IMG/VR virus record: IMGVR_UViG_3300046824_000119
Coordinates: 1-43,034 of that record
DNA: 43,034 nucleotides
Direction: 5' to 3' (one strand)
DNA from: a virus
Part shown: one piece after another, positions 1-43,034 of the stretch
Layout of the letters: every line of letters starts with the position of its first letter
Numbering within the stretch: position 1 is the first letter of the stretch
The notes under the pieces: model-generated
Seen by the model: the letters and a program-made list of their open reading frames with translations, nothing else
The model's database searches: none
Told to the model about the DNA's origin: nothing
Program-made: the position numbers and the translations under genes

Positions 1-131
1 GATATGGAGCCTGTCCGCGGACATGGGCGCTGGTCCGATCTGGTGGCCACGCCGGACACGGACGCCATGACCGGACAGACGGACGTGACCGACTGGGCGG
101 ACGGACATGACCGCGCCATTCGCGACCTCGG
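1..131. repeat. Left copy of terminal overlap
   Basis: Bases 6-131 are identical to 42909-43034, and bases 1-5 differ from 42904-42908 at two positions (GATAT against GACAC). The same reading frame runs through both copies. This is what the overlap of a circular or circularly permuted genome looks like; a true direct terminal repeat of about 130 bp is the alternative. Unique length would be 42,903 bp. Confidence 0.9.
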
Positions 132-420
132 CCAGGAGTTGGCCAGCGAGGCGGAGCGGTACGTGTCCGCGACATGGGACATGTCCAGCGCGGAGCGGAC
201 GGCGGTCACGCCGTCATTGCCGAGGCGGACACGGACACCGTCCGGTGCGTCCGCGCCGGACGAGTTCGTGGCCATGGCCGAGGCCTGGGACGGACAGGAG
301 CCGAAGCGCGCGGACATGGTCAAGCAGGCCGCGACGCAGTTCGGAGTGTCTCGCCGAACGGTCAGCCGCTGGCTGAACGCGGTCACAGGGGCGCCGATGT
401 CCGAACCGTCGGAGGAATGA
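1..420 (+). CDS. C-terminal part of DUF2637-type membrane/HTH protein (continues from right end)
   Basis: This frame is open from the first base and is the continuation of the gene starting at 42289: position 6 equals 42909 and the offset, 42903, is a multiple of three. Joined, the protein is about 344 aa. This part carries a long polar linker rich in Asp, Thr and Arg and a C-terminal helix-turn-helix-like segment near residues 95-125 of the fragment (VKQAATQFGVSRRTVSRWLN). The four membrane segments lie in the right-end part. It is followed after 2 bases by the 423-563 gene, whose SD (GGAGGA) lies in its last codons. An internal ATG at base 4 is an artefact of the terminal mismatch (ACG in the other copy), not a start. 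Confidence 0.8.
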   Translation, partial: DMEPVRGHGRWSDLVATPDTDAMTGQTDVTDWADGHDRAIRDLGQELASEAERYVSATWDMSSAERTAVTPSLPRRTRTPSGASAPDEFVAMAEAWDGQEPKRADMVKQAATQFGVSRRTVSRWLNAVTGAPMSEPSEE

Positions 421-422
421 TC

Positions 423-563
423 ATGGAAAGGGAAAGGCAGAAGTGCCCCGGCTGTGGGCACAACCGTGACCAGCACTCGATCGCCGGATGCCTGCACAAC
501 GGCAAGTGCGAATACGGCTGCATGAAGACTTACATGGACCTCAGTCCGCGCAAGCCGCGCTGA
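423..563 (+). CDS. Small Cys-rich protein, putative zinc finger (46 aa)
   Basis: A 46-residue protein with a CPGCGH motif near residues 8-13, followed by further Cys and His residues (HSIAGC, CEYGC), a spacing suited to binding one zinc ion. The start is set by a strong SD, GGAGGA, 6 bases before the ATG. It is the last gene of the plus-strand operon that begins at 41804 and crosses the genome join, and a perfect hairpin terminator follows 7 bases after its stop. No specific function can be assigned; such tiny zinc proteins are common in actinophages. Confidence 0.7.
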   Translation: MERERQKCPGCGHNRDQHSIAGCLHNGKCEYGCMKTYMDLSPRKPR

Positions 564-570
564 ACGCGAC

Positions 571-598
571 AAGGCCCCGGGGGCGGACCCGGGGCCTT
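571..598. terminator. Bidirectional hairpin terminator
   Basis: A perfect 11-bp stem (AAGGCCCCGGG at 571-581 with CCCGGGGCCTT at 588-598) and a 6-nt loop lies between the convergent stops at 563 (+) and 625 (-). Confidence 0.85.
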
Positions 599-624
599 GT
601 CATTTCGACTTGCAGAGGCGACCC

Positions 625-2187
625 TCAGCTTACGCGCTGCGATACGAACAGGTCGAGATCCGCAGACGCATAGAGCTTCGTACCGCGCTCCCCCTCCGCC
701 ATCGGCTCGGGGAAGTCAGCGAGGCGTTCACGCCATTTTTGTACCTGCGTCAGGGTCAGTCCGGGGCGACCCTTTACGTACTCCGACAACGCCACACCGG
801 GTGTCGTCGGTGGCTCTGGCCTGCACATACGCGCGCTTTCACCACCGACACCGACACCCAGCATCATGGCCGGCACGTCCGGCACCGGGGCGCCCCCGGT
901 GGCCCACTCGATCAGTCGTTCTGGCTGTCCCTTGATGTCGCAGAAGGGCGCCTGGAACTCCCGCAGCGAGTCCCCCACCACCAGGTGCCAGCGGCCAGGC
1001 ATGCCGGCGTGCTTCGGGATCGGCCGGATGCCGGTCAGCATGCGCCACGCGTTCGCGGTCGCCTTGCCCATCACCCGGCCACCGAACGATTCCCGCCCCT
1101 CCGGCCCGCCGGTGGCTCGCGCCGTCACACTCTGGCCGGCCAGCAGGATGTGCACGCGCATCTCACGTCCCATGTTGGCGAGGTTGGCCAGCGCGGTCAG
1201 TGCAGGCGACTGGCCCTTGCCCTCGATCGACTTCCAGTAGCCGCGCAGCCGGTTGGTGGCGCCGTTCATCTCCTCGAGCAAGGCCACCAGCGGGACCAGC
1301 TTGCCCGGATCGCCACCGGACGCCACGAACCGCGCACGGCGTACCAGCTCCTCGTCCAGCCAGAGCAGGCCCTCGTGCAACTCCTCGCTCTCGGCGGCAT
1401 ACAGCACGCCAGGGATGCGGCGCAGCCACATGTGGCTGACGAACTTGGCGTCGAACACGATCACGCCGTAGCCGCGGCGCATGAACTGCCCCACCAGCCA
1501 GGCCAGGAGCTCGCTCTTGCCGGCCATCGACTGCGCGTTGATCAGCAGGTGCGGACTGTCCTGCGTCAGGTCGAAATCCACCACGTGTCCGCGGACACCC
1601 GCGCCCATGATCAGGCACGTGTCCGGACACGCATCGGTGGCCGCGGTCATGTCCGCCATGGCCACGGACCTTGGTGGCTTGACCGGCGTGGTGAAGGTGC
1701 CGTATGGCTTGCGTCCGGTCAGTGTCCACGTGGCCGTGAGGTTGTCCGCGGACAAGCGCTGTCCGAGGACACGCGCCACGGCGGTCATGTCCTCCTTCGT
1801 GGCCGGCCAGTCCATGGGGACATGGACGCGAATGTCCGCGCCTTCGCGGTCACGGAAATTCCGAGGGATGTCTACGTGGACAAGACCGCGTCCGCTCGGT
1901 GTCCGCGGACGGATGATGTTGTCCAGGACGGTGGCCACCGGTTCGTGGACATGGCGCCGGAATGTCCACGTCCGCAGGTAGCGGACGCTGCGGTGTCCGG
2001 ACATGACCACGGACATGGACACGTAGGCGATGACCGGCCACCAGCCGGCCCACGGCCACGTCGCGGACAGCAGCAGCAGGACGCCGGCGTTGCGACCGGC
2101 TATGGCACGGACACGGTGTTCCATGCCACGGTGTCCGGTCAGGAGCGTGCGCCATACCGCGTCGTATGCACGTGCACGTGGGTTCAC
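625..2187 (-). CDS. FtsK/SpoIIIE-type DNA translocase (plasmid TraB/TraSA-like)
   Basis: A 520-aa membrane-anchored ATPase. Two hydrophobic segments near residues 34-64 precede a P-loop domain. The Walker A-like motif AQSMAGKSEL (about 218-227) has Ala where most family members have Gly; the Walker B-like strand LVPLVALLEEMN (about 297-308) ends in Glu-Glu; HILLAGQSV further on matches the FtsK sensor region. The last 60 residues look like a small winged-helix domain. Family knowledge: such proteins pump double-stranded DNA, and in actinomycete plasmids and integrative elements a single FtsK-like protein (TraB/TraSA) moves DNA between hyphae. Size and topology fit that class better than a host FtsK. 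The GTG start follows a TAGTGT -10-like box by 7 bases with no SD, suggesting a leaderless message. The gene is packed with TGTCC/GGACA words. Confidence 0.8.
   Translation of the reverse strand: MNPRARAYDAVWRTLLTGHRGMEHRVRAIAGRNAGVLLLLSATWPWAGWWPVIAYVSMSVVMSGHRSVRYLRTWTFRRHVHEPVATVLDNIIRPRTPSGRGLVHVDIPRNFRDREGADIRVHVPMDWPATKEDMTAVARVLGQRLSADNLTATWTLTGRKPYGTFTTPVKPPRSVAMADMTAATDACPDTCLIMGAGVRGHVVDFDLTQDSPHLLINAQSMAGKSELLAWLVGQFMRRGYGVIVFDAKFVSHMWLRRIPGVLYAAESEELHEGLLWLDEELVRRARFVASGGDPGKLVPLVALLEEMNGATNRLRGYWKSIEGKGQSPALTALANLANMGREMRVHILLAGQSVTARATGGPEGRESFGGRVMGKATANAWRMLTGIRPIPKHAGMPGRWHLVVGDSLREFQAPFCDIKGQPERLIEWATGGAPVPDVPAMMLGVGVGGESARMCRPEPPTTPGVALSEYVKGRPGLTLTQVQKWRERLADFPEPMAEGERGTKLYASADLDLFVSQRVS
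1587..1910. repeat. Palindrome GTCCGCGGAC, three copies, within dense TGTCC/GGACA words
   Basis: Perfect 10-bp palindrome GTCCGCGGAC at 1587-1596, 1744-1753 and 1901-1910, inside the translocase gene. The same palindrome recurs at 42785-42794, 42897-42906 and 42916-42925 (= 13-22) in the DUF2637 gene. I noticed it nowhere else. Could be a recognition site or a compositional signature of imported DNA. Confidence 0.55.
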
Positions 2188-2204
2188 AGGATTGACACTA
2201 GCGC

Positions 2205-2228
2205 ACAGTTAACCGAACCGTTAACTGT
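2205..2228. promoter_or_regulatory. Divergent promoter region with inverted-repeat operator
   Basis: ACAGTTAAC and GTTAACTGT form a perfect 9-bp inverted repeat with a 6-nt spacer, midway between the divergent genes starting at 2187 (-) and 2283 (+). Each arm holds GTTAAC. For the plus strand, TTAACC is followed after 18 bases by TACGAT (2233-2238). For the minus strand, TTAACG is followed after 18 bases by TAGTGT. The repeat therefore covers both -35 boxes, the expected place for a repressor that shuts both transcription units. Confidence 0.65.
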
Positions 2229-2249
2229 CAGATACGATGCTTCCGAAAG

Positions 2250-2264
2250 CGTGCAAGTTGCACG
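2250..2264. promoter_or_regulatory. Second palindrome in leader of 2283 gene
   Basis: CGTGCAA-G-TTGCACG is a perfect 7-bp inverted repeat with a single central base. It starts about 5 bases after the expected plus-strand transcription start and lies 18 bases before the ATG at 2283. A second operator or a small leader hairpin. Confidence 0.5.
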
Positions 2265-2282
2265 AACTGGAGGAATGTTGAC

Positions 2283-2447
2283 ATGACCGGATGGCGTGAC
2301 ACTCGGCCGGCCAACTGGAAGAAGACGGTCCGGCGACTGCGCCGGAATGCGGAGGAGTTGATCACCTATGGGTTCAAGGTGGTCGAGCCGGAAGACTTGG
2401 AGATCCCGGCCCATCAACGGATTGCGGAACCGTTGGCAGACCTGTAA
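2283..2447 (+). CDS. Small basic protein, unknown (54 aa)
   Basis: Starts with ATG after a good SD (GGAGGA, 8-base spacing), the first gene downstream of the operator-bearing promoter. The 54-residue product is basic at the N-terminus (residues 12-21 hold KK and three Arg pairs or singles) and acidic towards the end, with no membrane segment. No family recognised. Position as first gene of a plasmid-like cluster, next to paired operators, makes a small DNA-binding regulator possible, but nothing in the sequence proves it. Confidence 0.65.
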   Translation: MTGWRDTRPANWKKTVRRLRRNAEELITYGFKVVEPEDLEIPAHQRIAEPLADL

Positions 2448-2527
2448 TACTGGACCCATAGACGGTCCGGCTGTGAGTGGCAGAGATCCCTGCGGCCGGA
2501 CCGTTCGCTCTCTCGGAGGAGGTGGAC

Positions 2528-3013
2528 GTGATCCTGTTCCCGCGCGCCCGGCGCCGCTCCCCTGGCATCTACTGGTACCGCACGCGCCGGCACGCCCGGC
2601 GCGGTACCGAATGGGGCTACGTCGGCAAGAGCAACCACCTCACCCTGCGCGCCGACTGCCACGAGGGCCGCTGCACACGCCATCCGCAATGTGCAGGTGG
2701 CAAATCGTGGTCCGATCTGATCGTGAAGCGCCGTAGCCTCGAGCTCCCTTGGTGGCTGGGCTGGCAATGGATCACGCTCTCGCTGGAAACCTGCATGATC
2801 CTGCTGCTGCGCCCGCGCTACAACATCCAGAAAAACCCGCGGCGTAGCAAGGTGCCGGCTCGCGTCCAGCTATTGCAGCGGGCGGCACGGGACCGGGCTG
2901 CGAGCGCAGGCGCGCCGGTCTACCTGCGCCCGTCATACGTGGATCTCGCGTTCCGCGCGGCCGGAGTCCTGATCATCCTTACCGGCCTGGCCGGTTGGTA
3001 CTTCACTCGATAA
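2528..3013 (+). CDS. GIY-YIG-like protein with C-terminal membrane helix
   Basis: 161 aa from the GTG at 2528, chosen because GGAGGAGG lies just upstream; an in-frame GTG at 2477 would add 17 residues without an SD. Near the N-terminus GIYWYR is followed about 20 residues later by WGYVGKSN, matching the two strands and the GKTN-type turn of GIY-YIG nucleases. A Glu in LSLETCMI and a later RPRYN match the family's catalytic Glu and P..N motif. About 20 hydrophobic residues near the C-terminus form a membrane anchor. Domain call is from motif reading only; a membrane-bound nuclease next to a DNA translocase would suit DNA processing at the envelope. Confidence 0.6.
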   Translation: MILFPRARRRSPGIYWYRTRRHARRGTEWGYVGKSNHLTLRADCHEGRCTRHPQCAGGKSWSDLIVKRRSLELPWWLGWQWITLSLETCMILLLRPRYNIQKNPRRSKVPARVQLLQRAARDRAASAGAPVYLRPSYVDLAFRAAGVLIILTGLAGWYFTR

Positions 3014-3028
3014 AAGAAGGAAGAGCGC

Positions 3029-3229
3029 ATGCCGACCATCCGTATCTGGCACGGCCCTCAGGTGATCCAGGTGGTCTCCGTGAGCACCTCGGGAAGCAGT
3101 ACGTCCGGCGCTGTCGGGGGTGCCGAGGACTCCACCAAGGTGGACATCGAACTCGATCCCTGGGCCGGCCTGATCGTGGACAATCACGATGGCGGCACGC
3201 CGGTCAGTTTCCGGGAGTCTGCGGAATGA
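3029..3229 (+). CDS. Small unknown protein (66 aa)
   Basis: ATG start with SD AAGGAAGAG about 3 bases upstream. The product has a beta-rich start (IRIWHGPQVIQVVSVSTSG), a Ser/Gly-rich middle and an acidic end, without Cys motifs or membrane helices. Its stop overlaps the start of the next gene (ATGA), so the two are translationally coupled. No family recognised. Confidence 0.65.
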   Translation: MPTIRIWHGPQVIQVVSVSTSGSSTSGAVGGAEDSTKVDIELDPWAGLIVDNHDGGTPVSFRESAE

Positions 3230-3660
3230 ACGAACTGGACCGCATCCTGATCAGGAAACAATCTGCCGTGGTAATCACCAGCGCTCGCCCGGTGATCATG
3301 ATGAATGCGCCATACCATGCCAAGGCGGATCTCGTCGCCGCGGTGACACGCCAGGCACGCCGCGGCGAGATCCGTCCACTCGTCGCGCGTCCTCGCTGGA
3401 ACCCCGACCACGACCGGTGGGAGCACCCGGTGGAGCGCCTGCGCCCCCCGGCGCCGGCCTGGATCCGGCCGATCACCATCGCGGGTATTGCGTTGATGAC
3501 GCTCTCGGCACTCGCGGGCCTGCTCTGGTGGGTGCTGGCCACACTGACCGCGGGCGCCCTCGCGCTGTTCCTGCTCGCCGCGCTGTGCGTCCTGGCCGGA
3601 ATTGTCCGCGCCGGCAAGCGGCAGACGGTGAACATCACCAACAACGTGACCATGCGCTGA
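3226..3660 (+). CDS. Two-helix membrane protein, plasmid-spread-like
   Basis: 144 aa. About 85 polar residues with many Arg precede two adjacent hydrophobic helices (roughly residues 87-107 and 112-130) and a short C-terminus. Start ATG overlaps the previous stop. Small two-helix proteins beside a TraB/FtsK protein are typical of the spd (plasmid spread) genes of actinomycete conjugative elements; this is a context argument, not a sequence match. It is the last gene before a strong bidirectional terminator. Confidence 0.6.
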   Translation: MNELDRILIRKQSAVVITSARPVIMMNAPYHAKADLVAAVTRQARRGEIRPLVARPRWNPDHDRWEHPVERLRPPAPAWIRPITIAGIALMTLSALAGLLWWVLATLTAGALALFLLAALCVLAGIVRAGKRQTVNITNNVTMR

Positions 3661-3704
3661 TGGCAGCGCGGACCACGGAGATAGCCGACTCGGAAGGCCA
3701 GCAG

Positions 3705-3740
3705 AAAGGCCCGGACCTCCTGTAGGAGGTCCGGGCCTTT
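3705..3740. terminator. Strong bidirectional terminator
   Basis: Perfect 16-bp stem (3705-3720 with 3725-3740) and TGTA loop, with A-run and T-run flanks inside the stem ends. It separates the plus-strand plasmid-like block (stop 3660) from the minus-strand lysis/virion block (stop 3766). Confidence 0.9.
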
Positions 3741-3765
3741 CGTTGCGATGTCGAGTGACGCCAGC

Positions 3766-3999
3766 TCAGCGATTCTTCTTCAGGTACGCGGTGATCAGGC
3801 CGGACACGGTGCCGATGCCGACGGTCACTAGCGGCACCCACCACCCGGACCAGTTCGTGGTGTCCAGACCGGCCAGGCCGGCGCCGAGGATCTGTAGCAG
3901 CGTGGTGACGATGAAGCCGACGGCAAGGCCGGCCTTGCTCTCCTTGGCCAGGCTCTTGCTGCCGTCGCCGGACGGCCCGCTGTTCAGGGGGTTGCCCAT
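3766..3999 (-). CDS. Holin-like membrane protein (77 aa)
   Basis: ATG at 3999 has a near-perfect SD (GAGGAG, 6-base spacing); the frame is open further upstream but that part overlaps the neighbour. After about 22 polar residues come two hydrophobic segments (about 24-42 and 50-70) separated by a short polar turn, ending in a basic tail KKNR. Size, two-helix topology and charged C-terminus are those of small phage holins, and it sits two genes from the endolysin. Holin identity is inferred. Confidence 0.65.
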   Translation of the reverse strand: MGNPLNSGPSGDGSKSLAKESKAGLAVGFIVTTLLQILGAGLAGLDTTNWSGWWVPLVTVGIGTVSGLITAYLKKNR

Positions 4000-4009
4000 G
4001 ATGATCTCC

Positions 4010-4303
4010 TCAGTAGCATCGGAACAGTATGCCAAGATCATGCCATGCGTCGGCGGCATCGCGCCCGACCTTGCTGGTCGCGTCGTGGAACACGTTCTCC
4101 TGAGCGATGACCATCGTGCAGAACGCCAGCCGCACCGCCTCGCCGGTCTGCCGTGACTGCGCCGCTGCGTCCTCGCGCGCGCGCCGCTCCGACTGGACGG
4201 CGCGCCCGGTGGCGCGCAGATTGACGATGGTGGAGACGGCCACCAGGGGCACCACGATCAGCGCCATGACCATCCACGGATACCACGCGGGGCGGATACG
4301 CAC
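4010..4303 (-). CDS. Single-pass membrane protein, lysis-cassette associated
   Basis: 97 aa from a GTG at 4303 preceded by AGGA. One N-terminal membrane segment (about residues 9-28) is followed by a charged, probably helical stretch rich in Arg, Glu and Gln (possible coiled coil) and an amphipathic C-terminus. This layout resembles accessory lysis proteins (spanin- or antiholin-like) of actinophages. It lies between two other membrane genes in the lysis cassette. Confidence 0.6.
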   Translation of the reverse strand: MRIRPAWYPWMVMALIVVPLVAVSTIVNLRATGRAVQSERRAREDAAAQSRQTGEAVRLAFCTMVIAQENVFHDATSKVGRDAADAWHDLGILFRCY

Positions 4304-4313
4304 GCTCAGGATC

Positions 4314-4583
4314 CTAGGGCGCGCCAGGCGATGACGGTGAGGACTCCGGCGAGGGAGGCAACGGTGGCGACGCGCCCGTAGACGGGGCCTCGCCAAATCT
4401 GGCCAGCCACAGTTGCATGACCCCGGGTACCCCGATCAACGCTGCGGCCAGCCACACCAAAGTCTCGTTCACTTGAGCCGGCGGGGTGAAGAGGATTCCG
4501 GCCTGTTTGAAGATCAGCATCCAGCCGCCGATCCATGATCCCGCGTCGCGCAGGACTGTCCAGGTTCCAGGCCGCATGATCAC
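4314..4583 (-). CDS. Putative holin-like membrane protein with Pro/Ser tail (89 aa)
   Basis: GTG start at 4583, with an alternative ATG two codons on. Two hydrophobic stretches (about residues 17-33 and 41-61) with a short loop are followed by a low-complexity tail of Pro, Ser and Glu. The gene lies between the endolysin and another membrane gene. The tail is unusual for a holin; it could be a second holin/antiholin partner. Confidence 0.6.
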   Translation of the reverse strand: MIMRPGTWTVLRDAGSWIGGWMLIFKQAGILFTPPAQVNETLVWLAAALIGVPGVMQLWLARFGEAPSTGASPPLPPSPESSPSSPGAP

Positions 4584-4630
4584 TCATAGTCCACCCATCG
4601 ACGTGCCGAGACATGATTGCCGGACGGAAA

Positions 4631-5692
4631 CTAACCGTTCGGATCCTCGGCCGGAGCGAGACGGATGGACATCTCGTCCACCACCTGCTGCGCAAGGTCC
4701 GGCGGAAGCGCGGCAACCACCGCGTCCGCGATCGTCTCCGCGGCGCCCTCGGCGCCGGCCAGCCCGGACAGGACACCCTGAACGATGGCAGCCTCATCGG
4801 TGAAGTCCTTGCCGACCAGCGTGGCCAGGTCTGCCTGAACCTGCAACAGCCGGGTGCCGATCTCGCCGATGACCTTGTACTGGTTGGTCGTCTCGCCCGC
4901 CCTGAACGGGTTCGGCACACCCTGGACGCCGGCCCGGTTGCCGATCACTGACTCCGGATAGCCGCTCTTCTGCTCCGTGCTCTTGTGGAACTCCTTCAGC
5001 GCGGCCAGGCAATCGTCGTACGCGGTCACAAGATCCTCCTCCGCCCATCCGGGCGCTAGCAGTTCGGTCAGTTCGGTCAGTGTCCCGCGGAACGCGTTCG
5101 CGTCACAGGTGGTCTGATTGGCGATGGTGGCGCTCGAGCTGTATTGCAGGATCGACGGACTCCTCCCGCCGTACGCTGCCCACTTGCTCGAGGAGTCCCC
5201 GGGGTAGAGCGTCTTGTAGTGGCCTGCGCCGTCCACGTACTTCGACGACCACAACGGGTACTTGAACTTGGAGATGTCGCCATACACCCAGTCCGGCAGG
5301 TAGCCGATCGGTCGCAGCTTCGGCAACTTGGCCACCAGCCGGTCACAGAAGGCATTCACCTCGGACACGCTGGGCACCGTGGACGAGTCGCCGTTCCACT
5401 TCTCGCAGTCGGCTTGCAGGATGAACGGGCCATCCCGCCAGCCCGGGCACTGCGAGTCCAGGCGCGCGATGAACTTGTCCGCGCGGCCGGTCGGATCGCC
5501 TGGGTACAACACCCAGTAGGCGCCCAGCAGGACCGTGGACCGGTAACCCTTGGCGTAGCCCCACCATGAACCGAGTTCCGCATCATCTTTGTCCCCACCG
5601 GCCTTGTGCGTCTGGAAGACGATGCCGTCGGAGAACATGGGACGCGTGTCCGCGCCGTCATAGTGCGAGACGTCCGAACCAAAAACGGTCAT
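4631..5692 (-). CDS. Endolysin, GH25-like lysozyme
   Basis: 353 aa, ATG at 5692 overlapping the previous stop (ATGA). The N-terminal 210 residues look like a glycoside hydrolase family 25 muramidase: FGSDVSHYDG at the start matches the family's D-S-x-(W/Y) opening, and acidic residues follow at expected strand ends (ILQADCEKW, YLPDWVYGD). Such enzymes cut the N-acetylmuramic acid-N-acetylglucosamine bond of peptidoglycan. The C-terminal 120 residues are helical and rich in Ala, Leu and Glu, with no recognised wall-binding repeat, an odd tail for a lysozyme. No signal peptide, so export needs a holin; holin-like genes follow directly. Confidence 0.75.
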   Translation of the reverse strand: MTVFGSDVSHYDGADTRPMFSDGIVFQTHKAGGDKDDAELGSWWGYAKGYRSTVLLGAYWVLYPGDPTGRADKFIARLDSQCPGWRDGPFILQADCEKWNGDSSTVPSVSEVNAFCDRLVAKLPKLRPIGYLPDWVYGDISKFKYPLWSSKYVDGAGHYKTLYPGDSSSKWAAYGGRSPSILQYSSSATIANQTTCDANAFRGTLTELTELLAPGWAEEDLVTAYDDCLAALKEFHKSTEQKSGYPESVIGNRAGVQGVPNPFRAGETTNQYKVIGEIGTRLLQVQADLATLVGKDFTDEAAIVQGVLSGLAGAEGAAETIADAVVAALPPDLAQQVVDEMSIRLAPAEDPNG

Positions 5693-6228
5693 CCGATCTG
5701 CCTCACTGTGAAGGTGGAACCCGCGTCGATGTCGCAAGCGTTGCCGCTCGAAGCGTTCTGCGCCCACTGCAACGACAGGTTGCCGGCCACGGTGACCACC
5801 ACATTGCAGGACCATTCCCGAAACGATGTGAACGCCGTGGTGCCCGAAGCTCCGTACACCGAGTCGGAACCGACGCCGGCCGCCCGGGTATTCATGGTGT
5901 CTGCAATGTCAGTGGCCGCAGTGTTTGTCCGGCCTGGGCCAGTGACATGCCGAACCGGACTGTTCCACGTGCCGGAGAATGCCCATTGCGTCTTGATGGC
6001 GTTGGCCGTAGTCACCGAGTGGAAGAAGCCCAGCAGGTTGACTTCCCAGGTGCCGACCGCCAGCGCGATGCCCTGCAGGTCCGTGTCGTCGGCCAGGGTG
6101 GTGGTGCTGGTGCGCGCCTCGTTGGACGGCTTGACGTAGTACTTGGGCACCATCGACTGCAGCAGGTCCGCGGTGACCAGATCGCCCACGGCCAGGCTGG
6201 GGTAGAAGGTGGCTGCGACGGCGGTCAC
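5689..6228 (-). CDS. Minor tail/receptor-tip protein (179 aa)
   Basis: GTG start overlaps the stop of the large tail protein (GTGA) and its own stop overlaps the endolysin start, so it is coupled on both sides. Sequence is rich in Thr, Ala and Gly with alternating hydrophobic residues, i.e. a beta-sandwich such as those at tail-fibre tips. No catalytic motif. Proteins of this size at the 3' end of the tail operon are common in Streptomyces-type siphophages. Function inferred from position. Confidence 0.6.
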   Translation of the reverse strand: MTAVAATFYPSLAVGDLVTADLLQSMVPKYYVKPSNEARTSTTTLADDTDLQGIALAVGTWEVNLLGFFHSVTTANAIKTQWAFSGTWNSPVRHVTGPGRTNTAATDIADTMNTRAAGVGSDSVYGASGTTAFTSFREWSCNVVVTVAGNLSLQWAQNASSGNACDIDAGSTFTVRQIG

Positions 6229-9146
6229 TGATTGTCCCTTCCGATGTAGAACGCATCCCGCACCTGAACGACGGTCAGCGCGTCATGCGCCAGCACCTCG
6301 CCGTTCACCGAACGGGTCACCGAGGAAAACGTCTGCGGACTGGTGGCGCCGGCGATGCTGCTCACGGACATCTCCTCCCCACCAATCATGATCTCTATCG
6401 GGAAGGTCGGTGCGCTCGAGCCTGTACGCCACAGCCGGCCGGTGCTGGTGGTCACGGTGAAGCTGGTGGCGCCGCTGGTCAGCGAAGAGGTCAGGAACGA
6501 GCTCGAGGCGGCCAGGCGAGCCCGGGCGAGGTCCGAGCCGGACAGGTCGTTCAGGCTGCGGTACGGGCCGTAGGGCTGGGTGTTCCAGGTGATGCCGTGC
6601 CCGCGGTTCTGCAGATTCTCCGCGTAGCCGATCATCAACAGTTCCACGCCGTCCGGCGGTAGCTGCGCCGGCAGGTTGATCAGACGCAGTGCATCACCCA
6701 GATCGGCATCCAGGATGTCCGCATCCAGCAGGGTGCCGGCCACGATGACCGACCGCTCCCGGCGCACGGTCACGCTCGGATAGCGCAACTCGTCCCACGT
6801 GCCCAGGAAGACCTCTTCCTGGGCGAGCGCGGGAAGACGATCGTCATCGGAGGCGATCCGGGTGACCGGGCCGGGATCGAAGGTGCCGATGCCGTTCTGA
6901 TCGGTGGACGGCTCGTTGACGTTCAGGGTGCCGCTGGTCCGCACGTACCGTGCCGACCCACCGGTGCCGTTCTGCACGGTCACGTCATTGCGGGCCAGGT
7001 ACAGATCGTCACGAGGCACCAGCGGCGAGGACAGGTGATTCTGCGCGTAGTCGAGCTCCACGCACTCCCGGTTGATCAGGGAGTTGTGCAGCCGGAGCGT
7101 GAGCCCGAACTTGTCGCGCGGCGCGTAGATGAGGCCGCGGTCCAGGTTGGCGCACTCGGTGATCAGCGCCACGAACGACTGCGACGTCTGCGGCCCGCAC
7201 GGCTCCCCCACGCCCGGCTCGAAATCGCCGCTGTAGGTGCGCCCGACCAGCCAGTACGGGACGCCCTGCTCCCGGCACAACCGGGCGAAACGGTCCTCGG
7301 CGCGTTCGTCCACGTAGGCGTTGGTGCTGCCGATGAACGCGGAGCCTTCCCAGTCCACGTCTTCACGCATGGTGGCCACGTGCGCGATCCACCAGCCGGA
7401 CTTGCCGGTGAACGCGGGCGAGGTCCAGTTCTTGCTGCGTCCGACGGTGCCGGCGTAGTTGCCACTCACGCCGAACAGGTTGGCCCCGCCGATCGGGTAC
7501 CAGGCCCACTCGTAATCGACGTTGCCGCCGTTCTGGGTGAGCATCACCCGCATGGCCAGCGGCTGGTTGGGCTCGCCCCCGGTGCCGAACGCGACGGTGG
7601 TGGACAGCAAGCTCGTTCCGGAACTGTTGGTGATGTCCAGCTTGTACGTGGCAGTGCTGACCGTGATGGCCACCCGGTAGGTGGTGCCGGCCACCAGGTA
7701 GAAGTTGATCAGGTTCACGTCGGCCCCCGGTACCGACGGAGCCCGGAAGTACAACAGCAGGGTGACCACGCCGGTGGATGAGGTGGTCGAGATCGCCAGT
7801 CCACCGCCCGACGCCTTGCCGGCGTCGGAGGAGAACGTCAGTACGCCGGTGGTGCCGGGGAAGTCCTCGTCCGTGCCGAACGCGGCGTTGCTCATGGTGC
7901 CGTACGTGCCGGTCGCGGGGCTGGGCGTGGTGGCCTGGCTGCCGTTCTCCATCGGCCAGTAGCCGTCCAGCGTGCCGCTGGTGCCGGTCGACGTGTTCGA
8001 GAAGCGGATGAGGTTGCGGTAGACCGCCGATTGCAGCGATTTCGCGCCCTGCTGCAATCGGCTCAGGATGTCGTACGGGGTCATCTGGCCGAAGATGTCG
8101 GTGCCGGAAACGTCCCACTCTTGCGGCAGATCACCCAGTTCGCCCCAAAACCGATAGTTCTGTTTGGTGATCTCAGCGCTGCCGCGCAATACCCAGGTGT
8201 TGGCAGTTGCCAACCCGTCCGACCACGAGGTGGTACCGGCCGTCTGCGCGGTGGCGTTCATATCGGCCACCAGGGTGCCGCCGATGCCGGAGTACACCTG
8301 GGCCCGGTAGATGCGGCCCACGAACGGATTGGTGATGCTGGTGCCGCCGATGGAGAACGAATTGCGCCCGTATGTTCCCGAAGTGGCGCCGCTGAGCTGG
8401 ATGGCGCCGACGAACAGGGCAGCTCCGCCGGAGTAGATGGAGGTGGTGGGCGTGCTGCCCGCCGTCGCGCCCAGTTGCGTCCAGCTACCGCTGATGGTGT
8501 CGGCGGTGTAGAAGGTCAACGTCCAGCCACCACCCCCGTTGTTGACGTCCAGGGTCACCCGGAACGCCTGCCGGCGCAACGCGCTCACGGTGGCGGTGGA
8601 GATCACGTCATGAGCGCCGGCTGAGGTTCCGTCGGTGGACCACCGGAAGCGCAGATAGCCCATGCGGTCCAGCCAGAACAGCCAGGAGCGGTCCGGGCTC
8701 GTGGTGTTGTACTTGCTGGCCAGCACCATGCCGTGCCCGCCGCGCAGATTGTCGGGACGGCAGTCGACGCGGATGTCGATGTCGCCGGTGATGTCGAGGA
8801 CGGCCTTGTCCGCCGTGCCGGCGCGGGCTCCGTCGTAGTTGCCGTCGCTGTCGGAGTAGTCGTTCATCCACAGCCAGGGCGTGGTCTCGGTGAGCGAGCA
8901 CCGGTACTGCGTGTTGCGGCCGATGACCTTGTAGTTGACGGACGACGGCGAGCGGTTGGAGAAGAAGTAGTCGCGGTTGTTCGCTGTGAACGTGGCGCTT
9001 CCGGGGGCCAGTGCGCTCTGCTGGCCGGAAAAGCCGCGGGTGATGTTGACGTCGGCTGCGTCGCGGGTGTAGGCGGTGATGTCGGTCCAGGTGCCGCCGA
9101 TCAACATCTCTTGCTTGATCGGCAGGACGCTTTGCGGGAACGCCAT
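6225..9146 (-). CDS. Large minor tail protein with two LamG/concanavalin-like domains
   Basis: 973 aa directly after the tape measure. The first 90 residues (ending in NNRDYFFSN) resemble the start of distal-tail/baseplate hub proteins. Two LamG-type beta-sandwich regions follow, about residues 100-310 and 395-620; the second opens with GYWPMENGS, the usual first strand. Then comes a hub-like region with VTVRRERSVI, and a last 100 residues that form a small beta domain (IMIGGEEMSVSSIAG, SVNGEVLAHD). It probably combines baseplate hub and host-surface carbohydrate binding. No separate distal tail protein was found, so that role may be fused here. Confidence 0.75.
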   Translation of the reverse strand: MAFPQSVLPIKQEMLIGGTWTDITAYTRDAADVNITRGFSGQQSALAPGSATFTANNRDYFFSNRSPSSVNYKVIGRNTQYRCSLTETTPWLWMNDYSDSDGNYDGARAGTADKAVLDITGDIDIRVDCRPDNLRGGHGMVLASKYNTTSPDRSWLFWLDRMGYLRFRWSTDGTSAGAHDVISTATVSALRRQAFRVTLDVNNGGGGWTLTFYTADTISGSWTQLGATAGSTPTTSIYSGGAALFVGAIQLSGATSGTYGRNSFSIGGTSITNPFVGRIYRAQVYSGIGGTLVADMNATAQTAGTTSWSDGLATANTWVLRGSAEITKQNYRFWGELGDLPQEWDVSGTDIFGQMTPYDILSRLQQGAKSLQSAVYRNLIRFSNTSTGTSGTLDGYWPMENGSQATTPSPATGTYGTMSNAAFGTDEDFPGTTGVLTFSSDAGKASGGGLAISTTSSTGVVTLLLYFRAPSVPGADVNLINFYLVAGTTYRVAITVSTATYKLDITNSSGTSLLSTTVAFGTGGEPNQPLAMRVMLTQNGGNVDYEWAWYPIGGANLFGVSGNYAGTVGRSKNWTSPAFTGKSGWWIAHVATMREDVDWEGSAFIGSTNAYVDERAEDRFARLCREQGVPYWLVGRTYSGDFEPGVGEPCGPQTSQSFVALITECANLDRGLIYAPRDKFGLTLRLHNSLINRECVELDYAQNHLSSPLVPRDDLYLARNDVTVQNGTGGSARYVRTSGTLNVNEPSTDQNGIGTFDPGPVTRIASDDDRLPALAQEEVFLGTWDELRYPSVTVRRERSVIVAGTLLDADILDADLGDALRLINLPAQLPPDGVELLMIGYAENLQNRGHGITWNTQPYGPYRSLNDLSGSDLARARLAASSSFLTSSLTSGATSFTVTTSTGRLWRTGSSAPTFPIEIMIGGEEMSVSSIAGATSPQTFSSVTRSVNGEVLAHDALTVVQVRDAFYIGRDNQ

Positions 9147-9149
9147 GGC

Positions 9150-10778
9150 CTACCGCCCGTAGGCGGTCTGGACGTTCCCGCCGTACTGATTGAGCACCAT
9201 CTTGCGCATGGGGTCCGCGATGGCTTTTGCGATGACCATGCCGTCCACCACCAGGTTGATCACCAGGGTGCCGCCGTTTCCGCTACCTGCCTGGCTGATC
9301 ATGCGTGCCGAGTCCGCATTCGAGTAAACCTGTGAGCCAGGTGCCGCGTTGATCAGCTCCGGGCCGCGCTCACCCACCAGGGTGAGACCACCTCGCGCGC
9401 CGCCACTGGCCGCGGTGCCGATCACTCCGCCGAACGCGTGACCGACGGCGCCGATGGCCTGCAGTGCGCGGGTCACTTCGTGGATCTTCGCCCACACGTT
9501 GTCAAAGATCACGCGTAGATGCACGTTCACATACTTGTGATCCGGCACCTTGTTGAGACTTCTGACGACCCCGCCGGCCCAACTGTCGAATTGGCTCGCC
9601 GCGTGGTTCAGCTTCGGGCCGAGCCCGGGGATCCAGCCGAACGCCTTGGCCATGGCGTGGATGGAGACGCCGACGAAACTGAGGATGGTCTGCGTCAGCG
9701 CGACGAACAGGCCTCGCACTGTCGAGTACATGTCCATGAAGCCGCCGACCAGCCAGCCGATGGCGCGGATCAGGAACTCGACGACGCGCAGCAGGTCGTT
9801 GAAGAACGTGTCGGCGTCGTCGGCGTGCGCGCTGATCTCGTTGAAGAAGTCCCCGATGGCGTCACCGATACCGGGCAGCCGATCGGCCAGGGTCTGGACG
9901 AGCGGCGCGCCGGCCTCCGCGGCGCGGATGATCGCGGGCAGTACGTTCTGCAACAGTCCGATGATGCCGTTGCCCAGTTGGCCGGCGATCGGGCCGAGCA
10001 CCTGCCCGAGATGTTCGATCAGCGGGGTGAGTTGCCGGAACAGTCCGACGATGCCGCCGTCACCGCCGTTACTGGGTGCGATGAATTCCTCGAGCGGTCC
10101 CTTGAAGTTCTCCCCGAACGAGGTGAAGACACTCTTGGCCTGCTCTTTCAGGCTGTTCAGGGCGCCCTTGATCCGGGGGTCGCTGAGTGCGGCGACGATG
10201 CCGATGCCGATGGCCCCGCCGGACAAGGCGGTCAGTACGGCGGCACCGAGGGCTGCGGCCAGGGTGGGCGCGAGTACGCCGACGGCGAAGGTGATCAGTG
10301 CGCCCTTGAGCACGGTGCTGATGATGTCGCCGGAGAACACCGAGGAGATGCCGGTGGACAGGCCACCTTCGAACCAACCGGATATCTTGTCCTGCACGCC
10401 GGCGCCGAATGACGCCAGCTTCTGTAGCAGTGACTGTTTGTCGACGTCCACCTCGACGTGGATGGTCTCCCGGTTGCTGACGTGTTCGCGCCCGTGATCG
10501 TCGACACTCACCCGGTCGTTGACGCTGACCCGGATCTTCTCGCTGATCCGGTCGGAGATGTGCTTGCCGATGGTGTCACCGATCATGTCCCCGGTGCGCG
10601 CGTAGCCGCCGCCGCTGCTGGTGGCAGCCTGCGCGTCACGCTGGAGACGTTCGGTGACCTTCTCGTTGATGTTGATGGCGATGGTTTCGCCCAGGTCCTT
10701 GGCCTCGGCGCGGATCTTGTCGAAGACGACCTTGGTGTCGTTGACTGCCTTGACATGAATGACGATCTCATTCGGCAT
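9150..10778 (-). CDS. Tape measure protein (short)
   Basis: 542 aa from the ATG at 10778, which has GGAGGG 9 bases upstream; the frame extends further but overlaps the tail chaperone. The N-terminal 160 residues are charged and helical, followed by a long hydrophobic Gly/Ala-rich stretch (about 170-230) and more amphipathic helices, ending in a Gly-rich segment with GERGPELI, a signature seen in many tape measure proteins. Tape measure length sets tail length at roughly 0.15 nm per residue, so a tail near 80 nm is expected, short for a siphovirus. It follows the frameshifted chaperone as usual. Confidence 0.85.
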   Translation of the reverse strand: MPNEIVIHVKAVNDTKVVFDKIRAEAKDLGETIAININEKVTERLQRDAQAATSSGGGYARTGDMIGDTIGKHISDRISEKIRVSVNDRVSVDDHGREHVSNRETIHVEVDVDKQSLLQKLASFGAGVQDKISGWFEGGLSTGISSVFSGDIISTVLKGALITFAVGVLAPTLAAALGAAVLTALSGGAIGIGIVAALSDPRIKGALNSLKEQAKSVFTSFGENFKGPLEEFIAPSNGGDGGIVGLFRQLTPLIEHLGQVLGPIAGQLGNGIIGLLQNVLPAIIRAAEAGAPLVQTLADRLPGIGDAIGDFFNEISAHADDADTFFNDLLRVVEFLIRAIGWLVGGFMDMYSTVRGLFVALTQTILSFVGVSIHAMAKAFGWIPGLGPKLNHAASQFDSWAGGVVRSLNKVPDHKYVNVHLRVIFDNVWAKIHEVTRALQAIGAVGHAFGGVIGTAASGGARGGLTLVGERGPELINAAPGSQVYSNADSARMISQAGSGNGGTLVINLVVDGMVIAKAIADPMRKMVLNQYGGNVQTAYGR

Positions 10779-11312
10779 CGCCGTCTTCCCTCCTTCCGCG
10801 TCGCAGGATCTCCAGGTAGCCGATGGCGGTCGCGTCCATGGCCTCGATCTCCTCGGGCAGCTTGTGCCACCGGTCGGCAAGTCCGATGATCAGCTCCGCG
10901 CGGGCCAGTTCTTCCGGTTTGGTCAGAGTGCTTCCATCGGGAAGTCGGGCGCCGGGACCGACGGCAGCCCAGAGGTCGAGCCTTTTCCCGCGTTCCGCCC
11001 CACCGACAGCATGGCGTCCACCCAGGCCAGGATGATCGGGTAGGCGTGGTCGATCTCCAGAGAGAGAACACCTTCCAGGCTGGTGGGGATCGGCTTGTCT
11101 TCGTCGTCCTCGAGGTTCCAGGAGATCAGCTTGTCGGCGAACAGGCTGAGCAGGTCGCGGGTCTGGGCGATGCCGGACCCCTTGCGCATGGCGCTGGTCT
11201 CGTCCTCGAGGTCCAGCAGTACACCGAGTGACACCGACTTGGCCTTGACCTCGAGGCCGGCATAGTCCTCGTCATCGAACTTCAGGATGAGCACGCGACT
11301 GTTGAGCTTCAC
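10768..11312 (-). CDS. Tail assembly chaperone, long frameshifted product (GT type)
   Basis: Product made when ribosomes reading the 10923-11312 gene slip back one base at G-GGA-AAA (10983-10989). The new frame stays open for about 70 codons (starting KRLDLWAAVG) and ends at 10768, 11 bases inside the tape measure start. The downstream part alone reads LTKPEELARAELIIGLADRW and continues as a well-behaved acidic helix, with no start codon of its own nearby. Expected length about 181 aa. Chaperone pairs of this type are found before tape measure genes in most long-tailed phages. Confidence 0.8.
10923..11312 (-). CDS. Tail assembly chaperone, short product (G type)
   Basis: 129 aa from a GTG at 11312, one base after the stop of the tail protein gene. 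The N-terminal 40 residues form a beta-rich region (VLILKFDDEDYAGLEVKAKS), followed by helices and a Gly/Ser/Pro-rich end that overlaps the frameshift site. Acts in the cytoplasm to coat the tape measure protein until the tail tube polymerises. The ratio of short to long product is set by the slippery sequence. Confidence 0.8.
   Translation of the reverse strand: MKLNSRVLILKFDDEDYAGLEVKAKSVSLGVLLDLEDETSAMRKGSGIAQTRDLLSLFADKLISWNLEDDEDKPIPTSLEGVLSLEIDHAYPIILAWVDAMLSVGRNAGKGSTSGLPSVPAPDFPMEAL
10983..10989 (-). promoter_or_regulatory. -1 programmed frameshift site GGGAAAA
   Basis: On the minus strand the zero-frame codons read GCG GGA AAA GGC, giving the heptamer G GGA AAA in the correct X XXY YYZ phase. 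After slipping, GGG AAA is decoded and the frame continues for about 70 codons. Confidence 0.85.
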
Positions 11313-11313
11313 G

Positions 11314-11682
11314 TCACGCCCACGTGGGGACGGTGCCGTCGGCGAGCACACCGGGCGCCGTGTAGGTCAGTTCGCCGGACGCCGCGCGGGTCAGGTTGTA
11401 GTCGGTGAACAGCATCTCCATGGCCAGCGTCTGGCCGCTGATGGTGTTGGTGACCGTGCGGTTGACGCTGGTGGACGGCACCGTTTTGAAGGTGTCGTGG
11501 CTCATGTTGGCCGCGTCGTTGAATACGCCGTTGAGATTCACCGTGCCGTCGGCCAGCAACAGGAGCCGCTCGTAGGCACTCTTGTCCAGGCCGGTCACGT
11601 CCTGGACACCACGCGGCGTGGCAAACGTGAAGTTGGTGATGTCGTTCTTGATAGCGTTGGCCGATCCGGAGGAGTTGTCCAC
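11314..11682 (-). CDS. Tail tube-family protein, start disturbed
   Basis: From the GTG at 11682 the product is 122 aa, but the frame upstream still reads like protein (TVDISKETGLGWTTLS) back to about 11727 with no ATG, GTG or TTG before an in-frame stop near 11763. The true start may be a rare codon after the AAGGGGG at 11730-11738. The segment DVTGLDKSAYERLLLL and a later FND align with the larger tail protein at 12705-13439, so the two are probably paralogous tube-family proteins. It sits just before the tail chaperone, the normal place for a major tail protein. The antisense HNH gene begins within its 5' region. Confidence 0.65.
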   Translation of the reverse strand: MDNSSGSANAIKNDITNFTFATPRGVQDVTGLDKSAYERLLLLADGTVNLNGVFNDAANMSHDTFKTVPSTSVNRTVTNTISGQTLAMEMLFTDYNLTRAASGELTYTAPGVLADGTVPTWA

Positions 11683-11735
11683 GCTCAGCGTGGTCCACCC
11701 GAGGCCCGTTTCTTTGCTGATATCTACTGTCCCCC

Positions 11736-11771
11736 TTGAGCTGCGGTCCAGGCGAGAGTATTCTCATACCT
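11736..11771 (+). promoter_or_regulatory. Promoter of HNH gene, leaderless
   Basis: TTGAGC (11736-11741), 17-base spacer, TATTCT (11759-11764), then 7 bases to the ATG at 11772. No SD. It runs antisense to the late operon. Confidence 0.65.
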
Positions 11772-12248
11772 ATGACCGAACTGATTCCGCAGCAATGCGC
11801 GTGCGGATGTGGCCAGATGGCAGCCGTGGACCAGCGCCGGAAGCGCGTGTCCAAATACGTGTCTGGACACAATGCCCGGACGAACCACCCATTCAAGGGC
11901 AAGCACCATACCGAGGAAACGCGAGCGCACCTCGCGACCTTTACAGGCGAACGGGCGTCCAGCTACAAGCACGGGTGGTCCACCACTCCGACATGGAAGT
12001 CGTGGAAGTCGATGCATGAGCGCTGCACTAATCCGCGCAATGCCTCCTACGGGCATTATGGGGCCAAAGGAATAACCGTTGATCCTCACTGGGACGACTT
12101 CCTCAACTTCCTCGCCGACATGGGTGCCCGTCCCGGCAAAGAGTGGCAACTTGACCGCATCGATTCCGAGAAGGGCTACGGTCCGGCCAACTGTCGCTGG
12201 CTGACCGCGATCGAGAACAACCGTCGCCCAAAGCGCAAGAGTAGGTAG
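11772..12248 (+). CDS. HNH homing endonuclease
   Basis: 158 aa on the strand opposite to all neighbours from 3.7 to 33.7 kb. N-terminal CACGCGQ and a later HNARTNHPFKGKHH suggest a zinc- and DNA-binding region. The C-terminal 90 residues carry the phage HNH pattern: WKSMHERCTNPRNASYGHYG, then ITVDPHWDDFLNFLADMG, then LDRIDSEKGYGPANCRW ending in a run of basic residues. Proteins of this kind cut unoccupied sites and spread their own gene by repair. It is free-standing; I see no intron borders. It lies between two tail genes and has its own promoter. Confidence 0.85.
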   Translation: MTELIPQQCACGCGQMAAVDQRRKRVSKYVSGHNARTNHPFKGKHHTEETRAHLATFTGERASSYKHGWSTTPTWKSWKSMHERCTNPRNASYGHYGAKGITVDPHWDDFLNFLADMGARPGKEWQLDRIDSEKGYGPANCRWLTAIENNRRPKRKSR

Positions 12249-12254
12249 CACGCT

Positions 12255-12704
12255 CTAACCCCTCTGCTTCTGATCGCGGAGATTGTCGAGATGCTCACCC
12301 AGGTCATCGCGCCAATCCTCGGCGCGGTGGAACAACACGCGCTGCCCGGTCGGATTGCCCCGGTGGTCCCCGCCCCGCATGAGCATCACGGGAGGCCGGC
12401 CCAGCGGAAGACGATGCCGATCCGCCCGCGCGCACATCTGACCAGCCGGGAACAGGAAAGTGAGCTCGTTCGGGCCGGTCACCTGTTCGGTGTAGCGCAG
12501 GCCACTCATGGCGCGGATCCACGTCGCCGCGTTCCGCCCGTCCTGACTGCTCAGATCCAGCCGTGACTTCCAGCCGTTCAGATACCGAGGACAGTCCACC
12601 TCAGCGCAGGTGGCGCGGCGCCAGTGCGTGGTCAGCGGTTGCTTGATCACGTGTGACTTGTACATCTGCGGCGGCATGGCCGGCTCGATCCGGAACGGCT
12701 GCAT
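12255..12704 (-). CDS. Tail-region protein with Cys-containing core, unknown
   Basis: 149 aa; ATG at 12704 directly follows the stop of the tail tube gene. The middle holds CAEVDCPRYLNGW and later QMCARADRH, so three Cys and one His could bind a metal. Conserved-looking in being compact and rich in Trp and Arg. Genes of this kind sit between major tail protein and tail chaperone in several Streptomyces phages, but no function is established to my knowledge. The HNH insertion lies immediately downstream. Confidence 0.65.
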   Translation of the reverse strand: MQPFRIEPAMPPQMYKSHVIKQPLTTHWRRATCAEVDCPRYLNGWKSRLDLSSQDGRNAATWIRAMSGLRYTEQVTGPNELTFLFPAGQMCARADRHRLPLGRPPVMLMRGGDHRGNPTGQRVLFHRAEDWRDDLGEHLDNLRDQKQRG

Positions 12705-13439
12705 CTAGAACACCACCGTCGTTGCATTTCGCACGGCCAGCACAGCGAACGTGGCCGCGGAGAACGTGCCGGACGAGACGGCGCGCAGATAGCGGCGCAC
12801 GGTACCTGCGACCGCGATGCGCTGGGCGCTGACCGTGCCTGCCAGGACGGCAGAGAACGCGGCGCCGGACAGGTCCAGCCATGCGGAGTTGTCCGCGGAG
12901 TCCTGGATCTTCACGGTGACGCTGGTGCCGGCCACCGTGTTGCAGGCCAGATAGAACTGCGCGCCCAGCGCAGAGGACGCGGCGCCGTCCAGGCTCGCGC
13001 CGTTGGTAGCCGTGGTGTCCGTGCGCATCCACGCGGTGAGCTGATCGCCCCACTCGAGGCCGTAGCCGTCGGACTGCACGGTGGTCGCGAACGACAGCGC
13101 TCCGTCCTGTCCGCGGGTTCCGTTGTAATCCACCTGCAGCGACAGGCAGGCCGCACCGGGGGACCCGATGGTCGCGCCGCGTCCGTAGAGGGCGATCACG
13201 TCCGTGCGGGGCAGTGCGGACAGGACGGGGTGGGAGCGGCCGGCCGCCTTGTTGAACCAAGATGCAAATTGCATTCCGCCGTTGCGCAGTCCACCCAGGC
13301 GTTCGTAGCCGCTCTGCGTGATGTCGGTGACGTCGAGCGGCGCCGGCCCGCCGTTGATCTGCTGGATGCTGCCAATGTCGCCGGACAGGTCGTAGCCGCC
13401 GACGGAGAAGTGATCACCGAGGCCTGTCTGTTTTGCCAT
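12705..13439 (-). CDS. Major tail tube protein
   Basis: 244 aa from the ATG at 13439 (AGGTGG SD). The first 110 residues (starting MAKQTGLGDHFSVGGYDL) are a tail tube-like beta domain with DVTDITQSGYERLGGL, which aligns with a motif in the smaller protein at 11314-11682. The last 130 residues form a second beta domain (VKIQDSADNSAW, AQRIAVAGTVRRYLR) of the discoidin/Ig-like type often appended to tube proteins and displayed on the tail surface. It follows the tail terminator gene, as expected. Confidence 0.75.
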   Translation of the reverse strand: MAKQTGLGDHFSVGGYDLSGDIGSIQQINGGPAPLDVTDITQSGYERLGGLRNGGMQFASWFNKAAGRSHPVLSALPRTDVIALYGRGATIGSPGAACLSLQVDYNGTRGQDGALSFATTVQSDGYGLEWGDQLTAWMRTDTTATNGASLDGAASSALGAQFYLACNTVAGTSVTVKIQDSADNSAWLDLSGAAFSAVLAGTVSAQRIAVAGTVRRYLRAVSSGTFSAATFAVLAVRNATTVVF

Positions 13440-13440
13440 G

Positions 13441-13917
13441 CTATGCCACCTGTGTCCACGCGTCGGCAATGATCATCGGTACGGTAATCGTCATGATCCG
13501 GTACAGGCCGGAGCCCTGCCCGCCGATCTGCACATAGCCCGCCTCCGCGCGCAGACTCTCCCCGCCGATGCCCAGCAGATCGATGGCCTCCACCAGGCCG
13601 GCCAGGGTGAACTCCCCGGTATAGGAGCGCATGAGATCGTCGGTGGCCGCCAGCATGTTCGGGTCGATCTGGTCTGCCTCGTCCGGCGTCGAGCGCAGCA
13701 TGTTGTCGTAGATCCGTACCTGCATGACCAGGTACGCGCTGGTCGCGGCCAGGCCGGACGACTGCGCGTGCGGTAACAGGCCTTGCGCCCAGACAGAGCA
13801 GGTCAGCCCATTCGCCGGCGGACTCTTCGGCTCACTGGCATTGACCTTGTCAAACCTGCCCGTCAACTGGGCATGCGACACCAGCGCATCCACGATGGCC
13901 TGCATGTCGATGCTCAC
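13441..13917 (-). CDS. Tail terminator-like protein
   Basis: 158 aa; GTG at 13917 overlaps the preceding stop (GTGA). Starts with a helix (MQAIVDALVSHAQLTGRFDKV), then short strands and two helices (DPNMLAATDDLMRSYTGEF, LAGLVEAIDLLG), ending in a beta strand pair. This order and size fit the tail terminator/tail completion proteins (HK97 gp10/lambda gpU class) that cap the tail tube for joining. Position between the HK97-gp10-like gene and the tube gene supports this. Confidence 0.65.
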   Translation of the reverse strand: MSIDMQAIVDALVSHAQLTGRFDKVNASEPKSPPANGLTCSVWAQGLLPHAQSSGLAATSAYLVMQVRIYDNMLRSTPDEADQIDPNMLAATDDLMRSYTGEFTLAGLVEAIDLLGIGGESLRAEAGYVQIGGQGSGLYRIMTITVPMIIADAWTQVA

Positions 13918-14288
13918 GCGTTCATCGCCTCGCACATCTCACGGATGATCGGCGCCGCAATGTTCACTGCCCGGTCCTGGATCGCCCGCGTCGTCTTCCG
14001 CATGATCGAGTAGCCCTTGAAGCGGGTGTGCGGGAAGTTCCGGGACCCCACACCCTCGAGCCATGGGCCGTACACCACGCCGGAATCGTGGATCACGTGC
14101 TGACTGCCCATGTCCCGGTTCACGATGTGCCGCTCGTAGTAGCCGGTGGGGCGCCTGAAGTACTGGCGTTGCAGGATGTGCACGCGCCGCTCTGCCTCGG
14201 CTGCGATGCGATCTTGCGCCTTGTGCAGGTACACCTTCGCCACGAACGGCTCACCAGGCGAGAAGAACGTACCGCGGACGTCAGCCAC
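13914..14288 (-). CDS. Head-tail joining protein (HK97 gp10-like)
   Basis: 124 aa, GTG start. Contains a charged amphipathic helix (AQDRIAAEAERRVHILQRQY) and DSGVVYGPWLEGVGSRN, a stretch often seen in minor capsid/tail-joining proteins of actinophages, followed by a C-terminal helix. Overlaps both neighbours by a few bases. Probably part of the neck between connector and tail. Confidence 0.65.
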   Translation of the reverse strand: MADVRGTFFSPGEPFVAKVYLHKAQDRIAAEAERRVHILQRQYFRRPTGYYERHIVNRDMGSQHVIHDSGVVYGPWLEGVGSRNFPHTRFKGYSIMRKTTRAIQDRAVNIAAPIIREMCEAMNA

Positions 14289-14403
14289 CCCAGATCACCC
14301 CGAGCCACAACCAGCCGACGAAGAACGCCAGCCCGATGATGGCCGGGCTGATGGCGATCACGAACAGGATCAGCAGGGTTTTGACCACGCTGTCGCCGGT
14401 CAC
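14281..14403 (-). CDS. Tiny membrane protein (40 aa)
   Basis: GTG at 14403 overlaps the stop of the connector gene (GTGA), and its end overlaps the next start. After 8 residues the peptide is almost entirely hydrophobic (LLILFVIAISPAIIGLAFF continuing to VGWLWLGVIW), i.e. one or two membrane helices. It has no SD of its own beyond coupling. A membrane peptide inside the neck operon is odd; accessory lysis or superinfection roles are possible. Confidence 0.6.
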   Translation of the reverse strand: MTGDSVVKTLLILFVIAISPAIIGLAFFVGWLWLGVIWGG

Positions 14404-15431
14404 GCCGCACCGACCCGTACCCGGCCGTGCGCCGCAATCAGATCCTTGACGATGGCGTCCAGGCCGCGGCCGGCCGCCTCCATCTGGTTGTCCCCGGCGC
14501 CGACCACGCGGCCGTACGCGCTCTTGGACTGCTCCAGGTCCACCAGCGCGTAGGCGAGAGCCGCTTCCTTGACCAGCGCCGGGGGGTCATTGGCCAGGAT
14601 GGTCGCGGCGTCGCTGTGACTGGCCGCAGTCGATCCGGTGGCACCGCGCTCCACCAGCAGCAGACGCGGCGCGTACACGACATCACTGGTGGAGTGCGCG
14701 GAGAGCTGGCTGCCCAGCTCGGCACGGCGCACGGTCAGCACGTTGCCGGCGATCCGCTCGATGAACATCCGCTCCGCGCCGGTCTGGATGAACTCACCCT
14801 CGCGCAACAGCGTGCCGTCCGCGACGGTGATCGATCGGGTGGCCGCTGAGGCGTCCGCGTTCGCGCCCAGCGTGGTGACCGAGGTGGTGAACGTCTTGCC
14901 GACCACGTTGATGCGTTCGGTGCCGATGGTCAGCAGATCACCCACGCCTGCCAGCGACGAGTCGGAGACGGTGAGGATGGTGGCGCTACTGGTGATCGCG
15001 CCGGCCAGCGACCCCGCCGCGCGCGTGGTGGCCGATGCGCCCTGCTCTCCGGTGAGCGCCATGCCGCGATCGTCGGAGGAGAAGCCCGCGGAGGATGTGT
15101 TGATCAGCTTCAGCGAGGTGTACGGCGGGCCGTCGTCCGGGCGCAGGAAGAAGTCGGTGTCCTCGACCAACTCCACGCCGTCCACAGCGAAACTGGAGAT
15201 GGAGATCATTTCCAGGTAGTCCGCGTCCAGCCAGAGGACAGGGCGGGTGACGCAGCGCTGTTCCGGGTAGCGGGTGCACGTGGTGGGGTAGAAGCGGCGG
15301 TGCGTCGCCGCTTCTACCTGCTGGGCGCCGGTCCGGATGGCGGCATCGATGCGCGCATTGGTGCGGTACGTGTCCGCCTGCGCCAGCGCGGCTTGCACCT
15401 GCTCACGCGTGCAATACGTAATGCCCGTCAT
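14400..15431 (-). CDS. Head-tail connector with inserted beta domains
   Basis: 343 aa, ATG at 15431 with GAGG directly upstream. The N-terminal 130 residues (CTREQVQAALAQ, then RTGAQQVEAATHRRFYP and VLWLDADYLEMISI) and the C-terminal helix (PPALVKEAALAYALVDLEQS) match the phage head-tail connector adaptor fold. Between them sit about 140 residues with two similar beta units (LTIGTERINVVGK; IQTGAERMFIERIAGN...VRRAELG). Usual connectors are 100-200 aa, so this one is enlarged. The inserted unit resembles the C-terminal domain of the 973-aa tail protein and may project from the neck. Confidence 0.7.
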   Translation of the reverse strand: MTGITYCTREQVQAALAQADTYRTNARIDAAIRTGAQQVEAATHRRFYPTTCTRYPEQRCVTRPVLWLDADYLEMISISSFAVDGVELVEDTDFFLRPDDGPPYTSLKLINTSSAGFSSDDRGMALTGEQGASATTRAAGSLAGAITSSATILTVSDSSLAGVGDLLTIGTERINVVGKTFTTSVTTLGANADASAATRSITVADGTLLREGEFIQTGAERMFIERIAGNVLTVRRAELGSQLSAHSTSDVVYAPRLLLVERGATGSTAASHSDAATILANDPPALVKEAALAYALVDLEQSKSAYGRVVGAGDNQMEAAGRGLDAIVKDLIAAHGRVRVGAA

Positions 15432-15477
15432 CCTCGGCTGCTTTCTGCGAGGTCATGCTTGTGAAGTTGACCGGATC

Positions 15478-16599
15478 TTAACTGATCAAAGCCGGATTGC
15501 CGTACAGGTCGAAGATCTCCCCGCCGAACGTGCAATGCACCGTGCCCGGTGTGCGCCCCGGATCGAGCGGATAGTCATGGTTCGGGCACACCGTGATCGG
15601 CGTGGTCAGGAACAGCCGGACATCTTCCACGTTCTGCTGGTAGATGGACAGCAGACTGTTCCAGCCGTTGCCGGTCACCGGCGCAGCGGCCGCGTCCGGC
15701 TCGGTCGCCCCCGTGATGACCGCGGTCACGTCCATGTTGCCGGTCGCGTTATGGGTGACCGTGGCCGCGCCAGCGATGGCCGTGGACACGGACAGCGTCC
15801 CCTGTCCGCCGGGGTTGACCGTGGCCGCACCGGCCAGGGTTACCGTGACCGCGCGATCCCCCGTGGCGTTGTGATCCACGGACGCGACGCCGGTGGCCGT
15901 GACCGTAACCGCGCGATCTCCGGTGGCGTCCACGTTGTTGGTCAGTGCGTAGTTGAAGCCGGGCGGGTCGTCCGCGTCCACGCTGGTGCCGGAGATGGCG
16001 GACTGTCCGCCGCCGCCTCCCGTGTCGTCCGTGACGCTGGTGGCGGCGGACGCCTGGTTGAGCCGGACCATCCAACCGGGGGAGGCGGCCAGGACCGTGG
16101 CCGCGCTGGTGCCGAACGTGGCCTCGATCGTCGCGTCGGACAGTACGGACGTCCACGCCGCGGCGACGGCGAAGCTGCCGCGCCACCCATTGGTGCCGTT
16201 GTTGCCCAGGATCAGGCTGGTGATCGGGCCGGTGCCGTCGCCGGTGTTCGCGCTGTTGTCCGTGTGCGTCCAGGAGCCGGACAGGTCACCGACGTGGATG
16301 CGCGGCGCCACACTGCCAGACGCCTTGGTCATCACGTACCAGCGCCACGACGTGGACAGGCCGGCAACGCCGTTGCCGAAATCGTTCTCCGCGAAGAGTT
16401 TGGCCCCGCCGTTGTTCGACGTCAGGATCCCCCACACCGCGCCGGCCGTCCGGCCGGAGATCAGCCAGCCGGTCCAGCCCGCGGTACTGAATGCCTTGGC
16501 CAGCAGGGCGACGGTGATCGGACCCTGATCCGGCGGGGCGTTGCCGACGGAGAAGGTGATCGAATCAGTGCCTGCGGCGGTGTCGAATTGCCTGCTCAC
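15478..16599 (-). CDS. LamG-domain virion protein in head gene cluster
   Basis: 373 aa. Residues 1-190 form a LamG/concanavalin-like beta-sandwich (ITVALLAKAF, WRWYVMTK, SLILGNNGTNGWRGSFAVAA, MVRLNQASA). Then a Gly linker and about three imperfect 25-residue repeats containing HNATGDRAVTVT, GGQGTLSVST and HNATGNMDVT. The C-terminus has CPNHDYPLDPGRTPGTVHC, a possible zinc site. It lies between capsid and connector genes, not with the tail-tip genes, so it is more likely a head fibre or head decoration that binds sugars than a tail fibre. Inference from domain and place only. Confidence 0.65.
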   Translation of the reverse strand: MSRQFDTAAGTDSITFSVGNAPPDQGPITVALLAKAFSTAGWTGWLISGRTAGAVWGILTSNNGGAKLFAENDFGNGVAGLSTSWRWYVMTKASGSVAPRIHVGDLSGSWTHTDNSANTGDGTGPITSLILGNNGTNGWRGSFAVAAAWTSVLSDATIEATFGTSAATVLAASPGWMVRLNQASAATSVTDDTGGGGGQSAISGTSVDADDPPGFNYALTNNVDATGDRAVTVTATGVASVDHNATGDRAVTVTLAGAATVNPGGQGTLSVSTAIAGAATVTHNATGNMDVTAVITGATEPDAAAAPVTGNGWNSLLSIYQQNVEDVRLFLTTPITVCPNHDYPLDPGRTPGTVHCTFGGEIFDLYGNPALIS

Positions 16600-16608
16600 G
16601 GCAGGAAC

Positions 16609-17001
16609 CTACGCCGCTATCGGCGTGAAGCTGATCGTGTGGCTGGTGAGGTTGAACGTGTCGCCGTTGCTGACGGCCTTGCTCGCGGTCAGCGCGTATG
16701 AGTACAGGAAGTTGCCGGACGTGGACGCGTCCCATACGCCGACGTGGGTGATCGTCTCGCTGCCCGCGGCCCACGGCGTCCAGGACGGCAGGGTGCTGGT
16801 GATCGCCTTGCTGCCCGCGGATGCCGCCGACCACGTGAACACCTTGCGGGAAGTCTCCGCGCTGGCGTTGCTGGCTCCGGATGCGCCAGGGTCGCCGGTG
16901 TACAGCTTCGCGTACGTGTTCGTCGGCGCGGAGAAGGCGGTACCGGCCAGCATGTCGAGGTACTTGTTGGCCAGGTTGACGGCGGACAGGCCTGCGGTCA
17001 C
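16609..17001 (-). CDS. Small virion protein (130 aa)
   Basis: GTG at 17001 overlaps the previous stop. Helical start (VNLANKYLDMLAG), then TYAKLYTGDPG followed by beta strands to the end. Proteins beginning with a short helix and AKLYTGDPG are common beside capsid genes of Streptomyces phages, usually annotated as hypothetical structural proteins. Next gene downstream is the LamG protein, with which it may form a fibre complex. Confidence 0.6.
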   Translation of the reverse strand: MTAGLSAVNLANKYLDMLAGTAFSAPTNTYAKLYTGDPGASGASNASAETSRKVFTWSAASAGSKAITSTLPSWTPWAAGSETITHVGVWDASTSGNFLYSYALTASKAVSNGDTFNLTSHTISFTPIAA

Positions 17002-17231
17002 TGCGCCTTGTCCCCTGCCCGCTTGCGCGCGGTCGCCTTCTTGGCCGGCTCCAGCTCGCCCTTGACGACCTCAGCGGTTCCGGTAGCGGTCAACTTGCTG
17101 GCCACGCCCTCACCGTCGCGAGCGAAACCCTCACGCTCGTAGAGCTCCACCAGGCGCCGGTCATCGTCGGTGGCAGTGCCGTCGTCGATCCGCTTCGCGC
17201 GCGCCTCGTAGTCCTGCTGCGTCATCTTCAT
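16998..17231 (-). CDS. Small charged protein in head-tail region (77 aa)
   Basis: ATG at 17231 with GGGAG upstream. Begins with a helix and the acidic motif DDDRRLVELYEREGF, ends in a Lys/Arg/Ala-rich tail (PAKKATARKRAG). Charged proteins of this type occur between capsid and connector genes in related phages. No enzyme motif. Could be a scaffold-like or DNA-contacting neck accessory. Confidence 0.6.
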   Translation of the reverse strand: MKMTQQDYEARAKRIDDGTATDDDRRLVELYEREGFARDGEGVASKLTATGTAEVVKGELEPAKKATARKRAGDKAQ

Positions 17232-17250
17232 GATTCACTCCCTCGCGCTG

Positions 17251-17289
17251 GTCCGGATCCTGGATCCGCCTAATACCCAGGATCCGGAC
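17251..17289 (-). terminator. Hairpin terminator/attenuator in head operon
   Basis: Perfect 13-bp inverted repeat (17251-17263 with 17277-17289) and 13-nt loop, starting 12 bases after the stop at 17302 in the minus direction and 20 bases before the next gene. Likely lowers readthrough after the abundant capsid-region genes. Confidence 0.75.
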
Positions 17290-17301
17290 AGTACGCAGCA
17301 G

Positions 17302-17769
17302 TTACGCCGCGACGATCGTCGCGCCGGAGATCAGCGGCACGTACGTCAGATACCAGGTGATGCCACCGTCGGCGCCGGTCGCGGTGACCTGCTCGATGGT
17401 GCCGGAGTTGATGAGAATCCCGGCGGACGCGGAGAACATGTTCACCGCGCCGATACCGACCACCGGAGCGGTGGCGGCGCCGCCGGCAATGGTGATCAGG
17501 TCCCCGGCCGGGGTGTCGGTGGTGCCGATGTCCGTGGCCGCGCACAGATCCTGCGTGGTGCCGGTGGTCGGGTTGGCCTGAAGCTTCACCGTGTTGGCCA
17601 CGGTGATCGCCGTGGTGACCAGGCCCACCAGGGACGTGATCAGACACAGCCCGCCGGCCACGGTGAATAGGGTCTTGGTCTCGACCACCAGCGGCGTGTA
17701 CGCCTTGCTGATCGGGCCGCTGCCGAGCACGCTCTTGCGGAACGCGTCCGCGTCGTAAATGACGGTCAT
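17302..17769 (-). CDS. Capsid-associated structural protein (155 aa)
   Basis: ATG at 17769. A hydrophobic stretch (FTVAGGLCLITSLVGLVTTAITVA, about residues 34-58) is followed by a beta-rich body with many Thr and Gly. The pattern is that of actinophage proteins located directly after the capsid gene and annotated as decoration or minor structural proteins. Bounded by a strong hairpin at its end, which suggests high expression. Confidence 0.55.
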   Translation of the reverse strand: MTVIYDADAFRKSVLGSGPISKAYTPLVVETKTLFTVAGGLCLITSLVGLVTTAITVANTVKLQANPTTGTTQDLCAATDIGTTDTPAGDLITIAGGAATAPVVGIGAVNMFSASAGILINSGTIEQVTATGADGGITWYLTYVPLISGATIVAA

Positions 17770-17780
17770 CTGCCCGCCCC

Positions 17781-18332
17781 TTACGCGTTCGCCGTGGCGT
17801 TGCCACGGAGCATGTTGAACAGCGACGCCGGCTTGCGCCGGTACCGCAGTCCGGACGGGATGATCAGGCAGGTGCCCAGCTTGGCCGCACCGAGGGTGGC
17901 CGCGTGGTCCAGGCTGATGTGCGTGTAGCCGTCACCGAGCTGTGCGCGGTGCACCTCGAGGGCAAGGATCGTCTCCTTGTCGCCGTAGGTGGCGCCGGTC
18001 AGTGAGATGGTGGCCGCCTCGGACTGGGTGACCTTGGTCCACGCCTCGTCGCCGTCAAGCACGGCCTCACTCTTGATGTGCCAGTACGTGATGCCGTACG
18101 ACGTACTGACCGTGGCCGACGCAAGGTTGTTGGACGTGCCGGACGTGTACGCCGTGTGCTGCTTCAGCGTGAGCGTCGCATCGGTGGCCGCGCCGGCCGC
18201 CTGCACGACCAGGAAGGTGACCGTCTCGTGCATGGTCATGTTCACGCGCTTGCCGGTGGCGCCGTTCGCGGTGTCGAGGTCGACGGGCGACCAGCCGATA
18301 CCGACATCGAAGAGATTGCCGAGTGCGTCCAT
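17781..18332 (-). CDS. Capsid-region structural protein (183 aa)
   Basis: ATG at 18332 with GGAGAG upstream. Contains strands with GKRVNMTMHETVTFLVVQAA and TLTLKQHTAYTSGT, the latter typical of actinophage proteins coded next to the capsid gene, and ends KLGTCLIIPSGLRYRRKP. Probably a virion protein of the head surface. It is the first gene after the capsid gene and a hairpin. Confidence 0.6.
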   Translation of the reverse strand: MDALGNLFDVGIGWSPVDLDTANGATGKRVNMTMHETVTFLVVQAAGAATDATLTLKQHTAYTSGTSNNLASATVSTSYGITYWHIKSEAVLDGDEAWTKVTQSEAATISLTGATYGDKETILALEVHRAQLGDGYTHISLDHAATLGAAKLGTCLIIPSGLRYRRKPASLFNMLRGNATANA

Positions 18333-18406
18333 TGCTGTTCTCTCCCCTTCCAGGGGTTAGGACCGGCGCCTACCGGGATCGGTCACGTGCGGCCCAGAGG
18401 GTGGGT

Positions 18407-18444
18407 TCCCGGGCGCAGAAAGGTGGGGCTCTCTACGCCCGGGA
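18407..18444 (-). terminator. Hairpin after capsid gene
   Basis: 9-bp inverted repeat TCCCGGGCG/CGCCCGGGA (18407-18415 with 18436-18444), 20-nt loop, 5 bases after the capsid stop in the minus direction. Attenuator rather than full stop, because the operon continues. Confidence 0.6.
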
Positions 18445-18449
18445 GATCA

Positions 18450-19850
18450 TCAGTCGAGGCTGCGAGTCTCGAGCTGCACGAACGCGGACAGCGTCGGCCC
18501 GTTGTTCTCCGGAGTGAGCGGCGAAAGCAGCGACGGCTGACCGTCCACGTGCAGCAGCACCCGGAAGTCCGTCTTGTCCGACCGGAACGAGGAGTGCTCG
18601 CTGGTGTCGAACTGCATGGCGAACGCGTCACCGATGGTGTACTGCGTCCAGTCGGCCAGGGAGATGTCGCCCTGGGTGCCGAGCACGGCCGGAGCCTTGC
18701 GGGTCCAGCGGATCGGGATGCCCAGGATGGACTGCGCCAGCCGGTTCGGGCCGCCGCCCTCGCCGAACATGACCGCGGAGCCACCGGTGCCGACCGGGAG
18801 CGCCATGGTGAAGATCTCCGGGATGGCGTCCGGGGTGATGTCCCACTCCGCGGTCGCGTACGACTCGGGCAGCAGACGCGCGAACATCGAGAGGACGTTC
18901 ACCCAGGTGATCGACGCGGTGGACTGGCCGGACTCGTCATCGGCCACGATCAGCGCCGGGTTGTTGGCGTGCAGTCCGCCCAGCGGCTTGCCGACGCCAT
19001 CACCCTTGATCAGTGCCCGGTCCTCGAATTCGCGGATGCCGATCGGCATCTTCTCCCGGATCCACGTCTCCAGGGCGGGGATGAAGCGGGTGACCTCGTT
19101 CGGCACCGACGCGAGCCCGCCCAGCTTGTGCTGCTCCAGGGCGAGCATGCCGAAGGTGCCGGACGTCTCGGCGAACGTCTCACCCGCGTCGAGCCACGCG
19201 AACTGGATGCCGCCGAAAACCTCGCCCACCTCGGTGGTCATGTCGTTGACCGGCCACTTCATCTTGCCGGTGGACAGCGGCACCACGGTGGCCTGCGGCC
19301 GGACCACGGCGCCCTCGAGCGCGCGGGTCATGATGTCCGCGCGGGTCTCCTCGGGGATGAGGTAGCCGCCCTCGGAGGGCACGTTCGGGCCGTACGCGTT
19401 GGTCAGCTGCTCGTACTTGTCGAGCCGGGCGCGCGCCTCGGAGCCTTCCTTGCCCTGCTTCTTCATCAGGAAGTCCTGGAGCATCTGCCCCGAGTTCTCC
19501 CAGATCTTGGCCAGCTCGGGGTCGGCGCCGGGCGCGGCCTTGTTGTAGGCGGTGCCCGCGCGCTGCGCCTTCACGCCGGAGGGGCGAAGATCCGGCCGGC
19601 CGTCGGTCTCCACACCGTTGCGCTTGAACATCTCCAGGACGCTGGCACTCACCTGATCGGTGAGCTGCCCCTTCAGGTCCTTCATGGTGGAGTTGACCTC
19701 ATTGCGGTACGCGCTGGTGTAGCCGTCGAGCTTGGCCTTGAACGTGCCGTCCTTGGCGAGCGCGGCGAACTTCTCCGGCGTCTCCAGGGCAGTGTTCAGG
19801 AACTCTTCCCACTCCGAGGGAGTGACGGGCTGCGCGACTGGTGCGCTCAT
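18450..19850 (-). CDS. Major capsid protein, HK97 fold, with N-terminal scaffold region
   Basis: 466 aa. The first 135 residues are charged and helical (EEFLNTALETPEKFAALAKD and onward), like the delta/scaffold domain of HK97-type capsids. The capsid body starts near PSEGGYLIPEETRADIM, continues with GGLASVPNEVTRF (E-loop/spine region) and ends with IPIRWTRKAPAVLG and the A-domain strands. It lies directly after the ClpP-like protease gene, in line with protease-driven removal of the delta domain. No separate scaffold gene was found. Confidence 0.85.
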   Translation of the reverse strand: MSAPVAQPVTPSEWEEFLNTALETPEKFAALAKDGTFKAKLDGYTSAYRNEVNSTMKDLKGQLTDQVSASVLEMFKRNGVETDGRPDLRPSGVKAQRAGTAYNKAAPGADPELAKIWENSGQMLQDFLMKKQGKEGSEARARLDKYEQLTNAYGPNVPSEGGYLIPEETRADIMTRALEGAVVRPQATVVPLSTGKMKWPVNDMTTEVGEVFGGIQFAWLDAGETFAETSGTFGMLALEQHKLGGLASVPNEVTRFIPALETWIREKMPIGIREFEDRALIKGDGVGKPLGGLHANNPALIVADDESGQSTASITWVNVLSMFARLLPESYATAEWDITPDAIPEIFTMALPVGTGGSAVMFGEGGGPNRLAQSILGIPIRWTRKAPAVLGTQGDISLADWTQYTIGDAFAMQFDTSEHSSFRSDKTDFRVLLHVDGQPSLLSPLTPENNGPTLSAFVQLETRSLD

Positions 19851-20944
19851 CGGACAATTGCCCCCTTCAAGGCGATGCGCAGTCCCTCCAGGTCGAAGGG
19901 GGCGACGTTGTTTACGGGCGACTCGGCCCGTGCGGTCGGCTGGAACAAGCCGATGTCGAGCGGCCCGGGCTGCGGCTCATCCGGCTCGGGGGGCGCGTCC
20001 TGGCCGATGATCAGGTCCACCAGACCGTCCGCCTTCGCAGAGTCGGCGGAGTACCAGGTATCACCGGAACGCATGATGTCGCGCCAGTCCGCGGGGGTGC
20101 CGCCGGCGCGCACGGCGTAGATACCGGCAATGGAGTCGGACAACATGCCCAGCAGGTCCGCGACATCACGCATGTCGTCCTCGGTGCCCATGGCCAGACC
20201 CATACCGTCATGGATCATGACGAACGCATTCTTGGCCATGCGCACGCCACCGGTGTCTGCCGCGGCGTCGTACGGGGAGGCGGCCAGCATGACGAACGAC
20301 GCGGCTGACGCGGCATAGCCGTCGATCCACGAGGTGACCGGACCACCGGCGTACTGCTTGAGTGCGTTGTAGATGGCCGCACCTTCGAAGATGATGCCGC
20401 CCGGACTGTTGATGTGCAGATCGACGGGGCCGGTCATGCCGGCCAGTGCCTGCGCCACGTCGATGGCCTGCGTCCCGTCCCATCCGCCGATGGCGTCATA
20501 CAGGTAGAGCGAGTTGCCCTCGGCGCGGAAGTCCTGCATAGCCATCATGGGCGGGTTGGTGCCGACTGCCGCGGCGCGGCGCGGGGACTCGAGGATGGCA
20601 TGAGTGAGCGCGCGGGCGGATGTGCCAACGGTGAGAGATCGGGCCTTCGCGATCATCGCCTCGAGATCTTGCGGCATGGCCCCCTCGTTCTTAGCTGCAC
20701 GTCCGCGCTTGATCACTCTACATCTGCACGTGTTGCCGTATTGTGCACCAACACACTTCTTGTAGCCTCGGCCGTTGGGATAGTCCTTGTACGCGTCGGC
20801 CCTGCTGCGGTAGAGCTTCCCATCGTTGCCCTTACACGGTTCGCACACGTTGTCGTCTATGTGCGCTTTGACCATCCAGCGTTGCGCCATCTCCGGCTGA
20901 CCCTGCCCGTAGTCGCCGTTCTGCCGGGGTGCGCCGATAGTCAC
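19847..20944 (-). CDS. MuF-like domain fused to ClpP-type prohead protease
   Basis: 365 aa. Residues 20-80 contain CEPCKGNDG and CRCRVIKRG with a central tyrosine-rich stretch, the pattern of the C-terminal part of MuF-like minor head proteins. From about 130 the ClpP/S14 serine protease fold begins: INSPGGIIFEGAAIY, the nucleophile serine in DGYAASAASFVMLAA, and the active-site His in VMIHDGMG. Family role: cleaves the capsid delta domain and itself during head maturation. In most phages the two parts are separate genes or portal-proximal; here they share one chain, overlapping portal upstream and capsid downstream. Confidence 0.8.
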   Translation of the reverse strand: MTIGAPRQNGDYGQGQPEMAQRWMVKAHIDDNVCEPCKGNDGKLYRSRADAYKDYPNGRGYKKCVGAQYGNTCRCRVIKRGRAAKNEGAMPQDLEAMIAKARSLTVGTSARALTHAILESPRRAAAVGTNPPMMAMQDFRAEGNSLYLYDAIGGWDGTQAIDVAQALAGMTGPVDLHINSPGGIIFEGAAIYNALKQYAGGPVTSWIDGYAASAASFVMLAASPYDAAADTGGVRMAKNAFVMIHDGMGLAMGTEDDMRDVADLLGMLSDSIAGIYAVRAGGTPADWRDIMRSGDTWYSADSAKADGLVDLIIGQDAPPEPDEPQPGPLDIGLFQPTARAESPVNNVAPFDLEGLRIALKGAIVR

Positions 20945-22284
20945 GCCGCCTCAATCGCCTGGAACCTGGCCAGCAGCGCGCGCGCCCTGTTCTGCGCCTC
21001 CTCGATCGGCAACGGCTCACCCGTAGTCGAGGGCACCACCACCGGCGCCGGAGCGGGCTCGATCTCCTTCAGCATCGGCTCCGGCAGGCCGGCCACCTCC
21101 GCCGCCCACAACGGATCGATACCAGGCACCGAGGTCAGGATCTCGAACACCTGCGCCGAGGTCAGCGCGTCCGCACGCTTCTCCGCACGCTCCCGCTTGA
21201 TCGGGCTGGTGTAGACGAAGCACAACCCCTGTTCCTGTGCACCGGGGAACAGCGGCAGGAAGTCGTTGTTCAGCATGCCCTTCCAGCGGTCCGCGCGCGG
21301 CACGGTCATCCGCTCCGCGAAGTCGTTGGATGCCGCAGAGGCGCTGGCCCGGTTCACATCCTCGAGCACACCCACGTCGTACTTGCTGGCCCCGTACGCC
21401 AGCAGCACGGTGTCCCGGTTCAGGTTGCTGGTCTCCACCAGCTGCATGTCAGCGACGGACATAGGCTTGACATCAACCCAGTCGCCTTCCTCGAGGAAGG
21501 CGGTCCGGCCGGCGTTGGCCACGCCCTTGAAATCGTAGTTCCAGCGCTCCACCAGCTTGTCGAACTCTTTGTCCGGCATGCCGCGGCGTAGCTTGACGAT
21601 GCCGCCCGGACGCGCGCCGTTACGGTAGAAGTTCGCATTCCACTCGGCGGACAGGGCAGCGCCGGACACCTGAGCCATGATCGTCTGTACCGGCCCCATG
21701 CCTCGGTACGGATCCATCGGATTCGGCATGCGCATGGACAGAACGTCACGTGCCTTCAGCGGCTGCTCGCGCCCGTCCGGGCCGACGTAGATGTAGCCCA
21801 GCAGGTAGTCACGAGGGTCGGTGACCACGATCATCCGGTCCGGGCGCGCCACCCAGAGCTCCGCGGGGATGCGGCCGAGGTAGCTGACCACCAGCCAGCC
21901 CTCGCCGGTCAGGTCCACATGCTGCTGCCCGGACTCGAAAAGCTCCTGCTTGGTGTAGAACGGGTTCGGCTTGTCGAGCACCACCAGCGCGGGATGCTTG
22001 TCAACGCACATCACGCCGACCTCACCGCATTCGTCCTCGGTGCCCTGCCCGTACTCGCACGCCTGGCCGGCCGGGGCGGGAGCGTGCAGGTGCCAGTCGA
22101 GTTTGGCGGTGGCGGTACTGGTGCGGTTGACGATGGAGAACAGGGTGGCGGACGCGCCCATGGCGTTCATCTGCGAGGTCGGTCCGGAGCGGCCGAACAT
22201 GCTGCCCAGGCGGCGCCGATCATCGCCGTGCTGGGCGTAGGAGATCTGCGCGCGGTTCAGCAGGGGGCCGAGGAGGCTACGCAT
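20941..22284 (-). CDS. Portal protein, HK97 type
   Basis: 447 aa, ATG at 22284. Typical features: FSIVNRTSTATAKLDWHLH near residue 50 (first core helix), HVDLTGEGWLVV, the MRMPNPMDPYRGMGPVQTIM region, NGARPGGIVKLRRGMPDKEF and KYDVGVLEDVNRASASA, all matching the HK97 portal family order. Twelve copies form the ring through which terminase pumps DNA. The C-terminal 40 residues are Pro- and Glu-rich. Overlaps both neighbours by 4-8 bases. Confidence 0.85.
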   Translation of the reverse strand: MRSLLGPLLNRAQISYAQHGDDRRRLGSMFGRSGPTSQMNAMGASATLFSIVNRTSTATAKLDWHLHAPAPAGQACEYGQGTEDECGEVGVMCVDKHPALVVLDKPNPFYTKQELFESGQQHVDLTGEGWLVVSYLGRIPAELWVARPDRMIVVTDPRDYLLGYIYVGPDGREQPLKARDVLSMRMPNPMDPYRGMGPVQTIMAQVSGAALSAEWNANFYRNGARPGGIVKLRRGMPDKEFDKLVERWNYDFKGVANAGRTAFLEEGDWVDVKPMSVADMQLVETSNLNRDTVLLAYGASKYDVGVLEDVNRASASAASNDFAERMTVPRADRWKGMLNNDFLPLFPGAQEQGLCFVYTSPIKRERAEKRADALTSAQVFEILTSVPGIDPLWAAEVAGLPEPMLKEIEPAPAPVVVPSTTGEPLPIEEAQNRARALLARFQAIEAA

Positions 22285-22414
22285 CTACCGGCCTCTCCTT
22301 GGGTGGCGCATTGCAGATCTGGACCTTGCGGACGTATGCGCAGTTCCAGGCACTCCAGAAGCCGCAGGCGCAGCCGCCGTAGATGACTTCACCGCGAGGA
22401 CGTTTCGTCTTCAC
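22277..22414 (-). CDS. Small Cys-rich protein (45 aa)
   Basis: GTG at 22414 has an SD, AAGGGGG, 6 bases upstream. The 45-residue product carries CACGFWSAWNCAYVRKVQIC, four Cys in a 20-residue span, suited to one zinc ion. It overlaps the previous gene by 26 bases and the portal start by 8. The strong SD and aromatic/Cys pattern argue for a real gene. Function unknown. Confidence 0.6.
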   Translation of the reverse strand: MKTKRPRGEVIYGGCACGFWSAWNCAYVRKVQICNAPPKERPVDA

Positions 22415-22610
22415 CGGCGTCCCCCTTCAGCTCCTTCTCCACGGCCTTCTGCATCGGCGCGCCCGCGGCGGAGAAGTTGACGCGCTCCACCATCCAGGCT
22501 GCGACGGCGGGAAGCCGGATGTAGCCGATACTGACGTCCGCGTCGGCGGGCTCGTCGCCTTCCTGGACGTAGAGGTTGCGCGGATTCTTGCGCCCCTGCC
22601 GGATGATCAC
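22389..22610 (-). CDS. Small unknown protein (73 aa)
   Basis: GTG at 22610 overlaps the preceding stop (GTGA). Basic start (IIRQGRKNPRNLYVQEG), a hydrophobic middle (YIRLPAVAAWMVERVNF) and an acidic C-terminus. No family recognised. It sits between terminase and portal, where actinophages often carry small genes. Confidence 0.55.
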   Translation of the reverse strand: MIIRQGRKNPRNLYVQEGDEPADADVSIGYIRLPAVAAWMVERVNFSAAGAPMQKAVEKELKGDAGEDETSSR

Positions 22611-22861
22611 CGCTCGCTCCCGCCCAGCGCCTCGAGCACCAGCAGGCTCACGCCGATGCCGACCGTGCCCGCAATCCAGTGCCAGCCGAACAGGCCTGTA
22701 TCGATGGCAGCGAACGCACCCCATTGCATGAGCGCCGTGCGCGCCCGCTTCAGTGTCGGCAGCTTGCGAGCCAGCCAGGACACCAGGAGCAGCAGCGCGG
22801 GCCTGGCCGTACGCCGGGGCCGGGTGCGCGCCGCGGTCCAGGCCTGCGCGATGGTGGTCAC
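22607..22861 (-). CDS. Two-helix membrane protein (84 aa)
   Basis: GTG at 22861 overlaps the previous stop. About 20 basic residues are followed by a hydrophobic segment (ALLLLVSWLARKL), a basic turn, and a second long hydrophobic segment (IAGTVGIGVSLLVLEAL). Looks like a small inner-membrane protein. A membrane protein between terminase and portal is unusual; no function inferred. Confidence 0.6.
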   Translation of the reverse strand: MTTIAQAWTAARTRPRRTARPALLLLVSWLARKLPTLKRARTALMQWGAFAAIDTGLFGWHWIAGTVGIGVSLLVLEALGGSER

Positions 22862-23043
22862 TCCGGCACCGGGCCGGCCGGAGGCGCGGGGGTGACGACC
22901 GGATTCACGGTGACCTTCCAGGCGTCCATGGTCACCTCGACCGCAACGAGTACTTCGTCGCCGTGACCCGATGCCTGTACGGCATCGTTGACCACCTGGA
23001 GCCATTGCTCAGGGTTGAGTGGCAGTTCGTCGGTCATCGTCAT
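22858..23043 (-). CDS. Small acidic protein (61 aa)
   Basis: ATG at 23043 overlaps the terminase stop (ATGA). Helical N-terminus (LNPEQWLQVVNDAVQASGH), then beta-like DEVLVAVEVTMDAWKVTV and a Pro-rich end. No motif recognised. Coupled to terminase, so expressed late. Confidence 0.6.
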   Translation of the reverse strand: MTMTDELPLNPEQWLQVVNDAVQASGHGDEVLVAVEVTMDAWKVTVNPVVTPAPPAGPVPE

Positions 23044-24344
23044 CCCCAGCGCACATTTGTCGGTCCGTGCAGGTCAGCTTCGCAGACAAAGTACCGCTCG
23101 GCGTCCTTCCCATGGTCATTCTTCTTCACGGGCTGCTCACGCTTGCGGTCAGCACCGGGCGGTTCGGGCGCCCAGATGTAGCCGGGAGTCTCCTCGACCG
23201 TGCACGTCGGCAGCTTCTTCTCCACCATGGCGGGATCCCGCTCCACCAGGGCGTCCCGGAAGTACATCAGGCGAGGCCGGCCGTCCGCTGCGATCTTGTA
23301 CCGTTCCGCCACGGCGTCGATGCCCATGGTCACGGCCTTCTCCGCGGCAATGGTGCCCATGCCGGTGTGCCGCTCGAACGTGGCCCGGTCCTCCGCGTCA
23401 TGGTCGCAGACGATCGTGGACGGGCGGGGGCCACCGAGGGCGAGAATCTGCCGGGCGTGGTCCTCGACCAGCCGGCCGGACATGTAGATCTCGCGCACGA
23501 GGTAAGCGCGGCGGTCCTCGTCCAATGCCCAGTCCTGCCAGACGAACGGGTTGGTGTGGCCGAAGTCGATGGACCAGATCCGCTCCCAGGACGCTGGCAC
23601 CGGGAACGGGTCGATCACGTGGACGGCGGGATCGAACCCCTCATAGATGACACCCTCGGCCGCGGCCCAGATGTTCTTGCGCAACCGCAGGTAGCGCACG
23701 CCGGTCAGGCTGTCGAGGCGCTCGATGTAGTCCACGCCCTCCTTGGTGGGAGTGCCGTCCGGCAGGAAGTAGCGAGGGTTGTCCTCGTGCGCACTGACCA
23801 GGTGCACAAGCTTGCCGGTGGCCGCGCGCTCCAGCAGCCAGTGCGTGGGGTGTGAGGGATTGCAGTCCCCGATGAGTTGCTGGAACGAGATGGCCCCGTT
23901 GCGCAGGCGGATGTTGACGGACTCCCATGCCTCTTCGCTGACCTCGGTGCACTCCTGGATGAAGGCGATGTCGTACTCCGTCGACATGACCTTCATGGGA
24001 TCGTCGAGGCCTCCGATGGTGACGGAGCTACCGTTGCTGTAGCGGTACTGGGCCGGCTCGCGGGCGCTGCCGCCGTAGTAGCTGACCGTCCCGTCGATCA
24101 GTGCCTCTTTGACCACGTCACGCTCCCAAGTACGCAGCGCGCTGGTAGCCAGCGACCGAGCCACCTGCCGCAGGACGAGTGCCTTGGTACCGGGGGTGAT
24201 CAGGCAAATGAGGTTGATCTTCTCCAGGACGGCGCGGCTCTTGCCGGTGCCGGCCGCGCCGGAGATGAGGACTTCCTTGGCACGGTTGCCGAACAACTCG
24301 AGCGCGGCACCGCGCAGCTCCACCGTGTGTTCCAGCACCTGCAT
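23040..24344 (-). CDS. terL: Terminase large subunit
   Basis: 434 aa from the ATG at 24344; an upstream in-frame start would add 8 residues, but CATACT lies exactly 6 bases before the ATG, fitting the leaderless pattern seen elsewhere. Walker A GAAGTGKS at residues 29-36, Walker B-like YDIAFIQECTE, then the RNase H-fold nuclease with WSIDFGHTNPF and TIVCDHDAEDRATF supplying metal-binding Asp residues. It packages DNA through the portal. The small subunit is coded 2 kb away (26276-26770), with a secreted protein gene and others between, an unusual split. Confidence 0.9.
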   Translation of the reverse strand: MQVLEHTVELRGAALELFGNRAKEVLISGAAGTGKSRAVLEKINLICLITPGTKALVLRQVARSLATSALRTWERDVVKEALIDGTVSYYGGSAREPAQYRYSNGSSVTIGGLDDPMKVMSTEYDIAFIQECTEVSEEAWESVNIRLRNGAISFQQLIGDCNPSHPTHWLLERAATGKLVHLVSAHEDNPRYFLPDGTPTKEGVDYIERLDSLTGVRYLRLRKNIWAAAEGVIYEGFDPAVHVIDPFPVPASWERIWSIDFGHTNPFVWQDWALDEDRRAYLVREIYMSGRLVEDHARQILALGGPRPSTIVCDHDAEDRATFERHTGMGTIAAEKAVTMGIDAVAERYKIAADGRPRLMYFRDALVERDPAMVEKKLPTCTVEETPGYIWAPEPPGADRKREQPVKKNDHGKDAERYFVCEADLHGPTNVRWG

Positions 24345-24350
24345 GGGACA

Positions 24351-24356
24351 AGTATG
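24351..24356 (-). promoter_or_regulatory. -10 box before terL
   Basis: On the minus strand CATACT, six bases before ATG 24344. No good -35 seen. Directly downstream of the terminator hairpin at 24374-24410, so the late operon probably restarts here. Confidence 0.5.
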
Positions 24357-24373
24357 CAGAACGATCAAGAAAG

Positions 24374-24410
24374 CAGAACGACCCCGGACGGGGAGGCCAG
24401 GGTCGTTCTG
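24374..24410 (-). terminator. Rho-independent terminator after secreted-protein gene
   Basis: Perfect 11-bp stem (24374-24384 with 24400-24410), 15-nt loop, followed on the minus strand by a pyrimidine tract CTTTCTT. Confidence 0.8.
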
Positions 24411-24430
24411 GGTGTGGAGACGAATCGAGG

Positions 24431-25357
24431 CTAGCAGGAGCCGATGTTGCCGGGCGTGGTCGCGACACCGCCGACGAACTTGTAGCCGGGACCACCGTAA
24501 TAGATGGTCCGGTTGGCGATGGACGCGAACACCACGTTGTACGCGTTCGGGTCGGTGATCGCCCCGTAGGAGAAATAGCTGGCCGGACCTGACGAGTTGA
24601 CCAGCGACAAGCTGCCGACGTACGGATGACCGGTAGTCGGAGGAGAGCCCTGAAGGAAGCCGTCACTGGTGTCGCCGCACGGCTTGTCGTTCGACGTCCC
24701 CGGATTGTTGTAGCCGTTGTAGGCGTACTCGCTGAATGCCAGCACATACTGCGCCTTTGACCAACCGGCCGTGAACGCCGTTGGCTGCCAGCAACCGACA
24801 TGAGACCCGCCGTAGTAAACGTGCCAGCCGTTCGCGGACAGGCCACAGTCGAGATCGGAGTGGTACACCTGAATCAGCTTGGCCGTGCCGAGGTCAGCAG
24901 TCAGAGCTGAGCCCAGGTTGACGGAAGTACCCGTGTCATCCACCCACGGACCACCTGTTCCGTTGTAGCACCCGGTGACTGGCGAACCGTTGTGCCAAGC
25001 GCACGAGTAGAGGTGAGCATTGCTGTCACCCCACACGTCATACGCGACCGCGATCCCGGCCTCGACGCAGTCCCCCGCAGTGACCGTGGTGTCCCGACAG
25101 GCGCCCTCCGCGATCAGCGAGTGGTCACGAACGCCACCGTAAACCGTAGTCGGCACATACGGCGCAACGACGTAGAAGCTGCCGGAGATGCCATCGGAGT
25201 TGTCAGGAGCGGTGAGCGTCTGGCTCACCGTGGCGTAGTAGTAGCCGGCGCCGTTGAACGGGGTGGCCTGCGCGGGACTGGCAAAGGCCAGCGATGCGAC
25301 GACAGCCAGCAGGGGCAGGAGTGCGAGCCCGATCCGGCTCATGAGTTTGTCTTCCAT
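24431..25357 (-). CDS. Secreted protein with signal peptide, neprosin-like region
   Basis: 308 aa from the ATG at 25357, fixed by TATACT six bases upstream. Residues 1-31 are a classic Sec signal peptide: basic start, hydrophobic core LALLPLLAVVASLAF, cleavage after SPAQA. The mature part is rich in Gly, Tyr and Cys (at least eight Cys) and contains GWHVYYGGSHVGCWQP with nearby Trp and Tyr residues, resembling the C-terminal region of neprosin-like secreted proteins; this resemblance is weak and from memory. A phage-coded exported protein with its own promoter and terminator, placed between the terminase genes, looks like a cargo gene acting outside the host cell. Confidence 0.65.
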   Translation of the reverse strand: MEDKLMSRIGLALLPLLAVVASLAFASPAQATPFNGAGYYYATVSQTLTAPDNSDGISGSFYVVAPYVPTTVYGGVRDHSLIAEGACRDTTVTAGDCVEAGIAVAYDVWGDSNAHLYSCAWHNGSPVTGCYNGTGGPWVDDTGTSVNLGSALTADLGTAKLIQVYHSDLDCGLSANGWHVYYGGSHVGCWQPTAFTAGWSKAQYVLAFSEYAYNGYNNPGTSNDKPCGDTSDGFLQGSPPTTGHPYVGSLSLVNSSGPASYFSYGAITDPNAYNVVFASIANRTIYYGGPGYKFVGGVATTPGNIGSC

Positions 25358-25363
25358 GGACCA

Positions 25364-25369
25364 AGTATA
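25364..25369 (-). promoter_or_regulatory. -10 box of secreted-protein gene
   Basis: TATACT on the minus strand, six bases before ATG 25357; it lies just past the stop of the upstream gene (25380). No SD. Confidence 0.6.
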
Positions 25370-25379
25370 TCGGGTTGAT

Positions 25380-25547
25380 CTATCCGCCGAAAGCACCCTG
25401 GACCGCGGCAATGATCCCCAACGTGAGCAGGAAAACGGCCAGCAGCCCGAGGCCCCGCCCGACGCTCGCATACCGGCCGTACTTCTCGGCGCGTCGCCGG
25501 CCGTACTCATCGGCCGCGGCGTACCAGGCGCGCCGATGGAAGCTCAT
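25380..25547 (-). CDS. Small membrane protein (55 aa)
   Basis: ATG at 25547 overlaps the previous stop (ATGA). About 28 basic, Tyr-rich residues (YGRRRAEKYGRY) are followed by one strong membrane helix (GLGLLAVFLLTLGIIAAV) and a short tail. Single-pass with cytoplasmic basic head by the positive-inside rule. Function unknown. Confidence 0.6.
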   Translation of the reverse strand: MSFHRRAWYAAADEYGRRRAEKYGRYASVGRGLGLLAVFLLTLGIIAAVQGAFGG

Positions 25548-25993
25548 TGCTTGTACCACCAGCAGTCGCCTTGCATCTTCAGCGCCCTGTCACCACTGGC
25601 CACCGTGAACTGACCGAGGCCACCGCGCACCACGGTGCCCGCATCGATCTCATTCTTGGGCTTGCCATCGGTCGCGGACAGTCGCGCCCACGTGCATCCG
25701 TACGGACTACCGCCCGCGGTCACGGTGTACTCACCGGGAGGCGCCTGACCCGGCACGGCATACGTCCCGTTGCCGGAATAGTTGACCTTCGCCCCGGGGA
25801 AGGCCCGCTGCGGTATGGCGGTAGCGGCAGGCTGTTCGAACTGCGCCGCGGAAGTCGGCGTTGTGCCGGCGCGCCACACGTACCCGGCGCCCCCGCCGAT
25901 GGCGAGCCAGGCGGCCGCCGCCCAGATGTAGGCCCACGGCACCTTGGACGCACGTCGGCGCCGCGATGCCAGTGCGATGGGAGGCGTGGTCAC
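25544..25993 (-). CDS. Membrane-anchored extracytoplasmic protein (149 aa)
   Basis: GTG at 25993. An Arg-rich N-terminus precedes a membrane helix (YIWAAAAWLAIGGGAGYVW, about 22-40) and an outside domain with GNGTYAVPGQAPPGEYTVT, GCTWARLS and a late Cys (GDCWWYK), which may form a disulfide. A domain with that PPGEYTV...C.W pattern is common in actinomycete secreted and lipoproteins. Probably displayed at the host surface. Confidence 0.65.
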   Translation of the reverse strand: MTTPPIALASRRRRASKVPWAYIWAAAAWLAIGGGAGYVWRAGTTPTSAAQFEQPAATAIPQRAFPGAKVNYSGNGTYAVPGQAPPGEYTVTAGGSPYGCTWARLSATDGKPKNEIDAGTVVRGGLGQFTVASGDRALKMQGDCWWYKQ

Positions 25994-26196
25994 CGCAGCT
26001 CCACCCGAACCTGCGTGACTACACCATCGGACTGCGCGGTCAGTACTCGCTCCGGCATGTCGTCTTCCTTGGCCGGCCGAGCAGTGATGTCAGGGTCGGC
26101 CGTGTCGAACACGTCGAAGTCGATCACGTATCGGTCGCCCTCGCGTACCTGGTACGGCTCGGTCAGGTTGATGGTGAACCCGCCAGCCCAGCTCAT
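25990..26196 (-). CDS. Small acidic protein (68 aa)
   Basis: ATG at 26196, overlapping the stop of the 28-aa gene upstream and the start of the next. Beta-rich start (FTINLTEPYQVREGDRYVI), acidic middle (KEDDMPE) and a final strand. No motif. Part of a tightly coupled run of small genes. Confidence 0.55.
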   Translation of the reverse strand: MSWAGGFTINLTEPYQVREGDRYVIDFDVFDTADPDITARPAKEDDMPERVLTAQSDGVVTQVRVELR

Positions 26197-26279
26197 GACA
26201 CTCCCATGATCAATCCGACTGCCTGCACCGCGACTGCGACCAGTCCGATCACCAGGAGAGTCCAGTCGAGTCGGTTCAT
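26193..26279 (-). CDS. Tiny membrane peptide (28 aa)
   Basis: ATG at 26279 overlaps the small terminase stop (ATGA) and its TGA overlaps the next ATG (ATGA). The peptide is MNRLDW followed by a single hydrophobic helix. The double overlap on both sides is the main evidence; expression is not proven. Confidence 0.5.
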   Translation of the reverse strand: MNRLDWTLLVIGLVAVAVQAVGLIMGVS

Positions 26280-26770
26280 TTCAGGTTCTCCGGATCCACG
26301 CCGTCGATCTTGTAGTTGGTGGTCACGCCCACCTCACCGCCCAGGGTCACCCGGTTCGGCAGATGACCCAGCTCCTCGGCCACGTTGCGCAGGATCTTCT
26401 GGGCCACGCCGGCGTCGATCTCCATGATCGGATGCCGCTCGCCGTTCTCATCCGGCAGGCCGTACATGATCTCGCCCTTGGCGTTCACCTTCGGTACCGG
26501 CTTCAGCGCGGTGTCCAGCACGTCCAGGTACGTGGCCAACCGGATCGCCTTCTCCGCGATGGCGATGCCCGCGAACTCGTTCTCACTGTCCGCGCGCACG
26601 GCGTCAACCTCGGTGCGGTGACGCCCCAGGAAGTCCGAGATGGCTGGCTGCGTCACGCCGTACTTCCCTGCCAGGGCAGTCTGCGTCATGCCGGACAGCG
26701 CGAGATCGACGACCAGTTTGCGTCTCGTCCAGGGCACCTCGAGCGGCGCTTTGTTAACCATGTTGCCCAT
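26276..26770 (-). CDS. terS: Terminase small subunit
   Basis: 164 aa from the ATG at 26770, 2 bases after the previous stop; a TTG at 26794 is an alternative. Residues 15-50 form a helix-turn-helix (LALSGMTQTALAGKYGVTQPAISDFLGRH, split here only in reading), followed by a long helical region and a short C-terminal segment, the layout of small terminases that recognise the packaging site. Length 150-180 aa is normal. It is separated from terL by secreted and membrane protein genes. Confidence 0.7.
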   Translation of the reverse strand: MGNMVNKAPLEVPWTRRKLVVDLALSGMTQTALAGKYGVTQPAISDFLGRHRTEVDAVRADSENEFAGIAIAEKAIRLATYLDVLDTALKPVPKVNAKGEIMYGLPDENGERHPIMEIDAGVAQKILRNVAEELGHLPNRVTLGGEVGVTTNYKIDGVDPENLK

Positions 26771-26772
26771 AG

Positions 26773-27198
26773 CTAGCTCAATGTCTTTGCACAAGTAGTG
26801 TCAACAGGCTGTGCAAGCGCCGCCCTGAACTCGTCCAGCAGCTTGTGCCGGGTGAAGAACTCCGTCGTACTCCAGGTCCACAGCGAGTCCCAGGATCCGC
26901 CCATCCGGACCGCCACCGCGTGCCGGTCACCGCGCACCAGCCGCAGTGCCTCGCTGAACTTGGCCACCTTGCCGGGCGTGCCGTAGGCCGCGTGCGGGAC
27001 ATGGCCCTTCGCATACGTGATCCGCCCGGTCCAGCCGTGCGCCAGGGCCAGCATGAGCAGGTCGGCCGCAGGCTCGGAGGTGGGGCCGTCGTACGGGTCG
27101 TCGGAGGTGAGCAGAGGCGCCGGGTACGGCTCGGCCTGCGCCGCCGCCGGCATCTCACCGGGGGGCGGGAAGGGGAAGTGCGTGATCTGCACGGTCAC
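26773..27198 (-). CDS. Unknown protein (141 aa)
   Basis: GTG at 27198 overlaps the preceding stop. A Pro-rich N-terminus is followed by a compact domain with DLLMLALAHGWTGRITYAKG, LRLVRGDRHAVAVRMGGSW and an aromatic WTWSTTEFF. Resembles hypothetical proteins of actinophages; no function known to me. Possibly a small DNA- or nucleotide-binding domain. Confidence 0.6.
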   Translation of the reverse strand: MTVQITHFPFPPPGEMPAAAQAEPYPAPLLTSDDPYDGPTSEPAADLLMLALAHGWTGRITYAKGHVPHAAYGTPGKVAKFSEALRLVRGDRHAVAVRMGGSWDSLWTWSTTEFFTRHKLLDEFRAALAQPVDTTCAKTLS

Positions 27199-27299
27199 CC
27201 CCTCCTGTCGCGCAGCTTGACGGCCCTGCCGATAGCGATCCCGGCACCGACCGCGGCCGGAATCCAGAGCACCAGCGCCACCAGTATGAACGTGATCAT
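27195..27299 (-). CDS. Tiny membrane protein (34 aa)
   Basis: ATG at 27299 overlaps the endonuclease VII-like gene's stop, and its stop overlaps the next start. One membrane helix (ITFILVALVLWIPAAVGAGI) and a basic tail (KLRDRRG). The AGGAGGGG in its last codons serves as SD for the next gene. Confidence 0.5.
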   Translation of the reverse strand: MITFILVALVLWIPAAVGAGIAIGRAVKLRDRRG

Positions 27300-27760
27300 G
27301 TCAACCATCCGGTCAACTCGACGTCAGTGAAGTTGCCGCCCGCGGCCAGGAGACGCTGCGCCGGCATCTCAGCCAGCACCTCGACGGCACGCTCAAGTTG
27401 CTTGACGTTGTAGCGCGCGATCAGCCGGTTACAGGTGTTGGCCGAGAGCGAGCCGGTGCAGACCAGGGCGCGGACAGCCTGGATGCGGTTACCGATCACG
27501 TGGTTGTGATCGACGCCGAGACGCCGTCCGCCGCCACCCCTGGGATCGTCCGGGTGCATACCTCGCGCAGTCTGGCAGACGAAGCATCGTCCGGACTGCG
27601 CGAGGTACAGCGCCCGATAGAACCGCGGGGTGACCCCGTACTCGCGTCCGATGTGCCGGTAGAACGCCCGCCAGGACGTCACCACGGGCTTGAGCATGCC
27701 CGGGGGTGGGTTCCAGTCCAGCGCGGCCGTAGCAGGCATCTCAGCGGGCCCCGACTTCAT
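27296..27760 (-). CDS. Endonuclease VII-like HNH resolvase
   Basis: 154 aa from the ATG at 27760 (GAGG upstream); the ATG at 27739 is an alternative. Key features: YLAQSGRCFVCQTARGM (first zinc-binding Cys pair), RRLGVDHNHVIGNRIQAVR (the DH..H catalytic motif of Endo VII) and ALVCTGSLSANTCNRLIAR (second Cys pair plus Asn). Such enzymes resolve branched DNA before packaging. The N-terminal 50 residues add a helix-turn-helix-like stretch (IGREYGVTPRFYRAL). Confidence 0.8.
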   Translation of the reverse strand: MKSGPAEMPATAALDWNPPPGMLKPVVTSWRAFYRHIGREYGVTPRFYRALYLAQSGRCFVCQTARGMHPDDPRGGGGRRLGVDHNHVIGNRIQAVRALVCTGSLSANTCNRLIARYNVKQLERAVEVLAEMPAQRLLAAGGNFTDVELTGWLT

Positions 27761-28112
27761 ACGTGCCAGCCTCGAGCGGGATGATCCGCTCCGCGATCCG
27801 GTAGTGCACACGCGGCCGGTTGGCCACATAACTGCCACCGCCGCGGCGGTACGTGGTGTCCACCGGGATCAGCTCCTGCTCGAGCACGCCGGCGCCACGC
27901 ATCCGCGACAGCATCTCAGCGACGCTGGCCCGCTTGACGTCGAATGCCTCGGCCGCCTGATTCGCGAGTTCCTGCCCGTTCCTCCAGTGGGTGCGATCGA
28001 GCCGATCCCACACGTACTGCCACGCCTGCGCCATCCGGCCGCCCTTCGCGCCGAAGCGGTAGGAGCCGCCGGGAATGGGGGCGATGCCGTTGGGTCGCTC
28101 GATCACCTTCAT
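27741..28112 (-). CDS. Winged-helix DNA-binding protein
   Basis: 123 aa. The ATG at 28112 is chosen because AATACT lies exactly 6 bases upstream with TTGCCT 17 bases before that. Residues 25-75 read as a winged helix (WQYVWDRLDR, LANQAAEAFDVKRASVAEML, then GAGVLEQELI), with a basic C-terminus. Probably a regulator of the late or replication genes; target unknown. Overlaps the endonuclease gene. Confidence 0.65.
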   Translation of the reverse strand: MKVIERPNGIAPIPGGSYRFGAKGGRMAQAWQYVWDRLDRTHWRNGQELANQAAEAFDVKRASVAEMLSRMRGAGVLEQELIPVDTTYRRGGGSYVANRPRVHYRIAERIIPLEAGTYEVGAR

Positions 28113-28118
28113 GGGTTC

Positions 28119-28147
28119 AGTATTACGCATTGGTCCGGGCGAGGCAA
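28119..28147 (-). promoter_or_regulatory. Promoter of winged-helix gene, leaderless
   Basis: Minus strand: TTGCCT (28147-28142), 17-base spacer, AATACT (28124-28119), then 6 bases to the ATG at 28112. Confidence 0.65.
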
Positions 28148-28569
28148 GCAGGGCAGTCCAGCAGACGCGGATCCTCCAGCACGCGATACCGCGTGTTCGG
28201 GTCCGACGCCGGGCAGGCCGGCCTGCCGGGAGCGGCCAGGAGATGCACGGGCGCCGCGGTGAGCGCCGTGCGCACGATGTCCGGCCCGGTGTACGACGTG
28301 GACGCCTCGACCAGGCCGAGACGCAGGCACTCGTTGACGATGCGGGTCAGGTGCGGATGCCGCTGGCTGCCGATCATGTGCCAGGCGCGACCGGCCGGGA
28401 CGACCAGTGCGCCGCGCTCGATCTGGTGGATGAGCCTGACGCTGTCCAGTTCGGTGACGTGCGCGTCGAACTGGACAGTGCCGGGGGTGTCCCCTCCAGC
28501 CAGGATGTGCGCGCCGGCGCGGGTGATGAGGTCCAGCTCTCGCTGCGAGAGGTCCAGGGTGTCAATCAT
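28123..28569 (-). CDS. Unknown protein, leaderless (148 aa)
   Basis: ATG at 28569, six bases after TATACT and without an SD. The product is helical at first (SQRELDLITRAGAHILAGG), with a later WHMIGSQRHPHLTRIVNECLR and a C-terminal CPACL pair near another Cys, perhaps binding metal. It is the first gene leftwards from the origin-like region. No family recognised; an early regulator is possible. Confidence 0.6.
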   Translation of the reverse strand: MIDTLDLSQRELDLITRAGAHILAGGDTPGTVQFDAHVTELDSVRLIHQIERGALVVPAGRAWHMIGSQRHPHLTRIVNECLRLGLVEASTSYTGPDIVRTALTAAPVHLLAAPGRPACPASDPNTRYRVLEDPRLLDCPACLARTNA

Positions 28570-28575
28570 GGCTTC

Positions 28576-28604
28576 AGTATAGCAGGTTCGTAGTCTGCCG
28601 TCCA
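28576..28604 (-). promoter_or_regulatory. Promoter of 28569 gene, extended -10
   Basis: Minus strand: TGGACG, 17-base spacer, TATACT preceded by TGC (extended -10), six bases to ATG. Confidence 0.65.
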
Positions 28605-28920
28605 GCCCTCACGCCGCGTTACCGGCCAGGAGACAAGCGGACCGGCAGGCCGGCAGATTTCTATTGCGGGCGGAAGTCTCTTAGGTAGTCATATGACTAC
28701 CCCTCTTTCTACCCTCTCTCATGCGTAAAGACTCTGGACTCTAATGGTCTAATGGTCCATATAAGGGTTAAGCAGGGAAGATGCTAAAAATCTACCGGTC
28801 TTCTAGCGGTCCGCTACTGGTCCAACAGGCTCTCTGCCGGTCCGCAAGATCAGACGGACCGGCAGACTCGGACCGGTAGCCCGAAGTCTGCCGGTCCGAG
28901 GGCCGGTAACTGTGCGTATA
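28605..28920. other. Origin-like non-coding region with iterons
   Basis: No gene here. The 11-mer CGGACCGGCAG occurs at 28638-28648 and 28855-28865, inverted at 28834-28844 and 28888-28898, and as CGGACCGGTAG at 28869-28879; shorter related sites lie at 28792-28800 and 28932-28940. The copies at 28834 and 28855 form an 11-bp hairpin arm pair. Between 28660 and 28790 the sequence is AT-richer than anywhere else in the window and holds tandem TCTAATGG. Iterons beside an AT-rich stretch, next to the primase-helicase gene, are the usual build of a replication origin. Confidence 0.6.
28684..28701. repeat. 18-bp perfect palindrome in origin-like region
   Basis: GGTAGTCATATGACTACC reads the same on both strands with no spacer. 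Probably a protein-binding site. Confidence 0.8.
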
Positions 28921-31338
28921 TCAGTCAACAAGACCGGTAGCGAAACTCGCCCCCGCGATGGGCCGGATACCGGTCACCACGCGATGCTTGCCACCAACCC
29001 CGTTCGGCTTTCGATCCACCGTCACGCCCTGGTCCGCGAACGCGGAGCGAAGGTCCCGGCTGAACCTCGAGGCGCTGGGCGCGAACGTCATGTGCTCCTC
29101 GGTCAGCCAGTCCCGGTAGTTCGACAACAGCGCGGCGAGGCTGAACTCAGCCTCGGGATCCATCAGGCAGCGATCATCGGCCCATGCCTTGACCGGACTG
29201 GAATCCCGGTCGACCTCCTCGCGCAGCTCGTTGCTGGCCGCCGACTGTGTGAACATTCCGTGCTTGGTGATCCGGTCCAGGCCGGTCAGTGCCCAATTGA
29301 GGATGCCGGGGAGTTCTCGCATGAGCCGTCCCTCCAGCTCCAGATCCTCCCTGCCCAGGAACGAACGATGAAAGGCCACGTACACCATGCGGCCGGCCAG
29401 GGCACCGGACGCGTCGGTAAACACGGGCGCGTCGTTGCTCATGAGCATGAGCCGGGCATCGAGCTTGCCGATCCAGTCCGTCACGTGCTTGCGCGAGACG
29501 GTGAAGCCGTCCTCGCCGCTGACTCCCAGCATGATCGGAACCGCGTCGATGACGTGCTTGGATGTCCAGCGCACGTCACCCATGACAGCCAGGCTCTTGC
29601 CGATCAGTGATGCCAGCCCGAACTCACTGCCCAGCCGGCTCAGCGTCGGTGCTGCCCAGCCGTCTTGGCCGACCATAGCCTTGAGTACCCGGCTTATGGT
29701 GCCTTTGCCGCACCGCGGCGGGCCCACGAGTACTCCGATCTTGTGCAGATCGGTGCGCCCGGACAGCACATATCCGAACCATTCGGCCAGGGTCTCGTGC
29801 GCCTGGCCGTCCCCCGGGAGGCTGCTCTCCAGAAAGGCCAGCCATTCCGGGCAGGCCGCACCAGGGTCGTATCCGAACGGCAGGTACGAGAGGTTGAACC
29901 TGTCCGGGCCGTGCGGCGCCATCTCGCGTGTGATCGGGTCGAGTACGCCGTTCTCCATGGCCATGCAGGTCACGGCCTCGCCCTCGATCTGCGTGACGCC
30001 ACGCGACAGCGCGTCGTGAACGTTGCTCACTTTCGCCGCGTTCGGCGCCCAGCGCTTGACCGCGGGATCGCCGTTGCTGTCCCGTCCTGTGTAGGTGGCA
30101 TTCTCGGTGATCAGGTAGATGGCCTTGCGGATGGCGTCATCGCTGGTCTCTGCCCAGTGCCGGCCGTGATGCTCGTAGTAGGCGCCGCGCCACCAGGACA
30201 GCGGGCGCGGCAGCAATGCGAGCACCTCACGCGCTACCCGCATCGGCTCCAGCGGACTGGACAGGTGCGCGCTATCGTCATCGCCGGTGGAGTCCGCAGG
30301 CATCGCGGCCGCGGCGGACTCCACCGCCACCCAGCTCTTGCCGGCCTCGGTGGCGCTGTACGCGCTGTTGATGGTGAGCACGTCGTCCCGGTCCGGCGCG
30401 TCCCAGCCTTGCCGCTTGCCAAGCCATTTGATCATCAGTTCGCCGCACTTCTCCCGATCGATCAGCCAGGGAAAATGCGCGCAGGTCATGGCAAAACTGT
30501 TGATGGCGGCATTGAAACCAGACGTAACCTCCTTGAGCTTCGCGCCCTCGCCGTTGACGCGGGCCACGGCCTGCGCGCGGGTGAACTGCCGGGCGGCGTC
30601 GTCGACAAGATCTTGAGCCTGCGGCATGGGGTCCGTGGCCGGCGCCGACCTAGAAATCACCACGCCTCGGCTCGGCCGGGCCAGGGAAGCGAGCACACCC
30701 AGGTCATGCGCATCGCCATCCGCGGAGATCAGCTCAGCGATGACGTGCTCATCGGTCTTGCGGTTGGTGGTGCCCGGCAGCCTGAACACCCTGGCCAAGT
30801 CCCGGACATTGTCCAGCTTCCAGCCCAGCTCGCCGGCCGCAGCCAGGAAGTGCGCGGAGATCTGCGTGAACGACTCGGTGACCCAGGCGCGCATCTCCGC
30901 GTCGTGCACGTCGATCGGCTCGGCGAACCGCCATTGCGGGTAGTAGCCGCCGCCGGAGAACACCCAGGACGTGGGCGCCGGGAAGCCGGCCTTCTCGATC
31001 AGTCGCTCGATGTCCTCCCGGCCGGCCGGGAGGTTCTCCGCCTTATGCCCCGGCCCGCGGACATCCGCGTCCAGCGCGAAGTAATAGGCCGCGGCCGAGT
31101 CGTCCGCGTCGCCGCGCCGGTCAGGCACCCTGGCCAGGGTGGTGGACCGATGGTAGACACCGATGCCGCCACGGTCGTCCAGCTCGAGCGCGTACCGCGC
31201 GGCGGCATCCGGCGTGCTGAACGTCCGTCCCTTCCAGCCGTCCGCGTGGCCGCCGATCCACAACAGCCCGTTGGGGTTCTCGCCGTACAGACCCACAAGA
31301 TATGCGATTGCCGTCGACAGTTTGGTACTATCCGTCAC
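28921..31338 (-). CDS. Primase-polymerase/helicase fusion
   Basis: 805 aa from the GTG at 31338 (GGAG 7 bases upstream). The N-terminal 230 residues look like an archaeo-eukaryotic primase-polymerase: YYFALDADV (Asp pair near 90-92), TSWVFSGGGYYPQWRF and VFRLPGTTNRKTDE. The C-terminal half is an SF3/D5-type helicase: the D5_N-like DAIRKAIYLITENATY, YLPFGYDPGA, Walker A VGPPRCGKGTISRVL near residue 550, Walker B-like LAVMGDV, and the sensor segment RLMLMSNDAP. It would prime and unwind phage DNA at the origin located just past its 3' end. The GTG start overlaps a 7-codon leader ORF. Confidence 0.85.
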   Translation of the reverse strand: MTDSTKLSTAIAYLVGLYGENPNGLLWIGGHADGWKGRTFSTPDAAARYALELDDRGGIGVYHRSTTLARVPDRRGDADDSAAAYYFALDADVRGPGHKAENLPAGREDIERLIEKAGFPAPTSWVFSGGGYYPQWRFAEPIDVHDAEMRAWVTESFTQISAHFLAAAGELGWKLDNVRDLARVFRLPGTTNRKTDEHVIAELISADGDAHDLGVLASLARPSRGVVISRSAPATDPMPQAQDLVDDAARQFTRAQAVARVNGEGAKLKEVTSGFNAAINSFAMTCAHFPWLIDREKCGELMIKWLGKRQGWDAPDRDDVLTINSAYSATEAGKSWVAVESAAAAMPADSTGDDDSAHLSSPLEPMRVAREVLALLPRPLSWWRGAYYEHHGRHWAETSDDAIRKAIYLITENATYTGRDSNGDPAVKRWAPNAAKVSNVHDALSRGVTQIEGEAVTCMAMENGVLDPITREMAPHGPDRFNLSYLPFGYDPGAACPEWLAFLESSLPGDGQAHETLAEWFGYVLSGRTDLHKIGVLVGPPRCGKGTISRVLKAMVGQDGWAAPTLSRLGSEFGLASLIGKSLAVMGDVRWTSKHVIDAVPIMLGVSGEDGFTVSRKHVTDWIGKLDARLMLMSNDAPVFTDASGALAGRMVYVAFHRSFLGREDLELEGRLMRELPGILNWALTGLDRITKHGMFTQSAASNELREEVDRDSSPVKAWADDRCLMDPEAEFSLAALLSNYRDWLTEEHMTFAPSASRFSRDLRSAFADQGVTVDRKPNGVGGKHRVVTGIRPIAGASFATGLVD

Positions 31339-31343
31339 GAGAA

Positions 31344-31391
31344 GACTCCATATGCAGTTGATCGAGCCCGGGGATGCACACCCCGGGCTCG
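31344..31391 (-). repeat. Hairpin-leader cassette, copy 1
   Basis: Minus strand: an 11-bp hairpin (31391-31381 with 31373-31363, 7-nt loop) followed by TCAACTGCATATGGAGTC, which carries the SD of the primase gene. The 18-base segment matches copy 2 (31785-31838) at 15 of 18 positions. Also separates the zinc protein gene from the primase gene. Confidence 0.6.
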
Positions 31392-31404
31392 GTTGTTGTT
31401 TGGG

Positions 31405-31716
31405 TCATCGTGCGCTCAGGCAGGCAGTGCCGGACAGCCGCAGAACCTGCTCCCCCTTGGCATCCACGAACTCGCGCCGGCCACGGTGTCCGTGTCCACA
31501 GACAAGATCCTTCTCGTCAATGCCCTCGGTCATCCACTCGCCGCATTCGCCGCAGATGATGGCCAGCGAGACATCACGCTGGTACGGCTCGAGCACAAGC
31601 CAGCCCCGCCATCGCAGTTCGCCGGACAGGCGACGCAAGCGTCCAAGCACTCGCGCTGCGGTCGCCGCGGCTGTGGCCGCTTCCGTCCGGCGCCGAAGGG
31701 TCTGCTGTTCTTCCAT
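31405..31716 (-). CDS. Zinc-ribbon protein (103 aa)
   Basis: ATG at 31716; TACGAT lies 7 bases upstream, so the start may be leaderless. The first 40 residues are an Ala/Arg-rich helix. The second half has CGECGEW and, 18 residues on, a Cys-Gly-His-Gly-His cluster, a likely zinc site. No enzyme motif. It lies between the two replication enzymes, so a DNA-binding or adaptor role is plausible. Confidence 0.65.
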   Translation of the reverse strand: MEEQQTLRRRTEAATAAATAARVLGRLRRLSGELRWRGWLVLEPYQRDVSLAIICGECGEWMTEGIDEKDLVCGHGHRGRREFVDAKGEQVLRLSGTACLSAR

Positions 31717-31784
31717 GCCGATCATCGTATCACGGTGCACGGTGCGCCGTTTACGCTGACCATGTTGTTAGAATCTGACACGCG

Positions 31785-31838
31785 ATCTCCATATGTAGTT
31801 GAGCGACAGCGAGGCCCCGGGATTCAGTCCCCGGGGCC
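31785..31838 (-). repeat. Hairpin-leader cassette, copy 2
   Basis: Minus strand: a 9-bp hairpin (31838-31830 with 31821-31813) followed after 10 bases by TCAACTACATATGGAGAT. A 13-codon leader ORF starts at the ATG inside this segment. Same order as copy 1. Confidence 0.6.
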
Positions 31839-31876
31839 CGTGTCGTCTTACGGGCTTGTCAGGCTACGCGCTCTGG

Positions 31877-32092
31877 TCACCCGGCGAGGGTCGGCCGTGC
31901 GGGCGATTCTCCGGCCGCACGGCGGCGCCCATCTCTGTACGTGCCGGCGTTCTTTCGCTCGCGCAGCCCCTTCCGGTAACTAGACATGGCCAGCCGTCCG
32001 TAGAAGCACCCGCGGACACAGTGCCCGTTCGTGTAATCGGAATAGTCATGCCAGCGGGCTGGGCAATCCCTGGTGGTGGCGTACTTGGTCAC
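31877..32092 (-). CDS. Small Cys-containing basic protein (71 aa)
   Basis: GTG at 32092, 6 bases after the helicase stop, weak SD. Contains CPARWHDYSDYTNGHCVRGC, a Cys/His cluster that could bind zinc, followed by a very basic C-terminus. Small proteins with this C-P-x-R-W start occur in many actinophages. Function unknown; nucleic-acid binding likely from charge. Confidence 0.6.
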   Translation of the reverse strand: MTKYATTRDCPARWHDYSDYTNGHCVRGCFYGRLAMSSYRKGLRERKNAGTYRDGRRRAAGESPARPTLAG

Positions 32093-32098
32093 GGCGGA

Positions 32099-33361
32099 TC
32101 AACCAGACTTCAGCCGGGCCAGCTGCACACTCTCCCGCGCCCGCGTGACCGCGGTATACAGAAACCGCCGCGCCTCCTCCATGGCCTTGGCCATCCCGTC
32201 GCGTCGCGCCTGCATCTCGATCATGGCCCGCGTCTCGTCCACCACGTACACGCTGTCCCACTCCGACCCCTGTGCCTTGTGCACCGTGATCGCGTCCGCG
32301 AACGTGAACGCTCCCACCTCGCCGCGCCAGGCGCGCCGGCCCTTCAGGGACTTCTCGCCCTCGAGCCCCTGGAATCCCTCCAGCCAGGCATGGATCCAGC
32401 GCTCCGGCGCGTCGGTGCCGGACTCCTTCAGCAGCAGACGCTCCCCGTTGGTGTCCAGCACGTCAAACTGCTGGCCGTTGAGGATGCCGAGATCCTTCTT
32501 GTTGTTGACCAGGCAGATGACACGATCGCCCGGGACGGGCACGCCGGCAGGCCGGCCATGCTTGGCCCGGATCTTCTTGATCAGCTTCCAGCGGGTGGCA
32601 TTGCGCCAGCACAACACCTGCTCGAACTCCATGGCGCGGGTGATGCCGGCCGTCTCCCACAGGTTACTCTGCCACATCCGTTGATCAAGCGTGCGAATCT
32701 CGGTCGCCAGAGCGAGCACTGGCGACTCCAGCGCCTGCCGGTGGATCTCGGTGAGCAGCACGTCCGGCTCTGCCCGGGTGTAGTAGCCGCCGCCTTCGAT
32801 CGGCGGGAGCTGGAACGGGTCACCCAGTACCAGCACGGGCACCCCGAAGCTCTCGATGTCGCGGGCCATGTCCGTGTTCACCATGGAGACCTCGTCCAGG
32901 ACGATCAGGTCCGCGTACGCCCACTCGCTCTCGGGGTTCAGGACGAAACCGGGCTGACGGAGCTGGGTCTCCAACTCCTCGATCCGGTCCTCGATCCTCG
33001 CAGCTTCTTCGTCAGAGGGAGTGAAGCCGACCTCCATCATTAAATTTGCCATACGAGTGGTCAGCTCTCGATGCTCCGCGCGCACCTGCGCGTTCTCCAT
33101 CGGCCGGTAGATGGCGGAGTGGATGGTGGTGGCCGGCACCCCCTTGCGGGCGAGCACACTGGCCGCCTTGCCGGTGTAGGCGCCGAACACCACGTCCTGA
33201 TCTCGGAGACCGAGTCTGGCAGCGACGTGTTTGGCCAGCGTCGTCTTGCCGACACCTGCCGGCCCGAACAGCCGGAAGGGCTGATCACGGACACGCGCGT
33301 CCAGGAACCAACCCTGGACGGCGTCCAATGCCTTGTCCTGCTCCGAGGTGAGAGTGATCAT
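32099..33361 (-). CDS. RecD/Dda-type SF1B helicase
   Basis: 420 aa from the ATG at 33361, overlapping the previous stop (ATGA). Walker A LFGPAGVGKTTLAKH (about 31-45), motif Ia VFGAYTGKAA, Walker B DLIVLDEVSMVN, motif III VLVLGDPFQLPP, and C-terminal AITVHKAQGSEWDSV and LYTAVTRARESV. This set is diagnostic for 5'-3' helicases of the RecD/Dda group, which open replication forks and load recombination proteins. It lacks the long N-terminal extension of RecD2. Confidence 0.9.
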   Translation of the reverse strand: MITLTSEQDKALDAVQGWFLDARVRDQPFRLFGPAGVGKTTLAKHVAARLGLRDQDVVFGAYTGKAASVLARKGVPATTIHSAIYRPMENAQVRAEHRELTTRMANLMMEVGFTPSDEEAARIEDRIEELETQLRQPGFVLNPESEWAYADLIVLDEVSMVNTDMARDIESFGVPVLVLGDPFQLPPIEGGGYYTRAEPDVLLTEIHRQALESPVLALATEIRTLDQRMWQSNLWETAGITRAMEFEQVLCWRNATRWKLIKKIRAKHGRPAGVPVPGDRVICLVNNKKDLGILNGQQFDVLDTNGERLLLKESGTDAPERWIHAWLEGFQGLEGEKSLKGRRAWRGEVGAFTFADAITVHKAQGSEWDSVYVVDETRAMIEMQARRDGMAKAMEEARRFLYTAVTRARESVQLARLKSG

Positions 33362-33660
33362 GCGACATGCACCCCGTCCAGGCCATTGGCGTTGTTGACG
33401 GCGCGCGCCTTGGCGTCGGCGAGCGAGCCGGTCAGCGAGAGTGGTAACTCCACGTCTTGTCGCCAAACGGTGTACGAGCGGCGCGCCCCGCATTTCCTGG
33501 CCCGGATCTCGTACTCCCCGCTGACGTAACGCAGTTCGTCGTTCGGCCATTGGCCGAGCGTCCACTTCTCCGGCAAGGACGCCGCGACGGACACGTAATC
33601 CTTGCCCCACTCGTCGGACACCAGGGCCCAGAGTTTCGGGTTGTCGTACTCGGTTGTCAT
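33358..33660 (-). CDS. Unknown protein, leaderless (100 aa)
   Basis: ATG at 33660 is exactly six bases after TATAGT (33672-33667), with TGC before the -10 and no SD. Sequence has several Trp (LWALVSDEWGKDY, WTLGQWPNDELRY) and ends in a helix. No family recognised. First gene of the leftward early operon that codes for the helicase and primase. Confidence 0.65.
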   Translation of the reverse strand: MTTEYDNPKLWALVSDEWGKDYVSVAASLPEKWTLGQWPNDELRYVSGEYEIRARKCGARRSYTVWRQDVELPLSLTGSLADAKARAVNNANGLDGVHVA

Positions 33661-33735
33661 GACCCAACTATAGCATGCCCGTAAGCTTCCCGCTACGGAC
33701 TTGCCATCCGTCAACGGGCTTGCTATAGTTCTTCC
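33661..33735. promoter_or_regulatory. Divergent early promoters, both leaderless
   Basis: Plus: TTGCCA (33701-33706), 17 bases, TATAGT (33724-33729, preceded by TGC), six bases to ATG 33736. Minus: TATAGT (33672-33667, preceded by TGC), six bases to ATG 33660; its -35 is weak. This pair controls the two replication operons. Confidence 0.75.
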
Positions 33736-34044
33736 ATGATGACGAAGACGACGATCCGCAGCAACACCAAGCGCAAGCAGGACCTCGGCCTCACCGTCCC
33801 GGTCGCCACCCGGCAGGCCCGCAGGATCGTGGACGCGGTGATGCCGGGAGTGATGGTTTTCGTCGAGAGCAAGCTGTCGCACGACCTGGCGAATGACGTG
33901 GCCACCGTGATCACCACGGTGTCTTTTCCGACCGGTGACCTGCGCGCCGTATTCCTGTTCGCGGACCTTGCGCGCCTGAGCAACCAGCACGGCGAGATGC
34001 GGTACGCCGACAGCTCCATCGTCATCACCCGGAAGGTGAAGTGA
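33736..34044 (+). CDS. Unknown protein, first gene of rightward operon (102 aa)
   Basis: Leaderless ATG six bases after TATAGT. A basic N-terminus (TIRSNTKRKQ) precedes a globular part with ATRQARRIVDAVMPGVMVFV and several strands. No motif recognised. As first gene from a strong promoter it may be an early regulator or host-takeover protein. Confidence 0.65.
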   Translation: MMTKTTIRSNTKRKQDLGLTVPVATRQARRIVDAVMPGVMVFVESKLSHDLANDVATVITTVSFPTGDLRAVFLFADLARLSNQHGEMRYADSSIVITRKVK

Positions 34045-34262
34045 GGACCATGCGCCGCTTCCTGGTCAGCTACGAGTACAGCCCGCCCCAGGGATTCGGA
34101 TTCGGCACGATCTATCACGAACGGGCGGACGGCAAGCTTCCCGATCCGCAGTCCCTGGCGGACCTCCGCCAGGACGTGGCCAAGCTGCTGGGACTGGGCC
34201 GAGATCGGATTGTCATTCTTGCCATCTCGGAGGTCAGCGCTGAAGGCGAGGTCGTTACGTGA
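34041..34262 (+). CDS. Small unknown protein (73 aa)
   Basis: GTG at 34041 overlaps the previous stop; an ATG at 34050 is an alternative with GAGG close by. Starts with strands FLVSYEYSPPQGFGFGTIYH, then a helix (SLADLRQDVAKLLGL) and a final strand. Small alpha-beta protein, no family recognised. Confidence 0.6.
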   Translation: MRTMRRFLVSYEYSPPQGFGFGTIYHERADGKLPDPQSLADLRQDVAKLLGLGRDRIVILAISEVSAEGEVVT

Positions 34263-34486
34263 GGGGCACGCCGGGGACCTGGTGGACGCACCCCGGGGCT
34301 GAGGGGCAGATCGCGGGCACCACCAAGGCGATCCCCTGCCCGAAGTGCGGTGAGGCTCCGGTGATCTACAACGGCAACTATTTCTGCGGCTACTGGGATG
34401 ACGAGTGCGACTGGGCGTTGCCGCATCCCGCCCGGCTTCCCCGTGACCGGGCGTTCTGCGACTTGATCGGAATGGACTACTACTGA
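34259..34486 (+). CDS. Small zinc-ribbon protein (75 aa)
   Basis: GTG at 34259 overlaps the previous stop. CPKCGEAPVIYNGNYFCG and a later ECDW form a four-Cys zinc ribbon of the kind found in nucleic-acid binding proteins. Remainder is short and polar. Likely a small DNA/RNA-binding factor. Confidence 0.65.
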   Translation: MRGTPGTWWTHPGAEGQIAGTTKAIPCPKCGEAPVIYNGNYFCGYWDDECDWALPHPARLPRDRAFCDLIGMDYY

Positions 34487-34869
34487 TGAACAACTACGAG
34501 CGCGCCGTCATCGAGGCTGCGCGCGCCCTGGTCGATCTGCATCGAACAATGAAGATCCCTTACAACAGTAGCCAGGCGATCATCCTGGACAAGGCCGTTG
34601 ATGCCCTGGACGAGTACCGGAAGGCCGGCCCTGACCTGACGGAGCTTGCCGAGCACATCCGCGTTCGCAACGTGCGCGCTTACAAGGTGTTTGAACGGGA
34701 GCGACGCAACTACTGGACGCAGGTACGCACGGCTCGGGATTTCGCCGCGCTCGCTCCGGCCGACCTGATCGACACTCGTGGTGCAGGCCCATACATCTGG
34801 GGCGTCTGGCGCGACGCACTCGACGACCTGGGCATCACGCCCTCCTGGGCGCAGGTGATCGGATCATGA
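34486..34869 (+). CDS. Unknown helical protein, MNNYER family member 1 (127 aa)
   Basis: Starts MNNYERAVIEAARAL, identical over 15 residues to the start of the next gene. The rest is helical and charged (SQAIILDKAVDALDEYRKAG, RAYKVFERERRNYW) and does not match its neighbour. The identical start suggests a reused N-terminal helix. Function unknown. Confidence 0.65.
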   Translation: MNNYERAVIEAARALVDLHRTMKIPYNSSQAIILDKAVDALDEYRKAGPDLTELAEHIRVRNVRAYKVFERERRNYWTQVRTARDFAALAPADLIDTRGAGPYIWGVWRDALDDLGITPSWAQVIGS

Positions 34870-35306
34870 ACAACTACGAGCGCGCCGTCATCGAGGCGGC
34901 GCGCGCTCTGGATAACGCCTGGAAAGCGACCATCGAGAACGTCACGGCCACCACGGCCGGCACCACACAGCGATGCATCGACGACCTCTCGGCATCTGTC
35001 GCAGCACTGAATCTGCACGAACAGCGGCAGGCCACCGCGGGCGTGAGCGAGATCGAATGGTCGCTGGTCGCCGCGGGCGACGAACTGCGCGGCAAGTCCG
35101 GCGCGTTCTTCCCCGTCATCCGCACCCGGCGCGAGGTGGAGATGGGCAAGACCACCGGCCGGCACGTGATCGAGGTGGGCATGCCGGGCGGCCCGCGCAG
35201 CATCGTGCGCCCGAACGGCGGGGAGCCGTTCGCGACGGTGCGCCGTGGCCCGGACGGCGCGGCCGTGGACGAGTTCGTCAGCGTGTTCTCGAGCGGGGAG
35301 AAGTGA
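34866..35306 (+). CDS. Unknown protein, MNNYER family member 2 (146 aa)
   Basis: Shares its first 15 residues (and 43 of 45 bases) with the preceding gene, then diverges: a helical region with one Cys, then strands (FFPVIRTRREVEMG, GRHVIEVGM) and an extended C-terminus. Stop overlaps the next start. Function unknown. Confidence 0.65.
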   Translation: MNNYERAVIEAARALDNAWKATIENVTATTAGTTQRCIDDLSASVAALNLHEQRQATAGVSEIEWSLVAAGDELRGKSGAFFPVIRTRREVEMGKTTGRHVIEVGMPGGPRSIVRPNGGEPFATVRRGPDGAAVDEFVSVFSSGEK

Positions 35307-35521
35307 TGGCCAGCAAGCTGGAAGGCGCGCTCGAGGCGGCGCTGGAAGATCTCGCGAACGCACAGGACACCATCGAGCACGTGACCGCCGTGGAGCAGGA
35401 CGGCGCGCACATCCCGTACGACTGGCGCGAGCTCGGCGGTATCCGGGTGGGCCTGGACGCTGCCGGCAACGCCGTGCGCGTGGAGTTCGGGGACACGCTT
35501 CCGGGATGGGTGGCGGAGTGA
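35306..35521 (+). CDS. Small acidic protein (71 aa)
   Basis: ATG at 35306 overlaps the previous stop (TGATG), with GGGGAG upstream. Helix ALEAALEDLANAQDTIEHV, then strands GGIRVGLDAAGNAVRVEFGD. No motif. Coupled on both sides. Confidence 0.6.
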   Translation: MASKLEGALEAALEDLANAQDTIEHVTAVEQDGAHIPYDWRELGGIRVGLDAAGNAVRVEFGDTLPGWVAE

Positions 35522-35718
35522 CCAGGGCACGGAGATTGCGCAAGGCGCGCCGATGGGCACGCTATTTCAATCGATATGCGCACATTCCATACGCAACCAT
35601 AGGCGGCCAGGGCGCAGTTCGTGCAATGAACATCCCCGGCAAGCACTGGATGTACGTGCGAGACCAGCAAAGGCATCCATTCCTGTACGGATACTCGTGG
35701 CCGCGGGGTGAGGAATGA
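35518..35718 (+). CDS. Small basic protein (66 aa)
   Basis: GTG at 35518 overlaps the previous stop. Very basic start (RARRLRKARRWARY), aromatic residues throughout (YFNRYAHIPY, KHWMYVRD, FLYGYSWPR). Probably nucleic-acid binding by charge. Its stop overlaps the helicase start. Confidence 0.6.
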   Translation: MTRARRLRKARRWARYFNRYAHIPYATIGGQGAVRAMNIPGKHWMYVRDQQRHPFLYGYSWPRGEE

Positions 35719-37523
35719 TCCAGCTCAGGGACTACCAAGTCCAGGCGCTCGAGGCTGAGCAGCGCCACCGCGCCGAGAATCCGGCCGAAACCCGCCTGGC
35801 GATCGTCCTGCCCACCGGCACGGGCAAGGCCATCACGCTCGCTGAGCGGGCACGCGCGCATGTTGAACAGGCCATCGGCTACCGCTCACCCACGCCCCCG
35901 GCCGGACGCGTGCTGATCCTGGTACACACGGATGAACTGGTCAGCCAGCTCGAGGCCACGGTCCGGCTGGTGGTCGGCAGGGGTTGGACCGTCGGCGTGG
36001 TCAAAGCGGACCGCGACGAGACGCACGCGGACATCATCGTCGGCAGCGTGCAGACCCTGGCCCGCCCGGAGCGGCGCTCCCGGATCGAGAATGTCGGACT
36101 TGTCATAGTTGACGAATGTCATCACAGTTCCGCGGATACGTACCAGGCGATCCTGCGACACTTCGGGTGCATGCCGGACTGCGATCACAGCACACGAGCA
36201 TGGAATGACTCTGGCTGCTGGGATTGCAGGAATACCGGGTTTACCCACGAACCCACCCCCGCTCTCGGCTTCACGGCCACCCTGGAACGCGGCGACGGCG
36301 CCGGCCTGGGCGGCGTGTGGCAGGACGTGGCGTTCACCCGGGACATCTCCTGGGCGGTCCGCAAGGGGTATCTCGTGCAGCCGATCGGGTACCGGCTGGA
36401 GATCGATCTATCGGAATCGATGGTGACCGAGCATGGCCAGTTCGCGAATACGGATCGCGGCCTGGACCACCAGATGGGGGAGTCCTTCGCCCCGGAAAAG
36501 ATCGTCGAGAAGTGGCTTGAGCTGGCCAAGGATCGCAAGACGATCGCCTTCATGCCGCTGGTGCGCTCAGCCATGGCGCTGTGCGTCGCGTTCCGTGATG
36601 CGGGCATCAGGGCCGGATGGGTGTCCGGTGACCAGGATTCGACCACTCGGCGCGGCGTGATCGCCGAGTTCCGCCGGGGCGCCATCCAGGTCCTCTGTAA
36701 CGCCATGGTGCTCACCGAGGGCTTCGACGATCCGGCCACCTCCTGCGTGATCGTGGGCCGGCCCACCAAGAGCCGCTCGCTGTTCATCCAGATGGCCGGC
36801 CGCGGCCTGCGCCCGGTACCCGGCATCCCGGTAGAGGATCAAGACTGCGTCCTCATCTCCCTGGCCGATGCCACTACCGATCTGTGCAGCATCGCGGACC
36901 TGTCCGACCGCCTGACCGACCGCAAGGCGGACGGCCCGCTGACGGCCATGGAGGACGAGTTCGACATCGGCCGTGACCTGGAGGACGCGGCGCGGCACTG
37001 GACCGGCAAGGTGGACGCGACGCGGTTCGATCCGATCGTTGCCGCGCGCAGCAAGGTCTGGGCGCGCACCAAGGGCGGGTATTGGTTCCTGCCGATCAGC
37101 AAAGATCGAGAGTACGTGTTCCTCAGCGAGAGTCCGGACGGAAATACGGACATCTACGTATTGACACGCCATCAGTTGGTCGCAGGCCAGACGCAGCACG
37201 TGATGCGTATCGAACGCCTGCACGCCGTGCCCGATCAGGAGCTGGCATTCTCGCTCGCTGAGGATGAGGCGGCCGAGCGTGGCGGGGACGTGGGCGCCCT
37301 GCTCGCAGATCGAACACGCGCGTGGCGCAAAGCGAAACCGGGCTGGACGGACAAGATGATCCAGTATGCGCTGCGTCTCGGTCTGGAGTCCGAGGTGAAC
37401 CGGATCATGGATGCGCCGGCCGGTGGCAAGGCGGGGAAGGTGTCCGATCTGATCCGGCGCGTGGAGGCGTCGCGCTCGATCGACAAGGCGGCGGAGCAGT
37501 TGAAGGAGAGGCAGAAGGCGTGA
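35715..37523 (+). CDS. SF2 DEAD/DEAH-box helicase
   Basis: 602 aa. Q-like start (LRDYQVQALEAEQ), Walker A VLPTGTGKAITLA (about 31-43), motif Ia VLILVHTDELV, motif II VIVDECHH (DECH) near 131-138, motif III GFTATLERGDG, and the second RecA domain with VLCNAMVLTEGFDDPATSC and QMAGRGLRP. Between motifs II and III is an insert with CMPDCDH and CWDCRNTG, likely a zinc finger. The class includes phage replication and recombination helicases. The last 25 residues are duplicated in the short ORF at 37741-37812. Confidence 0.9.
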   Translation: MIQLRDYQVQALEAEQRHRAENPAETRLAIVLPTGTGKAITLAERARAHVEQAIGYRSPTPPAGRVLILVHTDELVSQLEATVRLVVGRGWTVGVVKADRDETHADIIVGSVQTLARPERRSRIENVGLVIVDECHHSSADTYQAILRHFGCMPDCDHSTRAWNDSGCWDCRNTGFTHEPTPALGFTATLERGDGAGLGGVWQDVAFTRDISWAVRKGYLVQPIGYRLEIDLSESMVTEHGQFANTDRGLDHQMGESFAPEKIVEKWLELAKDRKTIAFMPLVRSAMALCVAFRDAGIRAGWVSGDQDSTTRRGVIAEFRRGAIQVLCNAMVLTEGFDDPATSCVIVGRPTKSRSLFIQMAGRGLRPVPGIPVEDQDCVLISLADATTDLCSIADLSDRLTDRKADGPLTAMEDEFDIGRDLEDAARHWTGKVDATRFDPIVAARSKVWARTKGGYWFLPISKDREYVFLSESPDGNTDIYVLTRHQLVAGQTQHVMRIERLHAVPDQELAFSLAEDEAAERGGDVGALLADRTRAWRKAKPGWTDKMIQYALRLGLESEVNRIMDAPAGGKAGKVSDLIRRVEASRSIDKAAEQLKERQKA

Positions 37524-37744
37524 TTAGCAACAGGCGCTGGGCATACATGCGCTGGATCGAGCGGCTGACCAGGATATTCGTTCCTATCGGCTGGATCACC
37601 CTGGTCATCGACACGGCAAGTATCGCGCTCGCAGCCCTGCAAGGGCATTGGATCATCGCAGCGATTTTTTTTGCTCTGGCGCTGATCCTCCTGGCCGTCC
37701 TGCTCTGGCAACCGTCATGGATCAAGTGGAGAGATGACAAGTGA
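37520..37744 (+). CDS. Two-helix membrane protein (74 aa)
   Basis: GTG at 37520 overlaps the helicase stop. Basic start (SNRRWAYMRWIERLTR), two hydrophobic helices (FVPIGWITLVIDTASIALAA; WIIAAIFFALALILLAVLLW) and a short basic tail. Function unknown; it splits the duplicated helicase-end segment from its copy. Confidence 0.65.
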   Translation: MISNRRWAYMRWIERLTRIFVPIGWITLVIDTASIALAALQGHWIIAAIFFALALILLAVLLWQPSWIKWRDDK

Positions 37745-37812
37745 GTGACCTGATCGATGCAGAGGCATCGCGCTCGATCGACAAGGCGGCAGAACAGATC
37801 AAGGAGAGGTAG
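37741..37812 (+). CDS. Micro-ORF, duplicated helicase C-terminus (23 aa)
   Basis: GTG at 37741 overlaps the previous stop; product EASRSIDKAAEQIKER preceded by seven residues. It copies the helicase end (EASRSIDKAAEQLKERQ). The duplicated segment also carries the GGAGAGG that serves as SD for the gene at 37818. May be a remnant rather than a functional gene. Confidence 0.4.
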   Translation: MSDLIDAEASRSIDKAAEQIKER

Positions 37813-37817
37813 AGGGC

Positions 37818-38009
37818 ATGAGGTACGTACTGGACAGGGACGACGACGGTCACTGGTACCTGATCGCCGAGAGCGAGAAGGGTGCCTTCAATGAGTATGT
37901 CTACGCGGGCGGCGCGGAGCCTCCGTCGATGATCCGGCTGAGCGGGCACCCGAACAATGTCAGCTTCGAGGCTCCGCTGGAGTTCGGTAAGCCGATGATG
38001 GCGAAATGA
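37818..38009 (+). CDS. Small acidic protein (63 aa)
   Basis: ATG at 37818 after GAGAGGTAGAGGG. Starts MRYVLDRDDDGHWYLIAESE, a beta-hairpin pattern, then NEYVYAGGAEPPSMIRL. Overlaps the nuclease start (ATGA). No family recognised; possibly regulates the nuclease it is coupled to. Confidence 0.6.
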   Translation: MRYVLDRDDDGHWYLIAESEKGAFNEYVYAGGAEPPSMIRLSGHPNNVSFEAPLEFGKPMMAK

Positions 38010-38911
38010 ACGATCTCGACCTGGTCGACGATGCCGAGCCCGCCCCGCTGTACGGCCTGGATCAGGCCCTCGGCCGGTACCGCTTTCCGCCACCGCCCGG
38101 CGTGGATCGCCCCCGCGGCGCAACCTGGCGCCGCACCACCAACCTGGTGAAGGCGTTCAGCGACCAGTACAAGCTGCAGCTCTGGCTAGAGCGGATGACC
38201 CTGCTGGGCCTGCTGGCCAACGACGGCCTGCTGTTCGATGAGTTGGCCGCGTCCGGTATCGAGTACCTGCCGTCCGATGTGCAGGCCAAGGCGCTGCGCG
38301 ACTGGGCGGAGAAGGCGCGCAGTGCGGTCGGCGCGGACAAGGGCGCGCGTAAGGGGACGGCGCGGCACAACGTGCTGGAGCACTACATCTTCGCGGATGA
38401 GGTCATCGGCCACCGGCGGATGCAGGTGCAAATGCACGCGCTGATCGACTGCATGGACCGCAAGGATTTCGAGTTCATCCCGGGTACGCAGGAGAATTTC
38501 ATCTTGCACCCGGCCGCGGGCGGCGTGGTGGGCCGGCGCGACGCGCGTTTCCTGTGCCGGCGCACCGGTCAGGTGGGCACCATCGATCTGAAGACCCAGG
38601 AGCGCTTCTGGACTTACCAGGAGCACGCCGGCCAGCAGTGGATCTACGACACCGCGCCGTGGGTGTGGGAAGGGCCGCTGTCGGACGCGGGACGATGGGC
38701 GCCGCAGATGTGCGGCACGTACCTGGGCCGCCCGGGCGGGCCGTGCGAGGGCAAGCCTGCCGCCCTGCTGATTCACATGCCGAGCAAGGGCGGGCCGGTG
38801 GGGCTGCATGAGCTGGACCTGGAGTACGGGGCGCGTGTGGTCGAGGAGGCGGAGCGGATCGTGGCCTTGCGTACCGAGGGCACGCGAGTGGGCGGAATCT
38901 GCCCGGACTGA
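38006..38911 (+). CDS. PD-(D/E)XK nuclease (RecB/Cas4-like)
   Basis: 301 aa. Core motif: GRRDARFLCRRTGQVGTIDLKTQ, read as the Asp of motif II and the D-x-K of motif III (residues about 177-198), followed by a QxxxY-like stretch (YQEHAGQQWIY). ARHNVLEHYI upstream supplies a conserved His/Glu region. This is the layout of RecB-family exonucleases that phages use in recombination, usually beside an SSB or annealing protein, as here. The stop is 5 bases before the -35 box of the ncRNA. Confidence 0.75.
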   Translation: MNDLDLVDDAEPAPLYGLDQALGRYRFPPPPGVDRPRGATWRRTTNLVKAFSDQYKLQLWLERMTLLGLLANDGLLFDELAASGIEYLPSDVQAKALRDWAEKARSAVGADKGARKGTARHNVLEHYIFADEVIGHRRMQVQMHALIDCMDRKDFEFIPGTQENFILHPAAGGVVGRRDARFLCRRTGQVGTIDLKTQERFWTYQEHAGQQWIYDTAPWVWEGPLSDAGRWAPQMCGTYLGRPGGPCEGKPAALLIHMPSKGGPVGLHELDLEYGARVVEEAERIVALRTEGTRVGGICPD

Positions 38912-38915
38912 GGGC

Positions 38916-38945
38916 TTGACGGGCCGAGTATTGCAAGGCTATAGT
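38916..38945 (+). promoter_or_regulatory. Promoter of large structured RNA
   Basis: TTGACG (38916-38921), 18-base spacer, TATAGT (38940-38945). With the six-base spacing seen at the leaderless genes, transcription would start at A38952, the first base of the RNA's closing helix. One of the best sigma70-like promoters in the window. Confidence 0.75.
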
Positions 38946-39071
38946 TGATGTACCGGCGGAGGTCGAGCCTCCCGGGAGAGACAGGGATTCCATCCCGCTC
39001 CTGGGCAAGAGTGAGCGGATCGGTCTTGAGTGAAGATGTGACCGGCACGCGAGTCGCTCCGCCGGTTGCAA

Positions 39072-39143
39072 GCCCCGCAAGGCCGGAACTGTCAAGCGCC
39101 AACGTAGCGCTGTGATTGCCTGGTTCAAATCCAGGGCGGGGCA
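39072..39143 (+). ncRNA. tRNA-like module 1 inside large RNA
   Basis: 72 nt. Acceptor stem GCCCCGC/GCGGGGC (7 bp), T arm CCTGG-TTCAAAT-CCAGG with consensus T loop, and a perfect 5-bp stem AGCGC/GCGCT in the anticodon place. But the anticodon loop is CAACGTA (A, not T, at position 33), the D arm has at most three pairs, and no CCA is coded. Not a normal tRNA. Confidence 0.65.
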
Positions 39144-39498
39144 CGGAATACGGAGTGGACGCCTAACCAGCCGAAGGTCCGGGCAACAGATCGGCTCACC
39201 AGGTGGTGCCTGAGCAAACAGGGCGGTTGGTCCCGTCAATGTGCGAGGGGCATGTGCGGGGATCGTTACCCCGTCCGATCGCGTAGGAAAGCGCATGTGG
39301 GTGTAAGCGGGGAAGCCGGCCGGATGAACCGCAACGGGTGCGCAGGCACGGATACGAGGATGAGACCGTGTGAAAGGCGAGAAGGGCGGCCGCAGATCGT
39401 GGCTGTCACGACTCGCGACGAGGGGCGGCGCGGGCGAGAGCCACAACCGTATTGGACCCGCTGCAAACGCATGACGCGGCATGGGCCGCCCCTCACCT

Positions 39499-39565
39499 TC
39501 CCCGCAGAGGGTTATCCGGCACCTGGTCGGGAGCCGGGTACGTGGTTCGAATCCACGGCGGGGAG
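39499..39565 (+). ncRNA. tRNA-like module 2 inside large RNA
   Basis: 67 nt. Acceptor stem TCCCCGC/GCGGGGA (7 bp) and T arm CGTGG-TTCGAAT-CCACG, both perfect. Between them a 6-bp stem (39521-39526/39534-39539, one G-U) with a 7-nt loop TCGGGAG lacking T33; no D arm of normal shape. Same partial preservation as module 1. Confidence 0.6.
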
Positions 39566-39735
39566 CGTGAGCCGCAGACGAACCCGCAAGGGTTGCGGCT
39601 ACAGACCGGGCGTTCCGTCGGCACTCCGGTCGCGTGTAAGAAGTGGTCGCGGGACGGGATGAGACCACCACGAGGGGCTAGGGATGAGGCCCCTCATCCA
39701 ACAACAAGATCAAGTCCAAGCAGAACAGGAAGAAC

Positions 39736-40278
39736 ATGACCGACAGCACCGAAATCCTGGATCTCGTCGATGACAGCCAGGAGGTCTTCCCGACCAAGGA
39801 CGACATGAAGGACCGTCTCGTTCTGGTGTGGGTGACCGGCAAGACCGGCACGCGCAAGTCGGACGCCACCCAGAAGTCCTACACGTGGGTGGAGACGACC
39901 ACGATGGTGGTCGACGACGGCCCCAACTGGACCGGCACGGTGTTCGACCCCGACGCGCAGACGTCGCGGGAGATCCGCATCCCCTCGGTGGCCGAGAACG
40001 GCCCGACGATCCTGGAGAACTTCCAGTTCTCCTTCGGCGGCATGGTGAGCCGGCTCCAGCAGCGCATCGGCCCGGACGGCAAGCCGAAGACCTTCAAGCC
40101 CTTGTTCGGCCGGATCAACTCGCGCCCGAACAAGACCAAGGGTATGGCCCCCTCCTGGTCGGTGGCCACGCCGACGGCCGAAGAGCACCAGGCGTACGCG
40201 CCGTTCGCCGCGCAGATTCGGGAGATCTCCGCCCGGATGGAGAAGGCGTCCGCGGTGGTCGACGAGTTCGACGAGTAG
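39736..40278 (+). CDS. Single-stranded DNA-binding-like protein
   Basis: 180 aa, ATG with AGGAAG upstream. Strands in the first 110 residues (RLVLVWVTGK, KSYTWVETTTMVV, WTGTVFDP) suggest an OB-like fold, followed by a positively charged segment (FGRINSRPNKTKG) and a C-terminal helix ending in VVDEFDE, an acidic tip like those SSBs use to bind partners. Conserved actinophage proteins of this kind accompany RecB-like nucleases. Assignment is by pattern and context. Confidence 0.6.
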   Translation: MTDSTEILDLVDDSQEVFPTKDDMKDRLVLVWVTGKTGTRKSDATQKSYTWVETTTMVVDDGPNWTGTVFDPDAQTSREIRIPSVAENGPTILENFQFSFGGMVSRLQQRIGPDGKPKTFKPLFGRINSRPNKTKGMAPSWSVATPTAEEHQAYAPFAAQIREISARMEKASAVVDEFDE

Positions 40279-40294
40279 ATCTCTGACTCTCCAG

Positions 40295-40546
40295 ATGGAT
40301 CCGGGCAGTCAGGAAATGGAGGCCACCTCTTCGCTGGGGGTGGCCTCCTCCGTCTATGCGATCAAGCTCCGGCCGTGCGGCGCCTGCGCTGCGCTGGTGC
40401 CCGCAGACGCGGGCTGCGGGCACTGGTCCCCGGGGGTGACCGAGAAGCCCGCCACGATCAGGCAGCGCGCTCTACTGGCCCGGCGCCGCGCGGAGCTCGA
40501 GGCGATACGGGAATTTCGCAGGATGATGACGAGAGAGGCGACATGA
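40295..40546 (+). CDS. Small Cys-containing protein, start uncertain (83 aa or less)
   Basis: The C-terminal 60 residues look coding: KLRPCGACAALVPADAGCGH (possible zinc site) then a basic helix (IRQRALLARRRAELEAIREF). The start is unclear: ATG 40295, ATG 40316 and GTG 40340 are in frame, none with a good SD, and a perfect terminator hairpin (40318-40348) overlaps the first two. The stop overlaps the next ATG. Confidence 0.5.
   Translation: MDPGSQEMEATSSLGVASSVYAIKLRPCGACAALVPADAGCGHWSPGVTEKPATIRQRALLARRRAELEAIREFRRMMTREAT
40318..40348 (+). terminator. Terminator after SSB-like gene
   Basis: Perfect 10-bp stem GGAGGCCACC/GGTGGCCTCC (40318-40327 with 40339-40348), 11-nt loop, 40 bases after the SSB-like stop, followed by TCCGTCT. 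Confidence 0.75.
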
Positions 40547-40815
40547 AGACGATCCCGCACGAGATCAAGGTCAGCGTGGACGAGGACGCCGTAGCACGGG
40601 CCGCGGCCACCATCCGCGAGGCCGGCAAGCAGTTGCACGAGACGCTGGGCAGGCTCGAGGGCTACGCGGTGGAGCCGTGGGAGATCTACAGCCCGGTGCA
40701 CGAGTGCACGCTGACCGCCTACCTGGACGATTACAACCAGATCCGGCACGTCAAGCCGGAAGTCAACGTGCCGGAATCATGGCGCAAGATTTACGTCCAG
40801 AAGAAGCTGCCGTGA
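40543..40815 (+). CDS. Unknown protein (90 aa)
   Basis: ATG at 40543 with GAGAGAGG upstream. N-terminal strand and helix (EIKVSVDEDAVARAAATIRE, AGKQLHETLGRLEG) and an aromatic C-terminus (WRKIYVQKKLP). No family recognised. Its stop overlaps the papain-fold hydrolase start, so the two are co-translated. Confidence 0.65.
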   Translation: MKTIPHEIKVSVDEDAVARAAATIREAGKQLHETLGRLEGYAVEPWEIYSPVHECTLTAYLDDYNQIRHVKPEVNVPESWRKIYVQKKLP

Positions 40816-41483
40816 GCGAGCTCGCGGACCTGAGGCCGGGTGATCTTGGCTTTGGTCCGATTCATGGCGGCGCCGGCCTACTGGTGTCCGCCGGCCAGTT
40901 ACTGCTGGGCGAGGGGTTCCGGGTGGGCGACCTGGACATCCGGCACGTGTTCGTAGTGGTGGAATCGCTGCTGACAACCGGTCCCGCCATGAAGGTTGTC
41001 GAGGCCATGCCCGGTGGGGCGCGTGAAGCGTGGGTGGGCGCCGATCGCTGGACTGATCAGTACGCCTACATCCGGCTTCCCGAGGACTACCCCGGCCAGG
41101 CAGACGACGCCACGGCGATCGCCCGCGCGATGATCGGGACGCCGTATTCGTTCGCGTCGTACGCGGCACTGGCCGCGTGGCGCCTGGGGATGAAGACGCC
41201 GAAGCTCGAGCGCTGGATCGATCGGCGCCGCAACGATGGACTCGGCATCCAAGACCCTGAGGTTCGTGCGCGAATCATCGCCAACTACAAGCAGCAAGGT
41301 ATCGGTGCTGCTGTTGGACTTCCCCGCGAGGCCATCTGTTCCGTGCTCGCGGATCAGGCGTGGTCGCTGACCGGCAAGAAGATCATGGAGGGCGTGGCGC
41401 ACCAGTGCGTGACGCCGGGCGCGCTGGCGGGCCGGTTGCTGGCCATGGACGGCGCGCACTGGATGTGGCCGGGGAGGGGCTGA
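40812..41483 (+). CDS. NlpC/P60- or YiiX-like papain-fold hydrolase
   Basis: 223 aa, GTG start overlapping the previous stop. LRPGDLGFGPIHGG at the start, a His in IRHVFVVVESLL, YIRLPEDY, ARAMIGTPYSFASYAALAAW and a Cys in REAICSVLADQAWSLTG follow the order of circularly permuted papain-fold amidases (GDL...H...C). Such enzymes cut amide bonds in peptidoglycan or lipids. It lies with early/replication genes, not in the lysis cassette, and has no signal peptide, so an intracellular role is likelier than lysis. Family call is moderately sure. Confidence 0.6.
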   Translation: MSELADLRPGDLGFGPIHGGAGLLVSAGQLLLGEGFRVGDLDIRHVFVVVESLLTTGPAMKVVEAMPGGAREAWVGADRWTDQYAYIRLPEDYPGQADDATAIARAMIGTPYSFASYAALAAWRLGMKTPKLERWIDRRRNDGLGIQDPEVRARIIANYKQQGIGAAVGLPREAICSVLADQAWSLTGKKIMEGVAHQCVTPGALAGRLLAMDGAHWMWPGRG

Positions 41484-41484
41484 G

Positions 41485-41709
41485 ATGGAGAACGTGTCCG
41501 TGACCGCGTGGTTCCTGATCGTCCTGGGCGTGGCCACGCTGGCGGGCATCGTGGCGTACCTGCTGCCCGTGCGTCGGCTCAACGATCCGCATCTGTACGT
41601 GACGGATGAGGCGGAGACGGAGCACGAGCACGAGGGCAGGCACCGCAATTCGGAGGACGGGCCTACTACCCGTCTCGACGATTACCGGCGTGGCCATCCT
41701 CGAGCATGA
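41485..41709 (+). CDS. Single-pass membrane protein (74 aa)
   Basis: ATG directly after the hydrolase stop. One N-terminal membrane helix (WFLIVLGVATLAGIVAYLL), then a cytoplasmic tail rich in Glu, His and Asp (EAETEHEHEG). May form a unit with the hydrolase before it. Followed by a strong terminator. Confidence 0.65.
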   Translation: MENVSVTAWFLIVLGVATLAGIVAYLLPVRRLNDPHLYVTDEAETEHEHEGRHRNSEDGPTTRLDDYRRGHPRA

Positions 41710-41719
41710 TCACAGTAGC

Positions 41720-41752
41720 AAGCCCCGGCGCCCTTCTCCTGCGCCGGGGCTT
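41720..41752 (+). terminator. Terminator of rightward operon
   Basis: 12-bp perfect stem AAGCCCCGGCGC/GCGCCGGGGCTT (41720-41731 with 41741-41752), 9-nt loop. Confidence 0.85.
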
Positions 41753-41768
41753 CTGCGCGTCCAGGGTA

Positions 41769-41797
41769 TTGCATGGACCGTATGGGCTTGCTATACT
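41769..41797 (+). promoter_or_regulatory. Promoter of plasmid-like operon, leaderless
   Basis: TTGCAT (41769-41774), 17 bases, TGC plus TATACT (41792-41797), then six bases to ATG 41804. Predicted start of transcription is the A of ATG. Confidence 0.8.
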
Positions 41798-41803
41798 GGT
41801 GTC

Positions 41804-41989
41804 ATGGAGATCAAGGTGAGCGACGACAAGAAGCCGATGACCGGCACGTGGTACCGCAGCACCAGCGACCCGAACGTCCTGTGCAAGGTCACCCGCATCC
41901 ACAAGAGCAACGCGCACGTGGTCATGACCGGCGGCGTGCACGGTGACTACACCTTCGCCGAGTTCGCGGACTCCTGGGAGCTGAGCTGA
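41804..41989 (+). CDS. Small protein, leaderless (61 aa)
   Basis: ATG fixed by the promoter six bases upstream. Beta-rich (GTWYRSTSDPNVLCKVTRIH, HVVMTGGVHGDYTF) with one Cys, like a small SH3-type barrel. No family recognised. First gene of the operon that ends at 563 across the join. Confidence 0.65.
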   Translation: MEIKVSDDKKPMTGTWYRSTSDPNVLCKVTRIHKSNAHVVMTGGVHGDYTFAEFADSWELS

Positions 41990-41990
41990 C

Positions 41991-42200
41991 ATGGCGCGCC
42001 TGGTGCTGATCGGCGACGTCGCCGAGGTGGAGCTGACCGTGGACGACGAGGACGGCCAGGTGATCGCCACCTGCGTCAAGCATCCGAGCGACGCTCCCTG
42101 GCGAGTTACCAGCGCCTGCGGATGGACCGAGCGATACGACGACATGCGTGACGCGACCGAGTATGCCGCGGACCACGCGGACGGAACGAGGCAGGAATGA
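41991..42200 (+). CDS. Small acidic protein (69 aa)
   Basis: ATG one base after the previous stop. Beta start (LVLIGDVAEVELTVDDEDGQ), two Cys (ATCVKH, SACGW) and a helical acidic end. Overlaps the next ATG. Unknown. Confidence 0.6.
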   Translation: MARLVLIGDVAEVELTVDDEDGQVIATCVKHPSDAPWRVTSACGWTERYDDMRDATEYAADHADGTRQE

Positions 42201-42292
42201 CCAGGATCAACTGGTGGGCGGTCGCGCAGCTTGCCGTGCTGACCGCAGTCGTCACGGCCTTGCTCGTATGGGCGGAGATGAGTGTGCTGTGA
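42197..42292 (+). CDS. Tiny membrane peptide (31 aa)
   Basis: ATG at 42197 (SD AGGCAGGA region) overlapping the previous stop. One membrane helix (VAQLAVLTAVVTALLVW). Its stop overlaps the GTG of the DUF2637 gene, so it may mainly couple translation. Confidence 0.55.
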   Translation: MTRINWWAVAQLAVLTAVVTALLVWAEMSVL

Positions 42293-43034
42293 CCAAGCTG
42301 GGCAGACTCTGGACCGGCGCCGTCGCCTACGTCTCCCTGTTGGTGGGCGCCGGCTTGTCCGTGGCCGGCAACCTCGCGGACACCTATCGCACGCGTGGCG
42401 CGGACATCGACAACCTGGACAAGGTGATGGCCGCGGGCTGGCCCATTCTGGTGCTGCTGGCCATCGAGATGTTCGTCAGCCCGCGCTGGTCACCCGCGCG
42501 GATGTTCCAGGCGTGGCGGTGGATCGGCTGCCTCGCCGTCGGCGGCATGGCCATGGTGGTCTCCTGGACGCACCTGCATGACCTGATGGCCAGCCGCGGG
42601 CAGCTCTACGTCGTGTCCGTACTCGGCCCGCTGGCCATCGACGGCATGGCCATCATGGCCACCGGCCTGATCCTGTCCACGCGTGTCCGCCGCGGACAGG
42701 TCCGTATGGTCACGCTCGCTCCGGACGCGGGCACGGTCATGACCAAGGTGGCCGGCCCAATCGCGGACATCGCTCCCCCCTGGATGTCCGCGGACATGTC
42801 CGGCCACACCGCGGACACGCGTGGACGATGGGAGATGACCGCGGACACGGTACGGCCATGGCCGCGTCCGGACACACTCGACGGCCGGGCGCCCATGTCC
42901 GCGGACACGGAGCCTGTCCGCGGACATGGGCGCTGGTCCGATCTGGTGGCCACGCCGGACACGGACGCCATGACCGGACAGACGGACGTGACCGACTGGG
43001 CGGACGGACATGACCGCGCCATTCGCGACCTCGG
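42289..43034 (+). CDS. DUF2637-type membrane protein, N-terminal part (continues at base 1)
   Basis: GTG at 42289 overlaps the previous stop. Four membrane helices are visible: about residues 10-28 (AVAYVSLLVGAGLSVAGNLA), 47-63 (GWPILVLLAIEMFVS), 76-92 (WIGCLAVGGMAMVVSW) and 107-127 (VVSVLGPLAIDGMAIMATGL). This arrangement is that of DUF2637 proteins, found on actinomycete plasmids and integrative elements beside TraB/FtsK-type genes. A long Asp/Thr-rich linker full of TGTCC/GGACA words follows, and the frame continues in the left end to a C-terminal helix-turn-helix. Complete length about 344 aa. Confidence 0.8.
   Translation, partial: MTKLGRLWTGAVAYVSLLVGAGLSVAGNLADTYRTRGADIDNLDKVMAAGWPILVLLAIEMFVSPRWSPARMFQAWRWIGCLAVGGMAMVVSWTHLHDLMASRGQLYVVSVLGPLAIDGMAIMATGLILSTRVRRGQVRMVTLAPDAGTVMTKVAGPIADIAPPWMSADMSGHTADTRGRWEMTADTVRPWPRPDTLDGRAPMSADTEPVRGHGRWSDLVATPDTDAMTGQTDVTDWADGHDRAIRDL
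42904..43034. repeat. Right copy of terminal overlap
   Basis: Matches 1-131 with two differences (42906 and 42908). Lies inside the DUF2637 gene. Confidence 0.9.

Follow-up and report, generated by a model that had tools for sequence, protein, structure and literature searches.

An IMG/VR phage genome (record IMGVR_UViG_3300046824_000119) carries a conserved block of genes for a membrane DNA translocase, a DUF2637 membrane protein with a helix-turn-helix (HTH) domain and a GIY-YIG-like putative nuclease, and the first two genes contain a dense array of GGACA sites. We tentatively interpret this block as a module of the actinomycete-plasmid type for DNA transfer or spreading, which would act on the phage's own DNA through the embedded clt-like array, and put the probability of this reading at roughly 45%. 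The window (the whole 43,034-nucleotide stretch analysed) has an exact 126 bp terminal repeat, its right end repeating positions 6–131, and closes into a circle of 42.9 kb; circular assemblies are also expected for headful-packaged, circularly permuted phage DNA. As an earlier note had claimed, the virion gene set is complete (large terminase, portal, head protease, major head protein, head-tail adaptor, major tail protein and tape measure, with an endolysin) and searches of the window for tyrosine and serine recombinases returned none; none of nine genomes (G000–G008) has an integrase that we could find. A search of the window for AAA_31/ParA was negative, a tRNA scan found none, the primase and helicases are phage-type enzymes and no plasmid Rep was identified, and GC skew gives no clear origin near the GGACA array.

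The phages are a family from soil, probably with Streptomyces-like hosts. Genome contigs were scanned with only two short peptide motifs per protein: none of 53 stretches matching the translocase patterns encodes a relative, and one of 43 terminase stretches does (52% identity, Streptomyces sp. H27-C3), the surrounding 21 kb containing virion genes and no match to the translocase or GIY family. These scans recovered no integrated lysogen with the module.

The DUF2637-HTH gene is a single open frame of 344 aa that continues in frame through the join, and with the terminal repeat this confirms the earlier proposal that the block spans the join. Pfam assigns the protein to DUF2637 (PF10935; 27.8 bits, cut-off 22.8) and to HTH_23 (25.6 bits, cut-off 24.6), in agreement with the predicted DUF2637-type membrane/HTH protein; the note had named lack of a DUF2637 hit as evidence against its reading. 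A DUF2637-like family is also present in PHROGs (phrog_733). SpdB of pIJ101 has no match in Pfam and hence no DUF2637, so that an analogy between Spd proteins and the DUF2637 protein rests on gene position.

The translocase has the Walker A and Walker B motifs of an FtsK/SpoIIIE-type motor. It scores 16.9 bits against Pfam FtsK_SpoIIIE (cut-off 24) and was not reported by a six-frame family search of the window; its family profile matches the solved structures of TcpA (E = 8e-9), FtsK (1.8e-5) and TrwB (6e-4), which places it in the FtsK superfamily. At its N-terminus are two hydrophobic segments, which are weak in the window protein (mean Kyte-Doolittle 1.25) and stand out clearly in the phages G004 and L052 (about 1.6–2.0). 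The C-terminal domain is conserved and modelled as helix-helix-strand-helix with pLDDT of about 80 locally within a poor overall model; in TraB-type translocases, 8-bp repeats are read by a winged HTH at the C-terminus. AlphaFold gave poor models in both cases (mean pLDDT 51 and 47), and although a Foldseek search with the translocase model ranks FtsK and TcpA first, TM-scores near 0.2 give this ranking little weight.

The earlier note had called the translocase FtsK/TraB-like, and the second half of that name is not supported. In a tree including TraB and phage proteins, Tra of pIJ101, pTSC1 and p7 side with FtsK across a 100/100 branch from the window protein, which rules out classical TraB membership; the window protein shares a family with plasmid proteins of the pRL2-11 type and with proteins of other phages, the latter being its nearest relatives. 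The note had also set grouping with virion-associated or purely lytic phage proteins against its reading, and these nearest phages may or may not be lytic. By sequence, then, we assign it to the pRL2-11-type family outside the classical TraB clade. Searches with the translocase profile (A1) listed no pIJ101 frame under standard hmmsearch filters, and with filters off, in a 36-protein set, gave a match to pIJ101 Tra (E = 8e-10) that covered no more than part of the motor. Homologues occur in 68 of 72,556 plasmid records vs 1 of 50,697 phage records; FtsK-like proteins are encoded by phage Dagobah and at 12 further IMG/VR loci, and the match to PHROG 1358 is weak.

To the right of the translocase gene are two operator-like palindromes and a rightward operon (Table 1); sites of the form GTGCAA-N-TTGCAC occur once in each of G000–G003 and in none of G004–G008. 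The GIY-YIG-like protein has tblastn matches in G001–G005 and is homologous to a GIY-like domain fused to the translocase in L052, and in its alignment the columns G-Y, GYVG, R, H, E and N do not vary among 6/6 relatives, GIY/YVG, R, H, E and N being the residue pattern of GIY-YIG nucleases. This pattern, the homology to the fusion and a weak Pfam score in one relative support, together with the membrane helix, the GIY-YIG-like membrane protein proposed before, although the window protein has no Pfam match and the L052 fusion (13.5 bits) and the G005 protein (12.4 bits) fall below the PF01541 cut-off of 22.6. The 144-aa protein, previously described as two-helix, is a membrane protein in which a single strong hydrophobic helix exceeds the threshold of 1.5. 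Its gene and the GIY-YIG-like gene adjoin the lysis genes.

Table 1. Features of the block and its surroundings in the window.
Feature	Coordinates	Strand	Basis or remark
DUF2637 + HTH membrane protein, first part	42289..42908	+	DUF2637 over cut-off; three hydrophobic segments
DUF2637 + HTH gene, second part: motif-rich linker, C-terminal helix-turn-helix	6..420	+	HTH_23 over cut-off
FtsK/TcpA-like membrane DNA translocase, 520 aa	625..2187	-	N-terminal hydrophobic hairpin, Walker A/B motor, C-terminal HTH-like domain
Operator-like palindrome GTTAAC-N6-GTTAAC between divergent genes	2208..2225	.	In 3/4 of G000–G003; one pair per genome
Second palindrome GTGCAAGTTGCAC	2251..2263	.	Alignment
Small conserved protein, 54 aa, first in rightward operon	2283..2447	+	62-84% identity in G001–G003
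GIY-YIG-like putative nuclease, C-terminal membrane helix, 161 aa from GTG at 2528 (listed ORF begins at 2477)	2528..3013	+	Motif pattern, relatives
66-aa protein	3029..3229	+	Not recovered in relatives
Membrane protein, 144 aa, kept with module	3226..3660	+	Relatives; hydrophobicity
GGACA/TGTCC array, arm 1 (DUF2637 gene, mainly linker codons)	42614..42908, then 6..402	.	Site positions; z = 6.1 in synonymous shuffles
GGACA/TGTCC array, arm 2 (translocase gene, 5' part)	1557..2136	.	26/27 of translocase gene's sites; z = 8.0 in synonymous shuffles
Terminal repeat (copy of 6-131) closing circle	42909..43034	.	Sequence identity

The array (motif CGCGGACA, palindrome TGTCCGCGGACA) comprises 57 GGACA sites in 2.9 kb, lying within the DUF2637 gene and towards the 5' end of the translocase gene, and thus resembles clt/TRS loci in having short repeated sites in or beside a tra gene. 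Sites occur in both orientations (19/11 in the DUF2637 gene, 12/15 in the translocase gene), and the array has a sharp end midway through the translocase gene. Synonymous-codon shuffles, which preserve the protein and the codon usage, reach the observed count in 0/300 cases for either gene, and the array is strongly above such shuffles in four of the five phages that carry the module. By shuffle z, GGACA ranks first among 5-mers in the translocase genes of G000, G001, G002, G003 (5' piece) and G004, and in the DUF2637 genes it is one of the top three; its positions turn over between phages while the density is maintained. The array is under selection at the DNA level. In G003 the 3' piece of the translocase gene lacks it, in G004 it is not significant genome-wide, and mild enrichment is seen in 2 of 16 other long window genes (z 3.8 and 4.3). 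The plasmid and distant phage translocase and DUF2637 genes tested contain no comparable array, and we therefore reject it as a general family trait. A small GCGGCTA cluster in the translocase gene of locus L053, holding 7 of the locus's 11 copies, is suggestive only, and G006, which lacks the module, has TGTCAACTAGTTGACA-type repeats that are scattered in pairs and so differ from the GGACA array.

Four other IMG/VR phage records contain the same gene set, and the translocase and DUF2637 genes are convergent neighbours in 5/5 phages; G004 keeps the module although its virion genes largely differ. In the more distant L052 the translocase-GIY-YIG-like fusion adjoins DUF2637. The module is absent from G006; in G007 and G008 a distant DUF2637 is present, without any match to profiles A1 or A4. 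On Planobispora rosea pPR2 and a Streptomyces NBC_00691 plasmid, a DUF2637 gene, a short gene and a translocase of the same family stand in a row, and plasmid p7 has the order TraB, hypothetical, DUF2637/HTH. The DUF2637-translocase pair is therefore found on actinomycete plasmids as the note had supposed, with the phage translocase lying outside the TraB clade. The note had overlooked the GGACA array and the operator-like palindromes, and did not mention that other phages keep the module. The literature searched, in which subscription journals were thinly covered, contains no description of the module.

We infer an extrachromosomal state, DNA transport, a nuclease activity and a binding partner for the array. 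The module, retained by a tailed-phage lineage in which no integrase was found, would consist of a membrane-anchored FtsK/TcpA-like motor, a membrane-anchored DNA binder (DUF2637-HTH) matching SpdB-type plasmid proteins in position, and a membrane-tethered GIY-YIG nuclease working with the motor. The 57 sites would form a clt-like cis site within the motor and DUF2637 coding sequences, and one HTH domain or both may load there on circular or concatemeric phage DNA; the motor would then move this DNA through a septum or into a neighbouring hypha, and the nuclease would cut or nick it, allowing passage. Plasmid-like transfer genes with a dense embedded motif array thus suggest that these phages may move DNA between cells without virus particles. 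It is doubtful that they use two routes of spread, as virions and by translocase-driven passage of dsDNA between hyphal compartments or mating hyphae, directed by the array and with the nuclease as a processing step; we know of no such step in TraB systems.

The transfer reading is supported by the TcpA/FtsK/TrwB profile matches and the mainly plasmid-borne homologues, the DUF2637-translocase pairing in phages (G004 included) and on plasmids, the L052 fusion, the excess of array sites over shuffles with density kept despite turnover, the lack of an integrase in G000–G008, and the precedents of the pWTY27 clt (PMC3583192) and the SpdA2 palindrome (PMC4170104). It is weakened by the position of the translocase outside the TraB clade, a pIJ101 SpdB without DUF2637, the failure to find ParA, the fit of the circular assembly to headful packaging, the limits of the array in G003 and G004, the mild enrichment elsewhere in the window, the Pfam result for the window GIY-YIG protein and the poor AlphaFold models.

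We consider it rather unlikely that the module serves segregation and not transfer, with the membrane-anchored DUF2637-HTH protein binding the array as a centromere-like or origin site and the translocase pumping a phage-plasmid into the right compartment at septation, thereby keeping an extrachromosomal prophage stable in one mycelium. The two orientations of the sites would suit such a role, a different stability system would be needed because neither integrase nor ParA was found, and on pIJ101 SpdA2, which binds a 12-bp palindrome within its own gene, affects stability and not transfer through sps (PMC4170104); half of the array lies within the translocase gene, however, which implicates the motor, and the motif scans of genome contigs found no module-bearing lysogen or plasmid prophage. 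It is improbable that these are ordinary lytic phages whose accessory FtsK-like and membrane genes function in entry or packaging and whose array arose as a side effect of local codon habits: phages do encode FtsK-like and DUF2637-like proteins, but shuffles with the same protein and codon usage fall short of the array, which also stops abruptly. Also improbable is exclusion or attack on host DNA, in which the tethered motor and nuclease cut incoming or host DNA and the array marks self or regulates genes, as the translocase-nuclease fusion and the nearby lysis genes might suggest, but motif-dense self DNA as a protective tag is without precedent among the systems tested and the DUF2637 partners are plasmid genes.

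Phage-plasmids are already known, and the Streptomyces plasmid-phages pFP4 and pZL12 have phage genes on extrachromosomal elements; the distinctive feature here is a tailed phage with a conserved, putative single-motor transfer module and its own embedded candidate cis array. If the transfer reading is correct, viral and conjugative spread would be joined in one element, and phage crossing of a mycelium without lysis becomes testable. A DNA-binding prediction that is clean and falsifiable follows from the array, and the translocase-GIY-YIG fusion points to a nuclease as partner of motors of this class.

Among known systems, the pRL2-11/DUF87 translocases of Streptomyces plasmids belong to the same family (30–37% identity over 63–86% of the query among the 25 matches listed) and share with the phage protein a motor with an HTH-like C-terminal end. 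Unlike the phage, these plasmids are mostly large and linear, several are typed MOBF with relaxase-like neighbours, and the genes tested have no comparable GGACA array; a scan of the phage genes, run without relaxase family profiles, gave no relaxase. The pPR2 and NBC_00691 plasmid stretches examined differ from the phage in having no annotated virion genes, no GGACA array and no GIY-YIG partner that we could see. Plasmid pIJ101 contains CGTCACGTGACG twice, which we take to be sps, and this 12-bp palindrome is, like the phage motif, repeated within the gene of a DNA binder, with 2–3 copies as against dozens. Plasmid p7 resembles the phage in having DUF2637 and HTH near a translocase, there TraB. 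The TraB/TraA-clt and Spd systems of pIJ101, pWTY27 and pSVH1 have a membrane motor whose C-terminus binds DNA, cis repeats that overlap the tra gene and a membrane Spd partner (PMC3583192, PMC4170104), an arrangement to which the phage module would correspond; on pWTY27 the clt locus, with repeats bound by TraA, extends over the end of traA (PMC3583192). The phage motor belongs to a different clade, and its array is far larger, with 57 sites inside two genes.

The block reported across the join of the window was borne out, as a 344-aa frame runs through it and scores above the Pfam cut-offs for both DUF2637 (27.8 bits, cut-off 22.8) and, at its end, HTH_23 (25.6 bits, cut-off 24.6). The divergent region contains GTTAAC-N6-GTTAAC, present in three of four close relatives as one pair per genome, and GTGCAAGTTGCAC, with one site per genome in all four; both are putative operators. 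Because the DUF2637 part (42289-42908) matches phrog_733 (E = 6.9e-8), a DUF2637-like family, the 'excisionase' label that this family carries in PHROGs may mislead. By tblastn, the window's own DUF2637 domain matched neither phages nor plasmids, which gives no indication of its recent acquisition from a sequenced plasmid.

Coordinates of the module genes in the window and of their counterparts in L052, a distant phage contig
Feature	Location	Strand	Arrangement
DUF2637+HTH protein, 344 aa	42289-42908 then 6-420		spans join
Translocase	625-2187	minus	convergent with DUF2637 gene
54-aa protein			beyond short divergent region
GIY-YIG-like protein			beyond short divergent region
66-aa protein			beyond short divergent region
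144-aa membrane protein			beyond short divergent region
L052 motor, HTH-like end and GIY-YIG-like domain	4620-7094		one 824-aa frame
L052 DUF2637 protein	7218-8132		after the fusion

For the translocase, Pfam by itself gives no convincing match (FtsK_SpoIIIE, 16.9 bits, below the cut-off of 24). A profile of the family (A1), built from nine sequences and run against 177,635 distinct PDB sequences, matches TcpA of pCW3 (E = 8.1e-9), FtsK (1.8e-5) and TrwB (6.3e-4). Relatives were found by tblastn in 68 of 72,556 plasmid records, 56 of the 68 being from Streptomyces, and in one of 50,697 phage records; in IMG/VR they occur at 16 loci, 12 of them new and all 12 matching A1. In a motor-domain tree of 36 rows, the window and four related phages (G001-G004) group with the L052 fusion (97/85), nested in a pRL2-11-type family with members from plasmids and phages; support along the backbone of this family is uneven, and some of its rows sit on long branches. 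A 100/100 branch separates it from TraB proteins and FtsK, so the description 'TraB-like' in the earlier note is valid solely at the superfamily level. We note that the homologue in plasmid pPR2 (8514-10327) is split over two overlapping frames, which we read as either a frameshift or a programmed break. On Streptomyces plasmids, the long pRL2-11 gene is often followed directly by a second homologue that is shorter and consists of the motor only (loci L045, L046, L047 and L050), and a comparable short form is present in phages such as Dagobah.

The module is real and conserved. Among the eight other phage records compared with the window (G001-G008), the close relatives G001-G003 (terminase 82-90%) each have the DUF2637, translocase, GIY-YIG and 144-aa proteins. 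G004, whose virion genes match in few cases and then weakly (24-31%), keeps the same four (67%, 49%, 41% and 33%, respectively) plus replication genes. The partial contig G005 begins at the GIY-YIG gene, the block is missing from G006, and a distant DUF2637 is all that G007 and G008 have. Of the 20 records searched, 9 have a Pfam DUF2637 match, seven over the cut-off; all five of the window and G001-G004 match, four over the cut-off. The GIY-YIG protein matched none of 50,697 phage records, and its family profile matches the C-terminal domain of the L052 fusion (E = 1.5e-6), over which Pfam GIY-YIG aligns below its cut-off (13.5 bits, E = 0.089). L052 also has a tape-measure-like gene and a DUF2637 protein just below the Pfam cut-off (22.0 bits). 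Because motor and nuclease-like protein are fused there, they probably act together.

The DUF2637 and translocase genes contain a dense array of GGACA/TGTCC sites, with 57 in 2.9 kb (30 and 27, respectively), and 26 of the 27 translocase-gene sites are within its first ~630 bp; elsewhere in the window genome there are 3.2 per kb, with a maximum of six in 500 bp. The most over-represented 8-mer in the window is CGCGGACA (38 versus 3.2 expected), as also in G001 and G003. When synonymous codons were shuffled within each gene 300 times, no shuffle reached the observed counts for the translocase (27 versus 8.1, z 8.0) or DUF2637 genes (30 versus 14.9, z 6.1), with like results in G001, G002 and the DUF2637 gene of G003. 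Enrichment is also seen in the translocase of G004 (z 5.4). Counting against the array, neither the 3' piece of the G003 translocase (z 2.2) nor the tested part of the DUF2637 gene in G004 (z 1.6) stands out, and the best stretch of G004 holds just 11 sites (p = 1.8e-4 per scanned stretch). In eight genes of the window that served as controls, z was 0-2.1 for GGACA and up to 3.8 for CGGACA. Among all 5-mers GGACA ranks first in the translocase gene of each of the five phages (for G003, its 5' piece) and within the top three in their DUF2637 genes; two of 16 further long genes also show an increase (z 3.8 and 4.3), which may reflect a mild preference across the genome. The DNA-level array is real, with the consensus CGCGGACA[C/T]G in both orientations and TGTCCGCGGACA palindromes at 6, 4, 1 and 6 places in the window, G001, G002 and G003. 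In codon alignments the window and G002 share seven DUF2637 sites, of 22 and 20, a turnover that selection on the array rather than on individual sites would give.

Repeated motifs also occur elsewhere. G001 has four more CGCGGACA sites outside the module (13289-13523), one a full palindrome. The L053 translocase gene (2657-3833) has seven copies of GCGGCTA (11 in the 13.9-kb locus; z 10.4 versus synonymous shuffles), which may be a further embedded array built on a different motif. G006 has a repeated palindrome, TGTCAACTAGTTGACA, often paired (near 24642, 26223, 27725, 29987, 34310 and 35646), which may be a repressor operator; GTCAACTA occurs there in 22 copies versus 0.6 expected.

PHROG matches cover the full virion set, as had been claimed, and include a primase, helicases, exonuclease and endonuclease VII of phage type. 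A Neprosin-domain protein (24431-25510, minus strand; PF03080, 29.2 bits, cut-off 22) adjoins the large terminase gene and has relatives in G001-G003. The 43,034 bp IMG/VR virus record has an exact repeat (6-131 = 42909-43034) and closes to 42,903 bp, and similar overlaps are present in G002 and G006 (127 bp, exact) and G008 (123 bp), with a tail match in G001; terminal overlap alone does not show whether the DNA is a plasmid circle or a circularly permuted phage genome. The host is likely a Streptomyces-like actinomycete: the G+C content is 66%, the tail gene searched has its structural relatives mainly in Streptomyces phages (32 of 40 records), and the sole genomic terminase relative is in Streptomyces.

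Plasmids offer counterparts of the gene order. On pPR2 and on a plasmid of Streptomyces NBC_00691, genes for DUF2637, a short protein and a translocase of the window's family are consecutive; p7 combines TraB and a short gene with a DUF2637 protein that has an HTH end; and an S. goshikiensis plasmid has a translocase of this family with an upstream gene lacking a Pfam match. SpdB of pIJ101 has no DUF2637 match. In published work, the membrane motor of Streptomyces plasmids binds short clt repeats that can overlap the tra gene, and pWTY27 has four TGACACC repeats with 16 bp of clt within traA (PMC3583192); SpdB2 of pSVH1 is a DNA-binding membrane protein and interacts with TraB, and SpdA2 binds within its own gene, at a 12-bp palindrome (PMC4170104). 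By analogy, we infer that the module proteins would bind the array, pump DNA, cut it and spread phage DNA, and we propose with moderate confidence that the module serves transfer or spread. The closest rival is segregation of an extrachromosomal prophage, which overlaps with spread in a mycelial host. The parts seen of a phage-plasmid review mention acquired mobilisation genes and no module of this kind (PMC11652158). The phage module and the Streptomyces plasmid plan are alike in kind in having a membrane motor with a DNA-binding end, a membrane DNA binder and cis sites inside both genes, whereas the nuclease is the phage module's addition.

Follow-up and report, generated by a model that had tools for sequence, protein, structure and literature searches.

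The bacterial Y RNA YrlA is a non-coding RNA with a tRNA-mimicking domain, and tmRNA has tRNA-like ends with the anticodon arm replaced. Species 1 RNA (rnaC) of phage T4, a stable RNA that adjoins the phage tRNAs, contains a perfect T arm, partial acceptor pairing and a large structured insert in place of the anticodon arm. The functions of rnaC and its neighbour rnaD are still described as unknown (PMC9697503). P1/P7 C4 RNA, M3 RNA and the T4 gene 32 mRNA, which encodes an SSB, are phage transcripts processed by RNase P (PMC11143913). The 3′ tRNA-like structures of plant viruses are viral mimics of tRNA that are recognised by RNase P, the RNA of which pairs through its GGU sequence with R73-C74-C75 of the substrate (PMC12710915). 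GOLLD and ROOL are large phage RNAs often located near tRNAs, and the linker of GOLLD sometimes holds tRNAs (PMC12286853).

We analysed by computation a window of 43,034 nt, the viral record IMGVR_UViG_3300046824_000119, which belongs to a tailed phage, since it encodes portal, head maturation protease, major head protein, terminase, tape measure, primase and helicase. An exonuclease gene and a possible SSB gene flank a structured RNA (38952-39703), which contains tRNA-like structures (TLS). As in rnaC, a T arm and acceptor pairing are combined with another structure in place of the anticodon arm in a non-coding RNA, a likeness of build only, with no sequence homology; rnaC is a single RNA inside a true coliphage tRNA operon and not an array of swappable modules. 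The tRNA-like ends with a replaced anticodon arm are common to tmRNA and the array, but the array has several TLS per transcript. YrlA resembles the TLS in its tRNA-mimicking domain, whereas the array has no Rfam match; a Y RNA working with a phage Ro protein was rejected because none of nine phage records contained a TROVE/Ro gene, although a host gene is still conceivable. The array is a large phage RNA like GOLLD and ROOL, but differs from them in matching no model and having no single conserved fold, and the tRNAs in GOLLD linkers are at most a loose parallel to the TLS. The array differs from the phage RNAs cut by RNase P in that one transcript contains several TLS, C74 is conserved in them, and cutting is predicted. 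The plant-virus structures are positioned at the ends of RNA genomes and end in CCA, whereas the TLS of the array are internal in the transcript of a DNA phage and have no CCA.

Position and extent of the array

The promoter, which the preliminary description had called clean, is of the sigma-70 type (TTGACG at 38916-38921, an 18-nt spacer, TATAGT at 38940-38945) and lies directly past the exonuclease stop (38911). It is conserved, since promoters of the same type are located just behind the exonuclease stop in L002-L006, five phage contigs with orthologous exonucleases. The predicted transcription start coincides with the first base of the closing helix of module A (Table 1), as had been pointed out. 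However, the coincidence is not a rule, because L002 and L005 carry module A further in, behind another hairpin. At the other end of the array, read-through of the terminal hairpin is likely, because it has no T run.

The 752-nt RNA folds at -349 kcal/mol with z = -1.9 (20 shuffles, GC content 66%), a value so modest at this GC content that the folding energy alone does not prove structure. The z values of single modules were -3.0 for TLS2, -2.6 for hairpin D, -2.1 for TLS1 and -2.0 for module C. The many strong helices described previously were borne out: the modules fold cleanly, and the proof comes from comparison, since module B contains compensatory changes over seven sequences. The GCAA tetraloop is present as well. 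The previous picture of an ornate RNA of about 750 nt is supported as regards a large structured non-coding phage RNA in the replication region, but the RNA is a chain of independent modules rather than one fold. Open frames are present at 39252-39662 on the plus strand and 38499-39671 on the minus strand. A protein-coding region was nevertheless rejected: in relatives, the matches to these frames only follow the conserved RNA modules, contain indels and are less identical than the DNA. No open frame is conserved among relatives, in agreement with the initial view that none was credible.

The predicted model of the downstream protein had a pLDDT of 77.5, and its best matches in the PDB were SSBs, none of them significant; the assignment of the gene as SSB-like is weakly supported. 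Searches with this protein in viral contigs and phages gave no match, nor did searches with the exonuclease and module B in the genome collection. A DNA search of 50,697 phage records returned only T-arm matches to tRNAs, which led to the phages phiAsp2 and Indlulamithi, and a plasmid search returned no match.

Table 1 Features of the array and its neighbouring genes in the window
Feature	Position	Strand	Description
Exonuclease gene	38006..38911	+	RecB/Cas4-like, phrog_466 (PHROGs E 1.5e-28); upstream neighbour; orthologues in L002-L006
Promoter TTGACG-18-TATAGT	38916..38945	+	Predicted +1 at 38952; exact in the sequence
Module A	38952..39069	+	Closed by ACCGGCGG/CCGCCGGT; shared with L002 and L005
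TLS1	39072..39143	+	Body 39072-39142, A73 at 39143; acceptor GCCCCGC/GCGGGGC; T arm CCTGG-TTCAAAT-CCAGG; central loop CAACGTA
Module B	39151..39283	+	5′ hairpin 39151-39181 plus tRNA-like half; seven phages, compensatory changes, model R2
Module C	39284..39417	+	Hairpins; window only, no match in relatives; fold z -2.0
Hairpin D	39418..39497	+	GAGGGGCGGC...GCCGCCCCTC; 100% identical to L005 3807-3886, the last hairpin there
TLS2	39499..39565	+	Body 39499-39564, G73 at 39565, C74 at 39566; acceptor TCCCCGC/GCGGGGA; T arm CGTGG-TTCGAAT-CCACG
3′ hairpins	39567..39667	+	Include GCAA tetraloop near 39591; from fold; not common to relatives
Terminal hairpin	39672..39695	+	GAGGGGCT/GGCCCCTC, no T run; such a hairpin precedes the next gene in relatives too
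Downstream gene	39736..40278	+	180 residues, acidic C-terminal tail; same position in L003-L006

Two tRNA-like structures in the array

The true connection of the array is to tRNAs, through TLS that the first reading had missed. Two T arms are visible in the sequence (GGTTCAAATCC and GGTTCGAATCC); the 7 nt behind each of them are perfectly complementary to a strand 50-65 nt upstream. When folded alone, TLS1 and TLS2 form an acceptor, a central arm and a T arm. A strict scan, which required a T stem of 5 bp with a TTCRA loop directly next to a 7-bp acceptor, identified these two in the array and nothing else on the two strands of the 43 kb, and 300 shuffles of the array gave none; the scan misses degenerate TLS and gave none in L005, L009 and L012. 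A relaxed scan of eleven loci detected about 20 TLS, compared to one in antisense and 0.00-0.03 per shuffled locus. The relaxed scan at times pairs the wrong 5′ acceptor strand (39056 instead of 39072), and its variant with wider stems yields a chance match at position 32763 of the window.

Both structures contain the 7-bp acceptor and the T arm with a TTCRA loop of a canonical tRNA, but ARAGORN and the Rfam tRNA model call nothing in the window, and no anticodon could be read. The function of the anticodon was probably lost in TLS1, because U33 is missing and both programs are silent, even though the central loop still has 7 nt. The central arm of TLS2 is interrupted and has no 7-nt loop. Neither central arm appears to offer a usable anticodon. 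A tmRNA was rejected because neither ARAGORN nor Rfam called one in the window. An attP site within a tRNA gene was also rejected: none of the nine records, which are possibly fragments, contained a tyrosine or serine integrase, the acceptors are complete, and there are several TLS per genome.

Covariation in module B

The tRNA-like half of module B is formed by a closing helix (39189-39194/39275-39280) and a T-arm-like hairpin (39256-39274), the loop of which is the canonical TTCGACT or TTCAACT in L004, L009 and L012. Covariation in related loci, suggested previously as a check, was found in this module, which could be aligned in seven phages. In a hand-written structure made up of the 5′ hairpin, the closing helix, a D-like stem, the central hairpin and the T-arm-like hairpin, 99.5% of the cells of this small alignment pair, and 11 of the 29 pairs changed on both sides, compared to 4.5 in shuffles and 0-3 in slid controls. 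These counts are partly built in, because the structure was written after the alignment had been seen. An independent RNAalifold run reproduced the closing helix, the central hairpin and the T arm and gave nine two-sided pairs.

The possible pseudoknot proposed near the 3′ end was not confirmed, and a loop-loop contact was found in module B instead, where ACCA at 39166-39169 can pair with TGGT at 39228-39231. The corresponding contact in L005 is GTCA/TGAC, with two compensatory changes in one sequence, so that its covariation is suggestive rather than proven. Model R2, built for module B, recovers all seven known copies at E < 1e-37 and no other convincing match. The alignment of three module A sequences is consistent with its fold but nearly invariant.

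Module turnover in related phages

In the contigs L002-L006, this slot is likewise occupied by a promoter and an array, although the modules differ. Of the array of the window, 15% is shared with L002 and 55% with L005, whereas the exonuclease proteins are 90% and 85% identical, respectively. Hairpin D and its copy in L005 are located at different positions within their arrays. The 80-nt identity points to a recent exchange of the module, because the flanking exonuclease gene of L005 is only 84.5% identical in DNA; an identical hairpin of this length would be expected by chance at about 1e-6. Judged by these comparisons, the region is a modular and hypervariable array, in which modules come and go among close relatives. 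A relative of TLS1 is present in L003 at 5167-5236. Within the array region of L006 (5330-5860) lie a short ORF and another promoter-like site (TTGCAG..TATACT), behind which a further module begins.

A pattern search for module B added three phages (L008, L009 and L012). One scan of viral contigs with an over-strict pattern matched only the contig of L004. The array of L008 is about 1.7 kb long (minus strand, 12573-11120) and contains at least six TLS or cloverleafs. The cloverleafs have a D arm, T arm and acceptor, whereas the anticodon arm is a GAGA tetraloop at 11485-11418, a 4-nt TCAC loop at 11760-11688, and an insert of 53-63 nt in others. The Rfam tRNA model accepts four to five of them with up to 55 bits. 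The cloverleafs of L008 make the origin from tRNAs plain and show the nature of the more diverged TLS of the window. Group I introns in tRNA genes were rejected as the source of the inserts, because such introns are longer than 53-63 nt. L008 also retains real tRNAs (Cys and Ser) near the array. In one element of this array (12306-12206), the loop of an anticodon-like arm can pair with the long variable arm of the element.

Similar elements in other phages

TLS recur between the exonuclease and the next gene in divergent lineages, namely the clade of the window, G007 (the phage of L009) and phiAsp2. The exonuclease of G007 is 28% identical to that of the window, and the gap behind its gene contains a cloverleaf-like element (L029 3213-3292) in which the anticodon loop is replaced by a loop of 14 nt. 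In the cultured Actinoplanes phage phiAsp2, an unannotated TLS is located between the exonuclease gene and pas50 (L013 2450-2526), and G008 has one upstream of the corresponding gene. At this site, the gaps of other cultured relatives (Sour, AnClar, Stinger, NBR1, KYD2, phiHau3, Verse and others) are short and free of TLS; therefore, the arrays are insertions recurring at one operon position.

Outside this slot, the Streptomyces phage phiSAJS1 (NC_029005.2) contains an unannotated perfect cloverleaf between p51 and a MazG gene (L039 4290-4412), with a hairpin of about 67 nt as the anticodon arm. The cultured M. smegmatis phage Indlulamithi (NC_048824.1, ~35.0-44.7 kb) contains fifteen elements, all on the plus strand and none on the minus strand (L041 35034-35748 and L042 38-8668), whereas ten shuffles gave two matches. 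Fourteen of the elements are located in gene gaps, and one overlaps an annotated gene start. One is an annotated tRNA-Gln and a few are longer, but most are unannotated minihelices of 40-45 nt, which are built from an acceptor and a T arm and share R73-C74 and a conserved linker, AACGGTTTTCG. These elements look like tRNA punctuation of phage mRNA. The minihelices fit such a role because the acceptor and T arm are the part of tRNA that RNase P reads. Anticodon-less TLS thus occur in several unrelated phages and are largely unannotated, because tRNA finders and Rfam miss diverged ones.

Processing signals and proposed maturation of the array

The second base past the acceptor, C74, is a C in 19 of 20 TLS (P ~1e-9), and the acceptor begins with G+1 in 18 of them (P ~4e-7); because the TLS share descent, the surprise is at most as large as these P values imply. 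The set comprises the TLS of the arrays, phiAsp2 and phiSAJS1, and the searches that found them made use of neither feature. GG in the D region is also retained, and C74 mostly follows a purine at position 73. C75 is not conserved among the TLS listed, and the contact with RNase P RNA would therefore be only partial. The preservation of the acceptor, T arm and C74 together with the loss of the anticodon suggests selection for tRNA-maturation enzymes, not translation.

Based on these features, a maturation mechanism can be proposed. We favour, with moderate confidence, the interpretation that the array is transcribed as swappable RNA modules punctuated by anticodon-less TLS, which would be cut by the tRNA-maturation enzymes of the host. 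RNase P would cut on the 5′ side of each TLS (39071/39072 and 39498/39499), and RNase Z past position 73 (39143 and 39565). One promoter would give rise to module A, TLS1, an RNA comprising B, C and D, TLS2, and a downstream mRNA starting near 39566. Both the TLS pieces and the hairpins of the payload would persist as stable small RNAs. Our guess is that the payloads act on variable host factors, such as defence or RNA enzymes; a target on the host side is favoured because the modules turn over fast. The TLS pieces could also be functional RNAs themselves and not punctuation.

Tentatively, a broader strategy can be imagined, in which the tRNA body serves phages as a standard chassis. Different payload arms would take the place of the anticodon arm, the units would be linked into a cassette array that recombines, and host tRNA enzymes would mature them into small RNAs directed at host factors; T4 rnaC and the minihelices of Indlulamithi would be other forms of the same strategy.

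Alternative explanations

The TLS and payload arms may act as decoys that occupy host enzymes acting on tRNA, such as defence nucleases, modification enzymes or RNase P, so that the phage escapes. The mimicry of tRNA is clear, one 80-nt module was apparently exchanged recently, and arrays shared at 15-55% next to exonucleases identical at 85-90% turn over faster than the neighbouring genes, as in an arms race. However, enzymes that cut anticodons need an anticodon, which the TLS lack, we know of no defence target, and the position of the Indlulamithi minihelices in gene gaps fits punctuation better. We therefore consider decoys rather unlikely. A lower probability is given to the array being a 5′ leader that controls translation of the SSB-like mRNA in the manner of the T4 gene 32 leader, the mRNA of which is an RNase P substrate (PMC11143913). 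In the clade of the window, the array immediately precedes a gene of one family, and in G007 and G008 another such gene, and read-through of the terminal hairpin is likely. Nevertheless, that gene does not follow the array of L008 or the module B arrays of L009 and L012, cultured relatives express it behind a gap of 35-150 nt, and regulation does not require a hypervariable array of tRNA mimics.

Decaying remains of a phage tRNA gene cluster would account for the origin of the TLS from tRNAs and for the real tRNAs near the array of L008. This explanation is improbable, since the acceptor and T stems stay perfectly paired although their sequences differ, module B is conserved with compensatory changes in seven phages, and C74, G+1 and the promoter are kept. 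The preliminary description placed the RNA in or near the GOLLD/ROOL class, which is reported to assemble into large RNA-only particles. Size, phage origin, ornate structure and the tRNAs of some GOLLD linkers (PMC12286853) agree with this assignment, but we regard it as very improbable: Rfam, searched for GOLLD, ROOL and other families, gave no family at gathering and only two chance matches at E <= 10, and the relatives form a mosaic of modules with no 3′ or other domain common to all. An RNA-primed replication origin, as in the extrachromosomal cluster A prophages, is hardly credible despite the location of the array in the replication region and the occurrence of such RNAs in actinophages (PMC7157519), since the known RNAs adjoin parABS, which was not seen here, unrelated modules replace the array between close relatives, and relatives with the same operon lack it.

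If the TLS indeed punctuate the transcript for cutting by host enzymes, phages would borrow the essential tRNA-maturation machinery of the host to cut their transcripts, much as mitochondria do. The punctuation reading provides a testable frame for the long-open question of T4 rnaC, and Indlulamithi in M. smegmatis offers a cultured model with about a dozen predicted cut sites.

Far from the arrays, G007 carries a tRNA-like element of about 98 nt (57004-56907, L027 minus strand), with an encoded CCA and a long extra arm replacing the normal anticodon arm. In T4, the fold of rnaD (1554-1672) has a z of -0.8, not beyond chance, and that of the neighbouring rnaC (L025 1409-1547) a z of -4.6.
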